DNA from: Sistotremastrum niveocremeum HHB9708
Taxonomy: Eukaryota; Basidiomycota; Agaricomycetes; Sistotremastrales; Sistotremastraceae
DNA length: 64,000 nt
NCBI GenBank assembly: GCA_001630475.1
Contig: KV419424.1
Location: 64,931-128,930, forward strand
Direction of reading: 5' to 3'
This document shows, one piece after another, positions 1 through 64,000 of this stretch. A program made the position numbers and the translations under genes. The notes beneath the pieces are model-generated. The model was given only the letters and a program-made list of their open reading frames with translations, was not told the origin of the DNA and did no database searches. Position 1 is the first letter of the stretch. Each line of letters begins with the position of its first letter.

Positions 1-3000
1 TCGAGGCACATCACTATAGGCCCAGAGAAAGGCGACAGATCAAGGCTGCTTGTCGGTGGCTTTGTCTTAAAGTATTCACCCAACCAGGAGAGTACAGAAC
101 TTCTCTGCAGTGGATTCTGACCTTCTAGAGCTTGCGCAAGGCCGTGAATCATGGAGTCTAACCCTTCGCAAGCATTGGCCATAGCAGATAGGGTCTGAAT
201 CCCTGCTGCTCTGATATTGGCTTTTTGGTCGGCAAGAACCGATGCAACAGGGAGGGTAAAGAATTTGGTGTATCTCTCGAACGGTTTGTTCATTCCCGAG
301 GCAATGCGGGCGACGATGTCAAGAGCAAGCAACTGACAGGCTTTGTTTGTGTCTGTGATTCTGGCCTTCAGTACCTGAACAATGTCGCCTAGAATTGTGG
401 AATCAATATTTGTCGATGTATTTTGACCAACAGAGATAACATACCCATCGTAGGTTTCAACCGCTTGTTCTGGGTGACATCCAATATAGCTTGGAGAGAT
501 TCCAATGCATCCTTTCTATTCTTCCAAGCATCACTCTTGGCATCTGCTATGATAGTTGTTCCGTTGAGCAGGCGGTCCAATTCAACCCGAGGGAAAAGGT
601 CATCGAGAGGATCGGCAACTGGGCCACTTTTCCCGCCACCGGAGGATTGTGAAGCATTCGCTAGATCGGCCGAAACTCGAGAGGGTTCCGGTGCCGGTTT
701 ATCTTGAACTTTGTCGAACTCCGCTTGGATGGTTGTCAACAATTGCGGATTGAGATCCTCCAGGAGGTCCTTTATACCTTGACAAGGAAAAATCAATACC
801 AACATTATTTGTGAGACTTTCCGCTTACTGGGACCAGCAAAGAGGCGAACGGTCACCAAAGTCGTGGTCGCACTCGTTCTTACTGCTGCGTTGGAGTTTT
901 TGAGAGCATTTTTGAGAAACTCAATCAATGAACGCAGAGACAATCCGGCAACACCGAATTCCAACAGAGCTTGATTTATCCAAGCAAGCGAGTCTGCCAA
1001 GACCTTAGGAGCCTTCTGCTTCGACATGGGTTCGTATGCTGTTGATCTATAAGTTTGACTCCCGCCTTATGCACCGAATGCTTACCTTGATTCAGGACAA
1101 ACGATAAGGAAGTCTTTTCGGAGTAGAGTAGCATTGCGTCTCCAGCTGGTTTCTTCAATTTCATGTCTCCCAGTTTCTCGCTCAGATGAGGTACTGAGAG
1201 AGCAACAGACGAACGACCAAATGAAGGACATTGATCTGCGAGAATGCTCAAGACATTGTAAAGTTTAGCCGAAACCTGACCCAACATGAGTCTTGTGAAT
1301 GACGTGAAATCACGAATGACTGACTTGGAAGTTCTTCTCGTTCCATCCCTTTTTCCCGAGGAAGCGTACAAGCACTTCAGAATCGACGTCACTTACGCAG
1401 CCATTCAACCAGTCGGTTAAAGCGTCGAGTGCTGCCAGTCGCGTTTTCCAATTTGAATCCGACAAGTCATTTGCAATTTCTGTGGGAACGAGTTCTGCAG
1501 CAAGAGAATCTGCCTCCTCGGGGTGATGTTTGAGTTTGTACGTGTCGAGATCAGATGGCGGTGCCGGAGGAAGTGCTTTCACATTCTTAGCTGCAGCCGA
1601 CGGCAGGGCCTTCTTTACTGGAGCAGGGGCTGCAGGGGCTGCGGTCGGTGATTCTGAAGAGGATGAAGCAGCTGCGGCTTTCTTCGCGAGAAGACGAGCA
1701 GGAGGTCCTTTAACCGGCTTCGGAGGGGAAGGGGTAGGATCTTCATTGGATTCTGCCTCGACAGGTGGCTTCGCGGTTGGAGGTGACGCATGCGAATCTG
1801 CGGGTTTCTGTGCCTTTTTAGCTGGAGCTTCCTTTTGCGGGGGCGGCGCGGCTGGTTTAGGTGCAGGTGGTCCGCCGGCTTTACACTTGACGGTCGCTGA
1901 TTCAAATGCCTCCTTCACCTTTACTTTTCTTACGTCAGCGACACCCTCCATGACCGGGTTAAGCGCCCGTTCTCCCACGATCTTCATGAGAGTGCCGAGG
2001 CAGTGTGCAGCTTCATTACGCGCTCCTTCGAACGAATCTTCCAATAATGAAGCAAGCGCTTCAGATAGGGGCTTGACTTGGTTCTGAGAAGGAGGTACGG
2101 TGCCTGTGGACAAGCAACGACCCAGGAATTTCAATGTGCCTTCCTTGACCTGAGGATTCTTAGACGCTAGCGTAGGAAGAAGATCGTCGATGATGTCCGG
2201 CAGAGACAGCTACATAATAATCATGTGAGCACGGCCTCTAAAGAATCCAACGACTGAAACACTTACAGCCGCAAAGAGTGCATCGAGACCCAGACCAATG
2301 GCATCAGTAACATTCTGTTTACGCTCCTTCAGCCGATCGAGCATGGGTTGTAGAACTGTCTCTTTGTATCTCGAGAATGCGCCCATAAGACCCTGTCCAA
2401 GCGCTTCAATGCACTGAGCTGCGACGATGACGCAATTTATGTTGGCATCGCTCATGCGACCAGCGAGAGCTTTTAGAACATCGCCGACTCCGGGCACGTC
2501 CTGTATCCGTGGCGCAGCCTTGAGTACTACCAAAAGAGCGTCAAGCACTTCCTTGCGATCTTTCCACTTTGATGAAGATATGTTAGCTTGGAAATCTGCC
2601 GGTAATTTAGATGTGATGTCAATCGGGTCCATAAGTGATCGAGGGTCTGGCATCGCTTCTGCATGAGAATGAGAAATTGCAAATCAGGAAAAGGCTGGAA
2701 CGAATGCATAACACGAACCTTCAGGCTGCGCTTCATCCTCGATCACATTATCAACCGATGCCTCGACTTCTCTGGCTCGGGCACGCGTCATTCGTTCGGG
2801 CTTGAACCCTGCTTTGCCTTTGCCATCTTTTTCGAGGGCCTCAAACGATTCTTGCAGCTCTTTCACTTGTACCGGCTTCAACTCCGCGAGCCATGGATCA
2901 ATTGCGGCACCGATGTTCTGGTATAGGGCCTGCGCTAGTTGTGAGCCTTCTGCGCGCACTGTTTTATCCGTGTGAGCAAATATTTTTGGCAGTGACTTGA

Positions 3001-3625
3001 GGATAGGCGGAGCAGGAACGGTCGAAGATCCAAAAGATCTAGTAAAATAAGCATCGTTACGTGACGAAGCGTGAAAACTGTCTCACCTTAAGGCTTGTCT
3101 TAGAGCATTCACACATCCTGCGACGATCTTTGGCTGCTTAGCGGCCAGACCAACAAGAATATCAGCCTAATTTGGTATTCTCAGCGCTTCAGACCAAAGG
3201 TTTTATACTAGGCGACGCACCACAACTCCGGCTCCGTTGTTCTCAACCTCGACATAGCTCAGAATCAGCTCAAAAGCCTGATTCTTCGTGCCCGTTCGAG
3301 TGGATCCCAGGCATTTGTCGACCAACGCAGGAACCACGACTTCTCGAGTTTTGGCCGAGTTCTCTCCTGAGAACTTGACCAAGGCTACTACGGCTTCGAC
3401 AGCTTTCTCCTGCGCGACAGCATTTGATTCTGACACGAACTTCTTGAGCTGATCTGGGTCTGAGAGGTACGGTCGAAAGGCAGGATCTTGTTCTGATGCG
3501 GTTGTCTGGAACGTCTTTATCAAAGTCTCGTAGCCATTCAGGCGAGCTTTCCAGTTCTTGTGTTCTAATCTTTCGGAGATGGGAAGAGAGGAGAAGTCCT
3601 CCTCTGGGGGCGCCGGTCCGTCCAT
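1..3625 (-). CDS. XMAP215/Stu2/ch-TOG family microtubule polymerase (partial, C-terminus outside window)
   Basis: A microtubule plus-end protein whose TOG arrays bind tubulin dimers and promote polymerisation at spindle poles and plus ends. The ATG at 3625 opens TOG1 (LEHKNWKARLNGYETLIKTF). After several short introns comes TOG2 (ISSSKWKDRKEVLDALLVVL, about 2210-2650, continuing to 1910). Then follows a Pro/Ala/Lys-rich linker (about 1560-1870). A third array starts near 1480 (LSDSNWKTRLAALDALTDWL) and a fourth near 530 (SDAWKNRKDALESLQAIL), which runs off the window. Each array opens with the family's conserved Trp-Lys-x-Arg helix. Yeast Stu2 and fission yeast Alp14 have two TOGs, so four here is the animal/plant-like arrangement. 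Exon joins are inferred. Long Ser/Ala/Pro stretches in the linker produce long open frames on the other strand, which I treat as shadows. Family assignment is secure; the paralogue name is not. Confidence 0.9.
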
Positions 3626-4285
3626 GTACTGGGATGGGTCGAGTATATGATGTGTAGCTCTGCTCTCGAGTGTATTGGGTCGTCAGAGAGAGACGCGTTC
3701 AAACGCGATTACGAGCGAAAAAGAAACGATTCGAGCAGAGAGAAGGGAATACAGAAACGCGGTTGAAGTTGAACACGCCGGAATGGGATGTGGTGACCTA
3801 ACAGACATAAACACTATGCGGATGACATTTCCCACGACTACCACTAGTAAACTAGCAACTCTTTGAATCAACAGAGAGCGAAAGCGCGTGCAAAACATAA
3901 AGGAAATAAGGAAGGGTACGGATAAAAGGCAGAGGAAAAGGATGCAATACAGGAAGAGGGTTGGGTAGGAACAAGGAACAGGCTGGTACGCGTAATACGT
4001 TTCTGGAGCGAAACGGTGGGTGGAGGGAGCGGACGTACAAGTCCTAGATATTAGTGCAAGAAGAGGGAGGTGGGATAGAACGATGCGGTGAGATGGACGA
4101 CAATATTAATGGTTGGGATTGGTTAAGTAGGATAAAGGCGCAAAGACGAAAAGGGTGGTGAGAAGAAAGCGGTGTAGCGTAGGATGGGTGAGATAGTTAA
4201 TAATATCGAGATGAATATATCTGCAAAGCAGGAAGAGTGTGGACGAGGGACGAGGGAGGTGGTTTTGGATGGGCTGCAGAGCGAG
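3626..4285. other. Intergenic region, no supported gene
   Basis: About 660 bp between the 5' end of the TOG gene and the 3' end of the hypothetical gene that follows. It should hold the TOG gene promoter on its left. Short open frames are purine-biased low-complexity sequence without recognisable motifs. Confidence 0.5.
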
Positions 4286-4906
4286 TTACTCGCCAATGAC
4301 GCCCCGGTTGACCTTGAAGGCAATGCGGTTGTCGGATGCGGCTTTGAAAAGCTTTTTGTAGTGGGAAGAGCCGAAGATCTCGACGAGCATGGACTGGTGC
4401 GCATTGACCCAGTCTGGGGGCGGCAGGGCACGGGTGGTGGTCCAAACGCCCTCTGGCTTGTCCTCTTCCTTGGCGAGGAGGAGCATGCCGGGAATGAGAC
4501 ACTGCAGGAGGTTGAGCAGCGAGCCGACGGGCTGGATGGTGTGGCGGGAGCCCTGGAAGAGGGCGCTGTGGAAGACCATCTGCCACTGGACGCGACGCTC
4601 GGGCGAAAAAAAGGAGGAGGCGTGCGAGGGGAGGGTGATGGACATGCTGGGGGAGCAGGGGAGGGCAGTGGATGGTCTGAGGGGCTCGGCCTCGATGGTG
4701 TAGAGGATGCGGGGGTCGGTGGAGGGCAGCTCTTTCCAGGCGTGGTTCTGGATGAGCTGGGCCTTGAGACTGTTGAGCCAGCGGTGGGCGCGGGCGTAGT
4801 GAGCACCGAGCGAGTCGACGGACAAGGGCAGGTTGAGGCGGGTCGCCCACTCGTCGAGGTTGCGGACGTCGGGCGAGTAGTACACTTGGACTGGTCGGTC
4901 GCCCAT
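4286..4906 (-). CDS. Conserved-looking hypothetical protein, single exon, about 206 aa
   Basis: A single open frame from ATG 4906 (MGDRPVQVYYSPDVRNLDEW...) to TAA at 4286. I do not recognise a family. It begins with a short beta-like segment and a Leu-rich helix (LNLPLSVDSLGAHYARAHRW). The middle has a hydrophobic stretch (VGSLLNLLQCLIPGMLLL) that could be one membrane or buried helix, and it ends with a basic KAASDNRIAFKVNRG tail. A longer frame to 4921 would need a TTG start, so I chose the ATG. The gene is head-to-head with eIF2B alpha, 155 bp apart. Base composition and the lack of in-frame stops support coding; the function is unknown. Confidence 0.7.
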   Translation of the reverse strand: MGDRPVQVYYSPDVRNLDEWATRLNLPLSVDSLGAHYARAHRWLNSLKAQLIQNHAWKELPSTDPRILYTIEAEPLRPSTALPCSPSMSITLPSHASSFFSPERRVQWQMVFHSALFQGSRHTIQPVGSLLNLLQCLIPGMLLLAKEEDKPEGVWTTTRALPPPDWVNAHQSMLVEIFGSSHYKKLFKAASDNRIAFKVNRGVIGE

Positions 4907-5061
4907 CGAGCTCGTCCACAAAATTAAAATCAGACAATTAATTCCGACTCTGTTGCTCTCCGTAAAACGTGTTTCGACGAGCGGGCCCAGTCATCCAAAC
5001 CGGGCAGCTTTTTCCCACCCTCCTCCCAGCACTTGACCAGACATCGACTCGCAGGGCCACA
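4907..5061. promoter_or_regulatory. Bidirectional promoter between hypothetical gene and eIF2B alpha
   Basis: Only 155 bp separate the two divergent ATGs, so both promoters must lie here or overlap the neighbouring 5' leaders. No clear TATA box; an AT-rich core (aaattaaaatcagacaatta) sits next to the minus-strand gene. Confidence 0.5.
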
Positions 5062-6624
5062 ATGTCGCCCCGTCTGGCTCCCCCGTCCGCCGTCGCTGCC
5101 CAGACAATCAGCGAGTCGTCGCCCATCGCCTCGCCGCCATTCGACATCATCGCTGCCTATCGACGCATCCTCAACGATGACTCCGTCCGTCCTGTCGCTC
5201 TTGCTCTTCCAGTCAGCCCTAATCCACATGCTAGATTTCCATGCCTGTCGCTGCTATCCTCGCCCTCGTAGAGCTCATCGAGTTCTCCACAGCCGGGACT
5301 ACCTTTGAACTCGTCCAGGCTCTCACAGATGGCGCCGAACAGCTCAAGAGTCGCACTCCTAACTCCATCAGCCTCAGCGCAGGAGTAGAGCTATTCGTCG
5401 CCTTTGTCACTCTCTTTCCCCACGAATCAGACGTCAGTAAATTGTTGATCTATCAGTCATTGGCCATCTCACATTCTCCTTGATCCCAGAGCTTTGACGA
5501 TCTCAAGGCAGAACTCGTCTCGGAAGGCAGAAAATACGCACAAGAGGCTCAGACCTATCGTGCAAAAATAGCCGAATTCACTTTCAAATTCATCAAAGAC
5601 AATGCTGTTGTACGTCCCCGTCCTGCCCGACCGAGCTACTACCGCCTCGTCTAAACTAATCTGTAGATATTGACTCACTCCTATTCACGCGTCGTCATGC
5701 ACGCGCTGCTACACGCCCACAAGCATAAGCGAATATCTGTCTACGTCACCGAAGCTAGGCCTCGCGGTCTCGGGTGCGTCCAATCCTCCTTATCACATTC
5801 GCCCTTTTCAATGGACGTAATCTCTTCTGCGTCTAGTATCAAAACGTGCGAAGCGTTGACAGCTCTGGGAGTTCCTTGCACCGTCGTTCTCGATTCCGCG
5901 GTCGCGTACTTGATGGACAAAGTGCGTCGACTCGCCTTTTCATCCGTATATTTCACATCGGAGATAAACAAGTAGGTCGATGTCGTTCTCGTTGGCTCCG
6001 AAGCCGTGGTCGAGAGTGGTGGCTTGATTAACGCCGTCGGAAGTTACCGTGCGTGCTTCCCGTCTTTGTCTATATTTGTCGCCACACATTACCAGAATTG
6101 GCAATCATCGCGAAAGCTCACCACAAACCTTTTTATGCTTTGGCTGAAAGGTATACTCCTCCTTAGTCACACACTTCCCACTCATCTTACCCGGCTTCAT
6201 TCAGTTACAAATTTCATCGCTTGTTCCCACTCTCCCAATACGACCTTCCAACACACACTCCCAACATTCTATCCTTTCCTCGGGCCCCAGCTTCTAGTTC
6301 AGCTCCCGGACTTGGATCGCCATCTGCCTCCTACACCGCCGCTCTAGCCGCTGCAGCACCGCCCCCTACACCTGCGCGCGGATTATCCTCGACCAATCTT
6401 GGCCACCCACCTCCGGCCTCCGCTTCCATGACTTCCGACCAGTTAGCTCGCAACCCGGAAGTGGATTACACAAGGTGCTCTCTTTTTTCTCCTCAAAATT
6501 ACACTCGCTGACTGAATTTCCCGCGGCTGTAAGACCTGACTTGATTACCCTCGTCTTCTCCGATGTCGGTATTTTGACGCCATCCGGAGTTAGCCAATAT
6601 CTCGTTGGGATGTTTGCCGGTTGA
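5062..6624 (+). CDS. GCN3: Translation initiation factor eIF2B subunit alpha
   Basis: Regulatory alpha subunit of the eIF2B complex, the guanine-nucleotide exchange factor for eIF2; it senses phosphorylated eIF2. The ATG at 5062 starts MSPRLAPPSAVAAQ and continues IIAAYRRILNDDS, then after an intron MPVAAILALVELIEFS. Later exons give the IF-2B fold: ILTHSYSRVVMHALLHAHKH, VYVTEARPRGLG, TCEALTALGVPCTVVLDSAV, VDVVLVGSEAVVESGGLINA, and the C-terminal VDYTRPDLITLVFSDVGILT and YLVGMFAG before TGA at 6622. Near the C-terminus is an Ala/Pro/Ser-rich insertion (about 50 residues, around 6290-6440) before the last conserved block, longer than I expect for the family. At least seven short introns. Very confident. 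Confidence 0.95.
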
Positions 6625-9587
6625 TTTATCTTCAGTCTCTGCTTGTCATTCATAGCTCCATGTATACGAGCCCCGACAGGCTTCCCGTCGCTATAATAAA
6701 TGCTGATCCTCTCTTGATGATCGCCGTTGCTAGAGGTCCTTTTGCCCAGCCTTCGCCCTCTCCCGACCCGGGAAGCAGAAAGCGACTCGGGGGTGCGTGG
6801 GTGCGTCTGCGCCGTACTTGGGTCTCTCCAATCCCAAAATCTCGACCTGCATGACCATTAGGCTCATCGTTTCTCTCTTCTGGACCCACTGAGCGAACAG
6901 ATTCTCCGGCTACAATCGACGGTAATAAAGCCGACGAGATCTCGATCCAGAGGTGGTGGGGTAAAGAACCCCCCCGGTCATGCAGTAATAGAACTCTGAA
7001 GGGCGTCATTAGATCTAACATTGCGAGTAGGCAGAGGAACCAAAGTCTTACCCCGAACTAACAGATATGCGACTATAGAGTGGCTACATTGATGAGAATG
7101 CGTCGAAGAGCTCTTCTTGATATCCGGTGACCAATGGCAAGTCGCGAAGAGATAGCGCGAGCAGATTGAACCATCACGTCTTTCATCATTGGTCGTGTCG
7201 GTGCGTGTATGATAGAGCTTGGCTGAGCGTCTCCCTAGACTGAGAAACATATCACCTATTTCCCATCGCTACTACTGGGAACTTGAGAAAAAGGCAAGTC
7301 GCTCTCCCCACCGACTTCAATTCATTGATGGTGATCGGATGGGGGGAATAAATTCCACATAGCGAACGCGCTGGCCGACTTGCCGAGGTACCAAGCGCCA
7401 TCAGGACCTAGATAGAACATGCCACAGGTAGTCTACTCACTCCCCTTCAATCAGTCCATTGAAATTTCGTGAGTATGGAGATAGAGAGTGCGTCGGCCGA
7501 GTCAGAAAGAACCCATCAAAGCAAAGTCGCATTTTTTGCCGAGGATAACAAGGCCCGAACGTAGTAGCGTCGCTGTTTGCAAGATCCCAGTCATTACACC
7601 CATTCCGAGAAGCAGGCACAATCTAAGCGATCTCTCGCCTGCGGAAGCCAGCACAGAGTTTATCTAGCCAGCTGTGGGGTATAGGACCAGTCGCACCCAT
7701 CGTGTTTGCGCCACTTTCGTTTCGCACGTGGATTTTCATTGATGCGTCAGCGCAACGGAGACAGGGGGAGGTCAGCAGAACCACTCTCTTTGAAGGGGAC
7801 CGATTTGGTTCTATCGTTTCCTCCATCACAGTCCTCTGCCGTTCGATCTCAGTCCCTGATCAGTTCTGTCTCCGGCCACGACAAACAAAGGCACTGTAGA
7901 TAGTACTTTAGTAGATTTGGGCCATCAGTTCCACTTCTGATATTGAGCGCCTCGCACATGTCTTTGCACATCGCGGGCTCGAAACCGGAAAGACCGGCTG
8001 TGGACGATGTATCTCCTCTGTTACCTCATCTCCCTACAATCGAGACTCTGTTGTTGTGCCAAACATGGATCCCTGGCGTCAAAACATATAAAGAGCGAGT
8101 CAGAAACCATCACTTATCCTCGCTTGTTTTCAGCTCCTTGAGTCTCTTGCTGCCGACCCCTGCTTTCACGGGTCCAAATGTGCCTTTGGCGAAGGTAACA
8201 TGGCATTCTTCTGCTGCTTCTGTGATTCTTAATCGAGTTTAGAGTGACGAACCATTATACGGCGTGCGGACATTCCGTTCCACTGGTGCGGCTTTACCTC
8301 CCCGGGGTTCTGCCTCACCTCTGACCTTGGCTCGTGATCGAACGTTTAGAATGATCAGCTAGTGAGCATGCATGATGAAGGTGCACGGAAATCTGACGCG
8401 GGCCCAGCTTCAGTGCGATAACAGATATTGCAAGTTCAGTACTACTCACCCAGCCGATTGTGTCCCACCCAACTGCACTAAGACTTGTTGGCAATAGTGA
8501 GTTTAAGATCCGGTATTCGAACTGACTGACTGAGGAGAAACCAGTCGACAGTATCCTCAGATTTACCGTAAGCATCCTCCTCGCAGGGGCCGCGACAAGA
8601 CTGACCATGAAAAACACCCAGAACCACAGATCAACGGATTCTGTCCTAACTGCGCGAATTGAACGTCTTAATGGATCCCATGGACCTTTCGAATTGTTTC
8701 CCCCTCTTAGTAGCATGTCTTCTCGAGTGTGACACCTAATGTTTTCTAATGTATCAGAATCTGGGTTTGTTTTGGTCCCTTATCTTAATTGTATTGCTTT
8801 TTTCCAATATAGAAGGACTCTACCGATTTCCCAGATTATTGTTAGACTTGATATGAGAGGAACAACAGCGCCAGATCTGACCTAGGCCTTGGTCGGATGG
8901 TCGGAGGACGTCGGAGGTATATCTTTGGAGATATCAGAGCTAGACCTCTACCTGGAAGTTCAAGGCTGTGTGCTGAAGAGGTAATAGAACCAGAAAACTC
9001 AGCGCTAGGCGGTATTACTGAGCTCCCGGTGAAACAAGCCGCGAGTTGGTAAATTATGTTGGTGGGAGAATGGATGTTTAAACGGCGCGATGGGTTGATA
9101 TGCGATCCTACAGAAATCCTGCGGAAGATGCTTTTAATTAACCTGGTATAGCATACGCGCAATGCGTCCGATGCAGACCTTCGATCAAGGTAAGCCCAGT
9201 GGCACCCAAGTTAGGTTCCAGCGGCGGTTCTCACGGAAAATCGCGGACCGCAAACAAGTCTGCCTAGTCGCACAATGGAAATGGCAACAGTCTCGATCGT
9301 ATAGGCGCAAGGAGGGCACATGATTGCTGCAGAAACAAAAGCGACAGCCACCGTACGCATCGAACACAGATGGTCCCATCGTCAACCGATGTCGACTCTT
9401 CGTGTATGAGAACATACTGCTTCAGATTCAGACGGCAACGACTTTTCAAGATGCTAAAATGGATCGAATGATGTAGCAAAGTCTGCTGGGAGAAAAGACC
9501 CACTGAAGCCAGCCTTGAAGTCGAGAAGGCATATGCTCACTTACGTAAGCTTCACGCTTCCATTTCCGAACTGCTCGTTTCACTCGC
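6625..9587. other. About 3 kb with no supported gene
   Basis: No frame here gives a protein I recognise. On the minus strand there are fragments that look protein-like, for example GMFYLGPDGAWYLGKSASAF near 7335-7420, and a stretch around 8440-8716 ending at a plausible donor (gtgagtagt) with an acceptor 90 nt further on. I could not connect these into a convincing gene. This may be a decayed gene on the minus strand or ordinary intergenic DNA. Confidence 0.4.
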
Positions 9588-11044
9588 ATGGACAGTAAAG
9601 AAATCAAGGACACCCGCTCACAATGGCTTTTTGATCCTGGCGCGCTGTGGAAAACTCCCTCTATTGTCTTCTCCAGTATTTCTCGCGAAAGAGAGCTGTT
9701 GGATCGCGCTCGCGGCGTCGAGTTCATATTTCGCGTCGGTGTCCAGTTGCAGATGTAGGTTCAGTCCAGACGATATTGATGTGCCCTTGACATCGCCTTG
9801 TGAAGATCTCTTACTGCTATGCTGACGGCTGCCACCTATTTTCATCGGTTTTACATGCGGTATTCTTTTGGAGATTTCCACCGTGTTGTGAGCCGGATCT
9901 CTTGATGTCTGAATTTCACCGCCTTATTTCGAGCATGCAGGAAACAGCCGGGTCTTGCATCTTCTTGTCGACGAAAATCGAAGAATGTGGTCGAAAAGTC
10001 CGCGATGTCGCAAATATCTGCATGTCAAAGGCTCAAGGCATTCCTCCAGTACCTCATGAAGAAGAGACGCCGGTTCGTGATTGGTTTCGCTTTGCTCTGA
10101 CTCCAACATTCACGCTCATGCGACAGGAGCTGATTCGTTGGCAGACAAAAATACTCGCAAACGAAGAAACCCTTCTTGAGGCGCTGTGTTTCGACTTTTT
10201 TGTGCAGCATCCCCACGCGCTATTGAGTGATTTGTTCGAGCGTCTCCACAAGGATTGTGATCCTAAAGATTTGAATGAAAAGCACTTTACGCTTCAGGAC
10301 TACGCATGGAGCATTGCCAATGACTCGTGCGTATGACTCTCTTATTCATCACCCCTTGCCTGATTTCTATTTGAGCAGGCTTAGGACGCCTTTATGCATC
10401 TTACATTCGAGCTCAACCATCGCAGCAGCCTGCTTCGCTATAGCTCATGCGATTGTTGAAGAGCCTAAACATACCACACTGCAGGAACGCCTATCCGAAT
10501 GCTCTGGCCTCATTTCTTCTGAAGGGAATGAAGAGGCCTCGTTCCATAATGGAAATATTTCGATAATTGATGCTGTCAAGTTCTTCAATGTCCAACCGTC
10601 TGAGCTCGGAGGTGATTGAGTTTCGTTTAACGCCTAACTCAATTAACGACCTTTAGATGCCATCGTTGTTCTCCTCGATTTCTATCATTTTCAAGCTGAT
10701 TATATTAAAACTACTGTTGACGGCCAAGGTGGGTCTTATAGATTGTATGGCGTTCTGGTTACTAATAATCACGCTTTAGTGGAGTTTTTGGATCAAATAT
10801 TGCAGGTACGATCTACGGCGTTAAAGCCCCCACCCACGTCTGAATGGCGATATAGGTGGCTTATCCAAGCCCATCTTCACATGAGGTGCACTTCTACCGC
10901 AAGAACATACCCGGCACAGAGCCTGGGAGCCAACAACTCGAGACCCTGAAACTCAGCTCAGGGGATGGAGATACGCCGACTCATCTGACGTCGGACGGTG
11001 GTCAGACGCCCAAAGACTCCCAAGCCATGAACGGTCAAGACTAG
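9588..11044 (+). CDS. Cyclin K/T/L-type (CTK2-like) transcriptional cyclin
   Basis: Regulatory subunit of a transcriptional CDK of the CTD-kinase/P-TEFb type, acting in the nucleus on RNA polymerase II. The ATG at 9588 gives MDSKEIKDTRSQWLFDPGAL, the usual QWLF entry to the first cyclin box. The intron at 9755-9805 joins VGVQLQ to ISLTAMLTAATYFHRFYMRY. A second intron (about 9884-9939) leads to CIFLSTKIEECGRKVRDVAN, the cyclin-box signature. The second cyclin box follows (EETLLEALCFDFFVQHPHAL, then TIAAACFAIAHAIVEE). Further short exons end in a hydrophilic tail with TAG at 11042. Total is about 340 residues, right for a CTK2/Pch1-like cyclin and shorter than animal cyclin T. The subfamily (K, T or CTK2) cannot be fixed by eye. 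The gene is convergent with GIR2. Confidence 0.88.
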
Positions 11045-11657
11045 CCGATTTAGATCTGAGTTCGCCGTAACTCAACTCTGGACGCGACGTAAACTATGGC
11101 GCGAGCCACCTGATCGGAGCTTTTGCCTCTCGATCGATCGCTCTTCGTTTATTCTCAGGAACTGTCGATGACGTGTTCTCAGATCCGGAATTTCAGCCTT
11201 GCCACTGCGTCGGCGTCGGGCCTATTTTCTGGTCGTGATTCAGCGGCAGGCACATGTGACTGCACTTCTACCCCCTGAGCGGGCGCTTCTTGGTACCTTA
11301 TCTTGAACGCCGGTATCGTTCACAGGCTGCAATCCGCTCTAACACCCGCATTTTTGCGCTGTGCTTCTCTGAATTTACGGTTGCGAAAGGGGTGAGAAGA
11401 GATCTGGGTAGCGATCCGACAGGCTTCTCAGGCTAACCTCCACCGACGTGCGTATGTGACGACAAACACATAACGGGAACATCTACCCCTGCTTCACTAC
11501 TACTAGGCACCAACGTTGTAGTGAAATTGGAGGCGTCGAGACAGAGACACCATTCGGGCTGTCTGCAATACTTACTACAGAACTGACGCATCATGTTGCA
11601 CGTGGGTCTCGGTCTCGGCAACGATATCACAGTCGTGGTCATAGTCGATGTACATTC
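11045..11657. other. Intergenic region between convergent genes, nothing recognised
   Basis: About 610 bp between the stop codons of the cyclin and GIR2 genes. It should hold both 3' UTRs and terminators. A short minus-strand frame near 11433-11642 has no family features. Confidence 0.5.
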
Positions 11658-12672
11658 TCAATCACTATCGCTTAGATGAATGCCATCCTCATCGTGCTCA
11701 GCCTGCTCTTCGGCAGCTGTGCGCTCATACTGACTGATATCGACAGACACGGTGCCTTCCTCCACGAGGGTCGAATCTGACGTGGCCAACTCGCGATTGC
11801 GTTCAAACAGTTGCCTACCTAATCCAAGGGGTGATTATCGGCATGGCATCAGGCACGAAAGGAGAAGAGACGGACCAGTGAATCTGGCAGCAACCTTCTT
11901 GAACTCTTCTCTTTCTTTAGGGGAAAGGCCTTTCAGCCGCTCTTCTTCCTCTCGAGCTCTTGCAATCTCCACTTGACGGTCAAACCTTTGTTTCCACTGC
12001 TTAAATGATTCAACAGTCACGGGTGTGCCCTTTGTTCGGGCCTCCTCAGCCTCGAGTTCCAATCTTTCCTTTTCCATCGCTTCGTGCTCGAGAAGCTCTG
12101 CACGAGCAGTTAATATTGAAGCCACTTGATCTCGAAGAAATGAGACAAGGGTGAATGTCATGGCCATTCCAAGATTTTCTTCGCCCTGCAAGGTGACCTT
12201 AGTTTAGGGCTGGTATGGAAGAGATCAGCCATCCTGACGACAGAACGCATCCCCTCGAGGAGGCGCTGTTCTTCGACTTCTTCCAGTTCCCCATCTACCA
12301 CTTCCAACGATAGATCGGGCAACGATTCGGGATAGGTCTCGGGGTAATTGAGACGCAGTTGTAGTATCACTAGAGTTCGTGAAGGCATTTGAAATGAAAT
12401 AGAAGCGGTGTTAACATACGCTCTGACTGATGAGGCGTGCCATCTTCTGGCTCGACCGAAATGAGAGCCTCGGTATCTGATACTCCTGGACAAACTTGGT
12501 TGAATTGGGTTGCTCGGTCGGCAATCTAAGGAACGTACTCGTGAGCTCTGTCGGATAAATTGACTCAAGGACCTGATGATGATTAATTGTGATCGATGCA
12601 CATCAACAGGGACGATGAGATAGCATAAGATACCTCGAACTCTTCAGAAAGCACCTCAGACGCAGCAGACAT
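11658..12672 (-). CDS. GIR2: RWD-domain protein GIR2/RWDD1 (Gcn1 and DRG/Rbg2 partner)
   Basis: A cytoplasmic translation-linked protein. In yeast Gir2 binds Gcn1 through its RWD domain and the GTPase Rbg2 through its C-terminal DFRP region. The ATG at 12672 opens MSAASEVLSEEFEV. The RWD core follows, with the signature LRLNYPETYPESLPDLSLEV at about 12320-12360 and GEENLGMAMTFTLVSFLRDQ after an intron near 12190. The C-terminal half is a charged helix (TPVTVESFKQWKQRFDRQVE, then KEREEFKKVAARFTG) and an acidic end (HDEDGIHLSDSD) before TGA at 11658-11660. Length about 230 residues, normal for the family. At least four introns. Confidence 0.9.
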
Positions 12673-12753
12673 GAGAGACCGGAATCGGAGTTGGTGGTGG
12701 TTTGACGCTGGTGCTGGCGTTCGTGCGTCGCACTGCTACTCGCTGCGACGGCT

Positions 12754-13388
12754 ATGAGCCTTCTTCTTGTCAGGCCCGTTCGTACATGCTTTGTTGGGAT
12801 ACAAGCAAGACTCTTTCATATACAAAATGGGCTAAACAGCTACATGCCTAATGCTACCCACATACCATCTGCCGTACCCTCCGAAAAAAGCTCAGGGACA
12901 ACGACCAACTCTTCTGAAAAATGGAAGAAGATGCTCCAGGAGGTTAAGGTACCTCCTGCGCCTGCGCGTACGGTGCAAACACCTGCAGAGGCGTGGACCC
13001 TTCAATCACAGAGATTCCAGGCGAAGAATCCGAAGCCTGACAACGCTTATTCGGGTACGTTTGCAAATCCTTTGGAATAAGTTCCCGACGTGAATCAAGT
13101 ACAGGACGATCCATACAGATTAAAGACGGAGAGCTCTCTTCCGCCTGGATGTACCTGCAACGCATCCTTCGGGATAACAACGTTCGCGCAGAGGCCACAG
13201 CACAGCAAAGACACGAAAAGGAAGGACCAAAGAGACGGCGACTGAGGAGCGAACGGTGGAGACGACGATTTGCAGAAGAGGTTTGTCTGATAAAATGCGA
13301 TATCGACCGTTGACTAATGTGCTGGTTCTGGCATTAGGTGCGGAAAAAAGTGCGACTCGTGGAGGCCATCCGACGGCGGGGTGCTTAG
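12754..13388 (+). CDS. MRP21: Mitochondrial small-subunit ribosomal protein bS21m (MRP21-like)
   Basis: The ATG at 12754 starts an Arg-rich, acid-free presequence (MSLLLVRPVRTCFVGIQARL), as expected for mitochondrial import. After a Lys/Pro-rich linker, an intron at about 13055-13105 splits a Gly codon and joins NAYSG to RSIQIKDGELSSAWMYLQRI. The C-terminal part is a very basic helix (KRRRLRSERWRRRFAEEVRK, then VRLVEAIRRRGA) typical of bacterial-type S21. A second intron lies near 13285-13340; TAG at 13386. It lies head-to-head with GIR2, 81 bp between ATGs, so the promoter is shared. Confidence 0.85.
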
Positions 13389-14323
13389 GGAGTGCATACA
13401 CGTCATGAATCAGGCAGCTACAGCCGATTGAGCCTCAGAGAGGGAGCTCCGGGCGAGAGGCTGGGGATAGACGGCAAAGGCGTCGGACGAGAGCGAGAGC
13501 GGGGAACAACGAGCAGCGAGCAGCGAGCGCGAGGCTTTAATGGGATGAGGAACGAATCAGTCCGTTTGATGATCACTCGCTCCGTATTACAATAGATTTG
13601 AATCTGACTGGATAGCCGTCGTCCTTGTTGTCAACGCCGACCGGCCGTCTTCCTCGTTGGGTTAGAGCCTGGCTTGTCGGCGACGGCCACGCGACTTCCT
13701 CAAGTCCATCGCCGTCATCCAACTGCCTCGCCTCCTCGTGCAGGCCCGCCTTGGCTGCCTTTTCGTCTCCTGTCGTCCGTAGCGTTCTCGTCCAGATCGT
13801 CGGCGTCGTGCGCTGCTTGAGCTCTGTCTGGTTGCTATCTGATCTGCCGTCGTCGTCGTCGTTTGCGCTTCATTTTTCCAGATCGTGCTCGGTGCTTAAT
13901 CCAGCGTCTGATCTCGACCAGTCCCTCGTCGTCCCTGATGGTCTCTCTCCTTATTGGTACGACCGAAACGCCTCGGGTCGGGTCCATGATTCGCTTGCCC
14001 TGCCTCGCAGTCTCGCTCCACCATTGGATTCCCGCGCTGCTCTCAATTCAGTCCTGTCACCCTCGAATGGCTTACCCTGGATCATCGATTGCCGTCCAAG
14101 TGCCTCTTTCATGCGACGTATAGTGATTTTCGATTTCACGGAACCATGTACACCTCCTGTATACGGTGTGTTCTGCGTCTTATCCAGACGTCCCAGCCTT
14201 TTTAAGGCCAACTCTTGCCTCCTCTCCAAACCAGCTTTCCTTCACGAACTTTATATCCTCCGCGAGGACTTTTTATACCTTCATACGTTCCATTCACGAC
14301 ACCACCTCTTTCTCTCCATCATT
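13389..14323. other. Intergenic region, probable promoter of the downstream small gene
   Basis: About 935 bp. A long plus-strand frame at 13625-14353 exists only because the stretch is pyrimidine-rich (TCC/CTC/GTC triplets) and lacks conserved features. It is interrupted by the better-supported gene start at 14324. The pyrimidine-rich tract just before 14324 is typical of strong fungal promoters. Confidence 0.45.
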
Positions 14324-14689
14324 ATGTGCCACCACGTAAGTATTTTGATGTAAAAATACGCATCAGTTCTTACTCTCCTCTTCCAGGTCCAAGACGGTCG
14401 ATATCATCAAGGCTGTGACCACTTTGTGTCCATGGCCAGTCGTACTCAGGACTGTCTGCGTCCAAATTGTCTGTTTAGCCGAAGACACGTCCATCCAGTT
14501 GGTAAGTGATGTCATGTTGAGACCCTTTGCAACATTGACCAGACCCGATAATCAGGATGTAATTCCGCCAGCTGCATCAGATCAATGGATCCTCCAGCCA
14601 AGAACGCTGTTAGAGTCAGTCCTTCCAAGTGCCCGACGTGTCTGATGCGCAACGGCGGCCACTTCCGAAGCCTAGCAGAAAATGCCTGA
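14324..14689 (+). CDS. Small Cys/His-rich protein, three exons, about 90 aa
   Basis: Read by hand. ATG 14324 opens a tiny exon (MCHH) with a gtaagt donor. Exon 2 gives VQDGRYHQGCDHFVSMASRT and then QDCLRPNCLFSRRHVHPV. A second intron (gtaagtgatg... ending aatcag, 14502-14549) completes a Gly codon and joins GCNSASCIRSMDPPAKNAVR and VSPSKCPTCLMRNGGHFRSL, with TGA at 14687. The pattern is C-x8-H..C-x4-C-x7-H, then C-x4-C and C-x2-C, suggesting a small metal-binding or disulfide-rich fold. I recall similar short Cys/His proteins in mushroom genomes but cannot name a function. No signal peptide. It is downstream of a pyrimidine-rich promoter-like tract. Confidence 0.65.
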
Positions 14690-14847
14690 TTTCCCTAGTG
14701 GAAGCCTCGGCGACTTGGTTTTGGTTGGCTTGATGTCACCATTCGACTCCTGCATGATTAATCTAAGCATTCCGAACTTGCATTGTTTATTTTTCATTTT
14801 GTACATGTTGTGAATTCATATTAGTCTGTGCTTCTAATTCTAATCTA

Positions 14848-16625
14848 TCATAAACCTGCAAGAAGACCGCCGGCGGTTGACTTGGAACTGTCAACAGTTC
14901 CACCAGTGCCAACCACCTTGTATGCAATCTGTATTCGGCCGACTTCTCGAGTGAAGCCATCTACTACCTCAACTTCTCTTGCCTTTGATGGCCCAACCAC
15001 CAGGTCCTCCGCAGTGGCCCTGACCCATTCCAAAATGGGCTTGCGGATCCATTTCTCCACTGTCCCTAGGGTCTTGCCGGCTTCAAACCAGCCAAGATGT
15101 CCCCCTCCATGAGTTACGGCTATTGCGGCCCAGCCTTCACCGTGGATGTCCGTCGGCGTGTCCATCACGATGGGATCATCGTCGGCATTGATCCCCAACA
15201 GTGGCACACGTACTTTGTCTAGATCTTTGTGTGTCGAAGCCCAATCATAATACGCCCTCGCTGTTTGGAATGGGAAAGGAGGTGAGGGTCCACCCACGAG
15301 CCTAACCAGGAGAGATGACGCGTGATACTGGAACAAGAGACCCCATACACGTACCGAACCATGTGTTCGTCGCAATCTCTCAGAAGCATGGACTTTCCGG
15401 ATAACAAGAAGGATAGATGGGGAGTGATCGCGGAAGGCCCGGCCTTATTAAGATCATCGAGGTTCTTACTGAGTAAGGCAACTGGACGTGTGTCAGGGCT
15501 GCGTGAAAAGGCGAGGTTGAAACTCTTTCATACCGAGATTTCTCGCCATTGCTTTCGAATAGACGTGTCGTGAGAAAAACCCTTCCTCAAGACTAGGTGC
15601 ATCGTAAACTCGTGCATGAACGAAAATAGAATTCATTTGCTTACTGATCGCTGTTCTTGACGAGGTTCCAAGGCTGTTTGCGAAGCCTTTCAATATAAGG
15701 AAATGGACCATGTGGATCAGGTCACTCACGCAGCCTAGGACGCAGCCAGAAGCCAACCTGCTCATTTCACCTTCCTCTTCAAGATATTTGGCCATGACAT
15801 TGGCGCCCAGGGAAAAGCCAACGCCAACCAGGCGTGCTTTTGGAAATTTCTGGGACAAATATAGCAAAGCTGTCGCGCAGTCCTCTGTAGTTCCGGCTGA
15901 ATAAAATCTTGGGCTGGTCACAGGAACGTCAGCGCCTGGAGGAAGTCGGATCAATATTCATTTCCACACGGGTTGGACGATGAGAACTGACATCCACGGA
16001 AGTTCACGACAACACCGCGGTAACCGAGTCCGCCGTTTTCCTTGGGTGCACACGCGATGGAGAGTACCGAGCGAACATAACTTTCGTATGATCCTGCGAA
16101 CACGTGTAGATTATGGATATGCATTGTTCTCGGGAAGCTGACCACCGGTTAGACCGTGCAAAATCACGACAATCGGCGTATCATCCGGTAGAGTCTTCTC
16201 TTTGGTAAGGGGTGTAAAGTCGAGACCCCTGTCGACGAACGTTCAGTGGGTCGAATGTGGATGGTTGGGTGCATGAGCTCACAATGTGCCGCCATCTGCT
16301 ACGCGGAGCAGAACTCGTTCGTATTGGACGGTATCGATTTTTGAAAAGTCCCCTGTGACGCAATAGACGGTCTGCAGATGGCCACTAGTGTTGTGGAGTA
16401 ATGAGCAAGGGTGGCACGAGAGTAATTGGCATACCTATGCAACCACCATGCTGGACGATACTCAGCCAGCAAACTCGGGCAATTCGCTTCCACAAATTGT
16501 CGGAGCGTCAAGCTCTTCGTTTCCTGAGAGCCCTCGCTCTTGACTTGAAGTGAGATGGCCTTCTCGGGGGTGTAGATTTTGGGTATATAGTCATTGCTAG
16601 TGAACCATCCCATAAAGCCTGCCAT
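14848..16625 (-). CDS. Alpha/beta hydrolase of the YheT/Eht1-Eeb1 (AB hydrolase 4) family
   Basis: Probable esterase/acyltransferase. Yeast relatives make medium-chain fatty-acid ethyl esters and hydrolyse acyl esters. The ATG at 16625 gives MAGFMGWFTSNDYIPKIYTP, then QFVEANCPSLLAEYRPAWWL. Conserved family blocks follow: HLQTVYCVTGDFSKID, PIVVILHGLTGG (oxyanion region), GYRGVVVNFRGC, the nucleophile elbow VGVGFSLGANVMAKYL (Ser in GFSLG, about 15810-15850), and DDPIVMDTP plus HGGGHLGWFE, supplying the Asp and His of the triad. Stop TGA at 14848-14850. About nine exons of ordinary size. An earlier frame needs a TTG start, so the ATG is preferred. Divergent from mtPheRS. Confidence 0.9.
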
Positions 16626-16738
16626 AATGGCCGTAAGCAACTGAGATAGACGCAGGGTCGAATTTTGGGGACGGACCGGTGTTTGACCACAATTGGCGTT
16701 GACGGAAGGAGATTTGGTTTAGCGCCCAACCAACTCGG
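16626..16738. promoter_or_regulatory. Bidirectional promoter, hydrolase / mitochondrial PheRS
   Basis: 113 bp between divergent start codons. No TATA box; short GC-rich motifs only. The compactness implies overlapping 5' leaders or shared promoter elements. Confidence 0.5.
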
Positions 16739-18216
16739 ATGCTCGAAACTCGTTTGAGGCCCTTGGCTTCCTGCTCTTTCTCCGTACTGACCAGAGCACG
16801 AGGCCTTGCCTCTTCGTCTACACCATCTTCTCAGTTACGTGTCGCTGGCGGGACATATCGACAGGATGCTTTCACTAACGTCACCAATGCTATAATCCAA
16901 AAGGCCGAGACGTCTCTGCTCTCAAAACCAAGCCACCCTCTTTCTATCCTTAATTCTCTCATACACTCGCACTTTCCAGACTACAAAGCCATCACCCCAT
17001 CGTCTCCTGTGGTGTCGGTTTTCAAAAACTTTGACGAATTAGGATTTCCACCCGATCACCCAGGTCGCCGACACACGGATTCATACTATGTTAACAAAGA
17101 GCAGCTCCTTCGGACGCACGCCTCTGCTCATCAGATAGAGAGCTTCCAGACAGATGCAAAGAAATGGCTTTTGACTGCCGACGTGTATCGACGCGACGAG
17201 ATAGACGCGAGCCATTATCCCGTGTTTCATCAAATGGATGGTGCCCGCGTTTTCGACAAGTCACCATCGGAACTGCGCGCCTTGGAGGAGGAGAATGAAG
17301 TCATGGCTCATCGACTAGCTCAGGAGAATATCCTCATCGAGGACGAGAGCTCGATTGGCCCTCAAAATCCATACCAACAGGCGCACGATCCAGCTCAGGC
17401 TGCGCTGGTCGCAGCGAACCTTAAACATACCCTCAACGGGTTGATGCTGAAACTGTTTGGAGGAGCTGCGGGCGCAACCAAAGAGAATCCGCTGAGGGTT
17501 CGATGGATTGACGCGTATTTTCCCTTCACAAGTCCGAGTTATGAAGTCGAGGTTTTCTTCCGAGGAAAATGGCTGGAAATACTTGGATGTGGTGTCGTGA
17601 ACCAGGCGATTCTGGACCGGGCAGGTATGTTCTCATTCCTTTCTACAACGCGTCGGCTGATTACATGCGTATCTAGGCGTCAAGGAAAGAATAAGTTGGG
17701 CATTTGGTTTAGGGCTTGAACGGATCGCCATGGTTCTGTTCTCCATCCCCGACATTCGCCTTTTCTGGTCCCAGGACCCTCGATTCCTGTCTCAATTCAC
17801 ACCGGGCGTGATTTCCACATTCAAAGAGTTTTCAAAATTCCCCAGCAACTGGAAGGACGTCAGCTTCTGGATATCACGCGACGTCCACGAGAATGACGTA
17901 TGCGACATAGTCAGGGAAGCGGCAGGTGACCTGGCTGAAGACGTGAAAGAGGTTGGTTAAGGGTCTCACCTCCAAGGATGATTGACTGAATCGATTTTCC
18001 AGATCGATAGATTCGTGCATCCTCAGACCTCCAAGACGAGTCTCTGTTATCGTATTCACTACCGATCAATGGAAAGGTGCGGTTTCTGTCCTGGAAAGAG
18101 TCCGTTGAATGGTCTCACATAACGCTACCAGGTCACTGTCGAATGCCGAAATTAGTGCGATTCAGGATCGACTGGAGGGTATGCTTGTGAGTGAATTGGG
18201 AGTTGAGATTCGATGA
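16739..18216 (+). CDS. MSF1: Phenylalanyl-tRNA synthetase, mitochondrial
   Basis: Charges mitochondrial tRNA-Phe; a monomer combining the class II catalytic core and an anticodon-binding FDX-ACB domain. The ATG at 16739 starts a presequence ([20 protein letters not shown]). The core shows [20 protein letters not shown], then [14 protein letters not shown] (motif 1/2 region), [20 protein letters not shown] (motif 2) and [20 protein letters not shown]. After an intron near 17625-17676 comes the motif 3 region [20 protein letters not shown]. The FDX-ACB domain follows ([32 protein letters not shown], then [20 protein letters not shown]) and TGA at 18214. About 445 residues, the normal length. 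Convergent with Mge1, only 42 bp between stops. Confidence 0.95.
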
Positions 18217-18258
18217 TGTATGAATTATGAATAACATGATGAAACCAAATGCACCACT

Positions 18259-19057
18259 CTATGACGACGCAGTAGTAGATTCGGGCAACTCCTGGACGAC
18301 GCCGACTTGAGCTGCTCTGAGCACTCTATCCTTGATCATGTAGCCAAACTTCTGGCACTCTACGACGCTTCCTGGCTCCTTGCCAGGTATAGGGGCGGCG
18401 TACAGAGCCTCGTGCAAATTCGGGTCGAATTTGTCGCCGGTGGGGTCAAACTGACGGACACCGTATTTTGCCAAGGTTGAGAGGAGCTGCTTGTGAGTGA
18501 GTGATACACCCTGATGGAGCTCCGTCAGGTGAGCAAGAGTGCTCTTTTCATTTGCGGCGGATGATGATGATGAAGGAAGAGGTGATTCAGCAGGGGAGAG
18601 CGAAGATGAGGGTACGGATCGCAATGCAAGGGTGAGGACATCGACTGTTTCGAGAAGGTCCGAGGCAAACCGAGAAATTGCGAAATCTCGTGTCTGCTCT
18701 TTTTCACGCTGGGAAATGCGTTGAAGGTTCTGGTAGTCGGCTTGCGCGTATCTCAGTCTGCCCTGTAAATTTGAGAGAAAATCAGTACGACACAAAAAAT
18801 TATTTCAACGTATGGCACACCGTGAGGTCAACTACCTCCGCCTCCTTCGCTGCCAATTTGGTGGTGCACTCCTGCAATGGAGCGTCGGCTTCAGACACAG
18901 GCTTGTCGTCGGACGAGCTGTCCTCCTTCTCCTTGCCCTTTGCGTCCGAGTACAGACGAACAGCGACGGAACGTCTCCAGGCGTTGACGGACGCCGTTCG
19001 TGCAGCCGAACTCCGGACAGAAGGCAAGCACGCAGTCGCAGAGCGGAATAAACTCAT
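18259..19057 (-). CDS. MGE1: Mitochondrial GrpE-type nucleotide exchange factor
   Basis: Exchange factor for matrix Hsp70 (Ssc1), needed for protein import and folding. The ATG at 19057 gives an Arg/Ser/Ala presequence (MSLFRSATACLPSVRSSAAR). An acidic helix follows, then an intron (about 18765-18824, donor gtgtgc) joining EAEVVDLT to GRLRYAQADYQNLQRISQRE, the GrpE coiled-coil entry. The head domain shows FASDLLETVDVLTLALRSVP, then LLSTLAKYGVRQFDPTGDKF, DPNLHEALYAAPIPGKEPGS and QKFGYMIKDRVLRAAQVGV. Stop TAG at 18259-18261. A Ser-rich insert (around 18555-18610) lengthens the linker between helix and head. About 240 residues. Confidence 0.95.
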
Positions 19058-19453
19058 GCAGGACAGTTGTGGTTGGCAAAAAAGTGAAGGTTACGTAAGC
19101 GCTTTCGATCACGAAGATGCGGAGGGCGCGAGAAGACTTTCCTATTTTGGGAATACTCTGGCGCTTTTCGTCGACGGCCGAAGACGACGGCGACAGTGAG
19201 GAGACCAGGGACGAGCGGGCGAGCTGTGACGAGGAGATGCATATAAAAACGATGGCCCGGCCGAAGAGAAAAGACGCCAATGTTCATCCGGTGATCATGA
19301 GTCGAAAACGCCACGACATCCAGCATTTACATTATTTTTGTGCTATAAAACCTGCACTGAACGGCCGAGTCAGCGAGCTCGTTGTCCAGCGCGTCCAGCG
19401 TCCACATCCAAAACCGTTCGACTCGTTCTTCGCGTTCCCGCGCGGAACGCCTT

Positions 19454-19472
19454 TCCTTATTTAAATTATAGC
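19454..19472 (+). promoter_or_regulatory. TATA-like AT-rich element upstream of C1-THF synthase
   Basis: The sequence ccttatttaaattatagc lies just before the first ATG at 19477 and about 100 bp before the second at 19570. If it directs the usual fungal start-site spacing, many transcripts would begin after the first ATG and encode only the shorter, cytosolic protein. This is inference from position alone. Confidence 0.35.
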
Positions 19473-19476
19473 AGAC

Positions 19477-22400
19477 ATGCGTGCCTGCGTTCCGCGTCGT
19501 TCGACCCATCGGGTCTTCTTCTCTTCTGCCCACCAACGAGCTAGGCTCACGCTCGTTTTTGTCCGCACAATGTCATCTTCTACCCAGGCCAGTGTCATCG
19601 ATGGTACTGCCATTGCAAAGTCTGTACTCGTTTTCAAGTATATTTCAGCTCGTCTTATCTTTTCTGCCAGATCTGTTCGAGATCAGGTTGCCCAGCGCAT
19701 ATCGTCTCTCAAAACTCAATATCCACGCTTCCAACCTCAGCTTGCCATCGTTCAGGCAGGGGCGCGCTCCGATTCTTCCCTATACGTGCGCATGAAGGCC
19801 AAGGCTGCTGAAGAAGTTGGCGTGACTTTCAAGCATGTAACCCTCCCCGCCGAAGCTACTGTAGAAGAGATCGTCGACGTGGTATCAGGCCTTAATCAGG
19901 ACCAGACTGTATCTGGCATACTCGTTCAGCTCCCTCTTGGCGATCACGTCAATAATGAAGACGAAAGGAAGGTCACTGAGGCAATCAGCCCAGAGAAGGA
20001 CGTCGATGGGTAACAACGTTCCCTCCTCCATACTCTCCTTTTCTGAACATCCCACAGCTTCCATGCTTACAACATTGGACATCTTTCATCTCGCGCATCG
20101 GAACCTCTCTTCACTCCCTGCACGCCAGCCGGTGTCATTCGACTCATTGAATCCACCGGTGTCCCTATCGCAGGCGCAAACGCGGTCGTCTTAGGCCGCA
20201 GTGACATAGTTGGTAGCCCTGTTGCGGCGATGCTCAGGAAACGCGACGCGACAGTCACTCAATGTCATAGTCGAACCAAGGGTTTAGAAGATATCATCAA
20301 GCATGCTGACATCCTCGTTTCTGCCATCGGCAAGCCCCAACTGGTTCAAGGCTCATGGATCAAACCCGGGGCTGTTGTCATTGATGTTGGGACAAATTAC
20401 ATCTCGGATCCTACCAAGAAGTCTGGTCAGCGATTGGTTGGCGACGTCGATTATGCTTCTGCATCACCTGTCGCTTCGCATATCACTCCTGTTCCTGGTG
20501 GCGTTGGTCCGATGACTGTCGCGATGTTAATGCACAACACGCTCAAGAGTGCTGAGATTCTGTGGCAAAAATCACTCGAAAGAACGATCAAGCCCCTCAA
20601 GCTTAACATCCTCGAGAAGGTCCCCAGGTAACGTCAGACTGTCTGTTAGTCCATGCATTTGCCAACCTTGGTCTAGCGATATCGAGATTGCCATGGCTCA
20701 GACCCCAAAGCCAATTGTCCAACTCGCTGCCGAGATTGGCCTGCAACCGAGCGAAGTCGAAAGCTACGGCAAATATAAGGCCAAAGTTGAACTTAGCGTT
20801 CTGGAACGCCTCGCACATCGCAAAGACGGAAAATATGTCGTCATCTCAGGGTATGAGTCCCTCCTCCAGGGTCGATGTTCGACTGACTCTCTGACAGTAT
20901 CACGCCTACGCCTCTTGGTGAGGGTAAATCAACTACCACGATTGGTCTGGCTCAGGCACTCGGCGCTCATCTTGGTCGTGCTGCTTTCGCGTGTGTTCGT
21001 CAACCCAGTCAGGGTCCTACTTTCGGGATCAAAGGTGGTGCTGCCGGAGGTGGATATAGTCAGGTTATCCCTATGGACGAGGTACGCAAAAGGCTGAACC
21101 CTGTTGAGCGTGCGCTGATCATACGTCACAGTTCAACCTGCACTTGACCGGCGACATCCACGCTGTGACAGCTGCTAACAATCTCCTTGGTGCGTATATG
21201 CGCTTCGTTGAGTTGCTAGAAAACCTAATTCGGTTCAATGGTAGCTGCTGCTTTGGATGCTCGCATGTTCCACGAGGCGACGCAGAGCGACAAGGCTTTG
21301 TATAGTCGATTGGTCCCTGCAAAGAAAGGTGTCCGAACTTTCGCTCCATTGATGCTTAAACGCCTCAAGAAACTTGGCATCGATAAAACAAACCCCGATG
21401 ACCTCACCCCAGAAGAAATCACTGCCTTCGCCAGGTTAGATGTCGATGCCTCCACCATCACCTGGAACCGCGTACTGGACGTGAACGACCGATTCTTGCG
21501 TAAAATCACGATCGGACAGAATGATACCGAAAAAGGTCACGCGCGTGAGACCGGATTTGACATCGCAGTGGCTAGTGAATGCATGGCCGTTTTGGCTCTG
21601 AGTAATTCACTCGCTGATATGCGAGAGCGTTTGGGTGCTATGGTCGTCGCTACCAGTAAATCTGGCCAGCCTATCACTGCGGATGATATTGGTGTGGGTG
21701 GCGCATTGGCGGTTCTCATGAAAGATACCGTCAAGCCCAACTTGATGCAAACACTCGAGGTAAGCTATCCGATCTCTTGTATCGAGTTAATGATCTAACA
21801 AAGCTGAAGGGTACTCCTGTGTTTGTGCATGCTGGTCCCTTCGCCAATATTGCGCACGGAAATTCGTCTATTCTGGCTGACCGTGTCGCTCTGAAATTGG
21901 CAGGTACCGAGGAAGGCGAATCCTCGGACCGTGAAGGATACGTCCTGACCGAAGGAGGTTTCGGAGCTGATATGGGAATGGAAAAGTTCTGCAACATCAA
22001 GTGCCGTGTGAGCGGTCTCAAGCCCGATGCGACCGTCATCGTGGCTACGACTCGAGCCCTGAAGATGCATGGCGGTGGCCCTGAAGTGACGCCTGGCAAA
22101 CCTCTGCATGACACCTACGTCAAGGAAGACCTTGTAACGCTCAAGGAGGGCATCAAAAATCTTGTCAGGCACATTGAAAATTGCCACAAGTTCGGGATCA
22201 AAGTCATCGTTGGTATTAACCAGTTCTCGTACGTCGTACCATCGTGCCCCTCTTCACCGTGTTGACTTTCTCTGCAGTTCCGATTCGCCAGCTGAATTGG
22301 AGCTTATCCGCTCAGAATCACTCGCCGCAGGCGCTGATGCTGCAGTCGTGAGCAATCATTGGGCTGAGGGTGGTGCTGGAGCAAAAGCTCTCGCAGAGGC

Positions 22401-22963
22401 TCTGGTAGCTGCATGCGAAGGAGGATCCTCCAACTTCAAGTTCCTCTATGATGTGAATCTGCCTATCGAAGAGAAAATATCCATCATTTCGAAAGAGATC
22501 TATGGAGCTGATGGAATCCAACTCAGCGAACTTGCACAAAAGCAGGTCGACACTTACACTCGCCAAGGATATGGCAATCTTCCCAGTAAGCATCTGAGCG
22601 TCACCTTGTTGGTGGCGGTGCTGATGTTGTTCCAGTCTGCATGGCCAAGACTCAATATTCTTTCTCACACGACCCGAAGTTGAAGAATGTCCCTAGCGGT
22701 ACGATCGCTTGTCTCACGAGTCACCGTTCCTAGATACTGATCTACGCTCCAGGGTTCACGATTCCGATCAGGGCAGTTCGTTTGTCGGCTGGCGCTGGCT
22801 TCTTGTACCCAATTCTCGGAGACATGCAGACCATGCCAGGTCTTGGGACTCGCCCTGGTTCGTCGTTCTTTGATCCGATAGACTACCGCTTCTGATGCAT
22901 ATTTTTCCAGGTTTCTGGGAGGTCTCGATAGACGAGCAAGGCCATGTCGTCGGTCTTTTCTAA
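19477..22963 (+). CDS. C1-tetrahydrofolate synthase, trifunctional
   Basis: One-carbon metabolism enzyme with methylene-THF dehydrogenase, cyclohydrolase and formate-THF ligase activities. The dehydrogenase/cyclohydrolase part shows [51 protein letters not shown] and [20 protein letters not shown]. The formyl-THF synthetase part starts after about 20680, with the ATP loop [20 protein letters not shown] and [60 protein letters not shown] and the C-terminal [23 protein letters not shown] at 22961. At least eight introns. [12 protein letters not shown] starts at 19570. An in-frame ATG at 19477 adds 31 residues rich in Arg and without acids, so mitochondrial and cytosolic forms could come from one gene. 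Length about 940 residues from the inner ATG, normal. Confidence 0.95.
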
Positions 22964-23129
22964 TCTTTTCCGTATCTTGGTTTAGCATTGCATTTCATCA
23001 TGTATTATTAGCACATCTTGGCTCTGAGCACACGCCTTTCAACAGGCAGACTTATCAAATTTAATTTTGACACCCAAAAGCCCGGAAACTGGCGTCGGCG
23101 TTCAATTCTTTGAATCAAGCGAAAGACGA

Positions 23130-25383
23130 TCAAGGCCCGTTTCTTCCGACGCGGGCGGCTTTGCCGCCAGGGAACCGTGCTGCCCAAGATGTCCTTGTCT
23201 GGCTATCGGGAATGAACGGGAAAGTGAACTTGGGGAATGAAAGACTTCCGCTTTCGACGTCGAGGGTGATATTATTATCAGCGGCGTTGACTCTCCGATT
23301 GAAAGTGTTTCCCTTAGTGTCGACGTACGAGAAGACATTGTTGTTGGTTCCATTCCCGATTCTACCTCCGCTCGGAAGCGTCAGCAATTCACCAGCTACG
23401 CGAGGGAGATTCAGTTTGATATTGGCAAGAAAATCGAGGGTGGATACATACTGGCTGTTTGGTGGTTGTTGATGGTTGACCCCAGGATGAACGGTGCTGG
23501 TAATAGAGCACGGATGTAAGAGTGGTCGAAAGTAGCGGTAACTAGCACAACGTTAGGAATGTCTAAGATGCAAAGATGACGAAACGTACAATTAGAAAAG
23601 TCTGGGGTCGCGACGAGGTCGATGGTCATCGGATACTGGAACACGTCCGACACACTTGTTACCCCGTTGTGCGTCGAAACCGAAGAACCAGATGAAGTCT
23701 GGACAACTTTCTGCATCATTCGTTAGCATGCTGCATTCGGACTCAATATATGAGGGTATACCTGTATTGTAGTCTGTTGAAGGTAGTTCTGTACGTTGGA
23801 ATACGATAAGTTCTGCTTCCACACCACATTAGTTTTCTTCCCGCTGCCACTCGTGATTTGAGCTTCTATATGGATGGAATGAGATGCGGTGACGGTGATA
23901 TTCACGTCTCCGTTGCTCCCCACGGATCCGGTTACTTTGGAAGTGGGTAAAGCTGGTGCTTGCAGAACAGTGATTTTACCCGTCGTTGGTCGCGAAGACG
24001 AATCTGTGTTGACCTGTTCAATGGCTGGAGTTAGGGCAGTGAGAGATTGTCGATTAACAAGCTTACCTGAACGAGACCTGACACGAACCAATTTTGGTTG
24101 ATAGACTGGTCTGATTCGGCCGAAATGACATCCAAAGAGATAGTGTGCGCCTTTCCATCAGTGAGAGTTGGTATGAAAGGCGTCAAATCGATAAAATAGG
24201 TGGGCAGGTCGAGAGCTCCATAGGAAGTAATAGGCCTGATGAATAGATCAACAAAAAGAGGAAACAAATCTCGGAAAATCCATACCTCCAAGAATTGGGT
24301 GTTATCGCGCCAGTGAAGTAAACTGCATAAGGGAATGCGATCCCAGCCACGGTCCCGTCGACGAGAACGCGTGCTTCGCGGAATGGGCCGTCTGGGAAAG
24401 TAGTATCCGCGGGCAGGTCGTTGAAGAAGGCATTGGCAGCATTGAAATACCAAAACTCTTCGTCGCCGTTCCCTGACGCGTTGATCTCGACATAGGCCTC
24501 CACAGCATTTCGTGGTAATGTCACACTTGCCTACATCAATTCCGTCAGCCTCGATAGGATGGTTGTAAGGAGAGAACGCGTACACTGAAAGCGGGCGGTA
24601 CGGATGTGATATTGGTCAGACCAACGATCAAGTCGGACTTGGGTGCTGGTGGGTGTAGCAACGACGAGGAATAGTATGTGATACTGAATCGAACTGTCGG
24701 GAGCGTAAGATTCACGGGGTCGAAGGAGAAAAATGGGCCCCACCATCATATTGTCCGTCCAGACCAAGAGATGCACTCAGAAGATTGTTGAGTTCTAGTT
24801 GTAGAGTGCCTGGTTTTGTAAACAGTGGGATGAAACGAGTGACATCCTTGATGTAGGTCCAGATTATGCCAGCGCCCTGTGACGGCTCGGGAGTAGAGCT
24901 TCGCCAGACTAGAAGGGATTGATGGGTGTACGGAAAAGCCGACGGAAGAATGCTTACTCTCGATGCCGTCGAAGGAGACGATAGCAAGACGATCGAACTG
25001 GGTCTATATCGAGCGTGGCATCATGTGAAGCTCTCCCACATGCCGACTGCAAAGAGCACTCACACCATTCGACGTCGCGGTCAGGTTCAGTGTGATGGCA
25101 GACCATGATCCAATGGGTCCGCATTCGTTCGTTGGACTGCAGAGCTCGTCGTAGGAGGTGGATGAAACGCGACGACGAGTTGGACCTACGTCACAGTTGC
25201 CAAAGCAGGCGTTCCGAAAGAGTTTCCAAAAGTGTGCTCAAAGAGCTCAACGGTGCATTTCTTGACGTCCTGGGGCACTGGAGGTGGCTGAGCAACCTGG
25301 AAGTCGACCAGAGGCGTTCCTTGGCCCTGGACGAGGAGAGCGGCGCAAAGACCCGCGACAAGCCCGACAAAGCGACGCAACAT
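23130..25383 (-). CDS. Secreted peptide-N4-(N-acetyl-beta-glucosaminyl)asparagine amidase A-like protein
   Basis: Predicted glycoamidase of the plant/fungal PNGase A type, which releases N-glycans from glycopeptides in the secretory route or outside the cell. The ATG at 25383 starts a signal peptide (MLRRFVGLVAGLCAALLVQG), then VDFQVAQPPPVPQDVKKCTV and LFEHTFGNSFGTPALATVTY. Family blocks follow: TQFDRLAIVSFDGIE, WTYIKDVTRFIPLFTKPGTL, LPRNAVEAYVEINASGNGDE, EFWYFNAANAFFNDLPADTT, YALDLPTYFIDLTPF-like after ITSYG, and HTISLDVISAESDQSINQNW. The C-terminal part is beta-rich with several N-x-S/T sites and ends ARFPGGKAARVGRNGP with TGA at 23130-23132. At least ten short introns. About 640 residues, in the family range. 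Confidence 0.88.
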
Positions 25384-25640
25384 TCGACTGAGAGAGGCGG
25401 GCGAAAACGACAGGGGAGACGAGAAGGAGAGCTGGCTAGCGACATCTTATGCATTCTCCCACTCCCAGCCCGCGTTCTCGAAGCGTTCTGGCGAGAGCAT
25501 CAATGTCCACATGGAACGACTAGCTCGACGGCCTCGGGGCATGCGGAAGAGCCTGACCGTGACCGCATCGCCAGCGTTATTGTCCAGAAATTAAATTAAA
25601 TACTAGCACTAGCACTAAAAAGCCCAAGCACATACAATAA

Positions 25641-26636
25641 TCAGAACTCATGATTCAGATCATCATCACGACTCGCAGAGCCGTTCCCGTTCCCATTGCC
25701 GTTCCCGTTCCCATTGCCGTTCCCGTTTGCACCCTCTGGCCCGCCCTCAAAGTCATCATCCATAGGCCGATTGTAGATCGTATCATTCTCGGTGCTCCTG
25801 CTCTTCTTACTCTTCTTCTTCTTTTTCTTCTTCAACGAGCCGTCATCAGGCATGTTATATGCGTCCTCTGTTCTTGCCCATCTATCGCTCTTCTTCTTCT
25901 TGACAGAATGGTTCGTGTCGACAACAGATACGTCGTCAAAGTTGGCAGGATAGTGCCAGCGACCACCAGATTCCTCGCTGCGCATGCTGGCTGACTCGGG
26001 GCGTCCATTCCTCCCATAGAAAGCTTCATCTTCTCGTCCCCAGAATTCATGGCCATTGCCTTGAGCATCAGGGGTTTGATTGCTCGAGATCGAAGGAGCA
26101 TCGTTCTGTCCTTCTTCGTATTCTTGATTCTCGAGAGTAGAGTTGGGGAGTTGTTCGTTGTAACGGGTGGCCCATTGAGAACGAGCTTCTCTCTGCTTAA
26201 TCTTGGTGGTATTGACGAGACCATATCGTTGTGACCATTTAGGAGTGCGACGATTGTTCTTGTTGTTTCTGATGTTCTGGAGGCATAAGGTCAGTACAAA
26301 GTCGTATATAACATCGGAGGAGATTGGGCAAACCTGGATGTAGAAATTGTGGATGTGACCTGGTGCGATGTCAGCAAAACCCTGAGGATCACGACGAAAG
26401 CGACGAACCAGGGAAGTAACCACAGATGGTAAGGAGTAAATTCAACCAGAAATCTGAGCCTATGCCAAAGCGTGCGGCCACCGCTGCGGATGACGGTCAG
26501 CGATTGTGACGAACGGATAAGCTTGGACGATGTGCGTACCCAGCGGCGGGAAGAGAGTGCCCAAGACGAAGAGGACGGCTGAGAAGCCATGATGGCGCTT
26601 TACCAGACCCTTTGATTTTGACTTTTTTGGCGGCAT
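25641..26636 (-). CDS. Pmp3/UPF0057 proteolipid with a long charged C-terminal tail
   Basis: Pmp3-family proteolipids are about 55-residue, two-helix plasma-membrane proteins linked to salt stress and membrane potential. The ATG at 26636 gives MPPKKSKSKGLVKRHHGFSA. The core then runs VLFVLGTLFPPLAVAARFGI and GSDFWLNLLLTICGYFPGHI, then HNFYIQNIRNNKNNRR, spread over four or five very small exons. Unlike minimal Pmp3, it continues for about 220 disordered residues: a NxQ-rich middle, Lys runs (DGSLKKKKKKKSKKSR) and a Gly-Asn dipeptide repeat (25680-25735) made by an imperfect repeat in the DNA. It ends DDLNHEF with TGA at 25641-25643. The tail is cytoplasmic if topology follows the family. Divergent from the next gene. 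Confidence 0.88.
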
Positions 26637-26875
26637 GACATTTGACCTGGGAGAGGCGATGAGGAAGAGAGCTGGCCTTTTATTATCAGTTTCAGCCAAG
26701 GCACACGGCACGCTCCGGCATCCTCGTCAGCATCAGCAGTTCCAACATCGCTGCCCTCAGCAATTTCGATTAGAGATCCAGACCGTCGTCAGCTCATGTG
26801 CTTTGCTTTCCGCCCTCACACGCCATATAGCTAGCCAGAACTGCGTTCCTGGACATTCGTTCACTCTGGCCCAGC
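26637..26875. promoter_or_regulatory. Bidirectional promoter, Pmp3-like / disordered protein
   Basis: 239 bp between divergent start codons; contains a CAG/CAT-rich stretch and no clear TATA box. Confidence 0.45.
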
Positions 26876-28023
26876 ATGGATTCCGACGACGACCTGTCTC
26901 CGCCCCCCAGTTCATCGCCCCATGAGCCTAGAAACCCTATATCTAAATCAGAACACGAATCCACAAAAATAATCAACTCGAGCCCTCTTTCAGAAGAAGA
27001 CTATAATGAACCAGACGCGACAGACTCGGAGACAGAGGGGAGAGGACGACGGGACATGGACGACGACTATACGGAGCCAGTGTCCACTTCTCACAAAGCG
27101 AACACCCAGGACTCTGGTTCAGCAATCCCGTCCAAGAGAAAACGTGGGCATGTCGTCATGAGCGACGAGGACGACGAGGAACACGATAATTACCGCCCGC
27201 CTCCGCCTAAAAAGGCGAAAGCGCGCAAGGAAATTCAGAAACCTCGAAAGACCGCGTCTAATGGCAGGAGTACCTCTCCGAAGAAGACTCTGAGCAATCA
27301 GAACTCCCAACCATCTCGTACAGACGACGACCAGGAGCCTTTCATTGACGTCGAGGGGACCGAAGCTTCACCCAAGCCAGGTCCATCTGCCTCTCCCCGC
27401 GCATCCAGCCCGCCTGCGTCTCAAGTAGACCGTAGTCCTGAAAGGAAGGCGTCCACAACACCAGCTCCTGATCCCCCTCCTCGTCCTAAAAGGAATAAAC
27501 TACCCGCCATACCTAAAAAGCTCAAATCATCGCTCTCGGGCCCTAATGGGTCTCCTCATCCCTCATTCAACGCACCCACACCTCCTCCATCCGCTCCTCC
27601 AGTCGTAATCAAACCCCCTTCCGCTCCGCAACGAGCTAAAGCTTCAACGGACTTTGATCTTCGTGATGCGAGCGTATACCAGTCTTTGTTTGGCGCAGGT
27701 AAAAGTGCGTCAGCTGCGAAGAGCACTGCACCTGCACGTCCGAACGTTGCAGTCAGTGTACACAAGTACGTCGTCGTCGCGCCTCTACTTTGACTATTCA
27801 CACATCTAAACTCAGAGAACGAGAGGCTCAGCGGCGGGCAGAATTGGACAAGATGCGAGATGAGGAACGTGTGCGGCGGCTAAAAACCCCAATCATTGCT
27901 GCTGATTTGCATGATCAGCATTATCGGATATCGCGCTTCGAGGATCGATTGAAGGGACGGAAGACTGCTATGAGCGGCCCTAATTTGTTGGCAGGAGCAT
28001 TCAGACACCGACGCAAGAACTAG
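26876..28023 (+). CDS. Hypothetical, largely disordered acidic/proline-rich protein
   Basis: Two exons: ATG 26876 (MDSDDDLSPPPSSSPHEPRN) to an intron at about 27768-27818 (donor gtacgt, acceptor ctcag), then EREAQRRAELDKMRDEERVR to TAG at 28021. Residues 1-80 are acidic, about 85-125 are a Lys/Arg nuclear-signal-like cluster (KRKRGHVVMSDEDDEEHD, KKAKARKEIQKPRK), and 150-260 are Pro/Ser-rich. The most conserved-looking part is the C-terminus: STDFDLRDASVYQSLFGAGK and the basic helix, then SRFEDRLKGRKTAMSGPNLL and AGAFRHRRKN. I do not recognise the family. The composition suggests a nuclear protein, but this is inference only. Confidence 0.75.
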
Positions 28024-28139
28024 AAATCTCATCTTGGCTCTTTTTTGTACTACTGTGGCTACACACTATTTCTCGGACAGTCACTATATCCATGTCATTA
28101 TAAACTCTGTATTAGTTATTTCTTGCATTTCAGTTCAGC

Positions 28140-29860
28140 CAGGCGATTGGTATCAGTAAACCAATGTGACAAACTTTGAAAATGGGTCGAAGTTCCCTCA
28201 CCTGTTGACACTGGCCAAGCGGGCCAATTTCAAACCTATGATACTTCACGAATTCATGTTTCGAGTCACGACGCAATCAATTGGAGATGGTAAACTAATC
28301 CGAAGAGCTTCATTCGCACGATACTCACAACGGATGATAATTCTCATTCAAGACGGCGAATACTTACTCTACGCATACCCAACTGATTGACAACATCAAA
28401 CCTACGAAAGTGAACCAGTCACATCCAACACAGCGCGAACACAGCGCGAAGGGGTACTGCAGTGTAGAACCAGCATTCTCGTGTCGAAGTCACCGCAGAC
28501 TTAAACTTCTGAGGATGTCCCATGACGGTGTAGGTAGTAAGCTGAGATTGCATTATTAGTGGATGAAAGAACGAGACAGAGCCACGTACAATCACAGTTC
28601 TCATGATGGTCCGTCTACCTGTTCTTTCAAACACGTAACCAGTATGCCCATTAACCGGCCAACGTTGTGTTAAGCGAAAGCGAAGAGAAAAAAAGGAAGA
28701 GATCTAATCGTCCGCCCCAGATCACAAGGGATCCGGCGCAGGACTTTGACTTGAAGATAATGCAACATATGATGATTCAAAGCCGAGGACTCAGAGCCCT
28801 GGCATTTCACGAGGAGGGAAGAGGTGAGCTAGGCTTGCACGCGTTAGTTGATAGACAGATGATGAATATTAATGGCAGACATACAAGAATTGGAGGGACT
28901 AGCGCAAGGTTTTCTGTCCGTCGGCCCCACGCCACAAGTGATCCAGCGCAGAACTGGCCTGGCCATGCCTATCGACATGGACCAAGTTGGCATGCTTTCG
29001 CATATGCCAGTCCCGAATAAATCTCCACATGCAAAGCATGATCGGCGCACACAAGACCGCTAAAGGGCTGCCTTGAGAGAGGGGGGGTGGGGAACGAGGA
29101 CATGTCGACGAGACAGAGAGAGAAACAGCGCTAACCCCATGAGTGGCCCGGACGCGTCTATCATGACATGCCTCGGTTTTTATGCTTCCGCATAAGCCAC
29201 GCCACAGAGTTATCTGGCCGCCGCTCGCTTGCGCGAGCAACGACGTACGAATACGCGCACATCCAACAGTGGGGAGGGCTGTTGGATGGGGGAGGTGGGA
29301 GTACGGGGAAGAGATGGGAGAGCGGAGTCTGTATGGCCTGTTGGACATGTAGCGGGCTCGGTGATTCGGGCGAACGCAAGGCTGAAGGGGACAAACAACA
29401 CCAAACAGGGCCCTACAATTCACTTCGTGACAGTCGCCACGGTACAGGCTGTGGCTACGCTCTGTCGTTGATAATGCTCAACCTCTCTCTTCGAGACTTT
29501 CCGTATCACAGAAGTTCCCCATAGCGATTTCCATGGTTTGCACCGCGGAAGTGAAGGCTAGAACATATCAAGAAACGCCGGAGAGACTAAAAAAAAATCA
29601 ATGAGTAGCCATAGTCTTTCTCCAAAAAAAAAACTCGTTACCAGAAGGGCATCTCTCATACGATTCGGCCAATCTTCAATAATCTCCAGCGTCTCTTTCC
29701 AACTCCATCCTCACCTTGTCTCAAAATGTTGAAGAACGACTTGCGAACACACTGCCTATCTGGATTCAATTGACTTCTTGGTACGACACCCATCCCCTCG
29801 AAGTCGTGTTCGACCCAAAGCTTCGAACAAGTCGATCAGGATCCAGGATCGCTGTTAGAC
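28140..29860 (-). repeat. Dispersed repeat R1, copy 1
   Basis: First of five related copies in the window. It matches copy 4 along 28140-29420 and copy 2 along 28900-29860. The best-conserved blocks are the GTCGGCCCCACGCC segment near 28920, the CGATCGGCGCACACAAGACC segment near 29040, and ATCCAACAGTGGGGAGGGCT near 29260. On the minus strand it contains an intron-like unit at 28884-28829 (GTATGT, CTAAC branch point, CTAG end). No long coding frame is shared by all copies. Edges are approximate because copies fade gradually; I found no terminal repeats or target-site duplication by eye. Class unknown. Confidence 0.75.
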
Positions 29861-30640
29861 ATGGATGCCTGCACGTCCGACCCCTATCACTATGGTGCCG
29901 CGGCAGCTTAATCCAGGCTCTCAGTCGCTCTTTCCTGGCTATCATCTGTCCTATGCTTCTATCTTTGACCGGAGGTCGAACAATACACCGAAATACTTTG
30001 TCTCGGGTCAACGCCTCTCGAACACGAGGATTGGATGAATTGGCAATCTATTTCGAAAGATGCTAAGATAAGGCCGAATCAGCTTGAGAATCCCATAGGT
30101 GAGAGGGCATTCCGACTCTTGAACAACGCTCACAATTATGCAACGGACAGGGATGGGTGTTTGCCTCAGGTTGCCACACTCCGTCAGATGCATGTATACA
30201 AACATGGCGGCGGCACGTTGTAACTTCTTCTGGCACTTGCATTCGACGCAATCCTCAAGTTCCTATACGCTCTTCTCAGCTCACGCAGTCTCCTTTCTGG
30301 TTTGTCCGAGTGCGAACCTTTCGAACGTTTCGTGTCTTGAACTCCCAGTCTCCCAGTGTTGGTGGTGGGCTTTTTCCCGACGACTTCTCTTGTCCGCATC
30401 GTAGTTTCAAGTGTGCACCCCGCTCCGTCACAATCATCATGGCTACAGACGCCTTTTGAGCGCGCAAGTCTGGTCTTCCTCGCTACCTCTACTTTATTAC
30501 GTGTCCCCTGGTTCTGAAGTAGTGTCCTTCGGAATGCGAAAGCAACTCCTGGATCCATTTATAATTGGACAAAAAACCCGTCTGGTACTCCTCTGGCGTG
30601 ATATATATTTATCAAGCTACTTCTGTTGGATCTCTCCCTT
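29861..30640. other. Inter-repeat region, nothing recognised
   Basis: About 780 bp between R1 copies 1 and 2. Short frames on both strands lack family features. It may include the diverged edge of copy 2. Confidence 0.4.
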
Positions 30641-31960
30641 ATGTTGTATGATCATATTTGATTCTCGATCCCCGCATGACAATAATAGCGCATGCGCAGT
30701 GACTACAGTGCTTCGCTGGGTCTACTGTTGCTGCAAAATATCCAGTGCAGGGTTTACAGCAGACGTTCAACGTTCAATATTGGACCGGACGTATGCATAA
30801 TCGATTGTATGATAAGAGTGTACATGACGTGTATATAGTGTACGGTAGAGAGATAAATTAGTCAAATGAGTGTCGCACCGCTGTACGATGATTGCGCCCG
30901 GTAGTACTTGCCAATCCAGGGTGATAGTACCAAGGATGTCAAAAAGCCAGTGCGCCGGTGTTTCACGGAAGGAGGTTGCGAGCTGAGGCAGTATTTGTTA
31001 GTAAACTGACGATGAATTCGAATGGAATACATACCAAAGCTGAAGGGACTAGCGCAAGGTTTCTGTCCGTCGGCCCCACACCACAAGTATCCAGCGCAGG
31101 ACTGGCCTGGCCATGCCTATCGACATGGACCAAGTTGGCATGCTTTCGCATATGCCAGTCCCGAATAAATCTCCACATGCAAGGCATGATCGGCGCACAC
31201 AAGACCACCCAAGGGCTGCCTGTGAGGGAGGGGGGTGGGGAACGAGGACATGTCGACGGAAGAGAGAGAGGCAGCGCTAACGGCATGAGTGGCCCGGGCG
31301 AGTCTGGATGACGGACCCGGTTATGATGCTTCCGCATGAGCCACACACTAGTCGTTGCCCGCTTTCGCAAAGCAACGATGTACGAATGCGCACATCCAAC
31401 AGTGGGGAGGGCTGTTGGATGGGGGAGGTGGGAGTACGAGGAAGAGATGGGAGGGCGGAGTATGTATGGCCTGCTGGACATGTAGCAGGCTCGGTGATTC
31501 GGGTGAAGGCAAGTTGAAGGGGACAAACAACAGCAAACAGGGCCCTACAATCCATTTCGGGCTCACGCTCCCGACAGTTGCCACGGTACTACAGGCCCTG
31601 ACTACGCTGGCCACGGTCTATCCTTGATGGCGCTCAACCTCCCTCATCAGGACCTTGCCTGCATCAAGCCTCCATACTGCTTTTTTCCAGACCGGTTTCC
31701 TGGTTTCGGGCGGCGGAAGGACGACCAAAACATATCAAGCTCAAGAAATGACCGAGAGATTCGAGAATTCGAATGTCAATGAAGGGCCATAGTTCTGGAC
31801 ACAGATGAGCCCTATTATTTCCAAAAGCATATCTCTTACGTCATTCACTCAGTCTGCAACAATATCCTGCATCTTTTGCTGACACTGTCCCCACATTGCC
31901 TCAGTCTGTCGAAGAACGACGTTGTCCTGCCAATCTGCGGTCATCTGAATCCCTTGCACG
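30640..31960 (-). repeat. Dispersed repeat R1, copy 2
   Basis: Closely matches copy 1 over 31040-31560 and onward into the shared right flank (for example GTCGAAGAACGACG near 31910 against TTGAAGAACGACTT near 29730). Its minus-strand intron-like unit is 31034-30983 (GTATGT, TTTACTAAC, CCTCAG). The segment beyond the intron resembles copies 3 and 5, not copies 1 and 4, so R1 has two 3'-end types. Confidence 0.75.
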
Positions 31961-32059
31961 AAATGTATGCCCTAAGATTTGCGGCCGCCCAGCGCGTCAA
32001 CCACGTTGATCAAGGATCAAGTTTTCATAGTCACGTACCCGTTGCGATTTGAACACAAG

Positions 32060-32970
32060 GTAAGCTCTCACTGTTTTCAAGACCATCAAAACTGAGCCAC
32101 AGGACAGCTGTGATGTGTCGAGCCTGCGCCGACGCCTCGCATTCATATAAGCGTGGTTGTGTCTTCGGCCGGCAGTCCGTTCGCATAACTGTTACAAGAT
32201 AACCCAATGCAATGTTTACAAAGGACTCGTAGCCTCGAGGACGTCAAAAGCTCGGAGCACTGGGGTTTCACAGAAGGAAGGTGCAAGCTGAGGCACCGTT
32301 CGTTAGTAAATAGACAGACAAAGAAGAGAAAACATACCCAGTAAACGTGGTGAAATAAGAAAGCCAGAATGAAACAAGATTTCTGACCGTCGGCCCCACG
32401 CCGCAAGCGTTCCAGCGCAGGACTGGCCTGGCCATGCCTCTCGACATGAACCAAGTTGACATGCTTCCGCATAAGCCAATCCCGATTAAATCTCCACAAA
32501 ATTCACGATAGAAAACTACCGCAAAGAATGCTCGGCGCACACAAGGAAGCCCGGAGGCAGCCTTGAGAGAGAGGGGGGTGGGGAACGAGGACAACGGGGA
32601 GGAGCAGCGCTAACTCCAATGAGTGGCCCGGACCCGTCGTGGTGACAGGAGCCAGTCAGTATGCTTCCGCATAAACCATCGCTGAGTTATCACATCGTCG
32701 CTCGCGTTCGCAAGCAACAATGTATTGATATGCGCACATCCAGCAGGGGGGAGGGCTGCTGTATGGTGGGGGAGGAAGAGGTGGAGAGCGGAGTAAGCAT
32801 GAGTTGTTCGACCTATAGCAAGCTCGGTGAAGGGGCGATTCGGAACGCTACAAACAAAAGCAAATAGGGCCCGATGAGCCATTTCGGCCACACTAGCTCT
32901 GGAGCTCTTGCTTTTCGTCAAGTTCGTGCATCGCGCATCCCTAGCAATGTTTGTTTTAGAAAACAATATA
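32060..32970 (-). repeat. Dispersed repeat R1, copy 3 (more diverged)
   Basis: Matches the R1 core at 32385-32620 and 32640-32880 with more substitutions and small indels than copies 1, 2, 4 and 5. The minus-strand intron-like unit is 32337-32288 (GTATGT, TTTACTAAC, CCTCAG), fully preserved despite the divergence around it. Confidence 0.7.
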
Positions 32971-33009
32971 GAAGAGGAGTAGATAGGAAACTCGACTAGG
33001 AATAATCGG

Positions 33010-34250
33010 ATCCCTTGGTTCAGCGAATAGTGCTGATTTGGTAGGATTACGGAAAGATTCCTGAAGGTAGTAAGGAAACAGCTAGGTGTATCTGATTTGA
33101 ACTCACCGCGTGTACAGTACTGCGCAAACCAACTGAGTACGTCTAGGACGGTATCCCGTCGGCAGTGATGTTATTGATGTAGAGCTATGAGGATTCAACC
33201 CAGGAGTCTATAGTGGCATTGATTAGATGCGTACGAATAAATGTCAAGTTGTCTCACATGAGGCGGAAAGTGATTTCAGCGGCATCACCCAGCAAAGCCT
33301 TCTTGTTGATAAAATCGAGATCTTCGAAACTTGGACGCCAATGCCATAGTAGACAGGAAATAATGGAGTCAAAGCCAAGGTTTCGAAGTCGAGAGCTTTG
33401 CATTCCCGGGGCATGAATTATTGGGCCGGGATGTCAGGCGGAAGATGAGAATGGACATAGTCAAAGGAAGACGGGTCTCTTCGATATAAGGCACACAACA
33501 TCTTCGTTGCCCGTGGAAAATGTCCATGCAGCACCCTTGATAAACGGAAACTGAGAGGATGTCCTAGATCGAGGAGGTGACTAGAGGTGATATACGATGA
33601 TTCGCAATTCGAGATTTGGTGCGTTTCCTGAGAAGCGGTCGGCTCGAGAAAATTGAACCCTGTCTCCCAAAGCACAATCGGGCGATTGCACAACCAGAGC
33701 AGGCCGATGAATTCTGTTGGCTTCTTCGGTCTCTCACCGCTTGTGTAAGGTGTACAAGTCGAAGTGCTTGATGATACATATCAGTTGGTAAAAACGGCCC
33801 ATCACGTCTGGTCGAGTTTCTTTAGGGTCGAGGCCTGCCTCCATGGTGTTGATTAATGCTGAGATCGGGCCATCCTGAGAGCGCAGCAGATGCAGTTCTG
33901 CGGATTTTGCAGGCTATGGGAAGTAAATCGTCGACGTTGGATTTACTAATAAGTACAAATCAAATCAGAACTCTGACGATGTGGACTCATAACAGCTCTC
34001 TGAACTCACTGGCAGCCGGCACGTTTCTTAACGAGAAATTTCATCACCTGGCAGGAGCGGGCCAGCACTTTCTCACAAAATAGACATCTCTGGGCGAAAT
34101 ATGAGCTCGGTCGACACGAACAGAAAAAGAGCCGTTCCATACATCCGACTCTTCGCTGGGCCGTCCTGCTGGATCCAACATGTCGTGCTGGAGATCTTCT
34201 GGGAATACCTCTTGGGGCGACTTTCGAAGACGACTCTTCAATGTCGTAGC
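33010..34250 (-). pseudogene. Decayed F-box/LRR-like gene, left duplicon
   Basis: A degraded relative of the intact F-box gene at 52433-53887. The F-box start survives as PQEVFPEDLQHDMLDPAGRP near 34170-34220 against PHELFLEVIKHYMSDPAETV in the intact copy. A middle stretch at about 33440-33700 still matches the leucine-rich part with many frame breaks and stops. The order F-box (-) then DPP III (+) is the same as in the right duplicon, so this is half of the segmental duplication. Not expected to make a full-length protein. Confidence 0.7.
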
Positions 34251-34539
34251 TATTGTGCCACAGTGGAGGAACTGTCTTAGACGCGCGTCTGTACGCTTTC
34301 AATTGCGCACCCAAAGTTCATGCATTTATGGCCCATATAGCAAGCCAACGAGTCCGCGTCGCTTTCCAAGTTTCCATTTGCAATCGCACGGAAGACTTGA
34401 ACGACGGACATGGTGAGTGTCACTTTCACTCCGACCAGACCCTCACTTGACTCTGTCTACACCTAGGCCACCAACACTGTGTACGAGTCACGCATTCACT
34501 GCTATCTCACAAAGCTTGACTGACGCGGATTCGCGATTG

Positions 34540-37500
34540 ATGTCCAGTAACCCTACGCTTTTCTATGCTGAGGAACAAGCACCTATTTGCTCTCTGAACG
34601 TTGCGAAGTCTTTTGAACAGCTTTCCTCGACTGAGAAATTATACGCCCATTATTTCGGGGTTGCCAGCTGGCAAGGCGCAGCTATCATCAGGGCACAGCG
34701 GACGCCTTATGGCCAAGACCTATACAAGTTCTTGATGACGACCTTCAGTAACGGCAGTGGAACGCTCGCCGATCTCGAGCAGATAAAGATAAAGTCTGGA
34801 GTCAGTGATATTGCCTGGAAGCAGACTCTCCAGTACGCTAGTCAAGTGAGACCTTTGCTATCAGATTAAATTGATCTCATCAGTCTCATTCTATTCTTGA
34901 AGGTACTTTCCAATTTAGTCAACTATCGCTCGTTTGGCTCCTCTAAGATCGCGCCGAGAGTTGAGCCAAATGACTTTCGGAAGATCGCCGAGGCAGCTGG
35001 GAAGTCTGCCCTCGATCAATATGATCTCGTGAGCAGCAATTTGTTCTCAGTACATTCATCCGACCGACCATGCCCGCAGCTCCAAGAGTCCATCTACGCC
35101 CTGACACCGGAAGAAAGTCTCCTGATCGGCAAACCATCCAAAGTGAGTCTATACATGTTCCAATAAATATTTGGTTATATCTTCCTTAGGGTCATATCTC
35201 GAATTACTACCTGGGCGACGTACCTACAGATGAGGAAGTCGCCCAAATACAAACCGCTGCGGAGTCTTTAGGAATCGATGTTCTGAACACGAGGTGAGTA
35301 GCGCACCCCGGCCGCCGGCCGTACATCAAGACGCGCATCTGATCAGGGATTATACAGGGTCGAGAAACAGGGCTATCGCTTCACTTTGCACGAGTGTCAA
35401 AGCCTGCAGCCAGCTGCAGAGTCCCAGCCCAAGCCCAAGCCCAGAGCGCCTCCCGGCGCAGCCAGAGCCCAGAGTCCCCGAGCGCGCTGCCGCGCGAGTC
35501 CAAAGCCAGAGCCCGCCTCCCGGCGGAGTCCCAGCCAAGCCCCAGCCCCAGTCCGAGCCAAGCGAGGCGCGCCTCCGGCGCAAGTGCAGACATGTAGTCA
35601 ACATTAGTCTATTACATTTTTCAAAAAAACAGAGATACTCGTTGTGTGGATTATTTTTGTTCTCAAGATTCATAAAAATTCATGACGCATCTCAAATTGA
35701 AGCAAGCTTGACACTGAGAGGTTTCGGGATGTCTGAATGTGGATTAGATTGCCACTCGGGGTTCTCGGGATTCTCGGGATTCTCAAATCTGTCACTTTCT
35801 TGCATAGTGAGGGGACAAACTCGTAGCTGAAACAGGTTAGATCACTCTCTCAGTTGACACCATTGAACATTCCCATGTCTTCCGAGAGAGGTAAGCCCTT
35901 AATTGGTTGATTTTGTGTGCAATGAGGTTAGACACCGTTGCAAAGCTTTGTTCTGCTTCCACCTTGCAGAAAAAGAGTGTGTTATTGAATTTCGAAAATG
36001 ATAATAAAAGATTCTATAAAGCCTACATATCCCCAAGCCATCCCGTAGCGCCTCCCGGCGCAGCCAAACCCCCAGAGTGCGCTGCCGCGCGAGCCAGCCC
36101 CGAGCCCCCAGCCCGCCTCCCGGCGGGAGCCCAAGCCCAAGCCGAGCCACAGCCGAGTAGCCGAGCGCGCCTCCGGCGCAAGTCCGAGCCTCGAGCCAAT
36201 GGAAAGGCTTTATTCTATATTACGTAATTTAGGACCCCTATGTCTTGGACCCTTTTGTCCCTGAAATTCCCAGGCGCTCTATTTTACTTTATGGATGTCG
36301 CTTCGGTAGACACAAGCGATCCAGTTTCTCATGACGTTCAGATTGGGAATACCAAGTTTGAGATCAGCGTGAAATTCGGAGACCATTCAGAAAGTCTTGT
36401 AAAAGTGAACGAAGCACTCAAGGAGGTTCGGCTTTCTCTATCTTCAAACCACGCCTCCAAATTAACTCATTCATCAGGCTCAAAAGTATGCAGCGAATGA
36501 GCATCAGAAAAATATGATCGAACACTATGTCAAATCGTACGCGTACTTTCGAAACTCTTCTGTTGTTTCCTACGTTAAGCATTTCTACGTGCTTTCTAGA
36601 TTCAAAACAGGCTCTGTACAAGAGCACAAAGAAGGCAGTCGTCACTGGGTCAAAGATGTAGGCCCTGTTGTAGAAAGCTACATCGGATTTATTGAGACCT
36701 ATCTCGATCCATACGGAGGCAGGGTATGTGCTGAAGAAACTCTTTGCCATTGTCTCTGAATTCCATATAAAAAATAGGCGGAGTGGGAAGGTAAATCTGA
36801 TTTTCATTGAGCGTCCGAAACAAGCCCTCATACATTCGACCGGCATCGCCAACGCTTTACTGCTATCGTGGACAAAGTTCTCAGTGCCAAATATGAAAAG
36901 TTGGTCGACGACGCTTCCGAGCTGATCAAGGTCCTTCCTTGGGGCAAGGATTTCGAGAACGACGTGTTCAAGAAACCCGACTTCACTGGTCTGTCCTGTT
37001 TTCCTACCATCATGATACTTGAGGTCTTAGTCATTACACAGCGCTTGAAATCCTGTCTTTCGCAAGAGGAGGTATGTCGTCCTCATTGGTCCAGCATCAT
37101 TTTGATATGGAAACCTTTCAGGTATTCCCGTTGGTATCAATGTTCGTCGTGCATTCCATTGCTCCTTCTCACGACGCTAAATAAACCACAGATTCCTGTG
37201 CGTATGAACAACCATGCCTCAGAGCAGTAAATTGAGTATTCGGTCAATGTTTCAAGAATTACTATGATATCCGGGAGTCTCACGGGTTCAAGAACGTCAG
37301 TCTAGCGGTATGTGTCACTCTTAGGAAGATATATAACAATCCTAATTCTCGAGTCTGACAGAATATTCTCGCGGCCAAAGCTCCAGGTACGAGAACATGA
37401 CTACACCGAGGGCTGAATTGCGTTCCCTGAGTACTGCTTCAGGCCAGGAGCTCACTTTCATTAAACCCGAAGACAAAGAACTCTACGAAACTTGGGAAGA

Positions 37501-38716
37501 TCGTGCATTTGAGCTTCAGATCGCGAACCACGAGTTGTTGGGTCACGGTTCGGGGAAACTCTTTACAGAAGACGAGGAAGGAAAACTGAACTTTGATCCT
37601 AGCAAAGTGAGCTTCGGTGTTTACATCAGAAAATCGACGATAACGAGGCAGATATAGACTATCAACCCTTTGACAGGCGAGAAAGTGTGGGTGGAGTGCG
37701 CAGTGACAATGAATTGCATGTTCATGACATTCGCTTCCAGCTCTTCCTGGTATAAACCTGGGCAAACATCTGGATCCGTATTGGGAGAAGTCTCATCATC
37801 ATTTGAAGAATGTCGGGCGGAAACCGTTGCCCTATATTGCAAGTCTGAACTGCTCTCGAGCCTTCTGTCATATACTGAATGTATTCAGTGGCTAGCAATC
37901 CCGAGATCCTGGACATCTTCGGTGTGAGTTGGCGTCGATCGTTGATGTCAAACTCAGAGCTTGAGCATGGTTTCAGTACAAGGATGCCAAGGAGATCCAA
38001 GAACTCATCTATATTACTTTCCTGCTTATGGCTCGCGCCGGTCTTCGTGCATTGGAGTTCTACGACCCCAAGGCAAAGAAGCATCTTCAGGCACACATGC
38101 AAGCCAGGTCGGTCTTCTCGGTATACCAAACGCGCCATATTAACGTTTTCAAGACTCGGAATAACTCAATTCTTGATCAAGTCGGGTATCGTTAGTCTCG
38201 AAGAGATCCGTTCCGCAGACGGTACACTCGAGAACGTCTTCGTTTCGGTGAGATATCTCGAAGTTTTCTTTTATTTCCAGTAATAACCACAAAGAATAAC
38301 AGGTGGATCGAGAGAAAGTGTTGTCCCAAGGAAAGGACGTTGCCGGGAACCTTTTGGTAGAACTGCAAGTCCGGAAGAGTACAGCGGATGGCCCTGGTGC
38401 ACGAGAATTCTACACCGCTTTGACTGATCCTTTGCCTGGTTGGGTGCCTGAGATACGAGATATTGTCTTGAAGAAGAAACAGGTCAGTCCACCTCTGTAG
38501 AAATTTTACCCATCCTCTATCTGATAGTCGTTCCTCCGTAGCCTCGAAAACTCTTCGTACAGGTAAGTGCAGGCCCGTTTGTGCGCATCGGCGCTGACCA
38601 ATTGTTAGCCCAACACCACGATCGTGGATGGTAAGGTGCAATTAAAAGAGTATCCTCTGACTGCGGAAGGGTTGATTCAGAGCTTCGTTGAACGTGAAGC
38701 TATTTTGTCGTATTAG
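34540..38716 (+). pseudogene. Dipeptidyl peptidase III (M49) gene, left copy, interrupted by a 0.9 kb insertion
   Basis: DPP III is a cytosolic zinc exopeptidase that removes dipeptides from the N-terminus of oligopeptides. ATG 34540 gives MSSNPTLFYAEEQAPICSLN, followed by about 20 exons matching the right copy. The zinc motif HELLGH is at 37529-37546 and the second metal motif EECRAE near 37808-37825; TAG at 38714. The exon beginning VEKQGYRFTL is cut by foreign sequence at about 35399-36299. It adds a length not divisible by three together with four extra bases (ACGA), so the reading frame is lost unless the insert is spliced out. The donor after LKE is the poor gttcgg where the right copy has gtatga. 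All other exons look readable. Confidence 0.85.
35399..36299. other. 901-bp insertion in DPP III copy 1, with two GC-rich multi-hairpin clusters
   Basis: Comparison with the right DPP III copy places the foreign DNA between TGTC at 35395-35398 and TGTC at 36296-36299. It consists of two related GC-rich clusters (about 35420-35590 and 36045-36195) around an AT-richer spacer. Each cluster has the same order of short hairpins: GCGCC-TCCC-GGCGC, CGCGC-TGCC-GCGCG, a CCGCC/GGCGG stem and GCGCC-TCC-GGCGC. No transposase or terminal inverted repeats seen. The composition recalls mobile GC clusters of fungal mitochondrial DNA, so a nuclear copy of mitochondrial DNA is one explanation. This is inference. 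Confidence 0.6.
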
Positions 38717-38990
38717 GGTAGGCGAGTAAGACGAGAGACTAATAAACATAAGCAGTGCCAAACACTGAATCCCACATGGACCTTTTGAGTTCCTCTGCGA
38801 AGCTATTCGACCCGCCATTTCTAAAAAAACCTTCACACTTTTGTTCGAGGAGAGTCGACGCCAGGACTACTTTCAAGTATAGCACCTGCATGTCTCGAAT
38901 GCCTTGTGAGTTCGTACAAGAGATGATCGATGATCCTCTAGGCCTCAAGACGTCGGGCGAGTCGACTCAGCTGAGGTCGTGAGCACAGTA
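38717..38990. other. Tail of left duplicon
   Basis: After the DPP III stop, the left copy still matches the right copy for about 110 bp (AATAAACATAAG, then a diverged GGACTTTT..TTCCTCTGC stretch). In the right duplicon this is the 3' end of the PTC7 phosphatase gene. The left duplicon therefore ends in a fragment of that gene. Confidence 0.55.
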
Positions 38991-40086
38991 CTCGTCATGC
39001 GAACACGGATCAAGCATGCTGGGCGGATTCGATGATTCAGGAGTTCATATTTTGTTTACGACCCAATCAATACAACGGAAACTATAAGAGTAATAATGAT
39101 AATTCGTACATGTACTTAGGACGGCGAATAGTTCTCCTCATGCTCAACATCAAACCCAGGACAGGTGACCAATTACATCACATTCAACCAACGGGAACTC
39201 CAGTGTAGAGCCAGCCTTATTACGACGAAGTGCATAGTTAAGCTTCCGAGGATAATGTCATGGGGATGTAGCCGATGAACTGAGAATGCCTTTGTTAGTA
39301 GATAGGAGAGCAAGGCAGAGTCACGTACAGCCGCACCTGTCATGACGGGCGATTTGACGGTCATTCGCACACGGAACTAGAATGCCCATTAACCGGCCAA
39401 CGTTATGAGGGGAAAGCGAAGAGAGAAAAGGAAGGGATCCGTGAGTTACAGATAATGCAACATAAGATAATTGAGTGTCGCCGAGGACTCAGAGCCCTAG
39501 TGTTTTACGAAGGGGGAAGGGGTGAGCTGAGCTTGCACGCGTTAGTTGATAGACCGACGATGAATATTAAGGGAAGACATACGAGAATTGAACGGACCAG
39601 CACAAGGTTTCTGTCCGTCGGCCCCACGCCACAAGTGTTCCAGCGCAGAACTGGCCTGGTCATGCCTATCGACATGGACCAAGTTGGTATGCTTTCGCAT
39701 GAACCAGTCCCGAGTTAGTCTCCACATGCATGGCGATAGCGGACTATCGCAAAGCAGGATCGGCGCACACAAAGCTGCTTGAAAGCTGCCTTGAGAAAGA
39801 GGGAGTGGGGAACGAGGACAAGTCGACCAGAGAGAGAGAGAGAGAAACAGCGCTAACCCCATGAGTGGCCCGGGCGCGCCTATCATGACATGCCTCGGTT
39901 TTGATGCTTCCGCATAAGCCACATCACAGAGTTATCTAGCCGCCACTCGCTTGCGCAAGCAACGACGTACGAAGATGCGCACATCCAACAGTGGGGAGGG
40001 CTGTTGGATGGGGGAGGTGGGAGTACGAGGAAGAGATGGGAGAGCGGAGTCTGTATGACCTGCTGGACAAGTAGCGGGCTCGGTGA
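38990..40086 (-). repeat. Dispersed repeat R1, copy 4, left part (split by Helitron)
   Basis: Matches copy 1 throughout, ending abruptly at GCTCGGTGA (40086). The continuation found in the other copies (TTCGGGTGAAGGCAAG) is missing here and resumes at 52161 on the far side of the Helitron. Minus-strand intron-like unit at 39582-39527 (GTATGT, CTAAC, CTCAG). Confidence 0.85.
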
Positions 40087-40087
40087 T

Positions 40088-40113
40088 TCCCGCTACTAGT
40101 ATTAGTCAGCGGG
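40088..40113 (+). promoter_or_regulatory. Helitron 5'-terminal hairpin
   Basis: CCCGCT pairs with AGCGGG and inner ACTA with TAGT, leaving one bulged C, in the first 26 bases of the element. The first 12 bases (TCCCGCTACTAG) recur as a perfect inverted copy at 52120-52131 near the 3' end. Likely to matter for recognition of the transposon end. Confidence 0.7.
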
Positions 40114-40325
40114 TCTGTGTGCACTGGGTCTTAAATGGTTCTCTTACAAACATGCCCAAACGTGATGGAATGTAGAGTTACTGTTTTAGGCAATTCGGAT
40201 ATCACAATCAAATAATGATGTCTGTTTGAAGTGCTTGGGCATCCGGATCTCGCGCCCCTGTTCCTAATGCAGTTCGGCGGTCTCAGATTTATAAGAACCT
40301 ATCGCGCAAATGTGGGCCATTCTCC

Positions 40326-43300
40326 ATGGATCCTCATGCCCCTTTGTCGTCTCACGCGTCGTCCTCGTCGTCTCCTGGGGTGTTAGTGCCCCAGGGGTCG
40401 CCTCAAGAGTTTGTCCCTAGTTATACCTTTGATTTATGTCCCCTTGACGAGTTGAGTATCGCGTCTTTGTGTGAGCGAGCTGATCGGCATGGCATCGTGG
40501 TGACCAATCGTCATCGCAAAAAACCTATCTGTGATGCTATAGTGGCACACATTTTGAACGGGCATTGCTTTGCTCATTATCATTCATCCCACGGTTGCCG
40601 TACGGTCATTGATTTTGTCTTGTGTGCCTTCGGCGGCAGACATGTAACGCGCGAGCATTTTACGTGTTATATCTTGTATCAATGTATGTACAAATTTCGT
40701 GCTTCAACATTTCCTCGCCTGTTTCAGTGCCTAGGATTGCCGTTGCCCCGCCTAGGCGGATTGCACGACTGTAGAGCAACCCTCTTGAACTACATTGCCC
40801 GGGTATGTCCTGCCCTGATCCGTGACAGCGATCGCGCACGGGTCTTCGCCTTCACGGTAGACAGCGATCCTGACCCAATCGTCACAGGCGAGTCTGCTGA
40901 GAGTTCGGAAATGGTTCCTGCTTCTGATGATTGGTTACGTGTGATGTCCCCGACAGAGAAGGACACCATCTTGGCAGGATTTCGTGAAGCTGTAAGCGCG
41001 GATGCTGTGCGGGAGTTCGTATGTGCGTCTTGTGGTGGATTGTATCTTGAAGCTCATAAGAACACAGAAATAGTGGACCGAAATTTCGTCGCACATTATG
41101 TGAAACCTGATACTGAGATTCCGTGTGTTGATAATACGGAAGCTGTTCTCGCGTCTTGCTATCTTTATAAAGAAGGACTGGTGCAGGTGCCAGGCCATTC
41201 CCCAATTGTCCACATGTGCAATGAATGTGTGCACTGCTACCGGAGGGGAAAAATCGCACCGTTGTCTATGGCAAATGGCCTGCTGTTGGGGGCAGTGCCA
41301 CAAGAGCTGCGAGATTTGACGATAGTTGAAGAAGCAATGATCGCTCGGTGCCGCGCAAAATCGTGGATTATCCATTTAAAAGAGGATGACGAGAGCTCCT
41401 CGTCGCCGGTGATGCAACGAGGGGTACGAGGAAACGTTATAATATTTCCTCAAAAACCAGACGCGTTGGCGGATATTTTGCCGCCGTCCGTCGAAGATAT
41501 CATTACACCTATATGTATTGTTTTCGTGGGTTCTTCAAAACCAACAAAAGAATGGTTAAAGGCAAAGGCCAAGCCATTGGTTGTTCGTCGCGAAAAGGTT
41601 CGTCGCGCATTAGAGTGGCTAAAATATCATAACATGTTGTATTCGCACATTCGGATCAATCACGCCTTGCTAAATACTCTGGAAGATGAACATATGTTTG
41701 ATTTTCACATAGAGCACCGCGCTGACACAGGGAGCGATTTAGATGTTTTGGTGTCACGATACGATGCTCAAGTTCCGGGACCGGACAATGCGGCTCCCAC
41801 ACCAAGCTCTGAATTGTTCGAGAAAGTTGTGATTACAGATGTGGATGGGAGAGCCTCCTTGAATGTCATGCGTGCGGCCGCTCTGCGGCACATGAAGCAA
41901 AAGGGCGGTGCATTTATCCAAATTCCGCACGAAGGCACTCCTTCGAACGAATTCTTTAATCCAGATCTGTTCCCAATGTTATATCCAACGTTATTTCCAT
42001 ATGGTACAGGGGGCTTTGAAGACGCATCGAGAGCCGCCACCGTTTCGTTTGATCGGCAAGTCAGGCATTATTGTGGGATGTTTGATCGTCGGTTTCAGCA
42101 ACATTTCTCGTTTCTGTTCATCGCCTTTAATATTATTCAGCGCCGGCGAGTTCTTTGGCATACAAAAATTAAAGTATCCAAGCCATCGTTCCAGAGGATT
42201 GCACGAGATATTGAAAGTGTGTCTCTTGAGACCATCGAGGCCGTGGCGAGCAAGTTATCCCACCAGGACTTTGTGCGGGCGTCTAATGACGATGAAAGAA
42301 AAGTCCTAAGATTGATGCGAGAAATTAAACTTGTCGTGTCTAACGTTCCTGGGTCATCTACAGCGAGAACAGCCATGAGAAACGAAACAAGAGCGCTCAT
42401 ATTGTCGCACGGTTTTCCTACCTTCTATGTTACCATTAATCCCGCTGATGTGTATCATCCTTTGATTAAAATATTGGCAGGCAGCCCTTTTGATATTGAT
42501 CAAGAAATTCCCGGAGAAATTATGAGCTATTGGGACCAAGCGACTTTGATTGCTCGAAATCCATTTGTTCCGGCGCGTTTTTTCAACATTTATATGAATG
42601 CGTTCATTCGCCATGTGCTTGGGGTGTCGCCGTCTTCCATTTCTGGTGGGGCCTTAGGAAAAGTGTCAGCTTATTACGGATGTGTTGAAGCCCAGGGACG
42701 GGGTTCTCTTCATTGTCATATGATGGTGTGGATAAAGGGTGCCCTCGATCCAAATGCGATACGTCGGCGAGTCACGGAACTTCACGATGAAGAATTCTGT
42801 CGAAAATTAATTGCTTATCTCGACAACAATATCTCAAACTTCGTACCACCATGCCCAATTGGCGAGCACCAACCGTCGGTACACACGTCTAGTCGTCCTC
42901 ATCCTTGCCAAACACTGGGACCGGCTCCTATCGCCCGTAATGCAGAAAGGACCATTGATTTAAATAAACTTGTTGTTGCCTGTCAAACACATCGTCACAA
43001 CCGCACTTGTTACAAATATTGGAAAGGCCCACCTGACCCAAAACAGTGTCGTTTTGACCTCGATCCCGATAACGTGCAACAAGAGAGTACAATCGATGAA
43101 GAAGGAAATGTGAATCTTCGGTGCATTGAGGGCATGATCAATAATTATAATGAAACGATATTAGAGTGCGTACGATGTAACATGGACATTAAATTCATAG
43201 CTTCCGGTCGAGACGCCAAAGCCATTATGTATTACATCACGGACTACGTGACGAAGTCGCCTCTGAGTACACATGCATCCTATGTCGCTTTGGAGACGGC

Positions 43301-46300
43301 TGTGAAGCATTTGAGGGAGGGCTCCCGTAGCGTTGATGCGACAAATGGTGCCGACAGGGAATCTAGAACCAAAGCGTCTTCGATCGTCCAACGCTGTGCA
43401 TTTTCAATCCTGGGCCAACAAGAATTATCTGCACAACAAGTTGCATCAGAATTGTTAAACTTAGATGATCATTTTACCTCTCACCAGTTCCGCCATTTAT
43501 TCTGGCTGCAAGGGAAATCGATAGTCGCATCACATCTTCGGTCACGGGATCCCACCAACCAGTCTGGCGTCCCGCCCAACGTAGCCCTAGCAAACGATGA
43601 TGACGATCTATACGTTTCTGACGATGGACCAGCCGGCCTTGGCGATATTCCCTCTTCTGAGACGGCTGAGGATGAGACTTCCGTGGATGTGGTGCTAGAC
43701 ATATCAAGAGATGGTCAGGTTTTTTACACGACAGGCCAATTGTCTGATTACCTGATGCGTGGAACAATGTTACAAGGGTTATGTTTATGGGATTTTGTTG
43801 CTCAAGTGGATAAAACAGCTATGAAGGATCGATTCGTGCCTCGTGACGTTGAGGAATGGGATGCGAATGTCGAGCGCTTCCTCGGAGATACGCATCATCC
43901 TCGTCCGGCCTGCCGTTTACAGCAGGAGCACCCTGACTACGAACGATCCGCGTTGTACCTTCGTAAGCCTAATAACAGATTTGTTCCAGTACCTATCGGC
44001 CCTGCTATTCCCCGTCGAGATTCGCCGGACGTCTATGAAGAATACTGTCAAATCACACTGTTACTATTTAAACCTTGGCGCCAACCTTCAGATCTTATTG
44101 GAGGCAATCAGTCCTTTGCAGAGGCATTTACTGAATTTTCTCGTTCATGCTCACCTCGCTTGCTAAAGATTATAGACAACATCCAACTTCTAAACGAATG
44201 TCGCCAAGCACGAAACGAGCACGTCGTGAGCTTCCGGACGGGTCAATCGTGTCGCAATCGGTTCATGCCTTCAGACCGTGAGATGCACGCCGACGACGGG
44301 GAAATGGTTAATGATATTGACGATGAGCAGAACGCGGATGAACTACAAGCCATCCTTGAAAGTGTGACCCGCTCTGCAGAACAAACCGAAGGCATTGATA
44401 ATTGTCTCTTGGAGCTAGAATTTGCAGGACTCGCAAGACCAGATTATCATCTCGACAATTTAACACTTCATCATTCCACGGATATACATGAAGGGCCGAT
44501 AAACTACGAAGCGATTTGGAACGATGAATATGCTCAGCGACAACGCGCCTACATCTCAAGCCTTGCGTTATCTGCAAATCCTTTCGAAACATCGCGCGCA
44601 CAGGTCAATCAAACCATAGCAGTCAGCACCCTCTCTTCAGCACGCGAAGCTACCAATAACACGCCTCATATAAATGTTGAAACACTCCCAAATATAGACC
44701 GAGAAATTTTGTTGTTGCTCGATAGTATTTCCACCCAATACACTCTTAATGCCCAACAGAAACTTGCGTTCAGAACTGTGTGCCTGCATAGCGTTTCTGG
44801 AGACGTTCCCCTTCGAATGTATCTCGGTGGGCCTGGAGGCACGGGAAAATCTAGAGTTATACAAGCATTATCCGAGTGGTTTTCTCGTAGGCAACAAAGT
44901 CGTCGACTGCGACTTGCATCTTACACTGGCGTAGCTGCGTCGAATATAGACGGCGCAACCCTTCATTCTGTCTTGATGCTCTCCCAACGCGCGTTTGGCG
45001 CTTCTGCCAAAAAAAATGCGACTGCCCAAATGATGACAGTCTGGGAAGGTGTCGACTACCTGTTAATAGACGAGGTATCAATGGTTGGATGCACAATGCT
45101 TTCGAACATTCACGACGCACTATGCGATGCAAAAGGATCCACGGAATTGTTCGGTGGAATGAGTGTTATATTTGCCGGCGATTTTGCACAGCTCCCTCCA
45201 GTTAGACAAAAGAAGCTCTTTTCACGACCGAACCAAACTTTACGTGCTGCTCAAAATCAATCGCAAATCGAAACCCAGGGTCATCTACTATGGTTATCAG
45301 TATACGCGTCTGTTCAACTTACCGAACCCATGCGTCAGTCTGGGTCCGAAAACGAATATTTCGTAGGTTTGCTGCAGCGACTTCGTTCTGGTTCCTGTAC
45401 AAACAGAGATATTGAAATTTTAAATTCTCGGCTCTTGAGCCGGGTTGCTCACACAGAAATGTTTAAGATAGATGATTGGGTGAATGCACCTATTATTGTC
45501 AGTAGCAACGCTCTAAAAGACGCACTTAATGTCGAATGCGCAAAAAGATTCGCAGACTCTCACCAAAAAGCGCTACAATATTACTACGCCCGGGATCGAT
45601 ATAAAGGACGTGATATTTCGGATGTCGCAATTCTTGAAGCATTGCGAAACCTAGATTCTGGTCAGTCGAAACATCGAATGGGAACATTGCCAATGGTAGA
45701 CGGCATGCCAGTCATGCTTACTCAGAACCTTGATGTAAACAACGGCGCTGTTAACGGTGCTAGAGGGACACTTGTCCATGTCAGGTACGAGATTGTGAAC
45801 AATGAACGTGTTGCAACGTCATGCGTTGTCCATATTCCATCATATACGGGGCCCACATTGCCGGGTTTAGAGCCGGGTCAAGTGGCTGTGACTTCAAATA
45901 CTGTTGACGTGCTGTTAACCCATCCTGTATCTCGTAGAAAGATAACCATTCGTCGGACTCAACTTCCTTTACTTCCATGCTTCGCCATGACAGTCCATAA
46001 AGCTCAAGGCCAAAGCATGGATCCCGTTATGGTAGATCTATCTCAATGTCGAGGCACGGAGGAGCCGTATACCATGATCTCACGAGCGCGATCTTTGGCA
46101 GGCCTAATAATTATTCGCCCTTTTAAGGCTAGTAAACTTCGCTGTCCGCCGTCCGAAGAATATCGCCTAGAACGAGATCGGCTAAATAAGCTCACACAAG
46201 TGACATATCAACAGCTACACACCTGCGAAGATACAGCCAGCTTGAATGCAGCGTTACAACTTCTCGAGCAACAACATTCCGAGTCTACCTCAAATCTATC

Positions 46301-46379
46301 CAACAAACGTCGAGCCACAACCGATCCAGATGGCCAACGACCTGCCCGCAGGCCACGGGCGAATGCCAACGTACCATGA
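40326..46379 (+). CDS. Helitron Rep-helicase (RepHel) transposase, single exon, 2017 aa
   Basis: Catalyses rolling-circle transposition: a HUH nuclease nicks and joins DNA, and a Pif1-type helicase unwinds. ATG 40326 lies 239 bp inside the left end. Order: a Cys-rich region (VCASCGGLYLEAH, MCNECVHCYRRGKIAP, residues about 230-320) before a DUF6570-like segment; the Helitron N domain (about 580-830) with the H-x-H metal motif LHCHMMVWIKG (His796, His798); the two-Tyr region MYYITDYVTKS (Tyr969/970 and Tyr974); and a long acidic linker. The SF1 helicase has Walker A GGPGGTGKS (1501-1509), Walker B LLIDE (Asp1582, Glu1583), and the late motifs MTVHKAQGQSM and YTMISRARSL. The C-terminus is basic. 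No stops or introns in 6 kb and all expected catalytic residues are present. Confidence 0.96.
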   Translation: MDPHAPLSSHASSSSSPGVLVPQGSPQEFVPSYTFDLCPLDELSIASLCERADRHGIVVTNRHRKKPICDAIVAHILNGHCFAHYHSSHGCRTVIDFVLCAFGGRHVTREHFTCYILYQCMYKFRASTFPRLFQCLGLPLPRLGGLHDCRATLLNYIARVCPALIRDSDRARVFAFTVDSDPDPIVTGESAESSEMVPASDDWLRVMSPTEKDTILAGFREAVSADAVREFVCASCGGLYLEAHKNTEIVDRNFVAHYVKPDTEIPCVDNTEAVLASCYLYKEGLVQVPGHSPIVHMCNECVHCYRRGKIAPLSMANGLLLGAVPQELRDLTIVEEAMIARCRAKSWIIHLKEDDESSSSPVMQRGVRGNVIIFPQKPDALADILPPSVEDIITPICIVFVGSSKPTKEWLKAKAKPLVVRREKVRRALEWLKYHNMLYSHIRINHALLNTLEDEHMFDFHIEHRADTGSDLDVLVSRYDAQVPGPDNAAPTPSSELFEKVVITDVDGRASLNVMRAAALRHMKQKGGAFIQIPHEGTPSNEFFNPDLFPMLYPTLFPYGTGGFEDASRAATVSFDRQVRHYCGMFDRRFQQHFSFLFIAFNIIQRRRVLWHTKIKVSKPSFQRIARDIESVSLETIEAVASKLSHQDFVRASNDDERKVLRLMREIKLVVSNVPGSSTARTAMRNETRALILSHGFPTFYVTINPADVYHPLIKILAGSPFDIDQEIPGEIMSYWDQATLIARNPFVPARFFNIYMNAFIRHVLGVSPSSISGGALGKVSAYYGCVEAQGRGSLHCHMMVWIKGALDPNAIRRRVTELHDEEFCRKLIAYLDNNISNFVPPCPIGEHQPSVHTSSRPHPCQTLGPAPIARNAERTIDLNKLVVACQTHRHNRTCYKYWKGPPDPKQCRFDLDPDNVQQESTIDEEGNVNLRCIEGMINNYNETILECVRCNMDIKFIASGRDAKAIMYYITDYVTKSPLSTHASYVALETAVKHLREGSRSVDATNGADRESRTKASSIVQRCAFSILGQQELSAQQVASELLNLDDHFTSHQFRHLFWLQGKSIVASHLRSRDPTNQSGVPPNVALANDDDDLYVSDDGPAGLGDIPSSETAEDETSVDVVLDISRDGQVFYTTGQLSDYLMRGTMLQGLCLWDFVAQVDKTAMKDRFVPRDVEEWDANVERFLGDTHHPRPACRLQQEHPDYERSALYLRKPNNRFVPVPIGPAIPRRDSPDVYEEYCQITLLLFKPWRQPSDLIGGNQSFAEAFTEFSRSCSPRLLKIIDNIQLLNECRQARNEHVVSFRTGQSCRNRFMPSDREMHADDGEMVNDIDDEQNADELQAILESVTRSAEQTEGIDNCLLELEFAGLARPDYHLDNLTLHHSTDIHEGPINYEAIWNDEYAQRQRAYISSLALSANPFETSRAQVNQTIAVSTLSSAREATNNTPHINVETLPNIDREILLLLDSISTQYTLNAQQKLAFRTVCLHSVSGDVPLRMYLGGPGGTGKSRVIQALSEWFSRRQQSRRLRLASYTGVAASNIDGATLHSVLMLSQRAFGASAKKNATAQMMTVWEGVDYLLIDEVSMVGCTMLSNIHDALCDAKGSTELFGGMSVIFAGDFAQLPPVRQKKLFSRPNQTLRAAQNQSQIETQGHLLWLSVYASVQLTEPMRQSGSENEYFVGLLQRLRSGSCTNRDIEILNSRLLSRVAHTEMFKIDDWVNAPIIVSSNALKDALNVECAKRFADSHQKALQYYYARDRYKGRDISDVAILEALRNLDSGQSKHRMGTLPMVDGMPVMLTQNLDVNNGAVNGARGTLVHVRYEIVNNERVATSCVVHIPSYTGPTLPGLEPGQVAVTSNTVDVLLTHPVSRRKITIRRTQLPLLPCFAMTVHKAQGQSMDPVMVDLSQCRGTEEPYTMISRARSLAGLIIIRPFKASKLRCPPSEEYRLERDRLNKLTQVTYQQLHTCEDTASLNAALQLLEQQHSESTSNLSNKRRATTDPDGQRPARRPRANANVP

Positions 46380-46724
46380 TGTCCAAGATCACGTTGCCTT
46401 CCGTATGTGGAGCACAAATGACCATATAAGACATACACTTAATGCCCCTTTTGTCAGATGCCATGGCATTCTCTGAAAAGGTAACCAGATCAGTCACCGG
46501 GTCATTTCTTACTCATCGAAAATGCTCGGCCTCCTAACTAGCTTGAGGCCTCGATCGTTAATCATCTTGGATCCCTTTCATCCACCCCAAGTGGGAAGGG
46601 GTCGACGACGGCCATGACCGACAGTTCCGGATATCCGACTGTGCCTGATTCTGTGCCTATGGCCTGTGCGGCGACGAATTGCTAACTTAAGCCTTACGCT
46701 CTCGCCAACAGTGTCTCACCCACC
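46380..46724. other. Intergenic region inside Helitron
   Basis: 345 bp between the RepHel stop and the next ATG. It should contain the RepHel 3' end and the promoter of the downstream gene. The ATG at 46725 is in a good context (caccATGG). Confidence 0.45.
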
Positions 46725-48240
46725 ATGGCTCCTTCCACTCGTACCTCCAAACTTTCGTCCACATCCACCTCCCATCAACCTACCGTGCCCGCTACGATGG
46801 ACGTCGATCTCGATCTCGATCTCGACCTGTCGGTTCCAGCGTTGGACGAACCTAACGTTGGCAGCGAGTCCAGCGTAGGCCCACCCACAGCAGGTCCCTC
46901 CACCGACCAGCATGGCCCACCCACCCCTCCTCCACCGGATTGCGACTGGAACATCTCTGGAAGCCCGGCCTCCAAGTACGGTCCTCCTGCCGACAACTTC
47001 AAGTGCAACGGTCATTACCGTGACGACCTCTTCGAAGCTGCGTTGGACGAAATCCTGAAGACCAGCTCGACTCCCAGCGCCGCCGATCCAGCTACCTTCG
47101 AGAAGTACAAGATGGTCCGACCTAACAAGTCTGGCAACGCAAAGGGGATTCTCGATGATGGCACGGCCATTGAGCGTGCATCGGAATTCCTTTTCAACGT
47201 CGCTGGGGAGATCGGGTACAAGAACCAAGGTGTGGCGTTGGGCCCAATGGGTACCCACGGGCTTGATGAAATCGTGAGTAATACATTGAATATCATCCTG
47301 ATTTGCAACACGCTAATACGTACCTAGATCGATTCGAAACGCTTCCCGAAGGGCAGGATTGTCCTGAACGAAGCCAGCCTCCCCGTCCTGTGCAACGACC
47401 AGGCCTCGGAAATTCATGCCGTCGTTGTCAAGGCAGAGAGCCAGTTCCGCGATGAAGACCAACCTCATCTCCCCCCACTAACGGAAGAGGGACGCGATGA
47501 GTACTTCATTGAACGTGTAAACAAGGTATGGTCTTATTACCTTCGCCCGACTGCATTAACCGTCCATACAGAACATTGTCGGGCATTGTCTTCGTCGTAA
47601 AGACCGCCTATTCTCAGGTATCGAGCTCTCGACGGACGCGATACTGGGTTTCCCAACAGGAACAAGATCCGGGGGCTTAGTGTCTTCCGCACACGCCGGA
47701 GGACATGGTGGTCAAGAGCCAGAGACGGCTGCTACCGGTTCGTGTTTGTTCCCAATTGTCACTAGTCAGCACTGACGTCGCATAGCCCGACTCAGCCTGA
47801 ACAGAACGTATCCACTCTCGTACTGGCCACAGATCGAGGGCAAACGATTTAACTTCACGTCTAACACTCGTATCCTACAACTTCCGTTCTACGACACGCA
47901 GGGCAACCTCATCGCGCCGTGGGATATGGCGCGCGTTCTGCGTCCAGGAACGGTCATCGTCGCGCGATGCGCTCTTGTTATGTGGAACTTCAGGAACCAA
48001 AAGGTACGTGATCGTATACTTCTTCCGCATCGCACTTCATTCACAACAATCCAGCCTCTTCACAAATATCAGCTCAAGATTCGAAAACTACGCGTTTACG
48101 ATTATTCATTGGAAGAAGCTGAAAATCATTCCCCCCCAACATTTATTGTACCATCCCCCTCTGTGGTCGTTGAAGACGCCCCTGCTAGCGACTCCGAAGT
48201 CGACGAGAGACCGGCTAAGCGTCGCAGGATCCAAAATTAA
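46725..48240 (+). CDS. Helitron-borne protein of unknown function, 438 aa, possible OB-fold-like C-terminus
   Basis: Five exons: 46725-47273, 47328-47525, 47572-47737, 47786-48003 and 48055-48240, all with GT-AG introns of 46-54 nt; the total is 1317 nt, in frame. The N-terminus is low-complexity (DVDLDLDLDLSVPALDEPN). A middle domain follows (FKCNGHYRDDLFEAALDEIL, KGILDDGTAIERASEFLFNV). The C-terminal domain is beta-rich: RILQLPFYDTQGNLIAPWDM, ARVLRPGTVIVARCALVMWN, then KYQLKIRKLRVYDYS. It ends with a nuclear-signal-like KRRRIQN. The alternating hydrophobic strands and a W-N-F strand recall an OB-fold, so a single-strand DNA-binding partner for RepHel is possible. This is inference: no signature I know proves it. 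It could equally be a captured host gene. Confidence 0.8.
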
Positions 48241-48511
48241 TCGCGTTAAGGAATCGTTCGGCCCCGCCATCGTCTTTGTACTTGTATCTCGGTTACGTTT
48301 TCTTTCTTTCTGCTTCTCTTTTCGGCCTTGAAAAACTCACAAAAAAATGTAAAAGGGCTTTGCCGTCTAAAGTACAAAAAAATCTCATGTATCAGTGTAT
48401 TCCTTCGATAGCAAATGTATTTTTATATTTATTATTTCGCGGCCCCATCATAACTGGCGACTGTTTGTTCCAACCAAATCACCTCTTATCACCCGACAAC
48501 AACCGTGTTTC

Positions 48512-49423
48512 ATGGCTACCCATCACTTACTTGCACTCGAAATCTTAACTCATCATGACATACTTCCCTACATCTGGCGACATCTGGATCTACACAGTTG
48601 GTGCCGCCTGAACAGCGTCAACCGCAATGTGCGACAAGCCTCCCTTGATTGCCTCCATTCTGCTATTCTCGTTCAGCTCGCGAGACATCTTCCTGCGTGT
48701 GGAACCGATCCTTTTCTACAGCTCATCCGAGCCGCAGGTGCGTTTGTTGCAGGCCCTCACATCGCAGCTCTTATTGCCCAGGAGAAACCTTATCCGCTAG
48801 GCCTCACAATATTCGTTCCTTCCGGCAACGTCCAACCACTTCTGCATCACCTCATACAAAACGAGGCTTTTGTTTGCTATGACTCGTGCTCAACCACCCG
48901 TTTCTTTACCCACACTTACTCAGTCGGCCTTAAAAGCGATCCCTTTATTCGTTCGCACCATCGTTTTCATGCCCACAGCGGCTTTCGTCACCATTATTAT
49001 AACCAACAAATCATCGAAATAATCGAAAGCCGCAATCGCCACGCCATCTTCCCTCTGACGAACAAGTCTTCAACCCATCTCATGAACGGATACGACGGCT
49101 ATGCCCTCTATTCCCTCTATCCTAAATGGCTGACCGATAAGCACACAGTCAGACAGCTAAGACGAAACCGCTACCTCGGCTATATGTATCCCCACCCACT
49201 CTCTCCTCCAACCTCTCGATTTGAAGATAAGTCGTTTCATTTTTCGAGGATATGTTCCCCGTTGTCGTGCCCGAATGCCCAACGCTCACTCACAGACCGT
49301 CATGTACTTCGAATCCCCCTCACCGCCGCCGAAGGCCCGATGGATCTGGATTACGAATGGAAACTCAAGATCCGGAGCTCTTGCACTCGGCCGGAATGCA
49401 AACCTCGCCGTGCCCGAAATTAA
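48512..49423 (+). CDS. Helitron cargo protein 1: F-box-like + nucleotidyltransferase-like, motif lost
   Basis: Single exon, ATG 48512 (MATHHLLALEILTHHDILPY) to TAA at 49421, 303 aa. The N-terminal about 45 residues look like an F-box helix pair (ILPYIWRHLDLHSWCRLNSV). The following core aligns with cargo proteins 2 and 3, but where they have GS and x-L-D this one has AGPHIAA and PLGLTIFVP, so the acidic residues of a nucleotidyltransferase are absent. The C-terminus has Cys pairs (ICSPLSCPN, then CTRPECKP). Probably a non-catalytic member or a binding protein. It is followed after only 80 bp by the next gene. An upstream in-frame extension to 48395 is AT-rich and unlikely. Confidence 0.75.
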   Translation: MATHHLLALEILTHHDILPYIWRHLDLHSWCRLNSVNRNVRQASLDCLHSAILVQLARHLPACGTDPFLQLIRAAGAFVAGPHIAALIAQEKPYPLGLTIFVPSGNVQPLLHHLIQNEAFVCYDSCSTTRFFTHTYSVGLKSDPFIRSHHRFHAHSGFRHHYYNQQIIEIIESRNRHAIFPLTNKSSTHLMNGYDGYALYSLYPKWLTDKHTVRQLRRNRYLGYMYPHPLSPPTSRFEDKSFHFSRICSPLSCPNAQRSLTDRHVLRIPLTAAEGPMDLDYEWKLKIRSSCTRPECKPRRARN

Positions 49424-49503
49424 GGAGTGAGAGTGCATTTCGTGCCCCGTTGGAACCGGAAAGTCTCTCGGAACTGGCTCCACTCCTCAAACCTCACATT
49501 CAC

Positions 49504-50777
49504 ATGTCAAACTACTTCGTCTTTTCCTTCGGACTCGCTTCTCCTCCCTCATCCCCAATGGCTCTCAACGCGCGGACTACCCTGCTGTATTCTACCGACG
49601 TTCTCTTCCAGTTCTTGCCCTTTCGCGAACTGATGATCTTGTCCTCGTTCTCCATCAACTTGAAACACCGAATTCAGATTTTCTTGTTAACCCGTTTCCG
49701 AACGACTTTCAACAACTTTATTGGCGACTTCGACAATTTTCGAACGTTCTGGCGAACTCAGAACATACTATTATCCGGCTCTGCCGTCCTTCATTTTATT
49801 TCTCAGGATACAAACTGGTATCCTCATGATCTCGATTTTATTGTTGGACGTGGAAACAGCGATCCTCTGTTGGAACAGCTTCGTGTTCGCGGATTCACCG
49901 CTTATCGAAAACTGTTTAACAAAGGGCCGTTTTTTGCCGCTACGCAGTATTTGCTTTCACATAACATTTATGCAGTTCACCGTCTCACTCACACCGATGC
50001 AGGTCACGTCCCCCAAACATTCGATATCATTGAAAGCACGTTAAGCGATCCAATTGAGACCCTCATCTTTTTTCATTCTACGCAAGTCATGAATTTCATG
50101 ACCGCAGATGCGCTCACCATTTTGTATCCAGACCTCACTCTTGAACACATGGGGATTGTACGAGATGATGATCGGGACATTACTCACTTGGTACAGAAGT
50201 ATGAGGAAAGGGGGTTCGAGATATTTTATTCGGTAAGCACACTTTATCGCAATCAACGCGCGATTCTCAATCGCCCTCATTAGGCTTCGGACTTCAAGAC
50301 AACATACTCAGCCTGTCCGTTGCTATTGCGATGCGTTGGAGATAACCAAACGCTGTACTACGAATTTCAAGGCACCTCAAGCAACGAACACGGGTTACAC
50401 TATCCTACCATGCTACCTCACATCTGGCATTTTTGGCAGCTACTCGAATGCTCGTACCCTTTCTGTCGCAACTGCAGTTTTCGAAACATGAAAGCACTCA
50501 TGGTATGATTTTACGTGCCTCTTAACACTCATTCTAATGTTTTAGGACAGAGATCACTCTCCTTTCGAAGCCCCAGCCTGCTCGAATATCTCCAATTCCG
50601 TTTTTCACGACTTGCACCCACCCCCGGCATTCCGTGCGTAGCTTCGTTTTAACTCACAAAACTACGCTAACCACCGACTCAGATGCCAGTTCTAAGACCA
50701 TGCTCAGCACGACAGCTTCCTGCCCTTCATTCACGTCCACGATCGCCTGCGTTTCACAGCATACGATACTCTTGTGA
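49504..50777 (+). CDS. Helitron cargo protein 2: F-box-like + nucleotidyltransferase-like with intact GS..DxD motif
   Basis: ATG 49504 (MSNYFVFSFGLASPPSSPMA). An F-box-like stretch (DVLFQFLPFRELMILSSFSI) leads to the core: ILLSGSAVLHFISQDTNWYP, then HDLDFIVGRG, with Gly92-Ser93 and Asp109-x-Asp111 spaced as in the nucleotidyltransferase superfamily. Later blocks are FDIIES, IFFHSTQVMNFMTADALTIL and YPDLTLEHMGIV. The intron at 50233-50283 leads to a second exon with SACPLLLRCVGDNQTLYYEF and a CSYPFCRNCSF Cys cluster. One or two further short introns give a modelled stop at 50775-50777; this 3' end is less certain. I recall an expanded mushroom protein family with the HST..MN phrase, but no known function. 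Confidence 0.72.
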
Positions 50778-50988
50778 ACTCATGCTCTCATATCTTACTA
50801 CAATCTCGTGTATGAACACCGTCGAATTTCAAATTTATAACATGTACCTTACGGAAAATTCCGATCACCATTCTTCTCATCTCCGACCGATCTAATCTCT
50901 CGCTGGTCTCGCATTTTCGCGACACTCGCTAGCATATCATGTGTTATAACTGACCAGTGCGGTGAGTGTCTCACTTTCAACGACCATC

Positions 50989-51944
50989 ATGCCCACCGAC
51001 CCCCTAGCAGCCTATACTGCGAACGACGACGTAAACACCATCCGTCGTTCTCTGTTCACCTTCATCCCAGTATGGATCCTATTTGTACTCACTGAGGCTT
51101 GTCCACACACCATCCCAAACGTCCAAAACCTTTTCATGCTGCGCTACTTATCTATCCTCGGCATCTACTTTAACGATCCCAGCGACTTCCGCCGCTTTAT
51201 GCGCACCCACCACATCCTTGTTACAGGATCAGTCGCCCTCCATCTTTGGAACGGCGACCACCTCTGGTTTCCACCGAATCTGGACCTTCTCTGTACCATT
51301 CACTCCTTTCCCTTCCTCCATCAGTATCTTCTCGACAACGATTACCACGCCTCACTCGGACCCATCCCGAACCCCCTCTCGCGCTACGTCCACACACATC
51401 CCTCTACAACTGAACTGACCCCATATGTCCGCGCCAATAGTGACGGCTCCAGTTCCACAATCCATATCCTCTGCTCAACCACCGACAACCCTGTCACACC
51501 GATATTCGACTTCCACTCTACCATCACGATGAACTATGTTACCGCCGATACCATAGTATCATTGTATCCTTCGTTGACGGAGGCCCACCGTGGGATTTTT
51601 CAAAATCTCAACGTCCGCCGAGAGTGTGAAAGCGAGTTGGACAACGAGATGCGAAAATATAACAAGCGCGGTTATTCCTTGTATACTCACGTACGCAACC
51701 TTGATCATAAACAACTGTTACCTGGATGCTAATTTCTTGCTAGGCGCCTCCTCACACATACTGCGACATACTCTGTCCAAACATCGTGCGATGTGTTGGG
51801 GACACATACACTTCCTACATGCACTTCAACAACAGCACAGCGATAACCCCCGCTCAAACGCTCAGCTTCCACCGAACTTGGTCGTTAAATACATGGGGCC
51901 CGTGTGGCAACCCCACGCGTCGACTTCAAGCGCAGCCGTACTAA
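50989..51944 (+). CDS. Helitron cargo protein 3: F-box-like + nucleotidyltransferase-like with altered motif
   Basis: Two exons: ATG 50989 (MPTDPLAAYTANDDVNTIRR) to a donor at about 51691 (gtacgc), then from about 51744 (GAPPHTYCDILCPNIVRCVG) to TAA at 51942. The core shows HILVTGSVALHLWNGDHLWF, then PPNLDLLC: Gly80-Ser81 are kept but the first acidic residue is Asn97, leaving only Asp99. The shared phrase IFDFHSTITMNYVTADTIVS and YPSLTEAHRGIF matches cargo protein 2, as does CPNIVRCVGDTYTSYMHF in exon 2. Likely a divergent paralogue with weak or no catalysis. It is the last gene before the Helitron 3' end, 216 bp away. Confidence 0.75.
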
Positions 51945-52119
51945 CAATATCACAAAACTCAAGCTGTAGCAATGTATTTGTATTGGTCCCTGTATTTTTT
52001 TTTCCATGTATTTGTACTACTTGTGCAGCCTGTGAACGTAATGAAATATCTTGGCTTCTTTACTGTAATGATCATGGAGTCACATCGTGGATGTCGACCT
52101 CAACCACCAATCATGACAA

Positions 52120-52131
52120 CTAGTAGCGGGA
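52120..52131 (+). repeat. Subterminal inverted copy of the Helitron 5' end
   Basis: CTAGTAGCGGGA is the exact reverse complement of the first 12 bases from 40088 (TCCCGCTACTAG). It lies 29 bp inside the 3' end, so the inverted repeats are asymmetric relative to the termini, a feature described for Helentron-like elements. Confidence 0.75.
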
Positions 52132-52134
52132 CTT

Positions 52135-52160
52135 GCAGCGCGGGGGCTGCGTTTACCTAA
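52135..52160 (+). terminator. Helitron 3' hairpin and CTAA terminus
   Basis: GCAGC-GCGGGG-GCTGC (stem 52135-52139 / 52146-52150), spacer GTTTAC, then CTAA, followed by host T. This is the textbook Helitron 3' end arrangement, believed to stop rolling-circle transfer. Confidence 0.85.
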
Positions 52161-52300
52161 TTCGGTTGAAGGCAAGCTGAAGGGGACAAACAACGCCAAA
52201 CAGGGCCCTACAACCTATTTTTGGCCACATTGGCTTGGGAGCGCTTCCCAGGTAACGATGTGCTAGTATCTTCAAGATCGGAATGTCAGGGTGACTTAGT
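52161..52300 (-). repeat. Dispersed repeat R1, copy 4, right part
   Basis: TTCGGTTGAAGGCAAGCTGA and the following AGGGGACAAACAAC/GGGCCCTACAACC text match the continuation of R1 seen at 29360-29430 and 31495-31560. It is the missing half of the copy that stops at 40086. The match fades after about 52260. Confidence 0.85.
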
Positions 52301-52432
52301 CACAATTATCGTGATTGACTACGAAGGAGACGAAAATACTAGTACAGTTGCTTTGAGTTCTGGGGCGATCGAGTCGGTGGGTCTACGCGCTTTACACTGG
52401 CAGTTGAATATTTGAATGATTGAACGGTTCAG

Positions 52433-53887
52433 TCATCTACCACGACCCAAAATAAAGACCTGAGAGGCCCGGCTTTGGCATAGTGCCGATAGCGTTTTCC
52501 AATCAGAGTCCGAAACCAGATTTCCATCTTCGATTTCGACATGAAGTTCTGACAGGAGAGGGAGGTGGGTCTGTGAGCAATAGATGACTCCCGCGACCGC
52601 TACGATGCTACCAGAGACGCAAAGCTTCTCTATAGATTTGTATGATGCGAAAACGTATTGCCAGAGTATGGAATGATCGATCATTTGGAGAGGAGAATCG
52701 TGTTGTGGAGGACCCGAGTACAGGTTATTGTTTATGATCAACTCCCTGGGTTCAGCAAATAGCTGGTTTGGCAGGATTGTGAGAAGAGTCTCGAACGTGG
52801 CAAGGTAACGGTCGTTTCTATCATACTCGAACCATCCGAATGCAGGGCGCAATCCAATCGAGTACGTGTACGACGGTACCCCGTCGGCAGTGATGTAGAT
52901 CTGGTCGGGATTAAGCTCGAAACGGACTGCGGCGGGTGTGATGAGATGTGTGGGAATGCATGGAAATTCGCCCCACATGAGGCGGGAAATGATCCAAGTG
53001 TCATCCCCTAATGACGCCTTCTCGTGAATAGCCAAGTCTTCAAGACTCGGGAAATCGATGATAGAGAGGAAGTGATGGAGGGATTCTGAATCCAAATTTT
53101 TGAAGTAGAGCGCTTTGCATGATGGGAGCGAGATTCTTTCAGCCGGAATTTCGGGTGGTCGGGAAGAACAGTCTTCAACATAGCCGATCAAAGACAATTC
53201 TTCGATATTGGTCAAGTTGGTCAACATCTTTGCGACCCGTGGAAGATGTTGAGGCAGTAACCTCAACCGTAAGACTCGGATGTTAAGGAGGTCTTCCAAA
53301 TCGAATGGGAGAGGAGAGGAGATATACACTGAGGTGAGATTCGGTGCGTTTCCTAAGAAGAGGTATGGTCCAAGTAGTTCGACCTTGGCTCCCAAAGCTA
53401 AAGCGAGCGATTGCAAAATCGGAGCAGGCAAGTAAAGTGTCTCGGCCAGCTCAGGGCTGCACTGCTTGTTCGAGATGCACAAGTCCAAGTGCTTAATTAC
53501 ACACATGTTGGTTCGTAGGAAATCGGCCCATCGCTTCTGTTTCAGTTTACGTTTTTTGGTGCCTGCCTCCATGGTCTTCAAGAAAACTGAAAGAGGGCCG
53601 CCTCCAGAGCGCAGCAGATACAGTTCCACGATCTCCGCGGGCCATTGGAGGTGGATTGTCGACCATAGATCCTGGCAAGAGGGAGAGAGTACTCGTTCGC
53701 GAAACAAATGATCACTAGGCAAAGATATGAGTTGGTCGACGCAAATAGAAAATCAAACTCTATACATTTGTGCGAGGACAAGAGTGTGCGCTAGTCTTTT
53801 CTGGGCCGTCACAGTCTCCGCTGGATCTGACATGTAGTGCTTGATAACCTCGAGAAACAGCTCGTGGGGCAATGCATTGAAACACAT
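52433..53887 (-). CDS. F-box protein, right duplicon (intact)
   Basis: A fungal F-box protein, probably a substrate adaptor of an SCF ubiquitin ligase. ATG 53887 starts MCFNALPHELFLEVIKHYMS, an N-terminal F-box. The first exon ends LVLAQMY. An intron (about 53709-53760) joins it to DHLFRERVLSPSCQDLWSTI, then HLQWPAEIVELYLLRSGGGP. The rest is one long exon with irregular leucine-rich strands (LAETLYLPAPILQSLALALG, then LFLGNAPNLTSVYISSPLPF, VLRLRLLPQHLPRVAKMLTN) to TGA at 52433-52435. About 470 residues. A degraded twin lies at 33010-34250. Members of this large mushroom family differ greatly; the target is unknown. Confidence 0.85.
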
Positions 53888-54088
53888 TCTCAAAGTTCAA
53901 CGTCGACGTTCGAGTTCATGGATGTGAGGGAACCGTGATGGCGCGTCTGGCTGAGTTCGCGCACCAGGGTTCCGGGCCCGCGTGTATGCGCATTCAATTG
54001 CGTATCCAGAGTCTACGGCCCACATATAGCAAGTCAGCTGTTCTACTCCCCTTTCCAAGGGTCAAGTTGCCATCGCACAGAAGAAATA

Positions 54089-54219
54089 TGGTCAGTGACG
54101 CTCTTGCCCTCATTAAACACCAAAAATTGACTGTTTCTAGGCCAATATCAATAACACAGTGTATGAGTCTCGCATTCGCATCTATTTCGTCAAATGGCAC
54201 AGACCCAAATTGATGATAA
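54089..54219 (+). promoter_or_regulatory. 5' leader of right DPP III with intron and upstream ORF
   Basis: An ATG directly abuts a donor (aaatATG|gtcagt, about 54089) whose acceptor is at 54140. The spliced product reads M-ANINNTVYESRIRIYF. The left duplicon has the same layout (gacATG|gtgagt near 34412) reading M-ATNTVYESRI. Both are out of frame with DPP III. Several differences are silent, so the short peptide may be selected; a regulatory upstream ORF is one reading. Confidence 0.45.
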
Positions 54220-57200
54220 TTGTCCAGCAACCCTACATTGTTCTATGCCGACGAACAAGCACCCGTTTGCTCTCTGAATGTCGCCAAATCGTTCGAACAA
54301 CTTTCATCGGACGAGAAGCTATACGCCCATTACCTTGGGGTCGCCAGCTGGCAGGGTGCAGCTATCATCAGGGCACAGTGGACGCCCTATGCCCAAGACC
54401 TCTACAAGTTCTTGATAACGACCTTCAGCAGCGGCAGTGGAGCGCTGGCCGATCTCGATCTAATAAAGACAAAGTCCGGGGTCAGCGACCTTGCTTGGAA
54501 ACAGGCTCTGCAATACGCTAGTCAAGTGAGACCTTTGCTAACTGATTGACTGAATATCACTAACGTTGCGCTGTTCACTAAAGGTGCTTTCTAATCTTGT
54601 CAACTATCGATCATTCGGCTTCTCCAAGATCTCACCGAGAGTCGAGCCCAATGAATTTCGAAAGATCGCAACGGCAGCTGGCAAATCTGCTCTCGATCAA
54701 TATGATCTTGTGAGCAGTGTCTTTTTCGTTTTCGCATATGCATCCGTCTGACCGTCCCCCAGCTTCAAGAGTCCATCTATGCACTGACACCGGAAGAAAG
54801 CCTTCTGATTGGCAAACGATCCAACGTAAGTACACGCCTTGTATAACAGACATTTGATTGCATCTTTCTCCAGGGTCATATCTCGAATTACTACTTGGGC
54901 GACGTACCTACGGATGAAGAAGTTGCCCGAATTCAAACTGCTGCGGAATCCTTGGGGCTTGATGTTCTGAACACCAGGTGAGTAGTGGACCTAACCATAT
55001 ATAAAACGTACATCTCATCGGCAATTATCCAGGGTAGAGAAGCACGGCTCTCACTTCACTCTGCGTGTCGCTTCGGCAGACGCTAGTGGTCCAGTTTCTC
55101 ACGACGTTCAGATTGGGGATACCAAGTTCAAGATCAATGTGCAATTCGGAGACCATTCAGAAAGTCTTGCAAAAGTGAACGCTGCGCTCAAAGAGGTATG
55201 ACTTTCTCTACCGTAAGGCAGTGCGTTTGACTTGATCCGTTCATCAGGCTCAAAAGTATGCAGCAAACGACAACCAAAAGAGTATGATTGAACACTACAT
55301 CAAATCGTACGTACACTCTTGAAACTCTTGCAGAGCTTTGTGCCGTAAGCATTTATACGCGCTTTCCAGATTCAAAACAGGCTCCGTACCCGAGCACCAA
55401 GAAGGCAGCCGTCACTGGGTCAAAGACGTGGGTCCCGTCGTAGAAAGTTACATAGGATTTGTGGAAACCTATGTCGATCCATACGGAGGCAGGGTATGTG
55501 GTTCAAAAACTCCTGACCTGTGTTTCCGAATTTCATACACAAACTAGGCCGAATGGGAAGGTAAATTCACAACTTTTTTCAGCATTCAGGACAAGCCCTC
55601 AAACATCTGACTCGTGTCACCAAGGGTTCACTGCCATCGTGGACAAGGCACTCAGTGCTAAATACGAAAAATTGGTCAACGACGCTTCCGAGCTGATCAA
55701 GGTACTCCCATGGGGCAAGGACTTCGAGGTTGACGTCTTCAAGAAACCCGACTTCACTGGTCTGTCTCATTCTCGTAACCTCTCAACTCATTCGAGGTCT
55801 GAGCCACTTCCCAGCACTGGAGGTCCTGTCTTTTGCGACCGGCGGTAAGTTGCTATCATAACCCCATTGCTGATCTGCTACAGCGACCTCTCAGGTATTC
55901 CGGCTGGTATCAATGTCTGTCGTTCACTCCATCATCTCCGCCGACTATGCTGAATACACTACAGATTCCCGTAGGTATGAAACGCCATCCCTCAGGACAG
56001 TGAATTGATCATCCTGTCCATGTTTCAAGAATTACTATGATATTCGAGAGTCCCACGGATTCAAGAACGTCAGTTTAGCGGTATGTGTCACTCTTAGGAA
56101 GATATGTAACGTTCCTGATTCCCGAGTCTGTCAGAATATCCTCGCGGCCAAAGCTCCAGGTACGATAACGTGACTATACTGAAGGCTGGAATGCGTTCCC
56201 TGATTACTGCTTCAGGCCAGGAGCTCACTTTCATTAAACCCGAAGACAAAGAACTTTACGAAGCTTGGGAAGATCGTGCTTTTGAGCTTCAGGTTGCGAA
56301 CCATGAGTTGTTGGGTCACGGTTCGGGGAAACTGTTCACAGAAGACGAGCAAGGGAAATTGAACTTTGATCCTAGCAAGGCAAGCGTTCATTCTTGTGTA
56401 GTAAGATCAATGATGCTGAGGTATCTATAGACTATCAATCCTCTGACGGGCAAGAACGTGTAAGTGGAGTGTGCCGTGTCAATGAGAGGCGCGTTTATGA
56501 CGTTATCTCTTAGCTCCTCCTGGTATAAACCTGGACAAACCTCTGGATCCGTCTTGGGTGAAGTTTCTTCATCATTCGAAGAATGTCGGGCCGAAACCGT
56601 TGCCCTATATTGCGAGTTTGAATTTTTCTCAGGCGTTTTTTATGTATTGACTGTTTACAGTGGCTAGCAACCCCGATATTTTGGACATCTTCGGGGTGAG
56701 CTGGCCTTCATCGTGTACTTCGAAGTTAGAGCTCAAGGATGGTTGCAGTACAAAAATACCAAAGAAATCCAAGATCTGATTTATATCACTTTCCTCCTTA
56801 TGGCTCGCGCCGGTCTTCGCGCGTTGGAATTCTACGATCCTAAGGCGAAGAAGCATCTTCAGGCGCATATGCAAGCCAGGTCGGTCTTTTCGTTTTAACC
56901 ATCACACTATATTAACGAATCTTAGACTCGGAATCACTCAATTCTTGATCAAGTCAGGTATCGCCAGTCTCGAGGAGGTTCGTTCCGCGGATGGTACGCT
57001 CGAGAATGTCTTTGTTTCGGTCAGATATCTCGAAGCTTCGTCTTGGTTCTTGTATTAACCCGCCAAAACGACAGGTGGATCGAGAGAAAGTGTTGTCCCA
57101 AGGAAAGGACGTCGCCGGGAAGCTCTTGGTGGAACTACAAGTCCGGAAAAGTACAGCGGACGGAGCAGGCGCGCGAGAATTTTACACCGCGTTGACCGAT

Positions 57201-57487
57201 CCTTTGCCTGGTTGGGTGCCCGAGATACGGGATATTGTCTTGAAAAAGAAGCAGGCAAGTCCACCGTTCTGCAAATTCAGCCTATTCTGTAGCTCACTAC
57301 CTTTTCCCAAAGCCTCGTAAACTTTTCGTACAGGTGAGTCCAGGCCCGTTTGTCATGATCAGCGCTAACAGGTGTGTAGCCCAATACCACGGTCGTGAAT
57401 GGTAAGGTCCAACTGAAAGAATATCCTCTGACTGCGGAAGGGGTGATTCAGAGCTTCGTTGAACGTGAAGCTATTCTGTCGTATTAG
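54220..57487 (+). CDS. Dipeptidyl peptidase III (M49), right copy; start codon replaced by TTG
   Basis: Zinc dipeptidase of peptide turnover in the cytosol. All conserved parts are present: SSNPTLFYADEQAPVCSLNV, GQTSGSVLGEVSSSFEECRA, the zinc motif HELLGH (56302-56319), IYITFLLMARAGLRALEFYD and the C-terminal FVEREAIL before TAG at 57485. About 20 exons, including a 6-nt microexon (ATTCCC near 55965), give about 700 residues. Where the left copy has ATG at 34540, this copy reads TTG (54220), preceded directly by an in-frame TAA; no other in-frame ATG lies near the N-terminus. It uses three GC-AG introns (56380, 56612 and 57255). Expression from TTG or from another first exon is possible but unproven. 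Confidence 0.85.
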
Positions 57488-57554
57488 GGTAGGCGTGTAA
57501 GATGAGAAACTAATAAACATAAGAAATGCGAAAGATTGTATTCTAGATGGACTT

Positions 57555-59071
57555 TTAGACTTCCTCTGCTACAAGAGCTGTAACGACGGTGACACTGGGC
57601 CGGATTTTGAGTTTCATCAAAGCTGCAGCGAGTCAAGACTTACTCATCAGGTTTCTGGACACATACTAGTCAGTTTCGGGAACGTTAGGAAAGGCCAAAA
57701 TAACGTACTCCGCCACGATAGTAGAGACCTTCTCGACCCGCCGCCCCTGAGAGAAAACTTGAGTATCTTCTTTAAAGATGAAAAACAGAAGATCATACTC
57801 TCGAATGGCGATAATCTACTCTTGTTATGCATACAAGCCTGGGCATACTGCACAATACAATCAGCAAGATCCTGAGCTTGTTGACTCTCCGAAACCCCGG
57901 AGCGAGAAACCAATGATGATATAGACAACAGCTCTGCCGGGAACACATTGTCTGATAGGCCATCTGTCTGTAAAAGGGGTGTCAGGTAAAATTCACCGAA
58001 TAACAGAAGGGACGAACAAAAGCCACTATGACATCGCCTCCACGGAGAGCAGTTGAATACTCGTCTGCTCCTTCCGCTCGGTCAACGTAGGCGTCTTTGT
58101 ACTGTTTTGTCATGGACGGTAGTTTTGCTAATTGCCTATTCAAAGATCAGAGTTACGAAGGCACTGGGACGTGGGACCAAGACAGACCAAGGGCAGTTAA
58201 AGAAATGGGTTTGGGGCTGTTGAACATGATGCAAAGTCGCGCCACGAAATATTGCAAAACCAGAATCGCCGAGACTGTGCCACGGTCAGAATGAAAAGAT
58301 TCACAAGTTTGAAAGATACGGACTTCGCGGCACGTAATAATCCAGACCTGGCATTGAGGTGGATAAGACACGCCGTGCTAGAGCCTCCAGTCGAGTCATT
58401 ATACGTTTCATGGAAAATATATAAAGATGCGCACCGGCTTTTACAGATCGATCCCTGAGAACGCCCTGATGAGCCTGCTCTAAACATTCCTTGGGTGTGA
58501 GCTCCCAACCCTCTACAGGAGACGAATCCGAGGGATCGCTCTCTGGCTCTCCGGCCCACGCTGACTCGGCATATTTGCTTGCGTGGTACATCAGAGATTG
58601 ACTGAAGAGAGACGGATCAACGCCGGATTCGACCCAGCCTCCAACGCCATCGGCCACACCGAATGCGACGCCCTTGAGAGACCAAGATAGCGAGATAAAT
58701 AGTCCAAAATGATGACGAGGAGGCAGCCTTACCTACCGAATGATTTCGCATCTGCACCACGGAATTAGCAAGTTTCCTGCGAGCGAGATACATGAGAGAG
58801 ACGTTACCTCCTGGATGTAAAAGAAATCTTCGCCAGCACTGCGACTCTGTACACTCTTTCTCATGGCAAGCGTCCTGTCGCGCCATCTCGCTATCGGACT
58901 GTCTGGAGGGAAACCAACATTATCCCGGCGGAGAGCGGCGACTTGAGGATGGGGCGGTTTGCCTGCAAAACTGGCGCCAAGATAGAATCTGAAAGGGCGA
59001 GGAAACGGCGTCGACGTAGACTGATAACGTCGAGAACGGAGGAGAGCAGGCGGGACCTTTTGTCTGTGCAT
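57555..59071 (-). CDS. PTC7: PTC7-type PP2C protein phosphatase, mitochondrial
   Basis: A metal-dependent Ser/Thr phosphatase; yeast Ptc7 acts in mitochondria on coenzyme Q synthesis. ATG 59071 gives a presequence (MHRQKVPPALLRSRRYQSTS). Family motifs in order across introns: ESGEDFFY-like SAGEDFFYIQE (dephosphorylation core, first metal site region), VADGVGGWVESGVDPSLFSQ, GSSTACLIHLNARSGLLRAA, NLGDSGFAIFRGATLHHVQQ (GDSG), DGLSDNVFPAELLSI, and the final REGLYYRGG-KPDDVTVVTALVAEEV with TAA at 57555-57557. The last part requires two small exons. A longer frame to 59110 would start at GTG, so the ATG at 59071 is chosen. Convergent with DPP III, 67 bp apart. About 370 residues. Confidence 0.92.
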
Positions 59072-59569
59072 CCAGCGACGTCGGATGGAAGAGCGGTCAC
59101 GCGAGGTCACAGTCGTCTACGTCGACTCTACGAGAGTTCTTCGACGTCATGGACCTTAAACAGTGAGCAGGGAATGTTGGCATCTGGGAATCATTTTTTT
59201 CGGACAGCATATGTTTGCACATTCTCGAGTTTCGTGACCTAAACGGACTGTTCTGACAGCAGAGATGGACTCCGACTCTGGTACCATCTTCACCCTTTTC
59301 CACCTGACGGGCCGTCTTTCGTGACCTGTTTTTGAAGGCGACATCCCATCGACAGTACATCGTCTCTCTCACTGTATAGTCAATTTCATTCCAAACCATC
59401 AGCTCATCGACTTGTTTTCAACATCCCCGGTACATCGTGTCCGGATGAATCCTTTTGGTTGGACGCATATAGTGATCATTACCATTCAACATTCAATCTC
59501 ACCCCGAGCCTGTCGGATCAAACGAGTTGGGGCAACAAATTGCATAGAGACTGCCAGCTGAAAGCTGTC
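59072..59569. other. Intergenic region upstream of PTC7
   Basis: About 500 bp; should hold the PTC7 promoter. No other gene seen. Confidence 0.45.
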
Positions 59570-60555
59570 GCTCAGTGTGCGAGCGCTGCGGGATCCCGAA
59601 ATGGATTGTGGGGCCCTGTTTGCTGTTGTTTGTCCCCCTTCAGCGTGCCTTCGCCCGAATCACTGAGCGTGCTACATGTCCAGCAGGACATACAGACTCC
59701 GCTCTCCCATCTCTTCCTCGTACTCCCACCTCCCCCATCCAACAGCCCTCCCCACTGTTGAATGTGCGCGTATTCGTACGTCGTTGCTTGCGCAAGCGAG
59801 CGGCGGCTAGATAACTCTGTGCTGTGGCTTATGCGGAAGCATCAAAACCGAGGCATGTCATGATAGCCGCGCCCGGGCCACTCATGGGGTTAGCGCTGTT
59901 TCTCTCTCTCTCTCTCTCTCTTGTCGACATGTCCTCGTTCCCCACCCCCCCTCTCTCAAGGCAGCCTTCGGGCAGCCTTGTGTGCGCCGATCATGCGTTG
60001 TGGTAGGTCGCTATCGCAATGTATGTGGAGATTCATTCGGGACTGGTTTATGCGAAAGCATACAAACTTGGTCCATGTCGAGAGGCATGGCCAGGCCAGT
60101 TCTGCGCTGGATCACTTGCGGCGTGGGGCCGACGGTCAGATGCCTTGCGCTTCTCTCTCTTATTGCACCACATCTGCTGGGTATGTCTTCCGCTCTTTGT
60201 TCTGCTATCCACTAACCCATGCAACCCAGATCGCCTCGTTCCTTCAAACCCTGGGCTCCTTGTTTTGACAACCCCGATACTCGAACTGGTACCTGGGCCA
60301 ATCGTCATACAGGCGTGCGACACGCGGTTTGACTCATTTACCACCGTACCCTCTACTGTAGACGTTATGTACACTGATCTTACATGTAATGGTACTTGCA
60401 TTTCCAATATTTCCAATATAGAACATCTATTGCAATCCCCGCCCAAACTATTCTTAGCAGTTAATGAGTTATGTGATAGTGATTGGTGGACACATCGATG
60501 GCGAACTCCAGGATAGATAACACACTCCATCGTACTGTTTCGGGGCAGAGGTGTA
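59570..60555 (+). repeat. Dispersed repeat R1, copy 5, inverted relative to the others
   Basis: Read on the plus strand it matches the minus strand of copies 1-4: GGGGCCCTGTTTGCTGTTGT near 59610, the CAGCCCTCCCCACTGTTG block near 59745 and GTGCGCCGATCATGC near 59982. It has a CT microsatellite at about 59901-59920. The intron-like unit is 60181-60229 (GTATGT, CACTAAC, CCCAG), 49 nt. Its 3' part resembles copy 2 (type b). It marks the right edge of the accessory island. Confidence 0.78.
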
Positions 60556-60699
60556 TGATTTGTTAACATGTGTTGCCAGCGTTGATAGGAATTGCGTCAG
60601 CATTCAGTTCCCCGACCAGCAGCGTAGGCAAGATTCGGAAGACCAACTGAGCTTATGCGTCGATTTATCCATCACACACAAGTTTATACACATTTTTGG

Positions 60700-61193
60700 C
60701 TAGTCACGGCCCCATTTGAACGGAGTATTCCACATACGAGCACTGAGAGTGCATGACATGACGGAGAGACCCAACAGGAGCAGAATGGTGACAACATATA
60801 TTATGCGACAAGAGTAGCGAACAGGTTTGACAAAGTCACAGGTAGATGCAGATGTTCTTTGCGTGAGTCGAAACGTACGAATTCTAAGCAGCGAGGCACG
60901 TAACAACGCAGATGTACAGAGGAAGACCAGGTGTGGGCGTTGCAAGGGTGTGTGTGGCTGGAATTGTGTTGAAGAGCGGTCCAGGCAAAAGTAATGATGC
61001 GAGAAGAGAAGTGGCCGGGAACAAGTCTACCAAATTCTCAAGAAGAAAAGAAAGAGACCACAGGAGTTGAGAACGATCGATCTTGAAAGGGCGTGGCGGT
61101 TCGAGTCGGCGGCTATCTGTTGGGCGGACAAGCTTGTGGGGCGTCGAATGGACTTGTGGGATACTACCCGCGCGGTAATATGATCTCAATGTA
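60700..61193 (-). CDS. Possible small membrane protein (weak)
   Basis: Minus-strand frames between the RBM25-like stop and R1 copy 5 include a Leu-rich stretch (SQLLWSLSFLLENLVDLFPA, then TSLLASLLLPG) and, further on, a clear membrane-like helix (YVVTILLLLGLSVMSCTLSA) before a stop near 60700. They are in different frames and would need an intron around 60850-60900. No family recognised and no convincing ATG. It may be 3' UTR sequence with chance frames. Confidence 0.22.
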
Positions 61194-63421
61194 TCACACA
61201 CCACTGATATTGAAAATAATATCGTCCTCTTTCGACCGTATTGACCTAACCACATAGGAGCCGCTGATGTGGCCGTGGCTATGTGCTGCACTTTCGAAGA
61301 CAAGCTGTCTCCAAATATTAGCAACAATAATTTTGGCTTCGTCTTGGAATATCTGAAAATGAGGAGAGGAAGGGGATGGATGAGTGTTGGCATGATGACA
61401 ATCGAAACGTGGGAGGATTGAACAAAATCAAGCTTGGTCAGAGAAGGGACAGATTATAGTAACCATTGCAATTGGAATAAGACGCACGAACTCCAAGCTT
61501 TGTACAAGTTCCAGTGGAGAGTTACGGGCCCTCAGTTGGTTAGTGATCATGTCTATGAGATCACTTTCATTCAACTTTCCGAGATAGCTAGTTAGAAGCT
61601 GTTCGATGAGGGTCGTCATTTTGTCATCGATGATGGTCTGTTGTGTCTGAATCGTCAGTGCATTTCCTGATGGCAAAAGATATCAAACAAACCTTTAAGT
61701 CGTCCCAATGAACCTGCTCCTGAAACAACAGATCGAGATCGTCTGGTAGTCTCTGCTCAATATCTCTCAGTGGTGCATCCTGGGGCTCAATTTCAACCTG
61801 CTCCATGTTCGAGACACCTTGCACCAAACAAACTCTTAGTCTAGGGGAAACGCTGAGGAGCTGTGCTGCACATACCCTCACTGGGTTTCGGTATTGATGG
61901 AGCAAAGAGGTTGGAAGGCAGATGATTAGTACGGAGATAGTGGGCTCGGAGGGTTTCTTGAGCTTCATCCAAACTTCGAGTTCTCTTCTCCTGGTCCAAG
62001 ACAAGTTGGGCCATTCGCAGACGCAAGTATTCCTCCTGAACACCTTCAAGCTCTCCAGAAACTTGATCCGCGTCATTCTCGGGCTTTTGGATCCTGGGGC
62101 GAGTAGTGCGCCATCGATGTCGATCCGCGTAAAATGTCCCAGGGTATTCCTCTGACTCAGCGATATGAGCGAGCTCAGCCCTCTGTGATTCGCGTGCAGC
62201 ATTTCGGGCATTGCGCGAGCCCTTCTCTCTCCGTACCGCCTTCTCCAATTTTTTTAAGCGAACGGCTTCCCTTTCTTCAAAAAGTTTCTCTCTCTGGAAA
62301 GGCTGTCAGCGGGGATATTGGTTCATCGAAATGAGAATAAATAACCTGTTCAAATGCGTGGCGTTCCCAGGAGTCTCGACGTTTTCGCCTCTCACGCTCC
62401 AACTCCAGATCCGACTTCTGGACCTGACCAGGGACGGGATCTACCTCTTCTGCTACTGTCAAAGATGCTATGTCAAACAGAAAGATGGACGGGTGAGATC
62501 CTTCAGTCAGCCACAAACAGAATAAGAGAGCTAACTCCGCGTTTTTGGCGTTGACCGTTCGCCGTTGTGTACACGAAGGGATCTGTCTCCGCCAGAGCTT
62601 CCCTCTCGGGGACTAGATTCGCTTTTCTCGTTCTCCTTCTCGTTCTCCTTCTGGCGCTCCACACGGAGTTGCTGGAGTATTTGTGATACGGGACCGAGTT
62701 GGCCCGTACGTTGATGCGAAGAGGAGGAGGACAGTCCCTCGCCCGCTTTTCTCAAAGAAGCCTGACGTTTCCGGAGGCACGCAATGATCACATCGATCTG
62801 TTGGACGGCCGTCACATATGCCGTCCTATCGTCCTGGATATCAAAATTGCGATGGTGAGTAATGGCCATATAAACGAAGATGGTTTTTTCGGAGAAAGCA
62901 TACCTCGGTTTCCTGCGTCTCCTGCTCATATATGCGCATTTGAGCGGCTGCTAGTGCGTCAGGCTGTATGACAAGCCCTGTATGACCTTTCCCGGTTTTG
63001 AGGTCGGGCAGTTCGACGCCATTCAGGAGATTCTGAGTCCTGACCATGGCTCTCATCTTGTGCTCGCCTTTGAAGTAGGCATACCCGTATGGTAGAGGGG
63101 TATGGTAGACTGTTCGTCTCTTGAACGACACTGGCCCACATGTCTGGGTTGAGCCACGTGAATACAAGATACGAGCGATGGCACTAGCAGAGAACATTAT
63201 TACCTGCAACAGTGCGAGGATATCTTCGTCTGTGACGCCGTCTGCAATAGATGTAACTTTCAGTGCGTGTAGAGTCTGCGTGTATAACCAGGTCATATTA
63301 ACATCTTGTGAAATGTGACCTGAGAACAGGGGCGAACCTCAAAGTCAATGGAATCAGAGCGTCGTTCGGATTTTTTGGGCGATTCCTGCTTCACTGCTCG
63401 AGGAAGACTGGGACGAGCCAT
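61194..63421 (-). CDS. RBM25/Snu71-like splicing factor with RRM and PWI domains
   Basis: A U1 snRNP-associated pre-mRNA splicing regulator. The modelled start is ATG 63421 (MARPSLPRAVKQESPKKSER), although an upstream exon cannot be excluded. RRM: ALKVTSIADGVTDEDILALL, then CGPVSFKRRTVYHTPLPYGY and AYFKGEHKMRAMVRTQNLLN. The long middle is a charged Arg/Glu region (RVERQKENEKENEKSESSPR; ELERERRKRRDSWERHAFEQ; REAVRLKKLEKAVRREKGSR). The C-terminal PWI domain shows DDKMTTLIEQLLTSYLGKLN, ESDLIDMITNQLRARNSPLE, LVQSLEF and, after an intron, IFQDEAKIIVANIWRQLVFE, with a modelled TGA at 61194-61196. At least nine exons. RRM + RE-rich + PWI in this order is the RBM25 architecture. Confidence 0.88.
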
Positions 63422-63566
63422 TGCGACCAAGATCGCGGGGCGACGTGTAAAGGTTGAAGGAGATCTTATGGACGTCTGATCCGAGCTGATATCGAGAGAG
63501 CCTAAGCTCGGCACTGGCAAGTCAAAGAGAACGAGAGCAGGAAATTTCAAGGTCAATGCAGTTGAA

Positions 63567-64000
63567 ATGGACGAGGAATTAGCGCCGAGTCTCTGTGTCT
63601 CTGAATTTGTGCCAGCCTGTTCCGAACGGGGTGGCCTTGAATGCGGGCTCTCCAAGTGGCTGCCAGTGTGGGAGCTTTATACTGGTGAGTCCATATCTTC
63701 ATCCCTCGGCTTGCCTGATTTTCAGAATTGGACTTCACAGATCGCCGAAACCAGTCGCTCACCACTGTACCTGAGACCGCCGTCTGATCAGCCGCTCGCT
63801 ATATCACGCGCCGTAGGAAACGAGCTTCGAACAGCAACACTGAACGTCATCGAGGCTGAGATACAGATACCGATGTACGCTCGTTCTGTCTATTACCGAA
63901 TTTGTCTAATATGCACCTTGATGCTTAGCCTGTGGCCGAAACTATCGCGTTGACCAATCACTCACCTATCGTCGGCGCGACCAGCACTTCAATCATTGCC
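63567..64000 (+). CDS. Possible divergent gene start at right edge (weak, partial)
   Basis: ATG 63567 opens MDEELAPSLCVSEFVPACSE with a good donor at about 63685 (gtgagt) and an acceptor at about 63725 (tttcag). The joined frame meets a stop at 63787 unless another intron follows. A coding-looking stretch at the very end (PVAETIALTNHSPIVGATST) may belong to a later exon. The region also has donor/acceptor-like pairs on the minus strand (63930-63965), so it could instead be 5' exons of the RBM25-like gene. Confidence 0.25.

Follow-up and report, generated by a model that had tools for sequence, protein, structure and literature searches.

The locus: a Helitron2-like element and its genes

The window that we analyzed is a stretch of 64,000 nucleotides from the 34.7-Mb genome of Sistotremastrum niveocremeum HHB9708 (C31:64931-128930); positions below are in window numbering unless a contig is named. 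Its introns and the type of Helitron are in keeping with a basidiomycete. It contains a Helitron in which three related genes, P1, P2, and P3, lie between the RepHel transposase and the 3' terminus. The gene models of P1 to P3 and their exon bounds are predictions, with splicing inferred from the sequence. The features are as follows.

40087-52160, plus strand: Helitron2-like element of 12,074 bp, reading 5' TTCCCGC...CTAA 3', with ends common to the elements on contigs C26 and C22
40089-40113, plus strand: 5' terminal hairpin, holding one arm of an asymmetric terminal inverted repeat (TCCCGCTACTAGT)
40326-46379, plus strand: RepHel transposase, an intact open reading frame of 2,017 aa counted from the first Met, recognized by Pfam and by motifs
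46725-48240, plus strand: G0, an intron-containing gene between RepHel and P1
48512-49423, plus strand: P1, nucleotidyltransferase (NTase)-like putative pseudo-enzyme (GP, GLT, E), single exon, 303 aa
49504-50652, plus strand: P2, NTase-like with a complete signature (GS, DLD, D), about 349 aa, exons 49504-50232, 50284-50502, and 50551-50652
50989-51944, plus strand: P3, NTase-like putative pseudo-enzyme (GS, NLD, H), exons 50989-51690 and 51744-51944, 300 aa
52119-52160, plus strand: 3' terminus, with inverted repeat ACTAGTAGCGGGA, a hairpin at 52135-52150, and the CTAA end

The last exon of P2 was picked by a peptide conserved in the C26 copy; the final few residues are uncertain, and there may be one more intron.

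RepHel carries the Pfam domains DUF6570, Helitron_like_N, and PIF1 helicase, together with an HUH motif (LHCHMMVW), a Tyr motif (YYITDYVTK), and Walker A/B motifs in the PIF1 helicase. With HUH, Tyr, and SF1 helicase motifs in one protein, the element is a Helitron, and the asymmetric terminal inverted repeats and hairpins near both termini are those of Helitron2. A 13-bp inverted repeat links the 5' and 3' ends, and the 5' hairpin is strong (DNA fold of -8.3 kcal/mol, z -5.1); both features fit Helitron2 as the available text on Fusarium describes it (PMC5148889). The Fusarium Helitron2/FoHeli elements likewise have asymmetric terminal inverted repeats, terminal hairpins, and, in some subgroups, open reading frames inverted relative to the termini, but NTase-like genes go unmentioned in the accessible part of that paper (PMC5148889). 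The 3' hairpin is present in the C31 copy, with a single-strand fold no better than that of shuffled sequences (z 0.4). In the 3' ends found on contigs C23, C34, and C71, one stem pair is T-A instead of A-T, which preserves the stem, and a stretch taken from these ends folds better (z -2.7). The host base A precedes the element and T follows it. Insertion at A|T and insertion at T|T are indistinguishable here because the element starts with T.

The ends shared by the C31, C26, and C22 elements consist of TTCCCGCTACT on the 5' side and of TAGTAGCGGG or AGTAGCGGG, the hairpin, and CTAA on the 3' side. Ends of the same kind bound two 590-bp nonautonomous copies (C71:19803-20392 and C23:419190-418601), which are 99.8% identical over a 594-bp alignment and have different flanks; such ends have therefore moved recently. 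A third nonautonomous copy, on C34, is 71% identical.

The initial annotation had described three adjacent, related genes on one strand at 48512-51944 and regarded them as whole, intron-bearing cargo of a Helitron. The coordinates and family matches of P1, P2, and P3 agree with this description, as do their predicted intact gene models and the mapped ends at 40087-52160. The possibility that P1 to P3 lie outside the Helitron was rejected, since the mapped ends enclose all three. Just beyond the 3' end, outside the element, we noted a long minus-strand open reading frame (52433-53752) that by eye resembles an F-box/leucine-rich host gene. G0 had no Pfam match and no recognized domain, and its matches in this genome were confined to C31 and the C26 Helitron (a lower bound).

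Recurrence and conservation in other Helitrons of the genome

Do the three genes recur with other Helitrons? All recurrence counts refer to this one genome, and those from genome searches are lower bounds. The Helitron on C26 (13.8 kb) has the gene order RepHel-G0-P1-P2-P1', in which P1', a second P1-like gene, replaces P3; compared with the C31 element, its RepHel is 59% identical over 2,042 aligned columns and its P2 is 61 to 62% identical. On C22, matching 5' and 3' ends lie 28.3 kb apart and are presumed to belong to one element, with 18.8 kb of the interval (C22:251131-269911) reading N. The last part of a P3 gene adjoins the 3' end there, and this piece is 72% and 69% identical to C31 P3 in two exons. 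The missing P1 and P2 genes of C22 could lie in the N stretch.

Two further Helitrons have ends of another type:

C1:763911-774027: Helitron of 10.1 kb, 5' ATTACCATGTGCTTGCACTGGT, 3' CTAG
C87:10595-19214: Helitron of 8.6 kb, 5' ATTACCATGTGCTTGCACTGGT, 3' CTAG

These ends are unlike those of the C31, C26, and C22 elements; they too have inverted repeats, and CTAG comes after a hairpin. In both elements RepHel is antisense to the termini, and the gene nearest the 3' end among those found is a single P3-type NTase-like gene in sense orientation. A copy of the C1/C87-type 5' end with one mismatch occurs at C36:244386. Ends were mapped for five elements that carry RepHel. In each of them, including the two whose RepHel is antisense, the final NTase gene is in sense orientation and ends 151 to 392 bp short of the 3' terminus. 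Accessory genes just upstream of the 3' terminus thus recur in this genome.

Relatives of the three genes were found near 8 of the 14 loci with a Helitron_like_N domain (a lower bound); at the other six (C16, C39, C27, C3, C63, and C5), no NTase relative was found. Those on C98, C13, and C6 are weaker relatives beside RepHel (E values of 3e-6 to 7e-4), in elements with unmapped ends. Seen from the other side, a Helitron_like_N domain is no more than 20 kb away from seven of the nine NTase loci, and from six of eight when the locus in the window is set aside; the probabilities under random placement are about 1e-11 and 6e-10, figures that ignore the clustering of transposons in genomes. The eighth locus, on C22, is 21.6 kb from RepHel yet between the same ends, and the ninth, on C48, has none near it. 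The C48 locus (C48:95266-102785, minus strand) consists of five tandem relatives of the NTase family on a contig without a Helitron_like_N match, and is possibly a host gene cluster.

The initial annotation had asked for the same triplet in other Helitrons and took its absence from every related one as a refutation. Its genes do recur, in the C26, C22, C1, and C87 elements, but the identical triplet is found nowhere else in the genome: C26 has P1-P2-P1', C22 a P3 piece, and C1 and C87 one P3-type gene each. A one-off capture is disfavored by these four elements.

We then compared silent and replacement changes between copies, as the initial annotation had proposed. For P2 of C31 and C26 (218 codons of exon 1), pS was 0.877, pN 0.283, and dN 0.355; for RepHel of the same pair (1,987 codons), pS was 0.813 and dN 0.359. 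Judged by dN, P2 and RepHel are equally conserved. Silent sites are saturated, so that exact ratios of silent to replacement change are unobtainable. In a crude simulation with 97% of bases randomized, about 6% identity was left and a stop arose in 500 of 500 trials, against the 61% identity observed for P2. P3 of C31 and C22 gave pS of 0.83 and 0.74 and pN of 0.15 and 0.17 in its two exons, with a RepHel dN of 0.40 for the same pair. P1 evolves faster (dN about 0.65 to 0.71, 35 to 36% identity) and keeps an open frame.

A tree of 13 family members contained a P1 clade (three genes, support 100/100), a P2 clade (two genes), and three C48 genes; C31 P3 and the C22 piece grouped with the C1 and C87 genes (support 98/97). 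A fourth C48 gene sat on a long branch that could not be placed with confidence; the tree did not include the remaining C48 relative or the relatives on C98, C13, and C6. The catalytic motif is absent from all three genes of the P1 clade. In the P3 clade, Asn occupies the position of the first Asp in three of the four members (C31 P3, C87, and C1, the last reading NLN), and the C22 piece does not include the region. The full set of acids is present in the two P2 genes and in two C48 genes; a third C48 gene reads DID with the third Asp. Because the losses are clade-wide in the P1 and P3 clades, they look old and inherited, not like decay after one recent capture; the divergence after capture that the initial annotation had offered as an explanation thus has the wrong time scale. 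In a RepHel tree built from the Helitron_like_N domain of 11 of the 14 loci (C27, C5, and C13 left out), which has several long branches, NTase-bearing and NTase-free loci did not form two groups (3 changes, shuffled mean of 3.5).

Signature and predicted fold of P1, P2, and P3

P2 and P3 are homologous, with mutual matches at E values of 5.5e-20 and 6.4e-20. P1 joins the family through a weaker tblastn match to P2 (6.5e-5) and through the family alignment. Eight columns do not vary among the ten aligned members, and these include M-N and Y-P pairs that lie downstream of the catalytic region. Conserved Cys residues are few, and the Cys-rich tail described initially reduces to two nearly invariant columns, C236 and C281 (alignment A2 numbering).

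Pol-beta-like NTases share the pattern hG[GS], then hDhDh, then a third acidic position. Taken in the order GS pair, two DxD acids, third acid, the residues of P2 are G-S-D-D-D and fit the pattern; those of P3 are G-S-N-D-H and those of P1 G-P-G-T-E, so the catalytic acids are incomplete in P3 (N/D/H) and lacking at the DxD positions in P1 (G/T/E). This residue readout matches exactly the graded motif loss first noted (GS and DLD in P2, NLD in P3, neither acid in P1), and with it the picture of one active-looking member beside paralogues that appear inactive. A loose form of the signature arose in 60 of 20,000 shuffles of P2. The signature alone is not overwhelming; that the C26 P2 retains it carries more weight.

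The initial annotation had proposed structure prediction and a comparison with NTase folds. The two AlphaFold models are of low confidence (pLDDT of 44 and 56), but the best Foldseek match was MenT1 (E value of 4.4e-4, probability of 0.99), which came top for both models, and NTases were the majority of the matches listed. Structural realignments were led by ANT(2'')-Ia and tRNA nucleotidyltransferases. Sequence profiles gave less: the PADLOC profile for AbiEii matched 1 of 10 family members at an E value of 0.008, no AbiEii or MenT match was found in Pfam or NCBIfam, no profile matched above its threshold, and a sequence-profile search of the PDB returned nothing. An NTase fold of the family is thus supported by the models, not proven. 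MenT and AbiEii enzymes have the signature GS...DxD, as does P2; unlike them, the P1 to P3 family is eukaryotic, intron-bearing, and transposon-borne, and it shows no sequence relationship to them above thresholds. In collections of bacteria, archaea, and viruses without fungi, no relatives were found in viral contigs (for P1 and for the P2 pair) or in genome contigs (for the P2 pair), an absence that says little.

Possible roles and relation to known Helitrons

Helitron cargo is often described as captured gene fragments. Here, a multigene set has been inherited with the transposase, with one member conserved as strongly as RepHel, and the set keeps its 3'-terminal place even where the ends of the elements are unrelated and RepHel points the other way. 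The set also has one intact catalytic site among conserved dead paralogues. We consider P1 to P3 a resident accessory module with an NTase fold in a Helitron2-like lineage, not a one-off capture, with a probability of roughly 0.7.

Closest in description are the HELPO1 Helitrons of Pleurotus ostreatus, which carry capA, capA2, and capB and a RepHel of about 1,400 aa, according to the portion of the paper available (PMC4289320). They resemble the C31 element in being basidiomycete Helitrons with genes downstream of RepHel, which in HELPO1 are expressed and have no assigned function; they differ in the length of RepHel (2,017 aa in C31), and the cap genes could be compared by description only. 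The same portion reports no conserved domain in capA, capA2, capB, or capC, and capB matches in five other basidiomycetes, four of them with RepHel in the same orientation (PMC4289320). Accessory enzymes are already known as a kind of Helitron gene: TET/JBP dioxygenases occur in fungal Helitrons (PMC12730594) and deubiquitinase domains in animal Helentrons (PMC9741609), so that these elements, too, have their own accessory enzyme aboard. The enzyme class is another one, and judging from the accessible parts of both papers, they apparently have no set of paralogues with one active-looking member. We did not find an NTase set reported; in a literature search on Helitrons with nucleotidyltransferases, covering titles and abstract openings with subscription journals mostly outside, no NTase was reported as Helitron cargo.

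What might such a module do? P2 would be an active member of the Pol-beta-like nucleotidyltransferase superfamily, attaching a nucleotide to the 3' end of a nucleic acid, and P1 and P3 would be pseudo-enzyme partners that bind the substrate or P2 in a hetero-complex. Most likely such a complex would serve the element: it would act on the free 3' ends and hairpin termini that arise as the element transposes by the rolling-circle route, or it would modify a host RNA and thereby make the host tolerate the element. We put forward only tentatively that one catalytic subunit and its pseudo-enzyme partners act on nucleic-acid 3' ends for either purpose. More doubtful still is the narrower proposal that an entire group of fungal Helitrons relies on an NTase complex encoded by the element, with one catalytic and at least two pseudo-enzyme subunits, in rolling-circle transposition itself, at free 3' ends or the terminal hairpin. 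If true, a role in transposition would explain why NTase genes stay by the 3' terminus despite an inverted RepHel. Simple acquisition by read-through on the 3' side, which the accessible text considers for capA and capB (PMC4289320), also fits this position, and because of this, position alone proves no role in transposition. With this module one can test whether Helitrons supply their own helper enzymes, be it for transposition or for life with the host.

A different service to the element is conceivable. The proteins could be host-directed adaptors in which an F-box-like N terminus and a ligand-binding NTase-like domain recruit host factors, such as silencing proteins, for degradation, with catalysis secondary, which would explain the many dead copies; the TET/JBP and deubiquitinase genes mentioned above lend this idea some precedent. 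The F-box-like start that the initial annotation saw in all three proteins had no Pfam match in P1, P2, or P3. It survives in paralogues, where all matches are below the cutoff: the best, to the F-box-like profile in a C26 paralogue, has an E value of 0.0057 (16.8 bits versus a cutoff of 24.3), and two paralogues match the F-box profile at 0.056 and 0.073. Such matches lie near the N terminus in two of the paralogues. We regard this explanation as unlikely.

The resemblance to MenT1, together with the AbiEii profile match in one family member, raises the question of an addiction or killer module. P2 would then be a MenT/AbiEii-like tRNA-modifying toxin, with P1 and/or P3 as antidotes, so that nuclei losing the Helitron suffer; adjacent dead paralogues could serve as such immunity partners. 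However, the link to toxins is at the fold level only, and genes with all acids also occur in the C48 tandem cluster, away from any Helitron_like_N match on that contig. C26 lacks P3, and C1 and C87 yielded only a degenerate gene, a poor fit to a required toxin. These points make a toxin rather unlikely.

Could these be conserved accessory genes of Helitrons that encode no NTase and share the motif by convergence? The low model confidence, the profile matches all below cutoff, and the frequency of the loose signature in shuffles would allow this, but both P2 copies and two genes on C48 have kept all three catalytic positions, and two models gave NTase-rich fold matches, so that we judge convergence improbable.

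Already disfavored, and the least probable reading, is that these are passengers, genes of a host family that Helitrons picked up in one or more captures and carry without benefit: gene capture is known in Helitrons and the C48 cluster could represent such a family, but P2 is as conserved as RepHel, gene order and 3'-end position recur in separate elements, and P3-type genes are common to two element types with unrelated termini.
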